The notes under the pieces: model-generated
Database searches by the model: none
What the model saw: the letters and a program-made list of their open reading frames with translations, nothing else
What the model was told of the DNA's origin: nothing
Part shown: one piece after another, positions 1 to 38,860 of the stretch
Layout of the letters: every line of letters starts with the position of its first letter
How positions within the stretch are numbered: position 1 is the first letter of the stretch
Position numbers and translations under genes: made by a program
Origin: Rhodospirillales bacterium
Lineage (GTDB): Bacteria; Pseudomonadota; Alphaproteobacteria; UBA828
DNA length: 38,860 nucleotides
Direction: 5' to 3'
Assembly (NCBI GenBank): GCA_028820995.1
Contig: JAPPHR010000044.1
Coordinates: forward strand, 10,275 to 49,134

Positions 1-1144
1 CGGCAAGCGTGCGCGCGTCACTGACACGGCTGACCGCGCTGGCATCCTCCAGCGCGGCGTAGGCTTCGGTGAAGTTCTCCGTGTGCGGGCCGGTGACGAG
101 CGCGCAGTCGAGCCGCGCCGGCTCGAGGGGATTGTGCCCGCCGTGGGGTGCGAGCGAGCCGCCCACGAAGGCGATGGAGGCGAGGCGGAAGATCAGGCCG
201 AGCTCGCCCATCGTATCGACGAGGTAGACGGCCGTGCCCGGCGCGATCGCGCCCCCGGTCGAGTGCCGCACGGTGGCGAGACCGCTGCGCTCCAGCAGTT
301 CGGCCGTGGTATCGCCCCGCTCCGGGTGACGCGGCGCCAGAATCGTCAGCAGATCGGGAAAGGTTCGGCGCAGGGCAAGAATCGACTCGGCGACGATCTC
401 CTCTTCGCCTTCATGGGTGCTCGCTGCGGCCCAGCAAGGCCGGGCGCCGATTGCCTGCCCCAGCACTGCGACGCCTTTTTCATTCGCCGGCAGCGGGTGC
501 GCATCGTTCTTGAGGTTCCCGCGAACGGCGACGTTCCGTGCGCCCAACGCGCGGAAGCGCTCGGCATCGGCCTCTGTCTGCGCCAGGACGCTGTCGAACG
601 CCGCGAGCAGCGGCCGGCTCAACTGCGGCGCCCTTCGCCAGCGCGCGTTGGAGCGGTCGGACATGCGCCCGTTGAGCAGCAGCATCGGGCAGCCACGCGC
701 CGCAGTTTCGAGAATGAGGTTGGGCCAGAGCTCGGACTCCACCCAGACCGCCAGGTCCGGCTGCCAGTGCCGCGTGAAGCGCCGGACTGCGCCCGGCCGG
801 TCGGCTGGCACGAATTGATGCTGCACACCGGCCGGAAGGCGCTCGCGAAGCAACTGGGCCGAGGTCACGGTGCCCGACGTAATCAGGACCTGAATGTCGG
901 GTAGCGCCTCGCGCAAGCGGGCGACAAGTGGCAACAGGGATATGCTCTCGCCGACGCTGGCGCCGTGCATCCAGACGAGCCGGCCTTCGGGCCGCGGCAG
1001 ACTCGGCCGCCCGAGCCGTTCGCCGAAGCGGGCGCGGTCCTCCTTGCCGCGCCGCCGCCGGTGGGCGAGCCAGGCATCGATGAACGGGGTGGCCAGCAGA
1101 CTGGCGTAGCGGTAACTGCGGGGCGTGATCAGGGTCTCGATCAT
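1..1144 (-). CDS. waaA: 3-deoxy-D-manno-octulosonic acid (Kdo) transferase, 3' end outside window
   Basis: Transfers Kdo from CMP-Kdo to the lipid A precursor at the inner membrane (GT30 family). The protein begins MIETLITPRSYRYASLLATP and 381 codons lie in the window; GT30 enzymes are about 420-430 residues, so only some 45 C-terminal residues are missing. Visible family signatures are WMHGASVGE near residue 60, LITSGTVTS near 90, the PADRPGAVRRF block near 115, VRGNLKNDAH near 210 and GGSLAPHGGHNPLEPA near the window edge. The ATG at 1144 overlaps the stop of the upstream DUF374 gene by 4 nt (ATGA), so the two are probably translationally coupled. An lpxK gene would be expected beyond position 1. 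The call is firm; mono- versus bifunctionality cannot be read from the sequence. Confidence 0.95.
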   Translation of the reverse strand, partial: MIETLITPRSYRYASLLATPFIDAWLAHRRRRGKEDRARFGERLGRPSLPRPEGRLVWMHGASVGESISLLPLVARLREALPDIQVLITSGTVTSAQLLRERLPAGVQHQFVPADRPGAVRRFTRHWQPDLAVWVESELWPNLILETAARGCPMLLLNGRMSDRSNARWRRAPQLSRPLLAAFDSVLAQTEADAERFRALGARNVAVRGNLKNDAHPLPANEKGVAVLGQAIGARPCWAAASTHEGEEEIVAESILALRRTFPDLLTILAPRHPERGDTTAELLERSGLATVRHSTGGAIAPGTAVYLVDTMGELGLIFRLASIAFVGGSLAPHGGHNPLEPARLDCALVTGPHTENFTEAYAALEDASAVSRVSDARTLA

Positions 1145-1893
1145 GGGCGCGCACCGGCCGGTGCCGGCTCCGCTTGTCGCGGGGCCGCCCGCGGCGTGTC
1201 TCCGGCCGGCTCGATCGGTTCTGCGCCCACCATGCGGTCGGCTTCGGCGGTGAGCGCGTTGAGCCGCTCCTCCAGGGTCAGGCGCGCGTCCTCCTGTGCG
1301 GATTCGTCCGCATTCGCGGCGACGTAAAGCGGCGGCCCCCACGCGTAGACGCCGCGGCTGAACGGCAGCGCAATCACGAAGCGATCCCAACTTCTTGCGA
1401 CCTTGCGCCGCGAGACCGCAAAGGTGAGCGGTACGATCGGTGCGCCGGAGAGGCGCGCCAATGCGATTGTCCCGGCTTGCACCCGCATCCTGGGGCCACG
1501 CGGCCCGTCCGGGGAGATGGCAACATAGCCCCCTTCCTTCAACTGACGCAGCGATGCCCGCAGCGCCGCCGCGCCGCCGCGGGTGCGCGACCCGCGGATC
1601 GCTGCCAATCCCAGATGCCGCATCGCGCGGGCGATGTTCTCGCCGTCGGGGTGCTGAGAGATGATGACATGCACCGTCGGCTCGGCCTGCCAGCCGTGGG
1701 GCGACATCATCAGCCGGCCATGCCAGAAGGCGGTGATGAAGGGCCGGCCCGCACGGAACAGCGCGTCGGCATCCTCGCGGCCCAGCGTCTGCCAGCGGGT
1801 CGTCACGAACACCAGGCTCGTGAAGCGCGCGTAAAGCCAGACGAGCACGGTACGCCCGAACCGGCTGCGCGAGAGGCGCTTGCCCAGACTCAT
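1141..1893 (-). CDS. DUF374 lysophospholipid acyltransferase-like protein of the lipid A cluster
   Basis: A 250-residue member of the DUF374 (LPLAT-superfamily) group that sits beside waaA in many alphaproteobacteria. The signature FWHGRLMM is near residue 57, with ISQHPDGE near 80, GSRTRGGAAALR near 100 and the ISPDGPRGPR block near 125. In this superfamily the His of the first block and the glycine/proline-rich block shape the acyl-acceptor site. The N-terminus is hydrophobic (VLVWLYARFTSLVFV), consistent with membrane attachment. The last 30 residues are a Pro/Ala-rich tail. The gene lies between msbA (2-nt gap) and waaA (4-nt overlap), so a role in lipid A or outer-membrane lipid assembly is inferred from context. 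The acyl donor and acceptor are unknown. Confidence 0.85.
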   Translation of the reverse strand: MSLGKRLSRSRFGRTVLVWLYARFTSLVFVTTRWQTLGREDADALFRAGRPFITAFWHGRLMMSPHGWQAEPTVHVIISQHPDGENIARAMRHLGLAAIRGSRTRGGAAALRASLRQLKEGGYVAISPDGPRGPRMRVQAGTIALARLSGAPIVPLTFAVSRRKVARSWDRFVIALPFSRGVYAWGPPLYVAANADESAQEDARLTLEERLNALTAEADRMVGAEPIEPAGDTPRAAPRQAEPAPAGARP

Positions 1894-1895
1894 GC

Positions 1896-3674
1896 CTATT
1901 CGGCGGCCATGTCCGTGGCGAATTGCATGGCGTGAAGCCGTGCATAGACGCCGCCCGCCGCCAGCAGCGATCGGTGCGTGCCCGATTCCGCGAGCCGGCC
2001 GTCTTCCAGAACGTAGATCAGGTTGGCGTCCTGGACCGTGGAGAGACGGTGGGCGATGACGAGGGTCGTCCGGCCCCGCATCAGGCGGCGCAGAGCCTCC
2101 TGCACCTGGCGCTCCGATTCGGCGTCGAGGGCGCTGGTCGCCTCGTCGAGCAGCAGGATGGGGGCATCCTTGAGCATGGCACGGGCGATGGAGAGCCGCT
2201 GCCGCTGGCCGCCGGAGAGCTTGACCCCGTGCTCGCCGATCATCGTGTCGTAGCCGTTGGGGAGCTCCCGGATGAAGCTGTCGGCGCCGGCCGCGCGGGC
2301 GGCGGCCTGGATGTCCTGCTCGCTCGCGTCCAGCCGGCCGTAAGCGATGTTGGCGCGAACCGTGTCGTCGAACAGCACCGCCTCCTGGCTTACCAGCGCC
2401 ACCGCGTCGCGGAGACTCTCGATCGTCGCCGCGCGGACGTCGAGTCCGTCGATCCGGACCGCGCCCTCGTCCACGTCGTAGAACCGGGGGATGAGATTCA
2501 GCACCGTGGACTTGCCGGCGCCTGATGGGCCCACGAGGGCGACCGTCTCACCCGCCGGGATATCCAGGCTGAGATCGTGGAGGGCAGGCACGCCGTTGGG
2601 GTAGGTGAAGCGCACGTTCTCCAGCGCGACCGCGCCGCCTGCGACCCTGAGAGGACGCGCATCCGGGGCTTCGGCGATGCGGGGTTCGGTATCCAGCAGG
2701 TCGAACACGCGCTGGCTCGCGGCGAGGCCCTCCTGCAAGCTGGCGTTGAGGTTGGCGAGCGCCTTGAGCGGCCGGTAGGCGAGCAGCATGGCGGTGACGA
2801 AGGCGAAGAAGGCGCCCGGCGTGAGCGCGCCCTCGATCACCTGCCAGCCGCCGTAGAGGATCAGCACGGCGACGAAGATGCCGCCCAGCGTCTCCATCAG
2901 CGGCGAGGCGACGGCGCGCACACGATGCGACTTGAAGATGAGCCGAAAGACGCTTTCGATCAGGCGGTCGGTCCGTTCCGCCTCGAAGTCTTCCCGGTTG
3001 TAGGCCTTGACGTGGCGAGCACCCTGGAAGGCTTCGTTGAGCCGGGCCGTGAAGAGGCCGAGCTCGTTGAGCGCCGATGTCGAGACCTTGCGCATGCGCC
3101 GGCCGAGCTTTGCGATCGGGTAGATGGCGATGGGGAAGACCACGCAGGCGATCAGCGCGAGCTTCCAGTCCTTCTCGAACATGACGCCGACCAGGAACAG
3201 CAGGGTCAGCGAATCCTTGACCATGCCGGTGAGCGCGTTCGAGACGGCGTTGCGCATCATGTTGACGTCGTTGGTCAGCCGCGAGACGAGCCGGCCGGAC
3301 GCCGTGTCCTGGAAGAAGGCGAGATCGAAGCGGAGGATGTGGGCGAAGACCCGGCTCTGCAGATCGGCGATGACGCGCTGGCCGACGAAGGCCATCAGCA
3401 CCGCCTGCCCGTAGGTCGCGACCCCCCGGATCAGCGTTATTCCGATCACCGCAACCGGGACCACGATGAGCAGCGTGCGATCCTTCTCCAGGAAGATTTC
3501 GTCGAGCACGGGCTCCATCAGGTATGCGAGCGCGGCCGTGGCGCCGGCAGCCAGCACCATGCAGAGCCCGGCAAGCAGCAGCCGGCCCAGATGCGGGCGC
3601 ACATGCTCGCGAATGAGGCGGACCAGAAGGTGCCTCGTCGAGCCTGGTTGCTGGGGCTGGTCAGGTCGTTCCAC
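1896..3674 (-). CDS. msbA: Lipid A export ABC transporter (fused permease/ATPase), MsbA type
   Basis: A half-size ABC exporter with about six membrane segments followed by a nucleotide-binding domain, homodimeric in this family, which flips lipid A-core across the inner membrane. The Walker A motif GPSGAGKST is near residue 382, signature LSGGQRQRL near 486, Walker B ILLLDEATSALD near 506 and the H-loop IAHRLST near 540. The N-terminal part carries the MsbA-like MEPVLDEIF element. There is no in-frame ATG at the 5' end. I chose GTG at 3674, giving MERPDQPQQPGSTRHLLVRL; a TTG at 3698 would add 8 residues. The lipid A assignment rests on the neighbouring waaA and DUF374 genes. Confidence 0.9.
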   Translation of the reverse strand: MERPDQPQQPGSTRHLLVRLIREHVRPHLGRLLLAGLCMVLAAGATAALAYLMEPVLDEIFLEKDRTLLIVVPVAVIGITLIRGVATYGQAVLMAFVGQRVIADLQSRVFAHILRFDLAFFQDTASGRLVSRLTNDVNMMRNAVSNALTGMVKDSLTLLFLVGVMFEKDWKLALIACVVFPIAIYPIAKLGRRMRKVSTSALNELGLFTARLNEAFQGARHVKAYNREDFEAERTDRLIESVFRLIFKSHRVRAVASPLMETLGGIFVAVLILYGGWQVIEGALTPGAFFAFVTAMLLAYRPLKALANLNASLQEGLAASQRVFDLLDTEPRIAEAPDARPLRVAGGAVALENVRFTYPNGVPALHDLSLDIPAGETVALVGPSGAGKSTVLNLIPRFYDVDEGAVRIDGLDVRAATIESLRDAVALVSQEAVLFDDTVRANIAYGRLDASEQDIQAAARAAGADSFIRELPNGYDTMIGEHGVKLSGGQRQRLSIARAMLKDAPILLLDEATSALDAESERQVQEALRRLMRGRTTLVIAHRLSTVQDANLIYVLEDGRLAESGTHRSLLAAGGVYARLHAMQFATDMAAE

Positions 3675-3785
3675 GGCTTTCGCCCGGCATCGGGGCAATG
3701 CCTAAACGCTTGAATTCAGTCCAATAGCACGGGAGCGGCGCGGGCTCCAGCCGGGGCGCGCAGGGTAGAGGCGTGCCGCCGGCCT

Positions 3786-5135
3786 TCAGCGGCCGGCCAC
3801 GGTCATGCCGTCGATGCGCACGGTGGGGCTGTCGACCCCGTAGCGGAAGGCAAGATCGCCGCCTGGCGTGAGGTGGCGGAACATGTCCTTGAGGTTGCCC
3901 GCGACGGTGACCTCGCTCACCGGATAAGCGATCTCGCCCCCCTCGATCCAGAAGCCCGCCGCGCCCCGGCTGTAATCGCCGGTCACCTGGTTCACACCCA
4001 TGCCGATCAGTTCGGTGACGTAGAGGCCGCTCGTCACCTCGCCGATGAGAGCGTCCGCGCTCTCGGGCCCGGGCTCCAGCCAGAGGTTGGTGCAGGCGGG
4101 CGAGGGCGGCCCGCCGGTGCCGCGCACCGCGTGGCCGGTGGTGGCGAGGCCGAGCTGGCGCGCGGAGCGGCTGTCGAGCAGCCACGTCTTGAGCACTCCG
4201 TCGGCGACAATCGCGCGCCGTTCCGTCGCCACGCCCTCACCGTCGAAGGGGAGGGAGCGCAAGCCCCGCTCCCGCAGCGGGTCGTCCACGACGGTGATAT
4301 CGGGCGCAAACAACTGGGTCTCCAGCGCGTCCTTGAGGAAGCTCGTTCCACGCGCGATGGAGGGGCCCGAAATCGCGCCGGTGAGGTGGGAGAGCAGCCC
4401 GCCCGCGATGCGCGGGTCGTAGACCACCGGCACCTGGCCGGATTGCGCCTTGCGGGCGCCCAGTCTGCGCACCGCGCGCTCGCCCGCTCGCCGGCCGACC
4501 GACGCCGGCTCTTCCAGATCGGCCTCGTGCACCGCAGACGACCACCAATAGTCGCGTTCCATCGCGGTGCCTTCGCCGGCGAGCGCCGCCGCGCTGACCG
4601 AGTGGCTGCCGGATTCGGAGCAGCCGGCGAAGCCGTCGCTGGTGACCAGGGTCACCTCCCGCCGCCGCCAGCCGGCACCGGCGCCTTCGGAGTTGGTGAC
4701 ACCGACGACGGCGCGGGCGGCGTCCTCCGCCTCGAGCGCGTGGGCCATCAGGCTCTCGGCGTCGGGTTCGGCAGCATCGACGAGGTCGAGCATCGGCCAG
4801 TCGCGGGCGAGAAGGGCCGGGTCGGCGAGACCCGCGTAGGGGTCCTCCGGAACCGTGCGCGCCATGGCCATCACCCGCTCGGCGAGCGGCCCAAGGGCGC
4901 CTTGCGAAAAGTCCGTGGTCGAGACGATGGCCTGCCGTTTGCCGACGAAGACGCGCAGGCCCAAGCTCCGCACCTCGGAGCGGACGACCTCTTCCGGCTC
5001 TCCGAGGCGGCAGCTCGCGTCGAGGGCGCTGCCGCGCAGCATCACGGCGTCGGCGGCATCGGCGCCGAGCTGGCGTGCGTGCGCGATCAGGCCATCCAAC
5101 AGGTCGGCGGACTCACCCGCCACGGCGGTTCCCAT
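3786..5135 (-). CDS. pmbA: TldD/PmbA family protein (TldE-like, non-zinc subunit)
   Basis: A 449-residue protein, the same length as E. coli PmbA/TldE, the partner of the metalloprotease TldD. In E. coli the heterodimer degrades unfolded peptides, matures microcin B17 and processes CcdA. The C-terminal conserved region is clear: GLYVTELIGMGVNQVTGDYS near residue 370, then the GFWIEGGEIAYPVSEVTVAGN segment. The TldD-specific HExxxH zinc motif is absent, as expected for the PmbA subunit. The start at 5135 is an ATG. No tldD is in the window. The gene lies about 110 bp upstream of msbA on the same strand, an arrangement common in alphaproteobacteria, but no functional link to lipid A is established. 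Confidence 0.92.
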   Translation of the reverse strand: MGTAVAGESADLLDGLIAHARQLGADAADAVMLRGSALDASCRLGEPEEVVRSEVRSLGLRVFVGKRQAIVSTTDFSQGALGPLAERVMAMARTVPEDPYAGLADPALLARDWPMLDLVDAAEPDAESLMAHALEAEDAARAVVGVTNSEGAGAGWRRREVTLVTSDGFAGCSESGSHSVSAAALAGEGTAMERDYWWSSAVHEADLEEPASVGRRAGERAVRRLGARKAQSGQVPVVYDPRIAGGLLSHLTGAISGPSIARGTSFLKDALETQLFAPDITVVDDPLRERGLRSLPFDGEGVATERRAIVADGVLKTWLLDSRSARQLGLATTGHAVRGTGGPPSPACTNLWLEPGPESADALIGEVTSGLYVTELIGMGVNQVTGDYSRGAAGFWIEGGEIAYPVSEVTVAGNLKDMFRHLTPGGDLAFRYGVDSPTVRIDGMTVAGR

Positions 5136-5186
5136 GATCGGTGCTGCGTAGCCGTCGGATCTTGCGGCGCGGTCCGGCGTGGAAGG

Positions 5187-5660
5187 TCAAGAGCGGAAAA
5201 GGCCGGAGCGGATGCGCCGGTTCTTCTCGAAGTACTGCTGGTGATAGTCCTCGGCCATCCAGAAGTCCGCCGCCGGCTCGATCAACGTCGCGATCTGATG
5301 CCCCGCCGCCACCAGCTTGGCCTTGCCGGCTTCGGCCGCCTCCTTCTGCGCGTCCGAGCCGCAGAAGACGACCGAGCGGTACTGGGTGCCGACGTCGGGC
5401 CCCTGGCGGTCCACCTGGGTCGGGTCATGGACCTGCCAGAAGAGCTCCAGCAGCGTCTCGTAGCTCACCCGCGCAGGGTCGAAGACGACCCGCACCACCT
5501 CCGCATGGCCAGTCTGGCCGCTGCACACGTCGTAGTAGCCCGGCTCGGCCATGTGGCCGCCCGCGTATCCCACCGCAGTCTCGACGACGCCATCGACCCG
5601 GCGAAACGCGGCCTCGACGCCCCAGAAGCAGCCCGCTCCGAAAATCGCCGTTTCAGTCAT
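5187..5660 (-). CDS. msrA: Peptide-methionine (S)-S-oxide reductase MsrA
   Basis: Reduces methionine S-sulfoxide in proteins and free methionine. The 157-residue protein opens MTETAIFGAGCFWGVEAAF, with the catalytic Cys at residue 11 in GCFWG. VCSGQTGHAEVV near 45 and GTQYRSVVF near 90 are further family blocks. No Cys lies near the C-terminus, so recycling would use Cys46 or Cys100, or go directly through thioredoxin. I placed the start at 5660 because GAGGGCG sits just upstream; an in-frame extension to 5720 adds 20 residues that lack family character. It is divergent from the acyl-CoA dehydrogenase at 5744. Confidence 0.95.
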   Translation of the reverse strand: MTETAIFGAGCFWGVEAAFRRVDGVVETAVGYAGGHMAEPGYYDVCSGQTGHAEVVRVVFDPARVSYETLLELFWQVHDPTQVDRQGPDVGTQYRSVVFCGSDAQKEAAEAGKAKLVAAGHQIATLIEPAADFWMAEDYHQQYFEKNRRIRSGLFRS

Positions 5661-5692
5661 CTCGCCCTCATTCCCGTCTTCTCCTTGTGTGT

Positions 5693-5720
5693 TAGATAGC
5701 ACCTCGCGGAGATGCGGCAA
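5693..5720 (-). promoter_or_regulatory. Possible sigma-70-type promoter for msrA
   Basis: On the minus strand, TTGCCG (5720-5715) is followed after 16 bp by TATCTA (5698-5693), about 33 nt before the msrA ATG. The match to TTGACA/TATAAT is only partial, so this is a weak prediction based on spacing and position. Confidence 0.25.
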
Positions 5721-5743
5721 ACAAAAGCGGCAGGAGTCACGGC

Positions 5744-7006
5744 ATGGTGAACGCAGTTGAGATGGCGGGCGACTACGAGGCCTACCGCAAGCGTGTCTTT
5801 GACTTTCTCTGGCGGGAGGTCGAGCCCAGGGCGAGCGAGATGGAGCAGACGGGCAAGTTTCCGCAGGACGAGCTCTTCCCGCAGTTCCGTGAGCACGGCC
5901 TCTTCGGTGCGGTGATCCCCGAGGAATACGGCGGCATCGCGCTGAGCTGCACCCAGTACCTGCCGCTGCTCGCCGAATTCTCCAAGGTCTCGGGCGTCGT
6001 CCGGGTGCTGCTGCACGTCCACAACACGAGCGCGCGTGCGGTCGTCGCCTACGGCACCGAGGCCCAGAAGAGGGCGATCCTGCCGGCGCTGGCGACCGGC
6101 GAGCAGTCGCTCACCTTCGCAATCACCGAGCCCAACTCGGGCAGCGGCATGGATGTCGGCACCCATGCAAGGCACGAGGGCGACCGGTGGATCGTCAATG
6201 GCGCGAAGCACTACATCACCAATGCCGACTTCGCCACGGGCCACCTCATCTGCTGCCGCACGGGCGCGCGGGGCGACCGCCGCGGGCTCACCGCGCTGGT
6301 GGTGCCCACCGGCGCGCCCGGCTTCACCATCGAGCCCATGCCCGACATGATGGGCAACAACGGCCCGCCCCACGGCATCCTGCGCTTCAAGGACACCCCG
6401 GTGCCGGTGGACAGCATGGTGGGCGCGGAGGGAGATGGCCTGGAGGTCTTCCTTGGCGAGCTGGAGCCGAGCCGCGTCTTCGTCGCCGCAAGCTCGCTGG
6501 GGACGGCCGAGCGCGCGCTCGAGATCGCCCTCCATTTCGCCGGCGAGCGCGTGACCTTCGGCCGCCCCATCGCCGCCCGCCCCTCGGTCCAGTCCGAACT
6601 CGCCGACATGGCGCGGGACGTCTACGCGCTGCGCCTCATCCTGGACGACGTGGCCGCAAAGATCGACCGCGAGGAGCCGTGCGCGGTGGAGGCCTCCATC
6701 GCCAAGCTCTTCGGGCTTGAGACCGTGATGCGGGTGACCGACAAGGCGATGGACGTGGTCGGCGGGCGCGCCTACTTCACCGACTACCCCTATCCGCTGG
6801 AGCGGCTCTACCGCGAGTGCCGGATCAACATGCTGGAGGAGGGCACGCCCTCGATCCAGCGGCTAGTGATCGCGCGCAGCCTGCTCGAGCAATCGGTGCC
6901 GCTCGACATCGGCACGCTGGGCGCGCCCTATCAGCCGGCGGGCACCGACCCCGCTCTCGGCGACCGGCCTCCGCACGACCTCACCTACGCCCACGCGGAG
7001 GAGTAG
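5744..7006 (+). CDS. Acyl-CoA dehydrogenase family protein
   Basis: A 420-residue flavoprotein of the acyl-CoA dehydrogenase fold, which oxidises acyl-CoA thioesters at C2-C3 with FAD and passes electrons to ETF. The N-terminal helical domain is followed by the FAD/substrate loop (LTFAITEPNSGSGMD, near 115), the beta-domain motif WIVNGAKHYITNAD near 145 and the C-terminal helical domain with VVGGRAYFTDYPYPLERLYR near 340. The general-base position corresponds to Glu in LEEGTPSIQR near 370. The ATG at 5744 has AGGAG nine bases upstream. The gene stands alone between divergent msrA and convergent mobA, so its substrate cannot be inferred. The C-terminal 40 residues are an extra tail. Confidence 0.9.
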   Translation: MVNAVEMAGDYEAYRKRVFDFLWREVEPRASEMEQTGKFPQDELFPQFREHGLFGAVIPEEYGGIALSCTQYLPLLAEFSKVSGVVRVLLHVHNTSARAVVAYGTEAQKRAILPALATGEQSLTFAITEPNSGSGMDVGTHARHEGDRWIVNGAKHYITNADFATGHLICCRTGARGDRRGLTALVVPTGAPGFTIEPMPDMMGNNGPPHGILRFKDTPVPVDSMVGAEGDGLEVFLGELEPSRVFVAASSLGTAERALEIALHFAGERVTFGRPIAARPSVQSELADMARDVYALRLILDDVAAKIDREEPCAVEASIAKLFGLETVMRVTDKAMDVVGGRAYFTDYPYPLERLYRECRINMLEEGTPSIQRLVIARSLLEQSVPLDIGTLGAPYQPAGTDPALGDRPPHDLTYAHAEE

Positions 7007-7031
7007 CGGCGCAGCGGCGCCCCGCCCGGCG

Positions 7032-7655
7032 TCAGAGGGCCGGGCCGTGCTCGCCGATCAGGCGCTCGGCCTCGGCCAGGTCGTCCGCGCGGTTGGCGTT
7101 GAAGAAGGGGTCTACGGGCGCGCAGGGGAAGGCCACCTCCACGAGCCGGTGGCTTGCAGTCCAGCGGTCGATCTTGCGCTCGCCCTGCTCGACCAGGGCT
7201 TCCCGCAGGTCGGCGCGAAGCTCCAGCGGCCAGAGCCCGAACACGGGATGCGCCCGGCCGTCCGAGGCGGCGCAGGCGAGATCGGCGCCCGCGAGGTCGC
7301 GGGCCTCCACCATGGTCTCGACCAGGTCGCGCGGCAGGAACGGCGCGTCGGTGGCGAAGCTCGCCACCAGCGGGCAGTGGGGCGCGTTCTCCGCCGCCCA
7401 GTCGAGCGCGGTCAGGATGCCGGCGAGCGGCCCGGCGTTGCCCTCCACCACATCGGCCACCACCGTCAGGCCGTAAGACGCGAAGCGCTCAGGCTCGCCG
7501 TTGGCGTTCAGGATCAGCGGGCCGACCTGGGGTGCCACGCGCGCGATCACCCGCGTCAGCAGGGTCTCGCCGGCGAGCGGGCGCAGGCACTTGTCGCCGC
7601 CCCCCATGCGGCGCGCGAGGCCGCCTGCAAGCAGCACGCCTGCGATCTCCGTCAT
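7032..7655 (-). CDS. mobA: Molybdenum cofactor guanylyltransferase MobA
   Basis: Attaches GMP from GTP to Mo-molybdopterin to form the bis-MGD precursor in the cytoplasm. The 207-residue protein begins [20 protein letters not shown] and continues into DKCLRPL, the nucleotidyltransferase signature LAGGxxxRMGxxDK. The conserved ATDAPFLP segment is near residue 95. The start at 7655 has AAGGTGG upstream; longer in-frame starts (to 7715) lack support. The stop is 26 bp from the end of the convergent acyl-CoA dehydrogenase. A molybdenum hydroxylase subunit lies at the far end of the window, but that family normally uses the cytosine form of the cofactor (MocA), so MobA need not serve it. Confidence 0.92.
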
Positions 7656-7736
7656 GTGTGCCACCTTACACATCTTTCGCAGGCGTGTGCTTTCGATGGC
7701 GCTTGCGAAAGCCACGAGCGTGGTGAAATCTCCGGG

Positions 7737-8957
7737 CTAACTGTCCGGGCTGCTTCCACCGCCTTCGGCCCAGCGCATCGCAGCCAGCGTGGCTGCGCCT
7801 GAGACGGCGAAGGCGCCGACCAGGGCGTACAGGGTCCCGTCGAACTGTTGGCCCACCAGGGCCCCCAACGGCACCGAGACGAAGGTGGAAACCGACGCGA
7901 TGATCGCCGCTCCCACGCCGGCGATGTGGCCGAGAGGCTGCATGGCGAGAGCGTTCAGGTTCCCGAACAGCAGGCTGACGCTCACAAACACGGTGAGCAG
8001 ATAAGCCATGAAGAACCAGAACGGCGGAAGCCCGTCGTAGGCGAAGACGGCGGCCGATGCGATCAGCGAAATCACCGCGACGAAGGCGGCCGATGCTTTC
8101 GAGAGCCGGCGCATCCCGTACTTCATCACAAGGCGGCTGTTCACGAGGGACCCGGCCCCGAACGAAAGCGCGAGCACCCCGAAATAGAGCGGGAAGAGCG
8201 CGCCGGTGCCGTAGGCATCCTGGAAGATCTGCTGGGCCGAGCCGAGGTAGGCGACGAAGGGCGCGAAGACGAACCCCGTGGCGAGAGTGTATCCGAGCGC
8301 AGGCCGAATCCTCAGTATCTCGCCCACGGCCTGGCCGATGGCGCGCGGCGAGAAGGGCCGCCGCCGGGCGACGGGCAGGGTCTCCGGCTGGCGCAGCGCA
8401 AACCACGCGAGAACGATCACGGCGATCACGAGGAAGGTGATGAATATCGCGTGCCAGCCTCCCAGGATGAGGAGGCCCTGTCCCAGCGCCGGGGCGATCG
8501 TGGGGACCAGGATGAACACGGCCATGGCGAACGACATGAGCCGGGCCATCAGGCGGCCCTCGTACTGATCGCGCACCAGCGCGATGGAGACGATGCGCGG
8601 TCCCGCCACGCCGACGCCCTGCAGGACACGGCCCGCGATCATGATCTCGAACGTGGGCGCGAAAATGCACACGAAGGATCCCGCCATGAACAGGACCAGG
8701 CCGGCATGGATGGCGGGCTTGCGGCCGATGCTGTCGGAGAGGGGGCCGAACAGCAGCTGGCCGAACCCGAGCCCGATGAACAGCGACATGATGACGAGCT
8801 GGGCGTCGTTGGGGTGCGCCGTGCCGAGGTCGCGGCCGATCGCGGGCAGCGCCGGAAGCATCGCGTCGATCGCAAGCGCGACCAGCGACATCAGGAGGCC
8901 GATGAGGGCTACGAATTCGGCGGTGCCGAGGGCAGACTTGCTCTCCGCTTGGCTCAT
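7737..8957 (-). CDS. MFS transporter, Bcr/CflA drug-resistance family
   Basis: A 406-residue, 12-segment major facilitator, probably a proton-driven exporter of small hydrophobic compounds. The first helix segment LIGLLMSLVALAIDAMLPAL matches the Bcr/CflA N-terminus with its buried Asp. The loop 2-3 motif GPLSDSIGRKP is near residue 70 and GRVLQGVGVAGPR, the family's helix 4 motif, near 105. The start at 8957 has AAGGGGG upstream; an in-frame extension to 8987 is less likely. It lies upstream of mobA (81-bp gap) on the same strand and divergent from ubiK. The substrate is unknown. Confidence 0.88.
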   Translation of the reverse strand: MSQAESKSALGTAEFVALIGLLMSLVALAIDAMLPALPAIGRDLGTAHPNDAQLVIMSLFIGLGFGQLLFGPLSDSIGRKPAIHAGLVLFMAGSFVCIFAPTFEIMIAGRVLQGVGVAGPRIVSIALVRDQYEGRLMARLMSFAMAVFILVPTIAPALGQGLLILGGWHAIFITFLVIAVIVLAWFALRQPETLPVARRRPFSPRAIGQAVGEILRIRPALGYTLATGFVFAPFVAYLGSAQQIFQDAYGTGALFPLYFGVLALSFGAGSLVNSRLVMKYGMRRLSKASAAFVAVISLIASAAVFAYDGLPPFWFFMAYLLTVFVSVSLLFGNLNALAMQPLGHIAGVGAAIIASVSTFVSVPLGALVGQQFDGTLYALVGAFAVSGAATLAAMRWAEGGGSSPDS

Positions 8958-9100
8958 TCCGCCCCCTTGCGCCCCGTCGCGGTTCAATTTGCACCTGCAA
9001 CCGCACGTGGCAGCCGGACTGCGGGCTCAACCGTCGATTCCTCCCATACACTGGTATTTGATCGCACCCAAGCGGGCCAGTTCGTCCGGCCGGCGTCTCA

Positions 9101-9128
9101 TTGCCAGCGCCGGCCACCGTGGCATACT
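9101..9128 (+). promoter_or_regulatory. Candidate promoter of the ubiK-DUF1244 pair
   Basis: TTGCCA (9101-9106) and CATACT (9123-9128) are separated by 16 bp and lie 25 nt before the ubiK start, with the ribosome-binding site GGAGGAG at 9140-9146 in between. They match TTGACA at 5 of 6 and TATAAT at 4 of 6. Confidence 0.4.
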
Positions 9129-9153
9129 GAGATCGGGCCGGAGGAGACTGCCG

Positions 9154-9432
9154 ATGCAGACAGACAGCCACATTCTCGACGACGTGGCGCGGGTCGCCAC
9201 CGGGGCCATGGGAGCCGCCAGCGGGCTCAAGGGCGAGCTCGACGCCATGGTCAGGCGCCGGCTCGAACAGATTCTGGCGCGCATGGACCTGGTCCCGCGG
9301 GACGAGTTCGACGCCGTCAAGGAGATGGCGGCCAAGGCCAGGACCGAGAGCGAGGCGCTCGCCGAGCGGGTCTCCCGGCTGGAAGCAAGGCTGACAGCGG
9401 AAGACGCCGGGGAGACGAGCGATGGACGATAA
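9154..9432 (+). CDS. ubiK: Ubiquinone biosynthesis accessory factor UbiK (BMFP/YqiC family)
   Basis: A small (92 aa) coiled-coil protein that in enterobacteria works with UbiJ in the soluble ubiquinone-synthesis complex. It opens MQTDSHILDDVARVATGAMG, followed by the family core (GELDAMVRRRLEQILARMDLV near 30-50) and a C-terminal heptad-rich helix (RTESEALAERVSRLEARL near 65-82). This is the alphaproteobacterial form with the VPRDEFDAVKEMAAKARTE segment. The start at 9154 has a strong GGAGGAG. The final 11 nt overlap the next gene, so the two are translationally coupled. Confidence 0.9.
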   Translation: MQTDSHILDDVARVATGAMGAASGLKGELDAMVRRRLEQILARMDLVPRDEFDAVKEMAAKARTESEALAERVSRLEARLTAEDAGETSDGR

Positions 9433-9724
9433 GACCCAGATCGAGCTGGAGGCCGCTGCCTTCCGCACCCTGGTCGCGCATCTGCGCAACCGCACGGACG
9501 TGCAGAACATCGAGCTGATGAACCTCGCCGGCTTCTGCCGCAACTGCCTCTCGAAGTGGTATCGCGCCGCGGCGGAAGACAAGGGCATCGACATGGACCT
9601 CGAGGAGGCGCGCCAGCAGGTCTACGGCATGACCTACGCTGAATGGAAGCAGCACTTCCAGACCAAGGCCACGCCCGAGCAGAAGCGCAAGTACGCCGAG
9701 GAGGCCGCGAAGCACGGCTTCTGA
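9422..9724 (+). CDS. DUF1244 domain protein
   Basis: A 100-residue DUF1244 protein of unknown biochemical function. The family's conserved core, LMNLAGFCRNCLSKWYR near residues 37-53, contains a CxxC-like Cys pair (FCRNC) that might bind metal or be redox active. MTYAEWKQHFQ near 75 is another family block. The ATG lies inside the end of ubiK (11-nt overlap, in another frame). Coupling to ubiK is common in alphaproteobacteria and suggests a role near ubiquinone or membrane metabolism, which is inference only. Confidence 0.9.
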   Translation: MDDKTQIELEAAAFRTLVAHLRNRTDVQNIELMNLAGFCRNCLSKWYRAAAEDKGIDMDLEEARQQVYGMTYAEWKQHFQTKATPEQKRKYAEEAAKHGF

Positions 9725-9805
9725 CGCGCGCCCGTGCCATCTCAAGCCGAGGGAGCGCCGGGACACCGCGCTCCTCCCAACCCCACGGAAAAAGCGAGGC
9801 GGTCG

Positions 9806-10894
9806 ATGACGAAACCGGTCGGTGTCGGGTTCCTGGGTTCGCAGTTTGTGAGCGGGATCCACGCCCGCGCACTGGTGCGCAATCCCCACGCAAAGTTGAT
9901 CGGGGTGGCATCGCCCACGCCGGGCAATGCCGAGGCCTTCGCGAAGACCTACGGCCTCCCCCATCACCACACCGATCACCGCCCGCTGCTGGCGCACGAC
10001 GACATCGACATGGTGGTCATCGGCACGCCCAACGACACCCACTGCCCGCTGGTGCTGGACTGCGCCGCAGCCGGCAAGCACGTCGTGCTGGAGAAGCCGA
10101 TGTGCCTGAGCGTCGCCGAGGCCGACAGCATGATCGCGGCCTGCAAGGATGCCGGCGTGCTCTTCATGTATGCCGAGGAGGTGTGCTTCGCGCCCAAGTA
10201 CGTGCGCGTGAAGTCGCTGCTCGATGCCGGTGCTCTCGGCACGCCCACCCTCGTCAAGCAGTCGGAGAAGCACGACGGCCCGCACGCGCCCCACTTCTGG
10301 GACGTCGATCGCGCCGGCGGCGGCGTGCTGGCGGACATGGGCTGCCACGGCATCGCGTTCGCCCGCTGGATGATGGACCGCACGCCCATCGTCTCGGTCT
10401 ACGCCCAGCTCTCGACCCAGGTGCACGGCGACAAGACGAGGGGCGAGGACAACGCGCTCCTGATCCTGGAGTTCGAGGGCGGCTGCCTCTTCCTCAACGA
10501 GACGAGCTGGACCAAGCCCGGCGGCATGGACGACAGGTGTGAGGTGCACGGCTCCGCAGGCGTGGCCTACGCCGACCTGCTGCACGGCAACTCGATCGAG
10601 ACCTACAGCCAGGGCGGCTACGACTACGCGGTGGAGAAGGGGGGCGGCACCCAGGGCTGGAGCTTCACCATCTACGAGGAGGAGTGGAATTACGGCTTCT
10701 GGGCCGAGTTCGACCACTTCGTGGATTGCGTGCAGAACGGCACGGAACCGCTGGTGACGGGCGAGGATGCGCGCGCCGTGCAGGAGGTGCTGTTCGCGGC
10801 CTACGAATCGGCCCGCACCGGCGCCAAGGTCGCGCTGCCGTTCACGAGCGACGCGGCCAGGCCCTGGGACCTTTGGCAGGGCGGCGCGGGCTGA
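9806..10894 (+). CDS. Gfo/Idh/MocA family NAD(P)-dependent oxidoreductase
   Basis: A 362-residue sugar or inositol dehydrogenase-type enzyme. The N-terminal Rossmann domain opens MTKPVGVGFLGSQFVSGIHA, with GxxGSxxxxGxH in place of the usual GxGxxG. VVIGTPNDTHCPL is near 70 and the family signature LEKPMCLSVAEAD near 95 carries the catalytic Lys. The C-terminal alpha/beta domain has DMGCHGIAFARWMM near 180, the usual His position. The start at 9806 is preceded by GAGGCGG; an in-frame extension to 9734 is not supported. It is the first gene of a three-gene operon whose next gene begins 4 nt after its stop, and so probably oxidises an amino sugar or derivative. Confidence 0.88.
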   Translation: MTKPVGVGFLGSQFVSGIHARALVRNPHAKLIGVASPTPGNAEAFAKTYGLPHHHTDHRPLLAHDDIDMVVIGTPNDTHCPLVLDCAAAGKHVVLEKPMCLSVAEADSMIAACKDAGVLFMYAEEVCFAPKYVRVKSLLDAGALGTPTLVKQSEKHDGPHAPHFWDVDRAGGGVLADMGCHGIAFARWMMDRTPIVSVYAQLSTQVHGDKTRGEDNALLILEFEGGCLFLNETSWTKPGGMDDRCEVHGSAGVAYADLLHGNSIETYSQGGYDYAVEKGGGTQGWSFTIYEEEWNYGFWAEFDHFVDCVQNGTEPLVTGEDARAVQEVLFAAYESARTGAKVALPFTSDAARPWDLWQGGAG

Positions 10895-10898
10895 AGCA

Positions 10899-11627
10899 GT
10901 GCAGTTTTCCGTTCTACCGGACCCGGAGGCGCTGGATCGTGAGGCCGCCGCGCTCATCTGGGAGGCGGCGCAGGCCAAGCCCGACCTCCTGATCTGCCTC
11001 GCGAGCGGGGACACGCCGACCGGGACCTACGCGGTGCTGGCCACTGATCCGGGGCGGCTCGCGAGCGCGCGCTTCATTCAGCTCGACGAGTGGGCGGGCC
11101 TCGGCGCTGGCGACCCCGGAAGCTGCGCCGCCTACCTGGAGAGCACGGTGCGCGGCCCCCTCGCGGTGCCGGCCGAACGCTGGATCGGCATTCGGGGCGA
11201 CGCGCCCGATGCCACCGCCGAGTGCCGGCGGGTGGCGACGGCGTTGGCGGCGGCCGGGCCTATCGACCTCTGCATCCTCGGGCTCGGGCGGAACGGGCAT
11301 CTGGGTCTGAACGAGCCTGCCCAGAGCTTCGATCCCTCCTGCCATGTCGCGACGCTTGCCGAGCAGTCGCGCAGCCACCCCATGCTGGCCGGAATCGACG
11401 ACTCGGTCCGTGAAGGGCTGACACTCGGCCTCGGCGACATCCTGCGTTCGCGGCGTATCCTGCTGCTGGTCTCCGGCGCCGCCAAGCGGGAGCCGATGAC
11501 CGGGCTCGCTGAGAGGCGGATCGCGCCGCAGCTGCCGGCCTCCTTCCTGTGGCTGCATGGAGATGCCGTCTGTCTCTGCGACGAGGACGCGGCGGCGGGC
11601 ACGGGCCTTCACGGCGCAGGCGCATGA
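10899..11627 (+). CDS. AgaI/NagB-type amino-sugar-6-phosphate isomerase/deaminase
   Basis: A 242-residue member of the NagB/6-phosphogluconolactonase fold, most like E. coli AgaI (galactosamine-6-phosphate deaminase/isomerase). Shared blocks are ICLASGDTPTGTY near 30-42, RFIQLDEWAG near 57, LCILGLGRNGHLGLNEPA near 125-142, EGLTLGLGDIL near 175 and PASFLWLHG near 212. In NagB enzymes the Asp of LDEW and the His/Glu of the GRNGHLGLNEP block are catalytic. The start is GTG at 10899, 4 nt after the previous stop, with no ATG in this position. It ends in a 4-nt ATGA overlap with the ROK kinase. No nagA-like deacetylase is present. Confidence 0.85.
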   Translation: MQFSVLPDPEALDREAAALIWEAAQAKPDLLICLASGDTPTGTYAVLATDPGRLASARFIQLDEWAGLGAGDPGSCAAYLESTVRGPLAVPAERWIGIRGDAPDATAECRRVATALAAAGPIDLCILGLGRNGHLGLNEPAQSFDPSCHVATLAEQSRSHPMLAGIDDSVREGLTLGLGDILRSRRILLLVSGAAKREPMTGLAERRIAPQLPASFLWLHGDAVCLCDEDAAAGTGLHGAGA

Positions 11628-12535
11628 GCCGCGTCGCCATCGGCGTCGATATCGGCGGCACCAAGATCGCGGTCGGCGCGATCGGCGAGGACGGCACCAT
11701 ACGGGCGCGGCGGACGATCGCGACAGACGCTGAAGCGGGCTTCGATGCCGGGCTCGCCCGGCTCGCCCGCGCCATCGACGAGACGATGGCCGAGGCCGGC
11801 GTCGTTCCGGCTGCGCTCGCGGGCATCGGCCTCGGCTGCCCCGGCCCCTTCGACGAGGCCAGCGGGCGGATCGAGAACTTCTACACGCTCCCCGGCTGGG
11901 AGGGGAACGATATCGTAAGCCCGCTCACCGCCCGCTTCGGCACGCCAGTGCGCCTCGTCAACGACGCCGATGCGGCGCTGCTCGGCGAAGCGCTGGCAGG
12001 CGCGGCGCGCGGCGCGCGCATCGCGGTCATGCTGACCGTCGGCACCGGCATCGGCGGGGCGGCGCTGATCGACGGTGCGATTCTGCGGGGCGCCAAGGGC
12101 GAGCATCCCGAGATCGGTCACCTGATCGTCGACCCTGCCGGGCCCGAGTGCTATTGCGGAAGCCGGGGCTGCATCGAAGCCTTCGCCGCAGGCCCGGCGC
12201 TCGCCCGCGCGGGCGCCGAGTACGGCTACGCCGATGCCGAGGCCGTCTTCGCCGCCGCCAAGGCGGGCGAGGAACCGGCCAGGGCGATCGTCGCCCGCAG
12301 CGCGGAGGCGATGGAAACGGGAGTCTGGAGCCTCATCCACGCCTTCCTGCCCGAGGTACTGCTCATCGGTGGCGGCATGGGTGAGCGGCACTTCGCGCTC
12401 TATCGCGAGGCCGCCGGGCGCGCCATCGCTCGCGCCGTGCTGGCGCCCGAAGGCGCCATCCGCGTGGTCAAGGCGGCGCTCGGCAACGATGCCGGCATGG
12501 TGGGCGCGGCGGCGCTCATGCTGGATGCCGCGTGA
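11624..12535 (+). CDS. ROK family sugar kinase
   Basis: A 303-residue ROK protein without the N-terminal helix-turn-helix of ROK repressors, so a kinase is likely. The phosphate-binding motif GVDIGGTKIAVG is at residues 7-18, LVNDADAALLGE near 110 carries the catalytic Asp, the GTGIGG phosphate loop is near 145, and EIGHL with the zinc motif ECYCGSRGCIEAF follow at 165-190. LIGGGMG near 245 is the adenosine loop. In the context of the AgaI-like gene (4-nt overlap) it probably phosphorylates an amino sugar at C6. The last codons and 56 nt downstream are part of the duplicated unit described below. Confidence 0.9.
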   Translation: MSRVAIGVDIGGTKIAVGAIGEDGTIRARRTIATDAEAGFDAGLARLARAIDETMAEAGVVPAALAGIGLGCPGPFDEASGRIENFYTLPGWEGNDIVSPLTARFGTPVRLVNDADAALLGEALAGAARGARIAVMLTVGTGIGGAALIDGAILRGAKGEHPEIGHLIVDPAGPECYCGSRGCIEAFAAGPALARAGAEYGYADAEAVFAAAKAGEEPARAIVARSAEAMETGVWSLIHAFLPEVLLIGGGMGERHFALYREAAGRAIARAVLAPEGAIRVVKAALGNDAGMVGAAALMLDAA

Positions 12536-12561
12536 CCGTGGTCAGGCGTCCGCGCTAGACT
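12532..12561 (+). promoter_or_regulatory. Candidate promoter of the first BVMO gene
   Basis: GTGACC (12532-12537) and TAGACT (12556-12561) are 18 bp apart and 29 nt before the ATG. The same hexamers at the same spacing occur before the second copy, while the 18-bp spacer between them has diverged. The first hexamer overlaps the ROK stop codon. Confidence 0.45.
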
Positions 12562-12590
12562 CCGCTGCAGCAGGCAACGTGGGAGCGGCC

Positions 12591-14240
12591 ATGGCCACGC
12601 CGTCGACACGAGAGAACGCCGAGAACGGTCGCCGCCAATCTGCGGCCGCGCCGGACGTGGACGCGGTCGTGGTGGGGGCGGGCTTCTCGGGCCTCTACAT
12701 GCTCCATCGGCTGCGCGACCTGGGGCTCTCGGTGCGCGTCTTCGAGAGGGGGAGCGGGGTCGGCGGCACCTGGTACTGGAACCGCTATCCCGGCGCCCGC
12801 TGCGATACCGACAGTGTCGAGTACTCGTACCAATTCTCCGACGCGCTGCAGCAGGAATGGCGCTGGACCGAGCGCTTCGCCACGCAGCCCGAGATCCTGC
12901 GCTACCTGGAGCACGTCGCGGACCGCTTCGACCTGCGCCGGGACATAGCGTTCGGGACGACCGTCACCGAAGCGGCCTTCGACGAAGCAGCGGGATGCTG
13001 GCACATCGCCACCGACGACGGCGCGCGGCTTTCCGCCACTTACTGCATCATGGCGACCGGGTGCCTCTCTGCCCCCAACCGCCCTGCATTCGACGGCTTG
13101 GATCGCTTCGCCGGCGATTGGTACCACACCGGCGCCTGGCCCCATGAGGGGGTCTCCTTTGCCGGCCAGCGGGTCGGCATCGTCGGCACGGGCTCTTCCG
13201 CCATCCAGTCGATCCCGCTGATCGCGGCCGAAGCCAGCCACCTGACCGTCTTCCAGCGCCAGGCGAACTACACGATCCCGGCCCGCAACGCACCGCTGGA
13301 CGCGGCTCGGTACGCCGGCATCAGGGCGCGGTACGGGGAACTCCGGCGGAACGCCAAGCAGACGCCGAATGGCTGCTGGTGGCCTGTGAACCCGGCTGCG
13401 GCCGACGAGATGAGCCCGTTGGAGCAACGGCGCGAGCTTGAGGCCCGGTGGGAGAAGGGCGGGCTCCGCATGTACAACGTCTTCAAGGACGTGCTGGTCA
13501 ACGACAAGGCCAACGACATCGCTGCGGCCTTCATCCGCGAGAAGATACGCGAGCTGGTACACGACCCCCAGGTGGCGGCGCAGCTCTCACCTCACTCCTT
13601 CATCGGCTGCAAGCGCATCTGCCTCGATACCGACTACTACGAGACCTTCAACCGGCCCAACGTGACGCTGGTCGATATCAGCGACGCGCCGATCGAGGAG
13701 ATCACGCAGAGCGGTCTTCGCACCGGTGGCACGGAGCACGCGCTGGACACGATCGTCTTCGCCATCGGCTTCGACGCCATGACCGGGCCGCTGCTCAGCA
13801 TCGACATCCGCGGCAGGGGCGGGAGGACGTTGAAGGCGAAGTGGGCCGACGGGCCGCGCAGCTACCTCGGCCTAGCGATGGAGGGCTTCCCCAACCTGTT
13901 CACGATCACGGGGCCCTCCAGCCCGTCGGTGCTGACCAACATGGTCCCTGCCATCGAGCAGCACGTCGAATGGATCGCCGCGTGCATCGACCACGCGCGT
14001 GCCTGCGGGCGTCCCTGCATCGAAGCGAGCCGGGCGGCGGAGGACGCATGGATTGCCCACCACGACGAGGTCGCGGCCGGCACGCTCTTCCCCGGCTGCA
14101 ACTCCTGGTACGTCGGTGCCAACGTGGCCGGCAAGCCGCGCAAGGTGACGCCCTACACCGGGGGCTTCCCGGCCTATATCGAGAAGTGCGAGGCGGTCGT
14201 CGCCAACGGCTACGAGGGGTTCACGCTGACTGCCGCGTGA
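12591..14240 (+). CDS. Type I Baeyer-Villiger monooxygenase (copy 1)
   Basis: A 549-residue FAD- and NADPH-dependent enzyme that inserts oxygen next to a ketone, or oxidises a heteroatom. The FAD motif GAGFSG is near residue 30, followed by the BVMO motif GGTWYWNRYPGARCD near 55-69. The diagnostic fingerprint FAGDWYHTGAWP is near 173-184 and the NADPH motif GTGSSA near 200. The C-terminal half resembles phenylacetone monooxygenase (GCKRICLDTDYYETFNRPN, then AIGFDAMTG and SWYVGANVAGKPR). The Arg in GCKR probably matches that enzyme's catalytic Arg, a match made from memory. The start at 12591 has GGGAG upstream. The substrate is unknown. It follows the ROK gene by 55 nt but probably has its own promoter. 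Confidence 0.93.
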   Translation: MATPSTRENAENGRRQSAAAPDVDAVVVGAGFSGLYMLHRLRDLGLSVRVFERGSGVGGTWYWNRYPGARCDTDSVEYSYQFSDALQQEWRWTERFATQPEILRYLEHVADRFDLRRDIAFGTTVTEAAFDEAAGCWHIATDDGARLSATYCIMATGCLSAPNRPAFDGLDRFAGDWYHTGAWPHEGVSFAGQRVGIVGTGSSAIQSIPLIAAEASHLTVFQRQANYTIPARNAPLDAARYAGIRARYGELRRNAKQTPNGCWWPVNPAAADEMSPLEQRRELEARWEKGGLRMYNVFKDVLVNDKANDIAAAFIREKIRELVHDPQVAAQLSPHSFIGCKRICLDTDYYETFNRPNVTLVDISDAPIEEITQSGLRTGGTEHALDTIVFAIGFDAMTGPLLSIDIRGRGGRTLKAKWADGPRSYLGLAMEGFPNLFTITGPSSPSVLTNMVPAIEQHVEWIAACIDHARACGRPCIEASRAAEDAWIAHHDEVAAGTLFPGCNSWYVGANVAGKPRKVTPYTGGFPAYIEKCEAVVANGYEGFTLTAA

Positions 14241-14328
14241 GTCCCCCGCGCCTGACAGGTCGCTGGTGCGAAATCAGGTTCCGCCCAGGCACGCTCGACG
14301 CCGCGTGACCGTCCCGATCATTTGAGGC

Positions 14329-14334
14329 TAGACT
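14329..14334 (+). promoter_or_regulatory. Minus-10 element of the second BVMO promoter
   Basis: TAGACT at 14329-14334 pairs with GTGACC at 14305-14310, with an 18-bp spacer, reproducing the arrangement before copy 1. It lies 29 nt before the ATG at 14364. Confidence 0.45.
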
Positions 14335-14363
14335 TTGCCGCCTGAGGCAATGGGCGAGCGGCC

Positions 14364-16010
14364 ATGGTCACGCCATCGACAGGTGAGAGTGCCGGGAAGC
14401 GCCGGCTATCCGCAGGCCGTCCGGATTTCGACGCGGTCGTCGTCGGTGCTGGCTTCGCCGGCCTCTACATGCTCCATCGGCTGCGCACGATGGGGCTCTC
14501 CGTGCGGGTCCTTGAGAAGGGCAGCGGGGTCGGCGGCACCTGGTACTGGAACCGCTATCCCGGCGCGCGCTGCGACGGCGACAGCGTCGAGTATTCCTAC
14601 CAGTTCTCTGACGAACTGCAGCAGGAGTGGCGCTGGACCGAGCGCAACGCCTCACAGCCGGAGATCCTTCGCTATCTGGAGCATGTGGCGGATCGCTTCG
14701 ACCTCCGCCGCGACATCAGCTTCGAGGCGACCGTCACCGAGGCCCGTTTCGACGAGGCGGCCGGATGCTGGCGGATTACGACCGGTGACGGCGCGCAGCT
14801 CTCCGCGACCTATTGCATCATGGCCACCGGGTGTCTCTCCGCCGTCAACAGACCGGCCTTCGACGGTCTCGAGCGCTTCCAGGGCGAGTGGTACCACACC
14901 GGCGCCTGGCCCCATGAGGAGGTCTCATTTGCCGACCAGCACGTCGGCATCATCGGAACCGGCTCCTCGGCCATTCAGTCGATCCCGGTGATCGCGGCGG
15001 AGGCGCGACACCTCACCGTCTTCCAACGCCAGCCGAACTACACCATCCCGGCCCGCAACGGGCCGCTCGACGAGGCGGAGTACGCCGCCTTCAGGGCCAG
15101 CTACGGGGAGCACCGGAGGCGGGCCAAGACGACGCCGACAGGCTCCATGTGGGCCGTGAACCCGGCGACCGCCGACGAGATGAGCCCGTCAGAGCGTCGG
15201 CGCGAGATGGAGGCTCGCTGGCAGAACGGCGGCCTCAGCTTCTACGGGGTCTTCGCCGACCTCCTGGTCAACGGCGAGGCGAACGACATCGCGACCGACT
15301 TCATCCGCAGCAAGATTCGCGCCGAGGTGCACGATCCCACGCTCGCGGCGCTGCTCTCGCCGCATTCGTACATGGGATGCAAGCGCATCTGCCTCGATAC
15401 CGACTACTACGCCACCTTCAACCGGCCCAACGTCACGCTGGTGGACATCAGCGGCGCGCCTATCGAGGAGATCACGCGCACCGGGCTCCGCACCGGCGGC
15501 AGGGAGTACGTGCTGGACACGATCGTCTTCGCCATCGGATTCGATGCGATGACCGGGCCGCTGCTCGGGATCGACATCCGCGGCGGGGATGGGCGGACGC
15601 TCCGGTCGAAGTGGGCCGAAGGCCCGCGCACCTATCTCGGTCTCGCAATCGAGGGCTTCCCCAACCTGTTCACCGTCACGGGCCCTACCAGCCCCTCGGT
15701 GCTCACCAGCATGGTCCCCACAATTGAGCAGCACGTCGGCTGGATCGCCGACTGCATCGCCAATGCCCGCGCCTGCGGGCGCCCGCGCATCGAGGCCACG
15801 CGCGAGGCGGAGGACCGCTGGATGGCCCACCATGAGGAGGTCGCGGCCGAGACGCTCTTCCCCTCCTGCAACTCCTGGTATGTCGGTGCCAACGTTCCCG
15901 GCAAGCCGCGCACGGTGACGCCCTACACCGGGGGCATGCCGGCCTATGTCGAGAAGTGCGAGGCGGTCGTCGCCAACGGCTACGAGGGATTCACGCTCAC
16001 TACCGCCTAA
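14364..16010 (+). CDS. Type I Baeyer-Villiger monooxygenase (copy 2)
   Basis: A 548-residue paralogue of the preceding gene with all motifs intact: GAGFAG near residue 29, GGTWYWNRYPGARCD near 54, the fingerprint FQGEWYHTGAWP near 172 and GTGSSA near 199. Both copies therefore look catalytically competent. Differences cluster at the N-terminus, around 145-165, and in the segment 235-300 (for example TPTGSMWAVNPA against TPNGCWWPVNPA), which in this family lines the active-site domain. This suggests substrate divergence rather than simple dosage. It may be transcribed from its own copy of the promoter as well as by read-through. The stop is TAA, whereas copy 1 ends in TGA. Confidence 0.93.
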   Translation: MVTPSTGESAGKRRLSAGRPDFDAVVVGAGFAGLYMLHRLRTMGLSVRVLEKGSGVGGTWYWNRYPGARCDGDSVEYSYQFSDELQQEWRWTERNASQPEILRYLEHVADRFDLRRDISFEATVTEARFDEAAGCWRITTGDGAQLSATYCIMATGCLSAVNRPAFDGLERFQGEWYHTGAWPHEEVSFADQHVGIIGTGSSAIQSIPVIAAEARHLTVFQRQPNYTIPARNGPLDEAEYAAFRASYGEHRRRAKTTPTGSMWAVNPATADEMSPSERRREMEARWQNGGLSFYGVFADLLVNGEANDIATDFIRSKIRAEVHDPTLAALLSPHSYMGCKRICLDTDYYATFNRPNVTLVDISGAPIEEITRTGLRTGGREYVLDTIVFAIGFDAMTGPLLGIDIRGGDGRTLRSKWAEGPRTYLGLAIEGFPNLFTVTGPTSPSVLTSMVPTIEQHVGWIADCIANARACGRPRIEATREAEDRWMAHHEEVAAETLFPSCNSWYVGANVPGKPRTVTPYTGGMPAYVEKCEAVVANGYEGFTLTTA

Positions 16011-16066
16011 ATCGCCCGCACCCAAAGGGTCGCGAGCGCGAATGGGAGTCTGTTAAGGCAGGAGGG

Positions 16067-16507
16067 CTACGCCTCCCCGTGCCGCCCCGGCGGCGGGTCG
16101 CAGGGCTCGGTGCCCATGTCGGCGGGGACCGAAATCTCGATCAGGTCGAAGGTGTCCGAGGTCGCCACCTCGTTGTGCGGCGTGCCGCCGGGGATGTAGA
16201 GCGAGTCCCCTTCCTCGATGCGAATCGTCTCATCCTCGAAGGCCAGGTCGATCCAGCCGCTCAGCATGTAGACGATCTGGCCCTCGCAGATGTGCGTGTG
16301 CCAGCCGGTGGGCCGCGTGAGCCCTTGCTTGGCCGAGGTGATCTGTGCGCGGATGCGCCCGTCGCTCGCCGCCGTGACGCCGAGATCGCGGTAGGTCATG
16401 AAGTCGCGCCGCCCCGGCACGAAGGTGGGATCGTCCTTCCTGACCAGGGTAAACGGGGGCTCCGGCGTGGCCGGGCTTGCAGCCGTCGCAGTCTGGGCCT
16501 TTGTCAT
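16067..16507 (-). CDS. Small cupin-domain protein
   Basis: A 146-residue single-domain cupin. Motif 1 is GWHTHICEGQIVYMLSGWID near 68-87 with the His-x-His...Glu metal ligands; motif 2 is GDSLYIPGGTPHN near 100-112 with the final His. This keeps the set of 3 His plus 1 Glu, so metal binding is likely. It could be a dioxygenase, isomerase or ligand-sensing protein; sequence alone does not decide. The start at 16507 has GGAGAGGAG upstream. It lies 91 bp downstream of the ammonia-lyase-like gene on the same strand and may share its transcript. Confidence 0.85.
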   Translation of the reverse strand: MTKAQTATAASPATPEPPFTLVRKDDPTFVPGRRDFMTYRDLGVTAASDGRIRAQITSAKQGLTRPTGWHTHICEGQIVYMLSGWIDLAFEDETIRIEEGDSLYIPGGTPHNEVATSDTFDLIEISVPADMGTEPCDPPPGRHGEA

Positions 16508-16598
16508 GGCACGGGCTCCTCTCCGCCTAGCGGTTGCACCGGCATGGTAGGAAGCGCCGACCAGCGTGACAAGGCGTGTGCCGCCGGCCGCTCCAGAG

Positions 16599-18047
16599 TC
16601 AGGCCGGGTAGATGTCGCGGCGCAGGGCGTCGGTGAGGGTGGCCACAACGGGGCCCAATGCCCGGCCCTCCGCCGAATCGGGCAAGGTATCCCTGGCCAC
16701 GGCCTCGAGATCGGCCAATGCTTGAGGCACGGGACGGTCCGTGACATCCAGAGCGCGCAGCGCGATCGGCACAAGGCTGGCGAGCGCCATGTCGAGGCAG
16801 CGGCCGGCGCGGTCCTGCTTGGACCATGCGAGGAACACGGGGCTCGCCACGTCGTTCTGGCCAAAGCCGCCGGACTCGCTGCCGGGCAGAAGGGTTGCCT
16901 GGGCGTAGAGGCGGGCTTCCTCCTCGTAGCCGGTCTGAGCCATCGGCATGCAGCCCAGGTAGGCGCGGGGGGCGTCGTCCGCGTTGAGCGCGTTCAGCTG
17001 ATGGGGCAGCAACGAGACGGCGCCGTCCAGCAGCTTGGCCCCGTGGCGTTCGGCAAGCACGCAGAGATTGGCCGACGCGGCGGTGAGCGCGTCCATGGCG
17101 AGCACCGCGTGGGGGTTGTGATAGCCGCCGCACGTGACGAAGCGGCCGAAGGGATGATCCTCGTCAGTATCCGCGACCCAGACCGGGTTGTCGGTCACGG
17201 CCTGGAGCGACTCTGCCGCGACCTCGGCCGCGAGCGATGCCGCGCGCCGGGCCTGGCCCAGCATGCGGGGCAGGATGCGGTAGCTGACGGGCGCCTGATA
17301 GGGGCGGCGCGCGCCGCCGTGACCGCTCCCGACCAGCGCGCGAAGGCGCTCCAGCGCCCAGCCGTCGTGCGGGTTGTTCCAGTAGTCGCCGAGCGCTGCG
17401 TCGAGATGGTCGAGCGGCGCGTTGAAGGCCTCGAAGGAGAGCGCAAAGACCCGCGCCGCCACGTCGAGCCGTCTCGCGGCGACGAGCGAGGCATCGGAGA
17501 CGAGGCCCGTGGCGGCTGGCGAACCGTTGACCAGGCACATCACGTCCTTCAGCGCGGGCTCGGCTGCTTCGGCGAGGCCCATGAAGAGATGGCTCAACGA
17601 CAGGATCTCGCCGGCGCCGCCCTGGCCCATCGCCGGGAGCGCGGGCATCTCGTCCGCGTCCAGCATGGCGGCGACGCGCTGTGCGATCTCCGGCGAGACG
17701 GCGGCGTGGCCTTCCACGAAGTTGGTGAGCCGCGCGAGCACGATGGCGCGGACGACGCGCTCGGGCAGCGGATCGCCCCAGGATGTCGCGATCCGCGCCG
17801 GCGACATGCCGGCCCAGCGCTCGCGCTGCTCGGGCGTCAGCGTCTTGCCGGCGAGCTGGCCGGGGCCGGTGGTCACGCCATAAATCGTGACGTCCGGGTC
17901 ATGCTCGATAATTCGCTCCAGGCGCTCCCGGCCGCGCGCCATGGCTGCAAGCGCCTGTGCGCCGAGTTCGACCCCTTCGCCCTCCCAGGCCACGCGCCGG
18001 GCAGCGTCGAGCGTGAGATCCGCTCGCGTTTCGACGAGTACCGTCAT
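16599..18047 (-). CDS. Aromatic amino acid lyase-fold protein lacking the MIO serine
   Basis: A 482-residue member of the histidine/phenylalanine ammonia-lyase family. Family blocks present are IYGVTTGPGQLAG at 55-67 (Tyr56, the family's catalytic Tyr), LVNGSPAATG at 172-181, AESLQAVTDNPVWVA near 278-292 and GYHNPHAVLAMD near 308. The Ala-Ser-Gly triad that cyclises to the MIO cofactor is replaced by Gly144-Ala145-Gly146 (PAMGQGGAGEILSLSH). In the block equivalent to HutH QDPYSLRCQPQ the sequence is QAPVSYRILPR, so the HutH Tyr280 position is Val254 while the Arg is kept. It cannot form MIO and probably does not deaminate a free amino acid in the usual way. An ergothionase-like elimination is one hypothesis. 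No clear ribosome-binding site precedes the ATG. Confidence 0.85.
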   Translation of the reverse strand: MTVLVETRADLTLDAARRVAWEGEGVELGAQALAAMARGRERLERIIEHDPDVTIYGVTTGPGQLAGKTLTPEQRERWAGMSPARIATSWGDPLPERVVRAIVLARLTNFVEGHAAVSPEIAQRVAAMLDADEMPALPAMGQGGAGEILSLSHLFMGLAEAAEPALKDVMCLVNGSPAATGLVSDASLVAARRLDVAARVFALSFEAFNAPLDHLDAALGDYWNNPHDGWALERLRALVGSGHGGARRPYQAPVSYRILPRMLGQARRAASLAAEVAAESLQAVTDNPVWVADTDEDHPFGRFVTCGGYHNPHAVLAMDALTAASANLCVLAERHGAKLLDGAVSLLPHQLNALNADDAPRAYLGCMPMAQTGYEEEARLYAQATLLPGSESGGFGQNDVASPVFLAWSKQDRAGRCLDMALASLVPIALRALDVTDRPVPQALADLEAVARDTLPDSAEGRALGPVVATLTDALRRDIYPA

Positions 18048-18079
18048 GGTTCAGATACGGTGTCGGGTGAAGCGAGGTG

Positions 18080-18109
18080 AGCCCGACGGGCGGCCGCCCG
18101 ACGCGGGCT
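18080..18109 (-). terminator. GC-rich hairpin between the lipoprotein and lyase-like genes
   Basis: AGCCCG (18080-18085) pairs with CGGGCT (18104-18109), enclosing the 14-nt perfect palindrome CGGGCGGCCGCCCG. It sits directly after the lipoprotein stop. No run of T follows, so it may be an attenuator or mRNA end rather than a classic terminator. Confidence 0.35.
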
Positions 18110-18691
18110 TCACTCTTCCTTCGGGCGCCGCAACTCCTCGAGCTGGGCAGGGGTGAGCTGGAAGCCGACGAGCGTCTCGTAGCCCGCCCCGGTCGCTCCC
18201 GGCCCGAGCGGGATCCACTGCTCGATCTCTTCCACCGTCTGCGCGCTTGCGTCGTCGGCCTCGAAGACCAATTGAGCCGAGAACACTTCCTTGGCGACGA
18301 TCTGCCTGCCCGGGTCCGCGATAGCCACGAAATAGGGCACGCTCACCCGATCCGTCTCGGACGCCGGCCCGCGTGTCGCGTGGATGGGGAGAGCGAACGT
18401 CACCTCGACGCCGCCGCCGTCCTCGTCGTCGACATCGTAGTCGCAGTCCGAAGCCACGTTGCGAAGCCTGAGCGTGAAGCCCACGTTTGCGTCATCGCGC
18501 CCCGGCCCGTCGCCATAGAGGGTGAGGAGGCGGGTCTGCTTGAGGACGCTGACATTGGGGCAAGGCGGCGGATCGTCGGCGAACGGGTTGCAGCCGGCGA
18601 GCCCGACCAGTACCGCCGCGACGAGAAGCGCACCGCCCGCGCGCCCAAAGCCGCGGCGCCGGTACAGAGGCCCGGTTCCCGCGGGCCGCAT
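18110..18691 (-). CDS. Predicted lipoprotein of unknown function
   Basis: A 193-residue protein whose N-terminus has a basic stretch (YRRRGFGR), a hydrophobic core and the lipobox LAGC with Cys34, so it should be lipidated and periplasmic. After the Cys comes a short acidic/Pro linker with a second Cys in PPPCPNV. The mature part has alternating hydrophobic/polar segments (VGFTLRLRNV, GGGVEVTFALPI, VPYFVAIAD) suggestive of a beta-rich domain, an Asp-rich stretch YDVDDEDGGG near 105, and a C-terminal helix ending ELRRPKEE. I do not recognise a named family. It lies 17 nt downstream of the CDGSH gene and upstream of the lyase-like gene on the same strand. Confidence 0.75.
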   Translation of the reverse strand: MRPAGTGPLYRRRGFGRAGGALLVAAVLVGLAGCNPFADDPPPCPNVSVLKQTRLLTLYGDGPGRDDANVGFTLRLRNVASDCDYDVDDEDGGGVEVTFALPIHATRGPASETDRVSVPYFVAIADPGRQIVAKEVFSAQLVFEADDASAQTVEEIEQWIPLGPGATGAGYETLVGFQLTPAQLEELRRPKEE

Positions 18692-18708
18692 GCCGGGCGA
18701 GCGCACGC

Positions 18709-18948
18709 TCAGATCGTGTTGTGCGTGCCGTCGCAGTGCGGCTTGCTCCCGGTCCGCTTGCAGCCGCAGAGCCACGCGGTCTCGCTCTCTTCTGCGGTGA
18801 AGACGATCGGGCGGATGTCGGTGGTCTTGTGCGAGCCGTCGCAGAAGGGCTGCTTGGCGCTGAGCCCGCAGGCGCACCAGAAATACTTCTCCCCGGCAAC
18901 GAGCTCGGTTTCGTAGGGTTCCGCCTGGGCGACGACGGGTTCGCTCAT
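18709..18948 (-). CDS. CDGSH iron-sulfur domain protein with two CDGSH motifs
   Basis: A 79-residue protein with two copies of the motif that binds a [2Fe-2S] cluster through three Cys and one His: CACGLSAKQPFCDGSH at about 25-40 and CGCKRTGSKPHCDGTH at about 61-76. Tandem CDGSH proteins resemble mitochondrial CISD3 (MiNT), where both clusters sit in one monomer. A role in electron transfer, cluster transfer or redox sensing is possible. It has a GAGG ribosome-binding site and is divergent from cysK, 154 bp away. Confidence 0.9.
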   Translation of the reverse strand: MSEPVVAQAEPYETELVAGEKYFWCACGLSAKQPFCDGSHKTTDIRPIVFTAEESETAWLCGCKRTGSKPHCDGTHNTI

Positions 18949-19102
18949 GGTGGGCTGCCTCGACAGTCTGAAGGGCGGGATCGAACGAACTCACTCTAGC
19001 CCTGCATCCTGCGGCCGACAAGGCCGCCCGCGCAGATCGCTTGATCCGCCTTCGAGTCGCGGGCTAGGGTGCGCGCCGCTTTCGTCGGGGGCATGGGGCG
19101 TC

Positions 19103-20125
19103 ATGACAGCCGAACCTGGATTCGTCGAACTGATCGGAAACACGCCGCTGATCCGCCTGCGTGGCGCGTCCGACGCGACCGGGTGCGAGATCCTCGGCAA
19201 GTGCGAGTTCCTGAACCCCGGCGGCTCGGTCAAGGACCGCGCGGCGCTCTTCATCATCCGCGATGCCGAACGGCGGGGCGTGCTGAAGCCCGGCGGCACC
19301 ATCGTCGAGGGCACGGCCGGCAACACCGGCATCGGGCTCGCGCTGGTTGGCAACGCACTCGGCTATCGCTCGGTGATCGTGATCCCCGAGACCCAGAGCC
19401 AGGAAAAGAAGGACATGCTGCGCCTCTGCGGCGCGGAGCTGATCCAGGTGCCGGCGGTGCCCTATCGCGACCCTAACAACTACGTGAAGTATTCGGGCCG
19501 CCTCGCCGACGAGATTGCCGAGACGGAGCCCAACGGCGCGATCTGGGCCAACCAGTTCGACAACGTGGCCAACCGCCAGGCCCACATCGAGACGACCGGC
19601 CCCGAGATCTGGGAGCAGACGGGTGGCAGGGTCGACGGCTTCATCTGCGCCGTCGGCACCGGCGGCACGCTCGCCGGCGTCGGCATGGCCCTCAAGAAGC
19701 GCAAGCCTTCTGTCACGATCGGCCTCGCCGACCCCATGGGGGCGGCGCTCTACCACCACTATGCCCACGGCGAGCTCAAGGCGGAGGGCAGCTCGATCAC
19801 GGAGGGGATCGGCCAGGGCAGGATCACCGCCAACCTCGAGGACGCGCCCATCGATGCGCCGTTCCAGATTCCGGACGCCGAAGCCCTGCCCGTGATCTTC
19901 GATCTGGCGCAGAACGAAGGCCACATCATGGGCGGCTCGACCGGGATCAACGTGGCCGGCGCGATCCGGCTGGCGAAGGAGATGGGCCCCGGCCACACCA
20001 TCGTTACCGTGCTCTGCGACTACGGCACCCGCTACTTCAGCAAGCTCTTCAACGCCGCGTTCCTGCGCGAGCGCGACCTCCCTGTGCCGCCCTGGCTCGA
20101 CGACGCCCCCGATGCCGCCGACTGA
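19103..20125 (+). CDS. cysK: Cysteine synthase A (O-acetylserine sulfhydrylase)
   Basis: A PLP enzyme that makes cysteine from O-acetylserine and sulfide. The 340-residue protein has the PLP-lysine motif FLNPGGSVKDRAA (Lys44), the substrate loop VEGTAGNTGIGLA near 72, the phosphate loop AVGTGGTLAG near 190 and GGSTGINVAGA near 275. At 340 residues it is slightly longer than E. coli CysK (323). The ATG at 19103 is chosen because the protein then starts MTAEPGFVELIGNTPLIRLR, aligned with family N-termini; the ribosome-binding site is weak. Its last 14 nt overlap the AlaX gene. It leads a sulfur-related operon with the sulfurtransferase. Confidence 0.92.
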   Translation: MTAEPGFVELIGNTPLIRLRGASDATGCEILGKCEFLNPGGSVKDRAALFIIRDAERRGVLKPGGTIVEGTAGNTGIGLALVGNALGYRSVIVIPETQSQEKKDMLRLCGAELIQVPAVPYRDPNNYVKYSGRLADEIAETEPNGAIWANQFDNVANRQAHIETTGPEIWEQTGGRVDGFICAVGTGGTLAGVGMALKKRKPSVTIGLADPMGAALYHHYAHGELKAEGSSITEGIGQGRITANLEDAPIDAPFQIPDAEALPVIFDLAQNEGHIMGGSTGINVAGAIRLAKEMGPGHTIVTVLCDYGTRYFSKLFNAAFLRERDLPVPPWLDDAPDAAD

Positions 20126-20831
20126 GTTGCTGTTCCGCGCCGATCCCTACGCCCGTTCCTGCGAGGCCCGCATCAGCGCGGCAGAGGCCGGAGCGGTGCG
20201 GCTCGACCGCACGGTCTTCTATCCCGAAGGCGGCGGCCAGCCGGGCGATACCGGGGTGCTGCGCACGGAGGACGGCACCGAGTTCGCCGTCCGCGACACG
20301 CGCAAGGGCGACGGCGCCGACGACGTCATCCATCTGATCGACCCCGACTCCCCACCGCCCGCGCCCGGCAGCCGCGTGACCGCCGAGATCGACTGGGAGC
20401 GCCGCTACCGCCACATGCGCATGCACACGTGCCTGCACCTGTTGAGCGCCGTCATCGATGCGCCGGTGACCGGGGGGCAGCTCTCGGCAGAGAAGGGGCG
20501 CCTCGACTTCGATGTCGATTCCAAGCCGGAGAAGACGGCGGTTCAGGACGAGCTCAATGCCCTGATCGCGCGGGATTTCCCGGTCGCGGCGCGCTGGATC
20601 AGCGACGAGGCGCTGGCCGCGCAGCCGGAGCTGGTGAAGACCATGCGGGTCAAGCCGCCCTCCGGCCAGGGGCAGGTCAGGCTGATCGACGTGGAGGGAA
20701 TCGACCTGCAGCCCTGCGGCGGCACCCACGTTGCGCGGACCGGCGAGATCGGTCCGGTCATCGTACGCAAGATCGAGAGCAAGGGCCGGCAGAACCGGCG
20801 CGTCACGCTGGCCTTCGGAGACCCGGCGTGA
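20112..20831 (+). CDS. Alanyl-tRNA editing protein, AlaX family
   Basis: A free-standing editing domain related to the C-terminal half of AlaRS that hydrolyses mischarged Ser- or Gly-tRNA(Ala) in trans. The 239-residue protein has the glycine-rich block VFYPEGGGQPGDTG near 37-50, the zinc motif HTCLH near 104-108 and the second ligand pair in CGGTH near 202. Its size fits the AlaX-M/AlaX-II group, which has an N-terminal domain plus the editing domain. The ATG lies within cysK (14-nt overlap) and the stop overlaps the next GTG by 4 nt, so expression is tied to cysteine synthesis and sulfur transfer. Confidence 0.9.
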   Translation: MPPTELLFRADPYARSCEARISAAEAGAVRLDRTVFYPEGGGQPGDTGVLRTEDGTEFAVRDTRKGDGADDVIHLIDPDSPPPAPGSRVTAEIDWERRYRHMRMHTCLHLLSAVIDAPVTGGQLSAEKGRLDFDVDSKPEKTAVQDELNALIARDFPVAARWISDEALAAQPELVKTMRVKPPSGQGQVRLIDVEGIDLQPCGGTHVARTGEIGPVIVRKIESKGRQNRRVTLAFGDPA

Positions 20832-21691
20832 GCGAGGGCGGGACGCCGCTGGTGGTGAGCCCCGCCTGGCTCGCAGCGAAGGGTGGGGCACGCGGCGGCG
20901 TGCGCGTGCTGGACGGCTCCTGGCACCTGCCGGCCATGGCGCGCGATCCGGCCGCCGAGTTCCTGCAGGCCCACATCCCCGGCGCGGCCTTCTTCGACAT
21001 CGACTCGATTTGCGATCCCGGCTCGTCGTTGCCGCACATGCTGCCGCCGCCCGAGATGTTCGCCCAATGTGTCTCGGCGCTCGGAGTCGGCAACGATTCG
21101 CACGTCGTGGTGTACGATACCGTCGGTCTCTACAGCGCCGCGCGGGTGTGGTGGATGTTCCACGTATTCGGGCACGAGCGCGTTTCGGTTCTGGCCGGCG
21201 GTCTGCCGCGCTGGCAGGCGGAAGGCCGCCCGGTGGAGAGCGGGGAGTCTGCGATCGCGCCGGGCGCGTTCAGGGCCGCGGCGCGAGACGACACGCTGGT
21301 CCGCTCCTTCGAGCAGGTCCGCGCGACGCTTGGCTCAGGTCACGCGCAGATCGTGGACGCGCGCGCCGCCGCGCGTTTCACGGGCGAGGATCCGGGACCG
21401 AGGCCGGATCTGCCGCGCGGCCATATCCCCGGCAGCCGCAACGTCCCCTTCGATGCCGTCCTCGACGACGATGCCGCGCTGGGGGACGCCGCAGCGATAC
21501 GGCGCGCTTTCGAGAATGCCGGAGTCGATCCCGCCCAGCCGGTCATCGCCACCTGCGGCTCGGGCATCACCGCGTGCACGCTGGCGCTCGCGCTTGCCGC
21601 GATCGGGGCCGAGCAGGTTGCCGTCTACGATGGCTCCTGGTCCGATTGGGGCAGCCGCGCGGACGCGCCGGTGGAAAGCGGCCCGGCCTAG
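20828..21691 (+). CDS. sseA: Sulfurtransferase, 3-mercaptopyruvate/thiosulfate type (two rhodanese domains)
   Basis: A 287-residue double-rhodanese protein that transfers sulfur from 3-mercaptopyruvate or thiosulfate to thiol acceptors. The inactive N-terminal domain (VRVLDGSWHLP near 25, HIPGAAFFDID near 49) is followed by the catalytic domain with GHIPGSRNVPF near 198 and the active loop CGSGITA with Cys243, typical of SseA/MST rather than rhodanese CRKGVT loops. The start is GTG in a GTGA overlap with the AlaX stop. It lies downstream of cysK, consistent with cysteine or sulfide turnover. Confidence 0.9.
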   Translation: MSEGGTPLVVSPAWLAAKGGARGGVRVLDGSWHLPAMARDPAAEFLQAHIPGAAFFDIDSICDPGSSLPHMLPPPEMFAQCVSALGVGNDSHVVVYDTVGLYSAARVWWMFHVFGHERVSVLAGGLPRWQAEGRPVESGESAIAPGAFRAAARDDTLVRSFEQVRATLGSGHAQIVDARAAARFTGEDPGPRPDLPRGHIPGSRNVPFDAVLDDDAALGDAAAIRRAFENAGVDPAQPVIATCGSGITACTLALALAAIGAEQVAVYDGSWSDWGSRADAPVESGPA

Positions 21692-21703
21692 GGGCGGCGA
21701 GAG

Positions 21704-22660
21704 ATGCGGCAACGCACGGCATTCACCATCACAGGCGTCATGGCGGCGGTGCTCATGTGGGCAGCCACAGCCGGCGCCGCTTCACTGGAGCCGGAAGGCG
21801 AAGCCCGCTCCGGCGACATGATCGGCGCGCTGCGCCATGTCGTTGCCGACCACGAGGACACGCTGCTGGACCTCGCGCGCGCCAACAGCCTCGGCTACGT
21901 CGAGATGATCGCGGCCAACCGCGGCATCGACCCCTGGGTCCCCGGCGAGAGCACGACGGTCGTTCTGCCCACCGCGCACATCCTCCCGGAAGCCGAGCGG
22001 CAGGGTCTGGTGGTCAACCTCGCCGAGCATCGGCTCTACTATTTCGGCCCGCCGGGCACCGAGCCCGTGACCTTCCCTCTGGGCGTCGGCAGGGAGGGGT
22101 GGTCGACGCCGCTTGGCAGCACCGAGATCGTCCGCAAGAAGGAACGGCCGACCTGGTTCCCGCCCGAGTCGATCCGCGCCAAGAAGCCGGATCTGCCCAA
22201 GGTCGTGCCGCCGGGCCCCCACAATCCCCTCGGCAGCCATGCGCTCTATTTCGGCTGGCCCACGTACCTGATCCACGGCACCAACCGGCCGTGGGGCATC
22301 GGGCGGCGGGTGAGCCACGGCTGCATCCGCCTTTATCCGGAGGACATCGCCCGGCTCTACGAGATCGTGCCGGTCGGCACGCCGGTCCAGGTCATCAGCC
22401 AGGCGATCAAGATCGGCTGGTACGACGGCGAGCTCTACGTGGAGGCGCACCCCGAAGCCGGTCAGGCGGACGAGCTTGAGAGCACCGGCAAAATTGAGAG
22501 CGCCGACGCGCACTCGCGCGCCGACGCTCTTTACCGGATTACATCTCTGGCCGGTGCCGACCGGGATCGTCTGGACTGGCACCTTATCCGGAAGGCCTTC
22601 GAAGAACGGTCGGGCATCCCTGTCCAAGTGACCGTCGACCGAACCGAGCCCTCCGCTTAG
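21704..22660 (+). CDS. L,D-transpeptidase (YkuD domain), ErfK/YbiS-like
   Basis: A 318-residue periplasmic enzyme that forms bonds from the meso-diaminopimelate of tetrapeptide stems, either 3-3 cross-links or links to a lipoprotein lysine. It has a signal peptide (residues 1 to about 26, cleavage near AGA-AS). A LysM-like segment follows (DTLLDLARANSLGYVEMIAA). The YkuD domain spans about 100-232 with IHGTNRPWGIGRRVSHGCIR; His191, His205 and catalytic Cys207. The layout matches E. coli ErfK/YbiS/YcfS, which attach Lpp, and the convergent neighbour is an Lpp-like lipoprotein. The C-terminal 80 residues are an extra tail. The stop of the preceding sulfurtransferase gene lies 12 nt upstream. 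Confidence 0.92.
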   Translation: MRQRTAFTITGVMAAVLMWAATAGAASLEPEGEARSGDMIGALRHVVADHEDTLLDLARANSLGYVEMIAANRGIDPWVPGESTTVVLPTAHILPEAERQGLVVNLAEHRLYYFGPPGTEPVTFPLGVGREGWSTPLGSTEIVRKKERPTWFPPESIRAKKPDLPKVVPPGPHNPLGSHALYFGWPTYLIHGTNRPWGIGRRVSHGCIRLYPEDIARLYEIVPVGTPVQVISQAIKIGWYDGELYVEAHPEAGQADELESTGKIESADAHSRADALYRITSLAGADRDRLDWHLIRKAFEERSGIPVQVTVDRTEPSA

Positions 22661-22667
22661 CCGCAGC

Positions 22668-22691
22668 CGGGCGGCACGCGATGGCCGCCCG
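22668..22691. terminator. Hairpin between convergent genes
   Basis: CGGGCGGC (22668-22675) pairs perfectly with GCCGCCCG (22684-22691) around an 8-nt loop, midway between the convergent L,D-transpeptidase and lipoprotein genes. It could end transcripts from both sides. It lacks a T tract on either strand. Confidence 0.45.
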
Positions 22692-22697
22692 TCGAAA

Positions 22698-23006
22698 CTA
22701 CTTGCGCATCCCCTTCTGGAAGATGCGGTCGGCCTTGTCCGCAGCCGCCTGTGCTGCCTCGGCCGCTTCCTGAGCCGCTGCCGCTGCCGCCGCTGCGCTC
22801 TGGTTGGCCTCTTCCACCGCCGCTCTCAGCTCATCGACGGCCACCATGGCGTCGTTGGCGGTTTGCATGGCTTCCGCGGCCATCGCTTCTGCACCGGCGA
22901 TTGCGGCCGCAGCCTGTTCCTGCTCGGCGGCAGACTGGCAGCCGGCGGCAACCGCCAGCGGAAGGGCGACAATCGCAATCCGCAACGCCCACGAACTCTT
23001 GAACAT
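22698..23006 (-). CDS. Small alanine-zipper outer-membrane lipoprotein, Lpp-like
   Basis: A 102-residue lipoprotein: signal peptide MFKSSWALRIAIVALPLAVA, lipobox AAGC with Cys23, then an 80-residue mature chain that is almost entirely Ala-rich helix (AMAAEAMQTANDAMVAVDEL, then ANQSAAAAAAAAQEAAEAAQ). Such alanine zippers form trimeric coiled coils in E. coli Lpp. The chain ends FQKGMRK; E. coli Lpp ends in YRK, whose last Lys is bound to peptidoglycan by L,D-transpeptidases. It is convergent with exactly such an enzyme. The start has AGGAGGAGG just upstream, a very strong site expected for an abundant structural protein. A family name cannot be assured because of low complexity. Confidence 0.85.
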   Translation of the reverse strand: MFKSSWALRIAIVALPLAVAAGCQSAAEQEQAAAAIAGAEAMAAEAMQTANDAMVAVDELRAAVEEANQSAAAAAAAAQEAAEAAQAAADKADRIFQKGMRK

Positions 23007-23175
23007 GGCCTCCTCCTGGCTCGAAATGGGTCACAGGGAGTTGACGGCGATTCGGCCGGTGGTGTCAAGCGAACTCCCCTAAATTTGATTGCTGAATCCG
23101 CAAATTGCGCCTTTTGTTCACCGGAACGGAGGCCTGCGCTTTACCGGCGTGCCTCGTAGCGATTACTCTCGCTCC

Positions 23176-23757
23176 ATGGACCCATCCACGCCGCGCCCTT
23201 CGATCGAACCCGGAGGCGGTGAGGGACCCGAGGCGCCGGTCATCTTCGATGCGGTGCTGGCGCCCAACCGTTCGCTCGGGCGGGCCGGATTCGTCGCGGT
23301 CATGGCCGGTGTTATCGTGGTGAGCGTTGGCCTCGGCACCTACTTCCTGCTCCAGGGCGCATGGCCGGTGTTCGGGTTCTTCGGGCTCGACATCGCGCTG
23401 CTCTATCTCGCGTTCCGCCTGAGTTACCGCTCCGGCCGCTTGCGGGAGACCATACGGGTCACCGCAGACGAGGTCGTGGTGCGGCGCATCGCGCCCAACG
23501 GGCGCACCACGGAATGGCGCTTCAACCCCTACTGGCTCCGCGTCGCTCTCGACGAGCCGGTCGAGCACGAGAGCCAGATCAGGTTCACCTCGCACGGCCG
23601 CTCGCTCATCGTCGGCCCGTTCCTCGCGCCGGAGGAGCGCGCGAGCCTGGTGAAGGCGCTGCGTGAGGCCCTCGGCGAGGCCAACCGGCGCTATGCCGGT
23701 GCTCCGATACAGGAGGAAGAGGTCGGTACGGGCCAACCGGTCACCTGGCGCAGCTGA
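23176..23757 (+). CDS. DUF2244 membrane protein
   Basis: A 193-residue protein with the DUF2244 layout: a short acidic/Pro N-terminus, two close membrane segments (about 38-60, AGFVAVMAGVIVVSVGLGTY; about 66-87, PVFGFFGLDIALLYLAF), then a cytoplasmic domain with VTADEVVVRRIAPNG and WRFNPYWLRVAL (the conserved W..NP.W.R core) and SHGRSLIVGPFLAPEER. Members are often near cytochrome oxidase or Cox genes, but none is visible here. The function is unknown. The start at 23176 gives MDPSTPRPS; an upstream in-frame start at 23089 adds residues without family character. Confidence 0.85.
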   Translation: MDPSTPRPSIEPGGGEGPEAPVIFDAVLAPNRSLGRAGFVAVMAGVIVVSVGLGTYFLLQGAWPVFGFFGLDIALLYLAFRLSYRSGRLRETIRVTADEVVVRRIAPNGRTTEWRFNPYWLRVALDEPVEHESQIRFTSHGRSLIVGPFLAPEERASLVKALREALGEANRRYAGAPIQEEEVGTGQPVTWRS

Positions 23758-23765
23758 AGCTGCGT

Positions 23766-24257
23766 TCAGCCGATGGGCGGCGTGCGCACCGTCATCTTGC
23801 CGCGCATCGCCGCCGGCGTCTCGTCCTCCGAGACCTCGCCGGTCGCGCTCGCCTGGTAGGCGCGGGCGTACGCGATCACCTCCGCCGCGTACTCCGGCGT
23901 CAAGTGGCTGAAGCGCACGTGGTGCTTGCCGGCCGCGCGAAAGCCCACGTTGCACGGGCTCTTGCAGCCGTTGAGGCAATAGACCGCTCTGAGATTCAGG
24001 GTCTCCGGCAGGGGCTCGGCGTCGATCAGCTCATGGACCGCTTCCAGCAGGAAGGTGCCCTGGCGCTTGCCGTCGCGCTCCCGCGCCGATTCGGACCAGA
24101 CGCAGGAGCGGCAGACGTAGAACGTCGCCGGCGCGGTGCCTCTCGACTTGGCGGCCCGCCCTGCGCGAGCGGCCCGCTTGGCAGCGGCAGGCCGAGCCTT
24201 GCCGGCGCCCGCTCGCGATCGAGCGGCCCGTCGCTTCCCCGATTTCGGCCGTGCCAC
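23766..24257 (-). CDS. DUF1636 putative metal-binding protein with basic N-terminal extension
   Basis: A 163-residue DUF1636 protein. The family core has FYVCRSCVWS near 46-55, a conserved CLNGCKSPCNVGF cluster near 93-105 and KHHVRFSHLTPEYAAEVI near 109-126. The Cys pattern (CxxC, then CxxxCxxxC) resembles a thioredoxin-like [2Fe-2S] fold. DUF1636 genes often occur near cobalamin/CobW loci, but no such gene is here. The first 42 residues are a run of Lys/Arg/Ala resembling histone-like tails and may bind nucleic acid. The start appears to be GTG at 24257, 8 nt after the stop of the alpha/beta hydrolase gene on the same strand. Confidence 0.85.
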   Translation of the reverse strand: MARPKSGKRRAARSRAGAGKARPAAAKRAARAGRAAKSRGTAPATFYVCRSCVWSESARERDGKRQGTFLLEAVHELIDAEPLPETLNLRAVYCLNGCKSPCNVGFRAAGKHHVRFSHLTPEYAAEVIAYARAYQASATGEVSEDETPAAMRGKMTVRTPPIG

Positions 24258-24265
24258 GGGCCGGC

Positions 24266-25039
24266 CTAACTGAAGCTGAAGTAGAAGTTGAGCAGCACGC
24301 CGTTGACCTGCGTCGGCTTCTCGATCGGGGTCCAGTGGCCGCAGCCGGGGAGCACGACGACGCGGGAGCCCTTGATCCGGCCGCTCAAGGCCTTCACCGC
24401 CGGCGGCGGCGAGACGCCGTCTTCGTCACCGGTGATCAGCATCGTCGAGCAGCCGATGCTGGCGAGGTCCGCGCTGGTTGCGGCGGCGAGGGCCTCGCAG
24501 GTGCGCGCGTAGCCCTCGGCGTCCTGGCGCATGAGGATTTCCCGCACGAACGCCGCTGCAGCCGGGTGGTGCGACCTGGTCTCGGCCGAGATCGCGACCT
24601 CCACCAAGGTGTCGGCGATGGGCACCATGCCGCTCTTCCGCGCGACGCCCGCGCGGTCGCGGATCGCCTGGCGCGCGGGCTCCGGCGGCTCGGCCAGCGG
24701 GCCCAGGAGCGCGAGGCTCTTCACCCGCTCGGGGTGTTCGGCGGCGACGTGCTGGCAGACGATGGTGCCCATCGAGTGGCCGCAGAGATGGGCGGTCGGG
24801 ATATCGAGTGCATCCATCACGGCGGTCACGTCGGCGGCGAACGAGGCGATGGAGAGCGCGCCCGTGGCGGGCGAGCGGCCCGAGCCTTCGAGGTCGAGCC
24901 GGACCACGCGGAAGAAGCGGGAGAGCGGGCCGACCTGCGGGTGCCAGCTGTTGCCGGTGCCGCCGAGGCCGTGGACCATCACCACCGCATCGCCGTCGCC
25001 GTGCTCCTCGACCGCGATTTGCTTGCCGTTGACGTCCAT
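24266..25039 (-). CDS. Alpha/beta hydrolase, 3-oxoadipate enol-lactonase-like
   Basis: A 257-residue alpha/beta hydrolase. MVHGLGGTGNSW near 21-32 is the oxyanion region, GHSMG (Ser89) the nucleophile elbow, ITGDEDGVSPP near 202-212 carries the acid, and PGCGHWTPIEKP (His235) the base. Overall it resembles PcaD-type lactonases and epoxide or ester hydrolases, but the substrate cannot be told. The start at 25039 has GAGGG upstream. It lies upstream of DUF1636, with a 237-nt repeat-rich gap on its 5' side. Confidence 0.85.
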   Translation of the reverse strand: MDVNGKQIAVEEHGDGDAVVMVHGLGGTGNSWHPQVGPLSRFFRVVRLDLEGSGRSPATGALSIASFAADVTAVMDALDIPTAHLCGHSMGTIVCQHVAAEHPERVKSLALLGPLAEPPEPARQAIRDRAGVARKSGMVPIADTLVEVAISAETRSHHPAAAAFVREILMRQDAEGYARTCEALAAATSADLASIGCSTMLITGDEDGVSPPPAVKALSGRIKGSRVVVLPGCGHWTPIEKPTQVNGVLLNFYFSFS

Positions 25040-25053
25040 CGCCCTCGCTCCCT

Positions 25054-25086
25054 CAGAGCGCTTCCGTTTCGCACGGAAACGCTCTG
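25054..25086. repeat. Long inverted repeat (14-bp arms, 5-nt loop)
   Basis: CAGAGCGCTTCCGT (25054-25067) pairs with ACGGAAACGCTCTG (25073-25086) with one mismatch around a 5-nt loop. It lies 15 nt upstream of the alpha/beta hydrolase start, in its 5' leader. It resembles a dispersed palindromic element; a folded leader that affects translation is another possibility. Confidence 0.7.
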
Positions 25087-25172
25087 ACTCTTTGTCGCTC
25101 ACGGCAGCCGGCCTGCGGCCGGCGCCTGCGCGGGCGCGCCGCATTCGCGGCGGGCCGCTGTCGCGGCCTGTC

Positions 25173-25197
25173 GCGTGTCCGTCAAGGACGGACACGC
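25173..25197. repeat. Perfect inverted repeat (11-bp arms, 3-nt loop)
   Basis: GCGTGTCCGTC (25173-25183) and GACGGACACGC (25187-25197) are exact reverse complements around AAG. Another short one, GCCGGC at 25107-25112 and 25118-25123, lies between this and the 25054 hairpin. No gene is seen in 25040-25276. The perfect hairpin could terminate transcription of the AidB-like gene on the minus strand, though no T run follows. Confidence 0.6.
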
Positions 25198-25276
25198 TCT
25201 GGCCGGCAGGCCCAGCACATAGCACGCGGCGGCGGCGGCCGGGTAGGCGATTTCCACCGCCGCTCCGGTTCTGGAG

Positions 25277-26974
25277 TCAGTCAAGGTGCGAGGTCTCGAT
25301 CCTCTCGTATCCGGCGAGGGCGCGGAACAATCTCTGGCCCTCGCTCTCGCCGGGCCGGGGCGGCTCCGGCGCCGCCAGCTCCTGCGCCGCGAAGAGGCGC
25401 GCGACTGCGGTCTTGCGGGCGTCGCCTGCGCCCCAGTCGAGTGCCGCCTCCTCGACCAGGAGGGCGGCGGCCAGGCCCTTGGCCATGCGGTCCATGAGCC
25501 TGTGCGCCTGGCGCTGCGCCTCGGCTTCGTCGTCCTGGATCATGGCCGTCAGCGCCGCGGCCTCGCGCCGGGCCTGGAAGATGAGCCCGCGCGCCCGCAC
25601 GAGGGCCGAATGGTTGGCGGCGAAGGGCATGTTGAGAATGGCGTCGAGCGTGGCATGGAAGGCCGCGAGCCCCGGCGAGCCCGCGCCCGCGAGCCGCAGC
25701 ACCTCCAGCGCCTGGATGTTGGGCGGACCTTCCCACACCGTGAGCACCTGGGCGTCCCGGTAGAGCCGCGCTGTCGGGTACTCCTCGGTGTAGCCGTTGC
25801 CGCCCAGGATCTCGATGGCGCGGCTCGTGGCGGTGATCGCCCATTCCGCCGTGAGGTACTTGGCAAGCGCGGTGACGAGACGCATCCAGGGCTGCTCCGC
25901 CGGCTCGCTCTGTGCCGCATCGAAGGCGCGGGCCGCGGCGAAGGCGAGCGCCACGCTCGCCTCCAGGCGCACCTGCATCTCGACGAGCTGATCCTGCACC
26001 ATCGGGTAGTCGGCGAGGCGATGGCCGAAGGCACGGCGCGCCTCGGCGTGGGCGAGAGCCTCGGCGAAGGCGCGCCGCTGTATGCCGGCCGAGGCCATCG
26101 CGTTGTGGATGCGGCTGTAGCCGAGCGCCGCCATCATGGTCTTGAGGCCGTCCGGCGGCGGCGCCACCTCCACCGCGTGGGCCTCCTCCAGCTCGATCTC
26201 GCCCGTGGCGAGGCCGCGGGTGCCGAGCTTCTCCTTCAGCCGCCTGATCCGGTAGCGGTTGGGCGCCCCGTCGGGACCGCGCGCCGGCACCAGGTAGAGG
26301 CCGAGCCCGCCACCGCCACCCGTCGCGCCCTCCGGCCGGGCGAGGGTGAGCGCGAGCCCGCCGTCGACGTTGCTGGCGAACCACTTGAGCCCGCTGAGGA
26401 CGATGCCTTCGTTGGTGCGCCGGGCCACGGTCGCGGTCGCGCCGACGTCGCTGCCGCCCTGCTTCTCGGTGACCCAGGTGCCGCCGGTGGCCGCCTTGCC
26501 GTCCATGCGCGTGAGCGCGGGCAGGTAGTCGTCCCGCACCGGCTCCGGCGCGAAGCGGTCGAGCACGTGGGCGACCGCGCCGGTGAGCGTCACCGGGCAG
26601 TGGACCGCGATGTCGGACTGCGCGAGCAAGTAGCCCATCGCGAAGGTGAGCGTGAAGGGGCGGCGCGCGGGGCCGTAGTTGAGGCCGACGATGCCGTGCG
26701 CGTAGACCTCGCGGTGAACCGCGGCATAGAGCGGATTGTGGCGGACGACCGAGCGCGCCCGCCCGCCCTCGTCCAGAGTCTCGAGAACCGGCGGCGCGAA
26801 GCGGTTGGTGTAATCCGCCTGTTCGTCGACGGCGGTCGCGACCCAGGCGCCGAAGCCGCTCAGTCGCTCGGCGTCGTCTTCGGTGAGCCAGGGCGCGCTG
26901 CGGCCGAGGAGGGCCCGGAGGTTCCGGTCCGCCCGGTAGGCATTGCCGCCGACACCGCCGATGCCTTGCGCCAT
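25277..26974 (-). CDS. AidB-type acyl-CoA dehydrogenase family protein
   Basis: A 565-residue protein of the AidB/long acyl-CoA dehydrogenase group. N-terminal AidB-like region is WLTEDDAERLSG near 30; the FAD loop is GGTWVTEKQGGSDVGA near 165; LSGLKWFASNVDGGLAL near 192; the C-terminal helical domain has AIEILGGNGYTEEYPTARLY near 400; and VWEGPPNIQ near 430 carries the general-base Glu. AidB in E. coli belongs to the alkylation response; others act on branched or long acyl-CoAs. The ATG at 26974 is chosen because the reading frame upstream of it is only the antisense of the SDR gene. It is divergent from that SDR. Confidence 0.88.
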   Translation of the reverse strand: MAQGIGGVGGNAYRADRNLRALLGRSAPWLTEDDAERLSGFGAWVATAVDEQADYTNRFAPPVLETLDEGGRARSVVRHNPLYAAVHREVYAHGIVGLNYGPARRPFTLTFAMGYLLAQSDIAVHCPVTLTGAVAHVLDRFAPEPVRDDYLPALTRMDGKAATGGTWVTEKQGGSDVGATATVARRTNEGIVLSGLKWFASNVDGGLALTLARPEGATGGGGGLGLYLVPARGPDGAPNRYRIRRLKEKLGTRGLATGEIELEEAHAVEVAPPPDGLKTMMAALGYSRIHNAMASAGIQRRAFAEALAHAEARRAFGHRLADYPMVQDQLVEMQVRLEASVALAFAAARAFDAAQSEPAEQPWMRLVTALAKYLTAEWAITATSRAIEILGGNGYTEEYPTARLYRDAQVLTVWEGPPNIQALEVLRLAGAGSPGLAAFHATLDAILNMPFAANHSALVRARGLIFQARREAAALTAMIQDDEAEAQRQAHRLMDRMAKGLAAALLVEEAALDWGAGDARKTAVARLFAAQELAAPEPPRPGESEGQRLFRALAGYERIETSHLD

Positions 26975-27014
26975 CGCTGTGCGACCTTTTGCGACGCAGG
27001 CGGTGCCTGCGGGG

Positions 27015-27031
27015 TATAGTCTCTCAATAGT
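27015..27031. promoter_or_regulatory. Shared divergent regulatory region of AidB-type dehydrogenase and SDR
   Basis: The 118-bp gap between the divergent starts holds TATAGT (27015-27020), a good minus-10-like hexamer, and the direct repeat ATAGT (27016-27020 and 27027-27031) with an 11-bp period inside an imperfect palindrome bounded by GGGG and CCCC. An operator overlapping a promoter is possible. I find no convincing minus-35. Confidence 0.25.
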
Positions 27032-27092
27032 ATCCCCAATGGCCATGCACGTGGCGACACATGCGATGCCCGTGCGCGGTATGAGGCAGGCG

Positions 27093-27866
27093 ATGGCGAG
27101 ACTGGCGGGCAAGGTGGCGATCGTGACCGGGGCGACCAGCGGGCTCGGCGCCGCTGCGGCGACACGCATGGCCGAGGAAGGCGCGGCGGTCCTGGTGACG
27201 GGGCGCGACGAGGGCCGCGGCGAGGCGGTTGCCGAGACCATCGCCGCGGCGGGAGGCACGGCGCGCTTCCGTCCCCTCGACGTGACCGACGAGGCCGCCT
27301 GGCAGGATACGGTGGAGGCCGCTGAGGCAGAGCACGGGCGCCTCGACATCCTCTTCAACAACGCCGGTGCCACCCGCGCCGAGCCGCTGGCCCAGGTGAC
27401 GCTGGAGACCTGGCGACGGATCATGGCGGTCAACGCCGACGGCGTCTTCCTCGGCACGAAGGCCGCGATTCCCGCCATGCGACGCTCGGGCGGCGGCTCC
27501 ATCATCAACATGTCGTCGGTGCTCGGCCTGGTGGGCACGGCGCATCTCGCCGCCTACACGGCGTCGAAGGGTGCCGTCCGCTACTTCACCAAGTGCGTGG
27601 CGCTGGAATGCGCGCGAGACGGCAGCGGCATCCGCCTCAACTCGATCCATCCCGCCTTCATCCACACGCCGATGATGGACGAGACGGCGATCCGCATGTT
27701 CGGCGATGCGGCGGCGGGGCCGGCGGAGTTCGGCAAGCTGCACCCGGTGGGCCACGTCGGCGAGCCCGACGATGTCGCCAACGGCGTGGTCTACCTGGCC
27801 TCTGACGAGGCGAAGTTCGTCACCGGCACCGAGCTGGTGATCGACGGCGGCTACACGGCGGAGTAG
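27093..27866 (+). CDS. Short-chain dehydrogenase/reductase (classical SDR)
   Basis: A 257-residue NAD(P)-dependent oxidoreductase. The nucleotide motif VTGATSGLGA is at 11-20, NNAGA near 89, and the catalytic set Ser141/142 (MSSV), Tyr155 and Lys159 (YTASK). After Thr37-Gly the Arg38 (VTGRDEGRG) suggests NADP(H), though this is weak. SIHPAFIHTPMM and LASDEAKFVTGTELVIDGGY are typical of FabG-like SDRs. The start at 27093 has GAGGCAGG upstream. It is divergent from the AidB-type dehydrogenase, so the pair may act on the same acyl or alcohol substrate (inference). Confidence 0.9.
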   Translation: MARLAGKVAIVTGATSGLGAAAATRMAEEGAAVLVTGRDEGRGEAVAETIAAAGGTARFRPLDVTDEAAWQDTVEAAEAEHGRLDILFNNAGATRAEPLAQVTLETWRRIMAVNADGVFLGTKAAIPAMRRSGGGSIINMSSVLGLVGTAHLAAYTASKGAVRYFTKCVALECARDGSGIRLNSIHPAFIHTPMMDETAIRMFGDAAAGPAEFGKLHPVGHVGEPDDVANGVVYLASDEAKFVTGTELVIDGGYTAE

Positions 27867-27887
27867 GGCGGGCAGGCGGCGCCCGCC
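27867..27887 (+). other. Hairpin between SDR and glutaredoxin-DinB genes
   Basis: GGCGGGC (27867-27873) pairs with GCCCGCC (27881-27887) around 7 nt, immediately after the SDR stop and just before the GGGGAG site (27888-27893) of the next gene. It could be an RNA-processing or attenuation structure. Confidence 0.35.
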
Positions 27888-27900
27888 GGGGAGATCGGTC

Positions 27901-28695
27901 ATGGCAGACGACTTCAGGGTGTACTGGCAGCCGGGGTGTTCGAGCTGCCTCCGGACCAAGGAGTTCCTGGCCAAGCGCGGGATCGCTTACGAATCGATCA
28001 ACGTCCGCGCGCGGCCGGAGGCGATGGAGGAGCTTGCCGGCCTCGGCGCCCAGTCGGTGCCGGTGGTGGTGCAGGGGAAGCGCTTCGTCTTCGCCCAGGA
28101 CCTGGGCGACCTCGCGCGCTTCATCGGAGTCGAGTTCGACGGGCCGCAGCTGCCGCCGGCGGAGCTGGTGCGACGGCTCGACATGATCCTCGCGGCGACC
28201 CAGCGCTATCTCGGCCAGTTCCCCGCCGCCGACCTGGAAGAAGGGCTGCCGGGCCGCGAACGCAACATCCTCGACCTCGGCTACCACATCTTCGTCATCC
28301 CGGCGGCCTTCCTCGACGCCGCCCACGGCGCAAGGCTGACATTCGACTATTTCGAGCGCACGCCGAGCCCAGACATGCGGGGCGCGTCCCAGGTCGCGGC
28401 CTACGGGCAGACCGTGCGGGATGCGCTTTCATCCTGGTGGCGCGCGGCGGATGCGGGGCGCCTCGGCACGCTCGATACCTACTACGGCATCCACCCGACG
28501 GAGCGCGTGCTGGAGCGCACGGCGTGGCACGCCGCCCAGCACGCCCGCCAGCTCATGGCGCTGCTGGAGCAGCGCGGCATCGCGCCCGACCGCCCCCTGG
28601 GCGAGGCCGAACTCGACGGCCTGCCTCTCCCTGAAGGGGTCTACGACGACGAGGTGGCGTTAGAACCGAATTCGGGCAGCCGCACCGCGCGTTGA
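27901..28695 (+). CDS. Glutaredoxin-DinB fusion protein
   Basis: A 264-residue two-domain protein. Residues 1-80 form a glutaredoxin domain with active site Cys13-Ser-Ser-Cys16 (YWQPGCSSCLRTK), the cis-Pro loop QSVPVVV (Pro53) and the C-terminal FVFAQDLGDLARFIG. Residues 85-245 form a DinB/YfiT-type four-helix domain with candidate metal ligands His128 (LGYHIF), His209 and His213 (WHAAQHARQL). In known DinB-like enzymes three His bind zinc or nickel, and some are thiol-dependent S-transferases using glutathione, bacillithiol or mycothiol. The fusion suggests a thiol-linked reaction such as conjugation or detoxification. The start at 27901 has GGGGAG. Confidence 0.85.
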   Translation: MADDFRVYWQPGCSSCLRTKEFLAKRGIAYESINVRARPEAMEELAGLGAQSVPVVVQGKRFVFAQDLGDLARFIGVEFDGPQLPPAELVRRLDMILAATQRYLGQFPAADLEEGLPGRERNILDLGYHIFVIPAAFLDAAHGARLTFDYFERTPSPDMRGASQVAAYGQTVRDALSSWWRAADAGRLGTLDTYYGIHPTERVLERTAWHAAQHARQLMALLEQRGIAPDRPLGEAELDGLPLPEGVYDDEVALEPNSGSRTAR

Positions 28696-28705
28696 CCATC
28701 GGCCC

Positions 28706-29377
28706 ATGACAACTATCGCCAGGACGATCGATCAGGTTCCTCAACGCCAACACAATCATGATCGAATGCGTCGTGCCGACAGCTGGCACCGGCGAAGCAC
28801 GGAAGTCGGGTCCGACGCCGAGAAATTCATCTTCCTCTGGATTTCATTCAATGCGGCATATGGCGCCGATGTGACGTCGGCATACTTGGAGGAGACCCCC
28901 AGGGAGCGCGATAAATTCGGCGCCTTCCTGCAGAACATCGTGGACCGCGATGAAGACGGCCTTTTGGAGACGATTCTCTGGGACAGGATCGCCCCGCTAA
29001 TCCGCCGCCTGCTGAATAACCAGTATGTGTTCAAACCGTTCTGGGACGCTGTATCGGGTTCTCCTGGCGCGGAACGGTGGCAAGACCAGTTCCGAAGAGC
29101 GAATCAGCGCGTGTCCGATGCCAGGCGTTACAGAGACGTTCGCGGCGTGCTTCGCGAGGTCTTCCTACGCCTCTATACGCTGCGGAACCAGCTGTTCCAT
29201 GGCGGCGCAACGTATGCGACAGGGTGGGGCGGCGATCAGGTCAGGGACGGCGCGCGGATCATGGAGGCCCTGGTGCCCGTGATCCTGGATATCATGCGGG
29301 TGGATATCGAGATAAACCCGAAGTCCGACGTGTGGGGCCTGATTGCTTATCCCCGCATCAACCACGAGCCGCAGTAG
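28706..29377 (+). CDS. HEPN-domain protein, possible RNase
   Basis: A 223-residue mostly helical protein of the HEPN superfamily. The N-terminal helix has FIFLWISFNAAYG near 41-53, characteristic of Apea-like HEPN proteins, and the C-terminal RNase-type motif is Arg160-x4-His165 (LRNQLFHGG). HEPN proteins of this kind act as RNA cleavers in toxin-antitoxin, abortive-infection and CRISPR effectors. Base composition is lower than the surroundings (50% G+C in 28801-28860). I see no nucleotidyltransferase or other antitoxin next to it. Two ATG starts are possible (28706 or 28766), and neither has a strong ribosome-binding site. Confidence 0.8.
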   Translation: MTTIARTIDQVPQRQHNHDRMRRADSWHRRSTEVGSDAEKFIFLWISFNAAYGADVTSAYLEETPRERDKFGAFLQNIVDRDEDGLLETILWDRIAPLIRRLLNNQYVFKPFWDAVSGSPGAERWQDQFRRANQRVSDARRYRDVRGVLREVFLRLYTLRNQLFHGGATYATGWGGDQVRDGARIMEALVPVILDIMRVDIEINPKSDVWGLIAYPRINHEPQ

Positions 29378-29386
29378 CTGCGCCCG

Positions 29387-29989
29387 TCACCAGCCGCCGG
29401 TTTCGAGCCAGCGGTCGATCATCTCCAGCCGGTCGTGGCCCCAGAACATCTCGTCGCCCACGAAGACGGTGGGCGAGCCGAAGACGCCGCGCTCGATCGC
29501 CGCGTCGTTCTCGGCGCGCAAGCGGTCCTTGACCGCCTGATCCTGTACCGCCGCCACCAGCGCGTCGCCGTCGACGCCGAGCCCGCTTGCGGTCTCGACC
29601 ACGGTCTCCGGCTGGCTGAGATCGCGGTTCTCGACGAAGTAGCCGCGATAGAGCGCGAGGGCCAAGTCGTGCGCGGTGGCGGGGTCGCTCCCCGCCAGCC
29701 AGTAGTAGGCGCGGCAGGCGGCGATGCTGTTGACCGGGAAGTTGTCGGGCACGTTGAAGGCGATGCCGTGCAGGCGCGCCGAGCGCAGCATGTCGTGGCG
29801 CGAGTACGGCCCCTTCATGGGCTGGTCGACCAGGGGGCTGCCGCCGATCTTCTGGAACACGGCGCCGAGCAGCATCGGCCGCCACGTGACGGCGCGCCCG
29901 TGCTTCGCCGCGAGACCGTCGATCCGCTCGGCCGCGAGGTAGCCGTAGGGCGAGGAGAAGTCGAAGTAGAAGTCGAGACTGTCGCTCAT
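29387..29989 (-). CDS. 2-hydroxychromene-2-carboxylate isomerase-like (DsbA family, kappa-GST)
   Basis: A 200-residue member of the HCCA isomerase/kappa glutathione transferase group of the thioredoxin fold. The start MSDSLDFYFDFSSPYGYLAA places the catalytic Ser of this group at 12/13, replacing the DsbA Cys. FNVPDNFPVNSIAACRAYYW near 78 and the cis-Pro loop FGSPTVFVG near 168 are further family blocks. It is the last gene of the thiolase operon (6-nt gap). Beside acyl-CoA dehydrogenases this family may process aromatic or unsaturated intermediates with glutathione, but the substrate is unknown. Confidence 0.88.
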   Translation of the reverse strand: MSDSLDFYFDFSSPYGYLAAERIDGLAAKHGRAVTWRPMLLGAVFQKIGGSPLVDQPMKGPYSRHDMLRSARLHGIAFNVPDNFPVNSIAACRAYYWLAGSDPATAHDLALALYRGYFVENRDLSQPETVVETASGLGVDGDALVAAVQDQAVKDRLRAENDAAIERGVFGSPTVFVGDEMFWGHDRLEMIDRWLETGGW

Positions 29990-29995
29990 GTCCGC

Positions 29996-31147
29996 TTACT
30001 CCCGCGCGAGCGCCCGGCTGATGACCAGCCGCTGGACGTCGCTCGTGCCCTCGTAGATGGTGCAGACGCGCTGGTCGCGATAGATGCGCTCCACCGGGAA
30101 GTCGCTCAGGTAGCCGTAGCCGCCCAGCGTCTGGATCGCCTTGGAGCAGACCCGCTCGGCGGTCTCGGACGCGAAGAGCTTGGCCATCGAGGCTTCCTTC
30201 AGGCAGGGCTCGCCGGCATCGCGCAGCCGCGCGGCCTGCAGCGTGAGCAGCCGCGAGGCCTCGATCTCCGTCGCCATGTCGGCGAGGCGGAAGCCCACTG
30301 CTTGGTGCTCGATCAGCGGCTTGCCGAAGCTCGTGCGCTCCTTGGCGTAGGCGAGCGCGGCGTCGTAGGCGGCCCGCATGGCGCCGGTCGCCTGCGCCGC
30401 GACCCCGATGCGCCCGCCTTCCAGATTGCCGAGGGCGATGGCGTAGCCCTGGCCAGGCTCGCCCAGCATGAGGTCGGGGGTAAGGCGCACGTCCTCGAAG
30501 ACGATCTGGCAGGTGTCGTGGGCGCGCTGGCCCATCTTGGTCTCGTGGCTGGCTACCGTGTAGCCCTCGGTATCCGTCGGCACGAGGAAGCAGCTGATCC
30601 CCTTCTTGCCGGCGTCGGGGTCGGTGACGGCGAAGACCATGGCCACGTCCGCCCTGGAGCCGCTTGAGACAAACTGCTTGGTGCCACTGAGGCGGTAGCC
30701 GTTGCCGTCCGCCACCGCGCGGGTGCGCAGGTTCGACGCATCCGAGCCCGCCTGCGGCTCGGTGAGGCAGAAGCACCCCAGCATGTCGCCGCGGGCGAGC
30801 GGGCGCAGGAAGCGCTCCTTCTGCGCCGTAGAACCGCCCTTGAGAATGCCGGCGCAGACCAGCGAGTTGTTGACGCTCATCGCCGTGGAGGTGCCGACGT
30901 CGCCGGCCGCGATCTCCTCCATGGCGAGCGCGTAGGCGACGTGGTCGGCGCCCGCGCCGTCCCATTCCGGCGGCACCAGCATCCCCATCAGCCCGAGCTG
31001 GCCCATGCGGGGCAGAATGTCGTCCGGATAGCCCCCGTTCAGGTCCCACGTGCCGGCATGGGGCGCGAGCTCGCCCGCGGCGAAGTCGCGCGCCATGTCG
31101 CGGATCATGCGCTGCTCGTCGGTCAGGAAGATGCCGTTCGCTGCCAT
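29996..31147 (-). CDS. Acyl-CoA dehydrogenase (short-chain type)
   Basis: A 383-residue FAD enzyme of the short/branched-chain acyl-CoA dehydrogenase type. It starts [20 protein letters not shown], with the FAD loop [16 protein letters not shown] near 125, [11 protein letters not shown] near 155, and [18 protein letters not shown] near 340, with Glu of [10 protein letters not shown] as general base near 365. The start at 31147 has GAGGATC upstream. It lies between DUF1989 and the HCCA-isomerase-like gene, downstream of a thiolase, so a complete beta-oxidation segment minus hydratase and hydroxyacyl dehydrogenase is present. Confidence 0.93.
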
Positions 31148-31158
31148 GTTGCGGATCC

Positions 31159-31758
31159 TCAGAGCCGCTCGTAGGCGGCGTCCACCGGCGTGCACGCGAC
31201 GCCGTTGATGGGGAGGATGTCCTGCGGGCAGCAGGAGAACGCCAGCACGATATCCATCTCCGCCCGCAGCACCACGTGATCGCCGGGGCTGGCGACGCCC
31301 GCCTCGAAGGAGACCGAGCCGTCCGCGCCCACGGGGATGTTCATCCACATGTTCCAGGGCGACGGCGTCTCGTTGGCTTCGAGGCCCAGCGCGGCGAGCG
31401 CGTCGTGCAGGTTGTCCTCGCAGTTGTCGTGGTCGTCGCCGGCGCCCAGCAGAATGTAGCGCCAGCGGTCGCAGGCGGCGATCAGCGTGTCGTGGATGCC
31501 GGGCGAGGTGTCCTCCACCAGGGTGAGGATGGGCCGGCGCTTGTTGGTGACCATGGTATCGCCGGGCCGGGGGAAGACTCCGCCGATGGCGACGCGGGAG
31601 TGCTCCATCGACATGCACTCGGCCATGTCGTCCGCGTTGAAGGCCCAGGTGTCCACCACCTGGGTGCCGTGGGTGTTGATGAGCCTGAGCGACTCGCCCG
31701 CACCGAGCCGGAGCGCCCGGCCGCCCCGGGCCGGAATGGTCTCACGCGCGCCCGTCAT
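31159..31758 (-). CDS. DUF1989 (urea carboxylase-associated) family protein
   Basis: A 199-residue DUF1989 protein. Conserved blocks are [20 protein letters not shown] near 34-53, [20 protein letters not shown] near 71-90, DNCEDNL near 110, WNMWMNIPV near 134, [20 protein letters not shown] near 157 and [10 protein letters not shown] near 177. Characterised gene neighbours of this family are the urea-carboxylase/guanidine genes, where DUF1989 pairs handle guanidine or carboxyguanidine. None of those genes is here; instead it sits inside a beta-oxidation operon (10 and 11 nt gaps), so its job must be something else or a housekeeping amide reaction. Confidence 0.88.
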
Positions 31759-31768
31759 GGCGGCGGCC

Positions 31769-32956
31769 CTAGTGCAGGCGCTCGACGGCGAGCGCCGTGG
31801 CCTCGCCGCCGCCGATGCAGAGCGCCGCAGCGCCCTTGCCGAGACCGTACTTTTCCAGTGCCGCCAGCAGTGTAATGACGATGCGCGCGCCCGAGGCGCC
31901 GACCGGATGGCCGAGCGCGCAGGCGCCGCCGTGGACGTTCACCGTCTCGTGGTCGAGGTCGAGATCGCGCATCGCCGCCATGGCGACGACGGCGAAGGCC
32001 TCGTTGATCTCGTAGAGGTCCACGTCGTCCGCGTCCCAGCCCACCTTCTCGAAGAGCGTGCGCAGCGCCGGCCCCGGCGCGGTGGTGAACCAGGCGGGCG
32101 CCTGGGCGTGCGTCGCGTGGCCGTGGATGACGGCGATGGGCGTGAGCCCCCGGGTCTCGGCCTCGGAGCGACGCATCAGCACCAGCGCCGCGCCGCCGTC
32201 CGAGATCGAGCTGGAGTTCGCGGCGGTCACCGAGCCGTCTTTGGCGAAGGCCGGGCGCAGCGTCGGGATCTTGTCGAGGTCGGCGGTGAGCGGCTGCTCG
32301 TCCTGGCTGACGACGGTCTCGCCCTTGCGGTGCTTGACCGTGACCGGCGTGACCTCACCCTCGAAGGAGCCGTCCTCGATCGCCGACTTGGCGCGGTTGA
32401 GCGAGGTGATGGCGAATTCGTCCTGCTGCTCGCGGGTGAACTGGTAGGCGCGCGCGGTCTCCTCGGCGAAGTGGCCCATCAGCTTGCCCTTGTCGTAGGC
32501 GTCCTCCAGGCCGTCGAGGAACATGTGGTCCTGCACCTTGCCGTGGCCCATGCGGTAGCCGCTCCGCGCGCGGTCCAGCAGGTAGGGCGCGTTGGTCATG
32601 CTCTCCATGCCGCCAGCGACGACGATGGCGCCGGAGCCGGCCGCGATCAGGTCGTGGGCGAACATGGTGGCCTTCATGCCTGACCCGCACATCTTGTTGA
32701 TGGTGGTGCAGCCGACGTGCTCGGGGATTCCGGCGCCGATGGAGGCCTGGCGCGCCGGCGCCTGCCCCTGTCCGGCAGAGAGGATGTTGCCCATGATCAC
32801 TTCGTCGACCTCATCGGCGGCGACGCCTGCGCGGCCGAGCGCCGCTTCGATCGCGGCAGAGCCGAGCTCGGGTGCCCGTGCATCCTTCAGCGCGCCCTGA
32901 AACCCGCCCATGGGGGTGCGCGCCATGCCAACGATGACGATCGGATCGTCCATCAT
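31769..32956 (-). CDS. Acetyl-CoA C-acyltransferase (thiolase)
   Basis: A 395-residue thiolase that cleaves or forms beta-ketoacyl-CoA. The nucleophile Cys90 lies in [13 protein letters not shown], the NEAFA block near 325, the catalytic His in [13 protein letters not shown] near 355, and the second Cys in CIGGGEA near 385. The substrate segment [12 protein letters not shown] near 120 is of the AtoB/biosynthetic type. Two adjacent ATG codons (32956, 32953) are possible starts, with GGGAGAA and AGGAC upstream. It is the first gene of the operon running through DUF1989, acyl-CoA dehydrogenase and HCCA isomerase. Confidence 0.93.
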
Positions 32957-33093
32957 GTCCTGTGTTCTCCCGGCTCCGGCAGCCGAATGCTGCGCTGCAG
33001 CACACTACATAGTCGCTGCCCCTGCGAATATCCAGCCTGTGCGGCGGTCGGGGCGCGTCGGCCGTGCGACACGGGGATGCCGCCTGCCGAAGC

Positions 33094-33122
33094 CTGACTG
33101 GCAGGGATCGGCGCGCTATAGA
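33094..33122 (+). promoter_or_regulatory. Candidate promoter of the exported orphan gene
   Basis: CTGACT (33094-33099) and TATAGA (33117-33122) are separated by exactly 17 bp and lie about 54 nt before the ATG at 33176. Each matches the sigma-70 consensus at 4 of 6. Confidence 0.4.
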
Positions 33123-33175
33123 GCTCCCGAACCCGCCCGCTGACTCGCTTCCCCCGCGATGAGGTGCATCCAATC

Positions 33176-33757
33176 ATGAACCGGACCGCTGCGGCCCTGG
33201 TGATTGCTGCCGGCGCGGCCCTGGCCTGTGTTTCCATCGCCGGGGAGGGAGTCTCGGCCGATGCTCCCGAACATGCGCTCATTGATAAGGGCCCGGCACC
33301 CACTCCTCTCCCGCTCCGTGTTGCCGACGAGGGCGACACCGAGGAGGAGCGGAATCGACGGTTCAACGCGGCATTCTCCAGCGAATTCGACCGGAGCATC
33401 GCTCTGTTCAGGGGCGCATGCGAAAGCAACCTGTCGCCAGATAAACAGCTCGCTACGGTCGAGGCCGGCATCGACGCCCTGTTCGCGCTCGTCAGCAAGT
33501 ACGAGCAAAAAGCGTATGAATTATGGACAAGAAATCACATTTTACTGCTGACTATTGAAGATCTGCTTTACCACGGCATGGTCTTTACAAGATGGGGCCA
33601 CTCGCTGGCAGATCTGGTGCAGACCGAAGATCTCTCGGATAGCTTCGTAACCTATTACAAGTACATGCATAATCTGGGAGACAATGTAGAGGCCCGCGAC
33701 TTTCAACAGAAATGGGCACGAGACATGGCCGAAGGGCTGGCGTGTCTCGATAGATGA
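33176..33757 (+). CDS. Exported protein of unknown function
   Basis: A 193-residue protein with an N-terminal signal peptide (MNRTAAALVIAAGAALACVS, cleavage probably near VSA-DA). The ALAC sequence is not a good lipobox, because the minus-3 residue is Ala. A Pro-rich, acidic linker (30-60) is followed by a helical domain (65-193) with SSEFDRSIALFRGACESNL, then a helical stretch ALFALVSKYEQKAYELWTRN and Cys at 82 and 190, which could form a disulfide. I recognise no family. The 3' half is clearly AT-richer than its surroundings (27 of 60 bases G+C in 33541-33600). GAGGTG lies 9 nt before the ATG; an in-frame GTG at 33164 is possible. Confidence 0.75.
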   Translation: MNRTAAALVIAAGAALACVSIAGEGVSADAPEHALIDKGPAPTPLPLRVADEGDTEEERNRRFNAAFSSEFDRSIALFRGACESNLSPDKQLATVEAGIDALFALVSKYEQKAYELWTRNHILLLTIEDLLYHGMVFTRWGHSLADLVQTEDLSDSFVTYYKYMHNLGDNVEARDFQQKWARDMAEGLACLDR

Positions 33758-33808
33758 CCGGGGACGCCGCGCCCGACGCCTTGCGCAATTCGCGCAGCCG
33801 GCGCCGTC

Positions 33809-34807
33809 TCAGTCGCCGGGTGCAAAGAGGCGCTGGACGATGCGGCGCGCGGCGGCGCTGGGAGCGAGGGTCTGTGCCGTCACTTCGGCCTCGAGCGCTT
33901 CCACCGCCGGCGCGAGCCTGCCGTCGGCGCGGAGCCTTGCCATCAGCGAATCCTCGACCTCGCGCCAGAGCCAGGCCCTGGCCTGGGCGGCCCGCCTGGC
34001 CTCCAGCGCGCCGGCCTCGGCCATCGCCGCCCGGTGACGCTCCACCGCATCCGCGACCTCGTCGAGGCCCGTCCCCTCTACCGACGAGCAGGCGACGACG
34101 CAGGGCGTCCACGGCCCTTCGCCGGCGTGGAGTGAGAGCGCGGCCTCGAAGTCCGCCTTGGCGTGAGCGGCCGGGGCTGCCAGCTGGCCGTCGGCCTTGG
34201 TGACGACGACGATATCGGCGCGTTCCATCACGCCCCGCTTGATGCCCTGCAGCTCGTCGCCGGCGCCGGGCTGCACCAGGAGCATGAAGAGGTCCACCAT
34301 GTCGGCGACGGCGGCCTCCGACTGGCCGACGCCCACGGTCTCGATCATCACGAGGTCGAAGCCCGCCGCCTCGCAGGCGATCATCGCATCGCGCGTGCGC
34401 CGCGCGACGCCGCCGAGCGTGCCCCGCGCGGGCGAGGCGCGGATGAAGCTTCTCTCGCTCCGCGCAAGCTCCGCCATCCGCGTCTTGTCGCCCAGGATAG
34501 AGCCGCCGGAGCGCTCGCTGGAGGGGTCGATGGCGAGCACGGCGAGCCGGCGGCCGGCCGCAATGGCGCGCGTGCCGAAGGCCTCGATGAAGGTCGACTT
34601 GCCGACGCCAGGCGCGCCCGAGATGCCGATGCGAACGGCCTTGCCAGCGTGCGGCAGCAGCGCCTGCAGCAGGTCCTCGGCGGGTTCGCGGTCGTCCTCC
34701 CGCGTCGATTCGATGAGGGTGATCGCCGCAGCCAGCGCCCGCCGGTCGCCCGCAAGAATATCGGCGAGCGGCGGCGCCCGGCTGAGGCCTTGCGGGCGCG
34801 CGGTCAT
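33809..34807 (-). CDS. meaB: Methylmalonyl-CoA mutase-associated G3E GTPase, MeaB/ArgK type
   Basis: A 332-residue GTPase that gates cofactor loading and protects methylmalonyl-CoA or related B12-dependent mutases. The P-loop GAPGVGKST is at 64-72, the switch region LAIDPSSERSGGSILGDKTRM at 90-110, IETVGVGQSE near 155, and VVVTKADG near 200 as the base-recognition loop. The family's C-terminal helical dimerisation arm is present (RAWLWREVEDSL near 285). It is coupled to the ABC transporter upstream by a 4-nt ATGA overlap. The mutase itself is not in the window. Confidence 0.92.
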   Translation of the reverse strand: MTARPQGLSRAPPLADILAGDRRALAAAITLIESTREDDREPAEDLLQALLPHAGKAVRIGISGAPGVGKSTFIEAFGTRAIAAGRRLAVLAIDPSSERSGGSILGDKTRMAELARSERSFIRASPARGTLGGVARRTRDAMIACEAAGFDLVMIETVGVGQSEAAVADMVDLFMLLVQPGAGDELQGIKRGVMERADIVVVTKADGQLAAPAAHAKADFEAALSLHAGEGPWTPCVVACSSVEGTGLDEVADAVERHRAAMAEAGALEARRAAQARAWLWREVEDSLMARLRADGRLAPAVEALEAEVTAQTLAPSAAARRIVQRLFAPGD

Positions 34808-36696
34808 GGCGTCGGGGCCTCGCCGGGCACGGGCGCCGCTTCCGTGACGTCTCCTTCCTCAACGGCGAGCCGCTGCTCCAGTTCTTCGCGCAGCTCGGCG
34901 GTCTCCTGCTGGCGCCACCACATATCGGCGTAGTGTCCGTCGCGCACCAGCAGTTCGGCATGGCGGCCGCGCTCGACGATGCGGCCCGCGCCCAGCACGA
35001 GGATCTGGTCGGCGTCGATGACCGTGGAAAGGCGGTGGGCGATCATCAGGGTGGAGCGGTCGCGGCTGACCTCCCGCAGACTCGCCTGAATCTCCTTCTC
35101 GGTTTGCGAATCGAGGGCCGAAGTGGCCTCGTCGAACAGCAGAATACGGGGATTCTTGAGGATCGTGCGCGCAATCGCCACCCGCTGCTTCTCGCCGCCC
35201 GAGAGCTTGAGGCCGCGCTCGCCGACCATGCTCTCATAGCCGTCGGGGAGGCTCGCGATGAAGTCGTGGATATGGGCGAGCCGCGCCGCCTCCTCCACCT
35301 CCTCCGCACTCGCGTCGGGGCGGCCATAGGCGATGTTGTAGAAGATGGTGTCGTTGAAGAGCACCGTGTCCTGCGGAACGATGCCGATGGCGGCGCGCAG
35401 GCTCTCCTGGCTCACGTCGCGCACGTCCTGGCCGTCGATCCTGACGCTGCCGGACTCGATGTCGTAGAAGCGGAAGAGGATGCGCGAGATGGTGGACTTG
35501 CCGGCGCCGCTCGCGCCGACGATGGCGGTGGTGGTGCCGGGCGTCACGCGGAAGGAGATGCCGTCGAGGATGCCGCGGCGCTCCTCGTAGCGGAAGCGCA
35601 CGTCCTCGAATTCGATGGCGCCCGCCGTCACCGCGAGAGGCGGTGCGTCGGGCGCGTCCTCGATCTCGCGCTCCACCTTGAGGATGACGAACATCGCCTC
35701 CATGTCGGTGAGCGACTGCTTGATCTCGCGGTAGACGAAGCCCAGGAAGTTGAGCGGGATGTAGAGCTGGAGCAGGTAGGTGTTGACCAGCACGAAGTCG
35801 CCGATGGTCATGGTGCCGGCGGCGACCTCGTAGCCCGCCATGACGGTGATGCCGGTGAGCCCGGTGGCGATGATCACCCCTTGGCCGATGTTGAGCAGCG
35901 AGAGGCTGGTCTTGCTCTGGACCGCCGCCCGTTCGTACTGCCGGCGGGAGACGTCGAAGCGCTGCGCCTCGTGCATCTCGTTGCCGAAGTACTTGACCGT
36001 CTCGTAGTTGAGCAGGCTGTCGATCGCCTTGGTGTTGGCCTCGCTGTCCTTCTCGTTCATGCGCCGGCGGTACTTCAGCCGCCATTCGGTGACCGTGAGG
36101 GTGAAGGCGATAAAGAGTCCGATCGTGACGAAGGTTATCGCCGCGTAGGTGATGCCGTAGAGGACCCAGAGGATGCCGCAGACCATGGTGACCTCCACCA
36201 GGGTCGGCAGGATGTTGAACAGCATGAAGGTGAGCAGGAACTCGATCCCCTTGATGCCGCGCTCGATGGCGCGGCTGAGGCCGCCGGTGCGCCGCTCGAT
36301 ATGGTAGCGGAGCGAAAGTTCGTGCAGATGGTTGAAGACCTGCAGCGCGACGGTGCGGATCGCGCGCTCGCCGACCTTGGCGAAGACCGCGTCCCTGAGC
36401 TCCCCGAAAGCGACGGTGAGCACCCTGAGCGCGCCGTAGGCGAGCAGGATCGCCACCGGCACGACGATGACCGCCGTCGTGTTGTCAGAGAGGATGTCGA
36501 CCGCATCCTTGTAGAGGATCGGCACATAGACGTTGGCCACCTTGGCGCCGATGAGGAGGATGACGGCCAGCACCACGCGGCCCCGCATCTCCAGCGAGCC
36601 GCGCGGCCAGAGGTAGGGCAGCAGCGTGCGGATGGTGTGCAGGTGCGAGCGTTCTCCCGCTTCCTGCACGCGGGCCTCGCGATCGAGAGCAACCAT
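34804..36696 (-). CDS. Atm1/HMT1-type ABC exporter (ABCB7 family)
   Basis: A 630-residue half-transporter of the heavy-metal-tolerance/Atm1 group, exporting glutathione-related compounds in characterised members. The membrane domain has the family features VPILYKDAVDIL near 58, FGELRDAVFAKVGERAIR near 97, RYHIERRTGGLSRAIERG near 130 and YETVKYFGNE near 231. The ATPase domain has Walker A GASGAGKST near 396, LSGGEKQRV near 500, Walker B ILLFDEATSALD near 520 and IAHRLST near 555. The start is the ATG at 36696, with only a weak ribosome-binding site. It overlaps meaB by 4 nt. Substrate (Fe-S precursor, metal-thiol or other) is inferred from the family only. Confidence 0.9.
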   Translation of the reverse strand: MVALDREARVQEAGERSHLHTIRTLLPYLWPRGSLEMRGRVVLAVILLIGAKVANVYVPILYKDAVDILSDNTTAVIVVPVAILLAYGALRVLTVAFGELRDAVFAKVGERAIRTVALQVFNHLHELSLRYHIERRTGGLSRAIERGIKGIEFLLTFMLFNILPTLVEVTMVCGILWVLYGITYAAITFVTIGLFIAFTLTVTEWRLKYRRRMNEKDSEANTKAIDSLLNYETVKYFGNEMHEAQRFDVSRRQYERAAVQSKTSLSLLNIGQGVIIATGLTGITVMAGYEVAAGTMTIGDFVLVNTYLLQLYIPLNFLGFVYREIKQSLTDMEAMFVILKVEREIEDAPDAPPLAVTAGAIEFEDVRFRYEERRGILDGISFRVTPGTTTAIVGASGAGKSTISRILFRFYDIESGSVRIDGQDVRDVSQESLRAAIGIVPQDTVLFNDTIFYNIAYGRPDASAEEVEEAARLAHIHDFIASLPDGYESMVGERGLKLSGGEKQRVAIARTILKNPRILLFDEATSALDSQTEKEIQASLREVSRDRSTLMIAHRLSTVIDADQILVLGAGRIVERGRHAELLVRDGHYADMWWRQQETAELREELEQRLAVEEGDVTEAAPVPGEAPTP

Positions 36697-36763
36697 GGGG
36701 CCGTGATTTCGATGGCTCGCCCCGCCACGGGCGAGGCTCTGAGCGTGTCACATAAGCACGAAG

Positions 36764-36786
36764 CGGCGGCGGTTCAAATGCCGCCG
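36764..36786. terminator. Hairpin near the end of the DUF3179 leader side
   Basis: CGGCGGC (36764-36770) pairs with GCCGCCG (36780-36786) around 9 nt. It lies downstream of the DUF3179 stop on the minus strand. CTCGCCC/GGGCGAG at 36716-36722 and 36729-36735 is a second one, closer to the transporter start. Confidence 0.35.
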
Positions 36787-36801
36787 TTCAAGCGACCCCA
36801 C

Positions 36802-36839
36802 CTCTCCCTGTCCCCCTTCCCAGGAGGGCGGAGGGAGAA
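36802..36839. repeat. Imperfect inverted repeat, possible dispersed element
   Basis: The arms CTCTCCCT and AGGGAGA enclose an inner pair CCCCTT/AGGAGGG. The sequence lies in the 169-bp gap between DUF3179 and the exporter. It resembles a dispersed intergenic palindrome; confirmation needs copies elsewhere in the genome. Confidence 0.35.
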
Positions 36840-36865
36840 CTCAAGCGGCGCCGGCCTCCGGCCCG

Positions 36866-38236
36866 CTACCACACCAGCCGGGTGCTCGGGAACGCGGCGT
36901 ACCAGCCGAACCAGAACGCCCGCTGCGCCGGGACACGGTGGAGCACACGCCCGTCTTCGGCGGTGAGCGCGTGCTCGTCCATCGTCCAGACCGTGCCGGA
37001 TCCGTCCTCCACGTGCCGGTCGCCGTCGTAGCGGGTGAACGTCACGTCTTCGCTCGCGTAGGCGCGGTTCGCGCCCGACGGATCGGTGAGCACCACGAGC
37101 GCCGTGCCTTCGATCGCATCGTGATGGACGGGAGTTCGGGCGAGGAACGCGGCCGAAATGGCAAGCGGTGCCTCGGGGTGGCCGGCGAGCAGCACCGTGA
37201 ACACCTCGTCCTTGTTCGCAAGGCGCGTGTCGAGGACCGGGACCTGGAACATCAGCTCGTCGGTCGCGAAGTAGTCGCGGTAGGCGGACCCCTCGGCGTA
37301 GTCGCGCCGGTGGCCGGTATCGAGCGAGAGCACCCGGGTTCCGGGGTGCCGCCGCCGCCACTCGCCCCAGGTGGTCGTCACCACGCTGCCCCGCTCCAGC
37401 ACGATGCCCTTGCCCACAAGCGGGCCTACGACCGGCGTGCCCCGCATCGTGCTCCACAGCGACTGGGTGGTCTGGTCGTACATGAGCTTGTTCGAACGGT
37501 AGAGGAAGCCGCTCGTGCCGAGCCGGTGATTCACGCCCTCGTGCTCGGTGCGGTAGAGGATCACAGTGCCGCAGAGCGTGCAGTACACGCCTGCGACCGG
37601 CACGCCGCCGACGGTGTCGACGAACATCTCGTGCCAGCCGAGGATACGCTTCGGATAGGCGCGGGCGTCGCCGTTGACGGAGAGGCCGAAGACGATGTGG
37701 TCGTCCTCCAAATAGCCGGCGTCTTCCCCGGCCAGCATCGCCGGGTTGCGAAGCGGCGGGATGCCATCCTGCCGCACTCCGCCCCAGACGATCTCGTCGA
37801 GGCGGATGAGCGCCTCGCCGGCCGTGTCGAAGTACGCCGAGAAGCGCGGGTCGATGAGGCTGTAGAGCGCGCTCTTGAAGGCGGCATAGCGCGGGTGCCG
37901 CGCCTCGGGCGCATTCCACATCGCGCGTTGCCAGGCGTCGAGGTCGCGGCCGAGCCCGGCGCCGGCCTGCCGTTCCATGATCCTCACCAGGGCCCCGGAG
38001 GCCTCCGCGCTGCGGCTGAGCCGGATCACCTCCAGAGCCATCGGCAGGAATGACGGCTCCCAGTGCCTCTCGATCAGCTCCGCGGCGCGCGCCGTGTCGC
38101 TCGCTCCCCCGGCAAGCAGGGTCAGGAACGCCCGTGTGACGGCGCGGTCGGTGATCTCCGCCCGGGCGGGAACGGCGGTCGCCGCCAGCATCATGACGAT
38201 GCCGAACGCGACGGCGAGGCTGCGAATGGCAGGCAT
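36866..38236 (-). CDS. DUF3179 domain protein, exported
   Basis: A 456-residue protein with a signal peptide (MPAIRSLAVAFGIVMMLAAT then AVPARAE, cleavage near ARA-E). The DUF3179 domain (about 145-450) has the conserved Cys pair VYCTLCGTVILY (Cys219, Cys222), LGTSGFLYRSNKLMYD near 240, LWSTMRGTPVVGPLVG near 262 and WGEWRRRHPGTRVLSLDTG near 292. The Cys pair may bind metal or be redox active; the function of the family is unknown. The start at 38236 has GAGGAGA. It lies 58 nt downstream of the molybdenum hydroxylase gene on the same strand. Confidence 0.88.
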   Translation of the reverse strand: MPAIRSLAVAFGIVMMLAATAVPARAEITDRAVTRAFLTLLAGGASDTARAAELIERHWEPSFLPMALEVIRLSRSAEASGALVRIMERQAGAGLGRDLDAWQRAMWNAPEARHPRYAAFKSALYSLIDPRFSAYFDTAGEALIRLDEIVWGGVRQDGIPPLRNPAMLAGEDAGYLEDDHIVFGLSVNGDARAYPKRILGWHEMFVDTVGGVPVAGVYCTLCGTVILYRTEHEGVNHRLGTSGFLYRSNKLMYDQTTQSLWSTMRGTPVVGPLVGKGIVLERGSVVTTTWGEWRRRHPGTRVLSLDTGHRRDYAEGSAYRDYFATDELMFQVPVLDTRLANKDEVFTVLLAGHPEAPLAISAAFLARTPVHHDAIEGTALVVLTDPSGANRAYASEDVTFTRYDGDRHVEDGSGTVWTMDEHALTAEDGRVLHRVPAQRAFWFGWYAAFPSTRLVW

Positions 38237-38294
38237 GGGATGTCTCCTCGACCTGCCCCCCGGCGACTGGCTCAGCAAAGCGAAGCCGCGCGGC

Positions 38295-38860
38295 TCAAAT
38301 CTTGCCGAGCGCGCGCAGCACCTTTTGGGGCGTGAAGGGCATGTCGGTGAGCCGTGCGGCGAAGGGCGCGAGCGCGTCATTGAGCGCATTCATCACCGCG
38401 GCCGGCGCGCCGCAGGTGCCGGCCTCGCCCACCCCCTTGGCGCCGAGATCGGACTCGAACGTGGGCGAGACCACGTGGCCGCAACGCATGTCGGGCAGCT
38501 CCGCCGCCATGGGCACGAGATAGTCCGCCATGTTGGCGTTCAGCATCTGCCCGTCGCTGTCGTACACGCACTGCTCCCAGAGCGCACCGCCCAGCCCCTG
38601 CACGATACCGCCCCGGATCTGCTCGTCCACGAGCTGCGGGTTGATGACGGTGCCGCAGTCCTCGATGCACCAGTGATCCAGCAGGGAGATGAAGCCGGTC
38701 TCGACGTCGACCTCCAGATATGAAGCCTGCGCGCCGTTGGTGAAGGCGAAAGGATACTTGCGCGGGACATAGTGACGGGTTGCGACCAGTTCCGACTGGA
38801 AGCCGTCCGGCAGGGTATCGGGCCGGTAGTAGCAGACGCGCCCGACCTCATCGAGGCCGA
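38295..38860 (-). CDS. Xanthine dehydrogenase/CO dehydrogenase-family molybdenum subunit, C-terminal part
   Basis: The last 188 residues of a large molybdopterin-binding subunit of the xanthine oxidase family; the 5' part lies beyond 38860. The read-through on the minus strand includes RHYVPRKYPFAFTNGAQ, VETGFISLLDHW, CIEDCGTVINPQLVDEQI and GGIVQGLGGALWEQ. The C-terminal GAKGVGEAGTCGAPA contains the Glu of the active-site GxGExG motif. The family hydroxylates purines, aldehydes or aromatics, or oxidises CO. The substrate needs the missing N-terminal half, notably the region that in CO dehydrogenase carries the VAYRCSFR loop. Confidence 0.9.
   Translation of the reverse strand, partial: GLDEVGRVCYYRPDTLPDGFQSELVATRHYVPRKYPFAFTNGAQASYLEVDVETGFISLLDHWCIEDCGTVINPQLVDEQIRGGIVQGLGGALWEQCVYDSDGQMLNANMADYLVPMAAELPDMRCGHVVSPTFESDLGAKGVGEAGTCGAPAAVMNALNDALAPFAARLTDMPFTPQKVLRALGKI

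Follow-up and report, generated by a model that had tools for sequence, protein, structure and literature searches.

The window, a stretch of 38,860 nucleotides on contig JAPPHR010000044.1 of a Rhodospirillales bacterium (assembly GCA_028820995.1), carries on its minus strand the gene of a protein with the aromatic-lyase fold that has lost the residues of the MIO cofactor. The features of interest are the following.

16599..18047, minus strand: gene of the MIO-less aromatic-lyase-fold protein (open frame, PF00221, AlphaFold2 model)
17607..17636, minus strand: former MIO site, residues 138-147, PAMGQGGAGE (translation, codon check, conserved in close relatives)
17880..17882, minus strand: Tyr56, at the position of the catalytic Tyr53 of histidine ammonia-lyase, HutH (in the alignment, 98% of the family and all ASG enzymes)
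17526..17528, minus strand: Asn174, at the position of the NGT/NGS asparagine (in the alignment, 98% of the family)
17286..17288, minus strand: Val254, at the position of HutH Tyr280 (alignment)
17277..17279, minus strand: Arg257, at the position of HutH Arg283, which binds the carboxylate (invariant in the family and its relatives)
16067..16507, minus strand: single-domain cupin of 146 aa (Cupin_2, PF07883), downstream of the lyase gene and on the same strand
12594-14240 and 14364-16010, plus strand: a tandem pair of flavin monooxygenases with 80% identity between them

Residues and fold of the window lyase

The reading frame is intact, from an ATG at 18047 to a stop codon at 16601-16599, and codes for 482 amino acids. 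The protein matches the Pfam family Lyase_aromatic (PF00221) with an E value of 1.4e-57, and in NCBIfam it has sub-threshold similarities only (to HutH, tyrosine 2,3-aminomutase and others), its 134 bits against the HutH model TIGR01225 being far below the cut-off of 539. The AlphaFold2 model (pLDDT 92.9, pTM 0.93) has the aromatic-lyase fold, and a fold search with it gave tyrosine aminomutase, tyrosine ammonia-lyase, ergothionase and HutH about equally; the latter two, both at TM 0.87, are not told apart by it. Tyrosine aminomutase and tyrosine ammonia-lyase are the best structural and profile matches, but they carry the MIO, the triad of which is absent in the window lyase.

In HutH, Tyr53 is the base that removes the beta proton, Arg283 anchors the carboxylate, and the MIO activates the alpha-amino group so that it can leave. 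Residues 141-149 of the window lyase read G-Q-G-G-A-G-E-I-L, and according to the alignment Gly144-Ala145-Gly146-Glu147 replaces the Ala-Ser-Gly-Asp of the MIO enzymes, in a loop that is one residue shorter than that of HutH. Translation and alignment thus bear out what an earlier, sequence-only reading had claimed for this gene, namely an intact frame, Gly-Ala-Gly in place of Ala-Ser-Gly (codon 145 is GCC, at 17615-17613), and Val254 at the Tyr280 position together with retained Tyr56, Asn174 and Arg257. The glutamate of the HutH motif Gln-Glu-Asp is also replaced, the window lyase having GQND, and the position of HutH His83 is an isoleucine, so that recognition of an imidazole would differ from that in HutH. 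A positive charge at position 338 was considered as a further mark of MIO loss, and was dropped because tyrosine aminomutase, an MIO enzyme, has an arginine there too.

The neighbours of the window copy (the cupin and the flavin monooxygenases) tell little about its function, since outside the window their synteny with the lyase is conserved in no more than three loci, the close relatives L006, L009 and L010. For the same reason we reject the cupin as the partner that the sequence-only reading had considered possible; it is probably a neighbour and not a general partner. Of the tandem flavin monooxygenases, one copy is seen in close relatives, syntenic with lyase and cupin. The one monooxygenase that was scanned has its best score, below the cut-off, to PtlE-type enzymes, and a role for these neighbours as trimethylamine monooxygenase (Tmm) was rejected, as the same-genus genomes G000-G007 hold no match over the Tmm cut-off. 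Neither a hut operon nor tmm, tdm or proVW is present among the neighbours of the window copy.

Conservation and phylogeny

The genome scan gave 20 loci related to the window lyase, 19 of them full-length and the last a fragment without the part that holds the MIO site. GGAGE is identical in all 19 (71-89% identity) and in a second, 79%-identical copy in the window's own genome, so that conservation in the clade, which the sequence-only reading had left to be checked, is now established. The equivalent of Val254 is valine in 56 of 56 family members and tyrosine in all 40 ASG-bearing sequences, and Tyr56, Asn174, Arg257 and Asp399 are retained in the family alignment. One of the 56 members is an exception at the triad: the divergent L136, from genome G106, reads A-S-G, yet it has QAPV instead of QDPY. 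As GGAGE is the same in close relatives and the valine is fixed across the family, the Gly-Ala-Gly site is, judged by these alignments, a trait of the clade and not the outcome of decay, chance or sequencing error.

A sharp gap sets the family apart in the sampled genomes, 385 of the window's class and 398 of its phylum: the MIO-less proteins are found at E values below 1e-100 and other lyases at no better than 6.7e-42, and every family member in the sample belongs to the window's class. When the triad columns were left out of the tree, all family members still grouped in a single clade (support 100/100) on a long stem, away from the ASG-bearing lyases and with L136 as its one, distant ASG member, and a FastTree tree with 56 members agrees that the clade is separate. 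No root was inferred for the lyase tree, which shows this separateness and not the direction of change. Two close homologues (L012, L024) lie on contigs labelled Chloroflexota and Deltaproteobacteria, which points to a binning error or to gene transfer; nearly all others are from Alphaproteobacteria.

Two other groups in the tree, the GSVGY clade and the GASDL pair, are MIO-less and aliphatic at the Tyr280 position as well; whether the triad and Tyr280 tend to be lost together was examined by independent pairs, and with one or two independent events only the result had no significance. The GSVGY-type paralogues of HutH (L085, L087, L088, L090, L094), in which Tyr280 has become leucine, differ from the window's family in that they form a clade of their own (100/100) and accompany the canonical HutH instead of replacing it. 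In several proteobacterial genomes their genes directly adjoin the canonical HutH genes.

With the canonical catalytic residues lost, the protein could also be a pseudoenzyme or a regulatory protein of the lyase fold, an option raised in the sequence-only reading. We find this very improbable in view of the intact frames, pairwise dN/dS values of 0.15-0.21, and the conserved Tyr56, Arg257 and Asp399, as well as the pathway operons and the expansion in G106 that are described below. The window lyase is very probably functional.

Genomic context of the sister copies

The second copy in the window's own genome lies on contig 53, at the place where hutH should be. There hutC, hutU and the lyase gene run in the same direction and are adjoined by hutG, hutI and hutF; HutU (945 bits), HutC (274), HutI (468) and HutF (556) score over their NCBIfam cut-offs. 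The cluster at L012 is built as on contig 53, and HutG is there also over its cut-off; hutC-hutU-lyase is found in L018 and L019 too, with the stop of hutU overlapping the start of the lyase gene. A canonical HutH was not found in the four genomes with hutC-hutU-lyase, all their PF00221 matches belonging to the MIO-less family; completeness is no higher than 67% for G000, but it reaches 98% for G384, from which L018 comes. Pro62 separates the window copy from these hut-linked copies.

Other sister copies are genetically linked to the use of trimethylamine. The gene order at L015 is tdm, proW, proV, lyase, tmm, with 1248.6 bits for the TMAO demethylase Tdm (cut-off 1100) and 835 bits for Tmm (cut-off 675), and proW and proV belonging to a betaine/choline ABC transporter. 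Part of this arrangement is seen at L020 (proV-lyase-tmm) and L014 (proW-proV-lyase), and G280 has a tdm gene at a distance of 6.5 kb from its lyase gene. The hut-linked and the trimethylamine-linked members interleave in one subclade, which is sister to the window's orthologue group. Tmm is over the cut-off in 8 of 17 genomes that carry the family against 20 of 385 sampled overall, and both would be expected together in about 0.9 genomes, but since the eight genomes come from only three genera this co-occurrence supports the interpretation and is not independent evidence. In the window's genus, Tdm is over the cut-off in G002, G005, G006 and G007, and a urocanase is found in none of G004-G007, which carry the window-type gene.

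Could the family simply be a histidine ammonia-lyase that works without the MIO and displaced HutH in the hut operon? It occupies the place of hutH in four genomes that lack the canonical enzyme, and HutH shares with the window lyase its fold and the equivalents of Tyr56, Asn174 and Arg257. HutH differs, however, in its ASG triad, its Tyr280 and its separate clade. The triad, Tyr280 and the Gln-Glu-Asp glutamate are all replaced, a free amine is a poor leaving group, and the close sister genes sit with a trimethylamine monooxygenase, a TMAO demethylase and a betaine transporter, all of which makes this explanation quite improbable.

Expansion in G106 and wider family

The largest set of relatives is seen in G106, a genome of 2.7 Mb that is listed as 100% complete. 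It has 24 members of the MIO-less family (E below 1e-100), many of them in tandem arrays (the loci include L106, L107, L108, L225-L228, L231, L232, L234 and L235), and seven genes of the urocanase family. Its S-methyl-thiourocanate hydratases score above the NCBIfam cut-off or close to it: one with 890.8 bits (cut-off 880) is followed by an array of five family members, and another has 900.7 bits. The organism looks specialised on histidine-derived betaines. On its contig C3 (L229) the ASG-bearing lyase L164 (about 7116-8519) adjoins a thiourocanate hydratase at 9933-11594, with 963 bits over a cut-off of 930, and could represent an atypical MIO-bearing lyase of ergothioneine or a thio-histidine. 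Two tandem genes similar to the DMSP lyase DddP (350 and 324 bits, cut-off 600) are found near a family member at L225, 4359-6908. In another genome, G265, six or more additional proteins of the lyase fold (e.g. L105, 14662-16543) are about 600 aa long and have a different triad, TLGEGD in the one that was read; a start that by eye resembles a signal peptide was seen in this group, and an exported protein of the lyase fold would be odd.

Ergothionase lacks the MIO according to PMC13405746, and the sequence-only reading had pointed to this enzyme, which makes thiourocanate and trimethylamine from ergothioneine. The ergothionase of Treponema denticola (PDB 6S7J/6S7Q) has the same fold, the same lack of MIO, a proposed elimination of trimethylamine and, within the stretches of 6S7J that were covered, a Tyr280 site (QDPLSFRC) that is aliphatic, like that of our family in kind, and the array in G106 behind an S-methyl-thiourocanate hydratase also fits. 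But the likeness does not extend to the sequence: the family profile gives 6S7J 73.5 bits, which is less than HutH (102) and tyrosine aminomutase (123), and the covered stretches of 6S7J read SCN where the MIO-less family keeps NGS. The close sister group is moreover linked to HutU as its hydratase, with 945 bits as such and 701 bits against the thiourocanate hydratase cut-off of 930, so the context points to urocanate and not thiourocanate, and hercynine fits better than ergothioneine. That the window lyase is an ergothionase is for these reasons unlikely.

In three genomes UbiD-family decarboxylases adjoin the lyase gene (L102, 7819-9084; L113, 6508-7872; L105, 5259-6638), which suggests decarboxylation of an arylacrylate product in the wider family. 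These neighbours, the many paralogues in G106 and the window-type genes in genomes without hutU would agree with a lyase for another betaine or group of betaines, the window copy then having a substrate different from that of the hut-linked copy. On the other hand, the window copy and its hut-linked paralogue on contig 53 are 79% identical and share their conserved motifs, and we regard a different substrate as rather unlikely.

Discussion

The explanation that we prefer, and consider somewhat probable, is that the window protein is an MIO-independent trimethylamine-lyase of the hercynine type (hercynine is N-alpha-trimethyl-L-histidine, or histidine betaine), which would act in the manner of ergothionase but belong to another clade. 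A betaine substrate that needs no MIO, as proposed in the sequence-only reading, gains support from the context of the sister group, in which tmm, tdm, a betaine ABC transporter and urocanase all occur. If these close relatives share one substrate, the products should be urocanate and trimethylamine, and the substrate that yields both is hercynine. The case for hercynine is firmest for the sister group, and we infer that the window copy shares this substrate; the argument is weaker here because G000-G007 are without a Tmm over the cut-off and G004-G007 without urocanase.

The loss of the MIO triad and of Tyr280, while the base and the carboxylate anchor are kept, fits an elimination of trimethylamine that is free of MIO. 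By analogy with HutH, the beta proton would go to Tyr56 while Arg257 anchors the carboxylate, and a 1,2-elimination would then remove trimethylamine, a tertiary amine, from the quaternary-ammonium amino-acid betaine, turning hercynine into urocanate and trimethylamine. Trimethylamine would leave as a neutral amine and should need no activation by the MIO, as is the case for ergothionase. The urocanate could enter the hut pathway where this is present, and the trimethylamine could be oxidised by Tmm and the resulting TMAO demethylated by Tdm where they are present, or it could be released.

Our literature search, the coverage of which was incomplete, found nothing relevant on a hercynine lyase. 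A deep-sea sponge has yielded 6-methylhercynine, a derivative of the presumed substrate (PMC8779493). A sponge habitat for the window organism itself is guessed from its relatives, one of the homologue records being named Spongia_Bin9.

Conclusions

MIO-independent lyases are a known kind of enzyme, and it is the hercynine reaction that is possibly new. We tentatively hypothesize that in the hut operons of sponge-type Alphaproteobacteria a trimethylamine-lyase for hercynine, independent of the MIO, has taken the place of HutH, and that the expansion of the family to 24 members in G106 is probably a set of lyases for different imidazole betaines. If this is true, the hercynine lyase would be a previously undescribed enzyme that opens the histidine pathway to betaines, and the ammonia-lyase fold would have abandoned its cofactor and turned into a trimethylamine-lyase a second time, in a separate lineage. 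Proteins that are named histidine ammonia-lyase by annotation based on their fold would then do something else, and a natural marine betaine could be converted to urocanate and trimethylamine, which would add a further bacterial source of trimethylamine.
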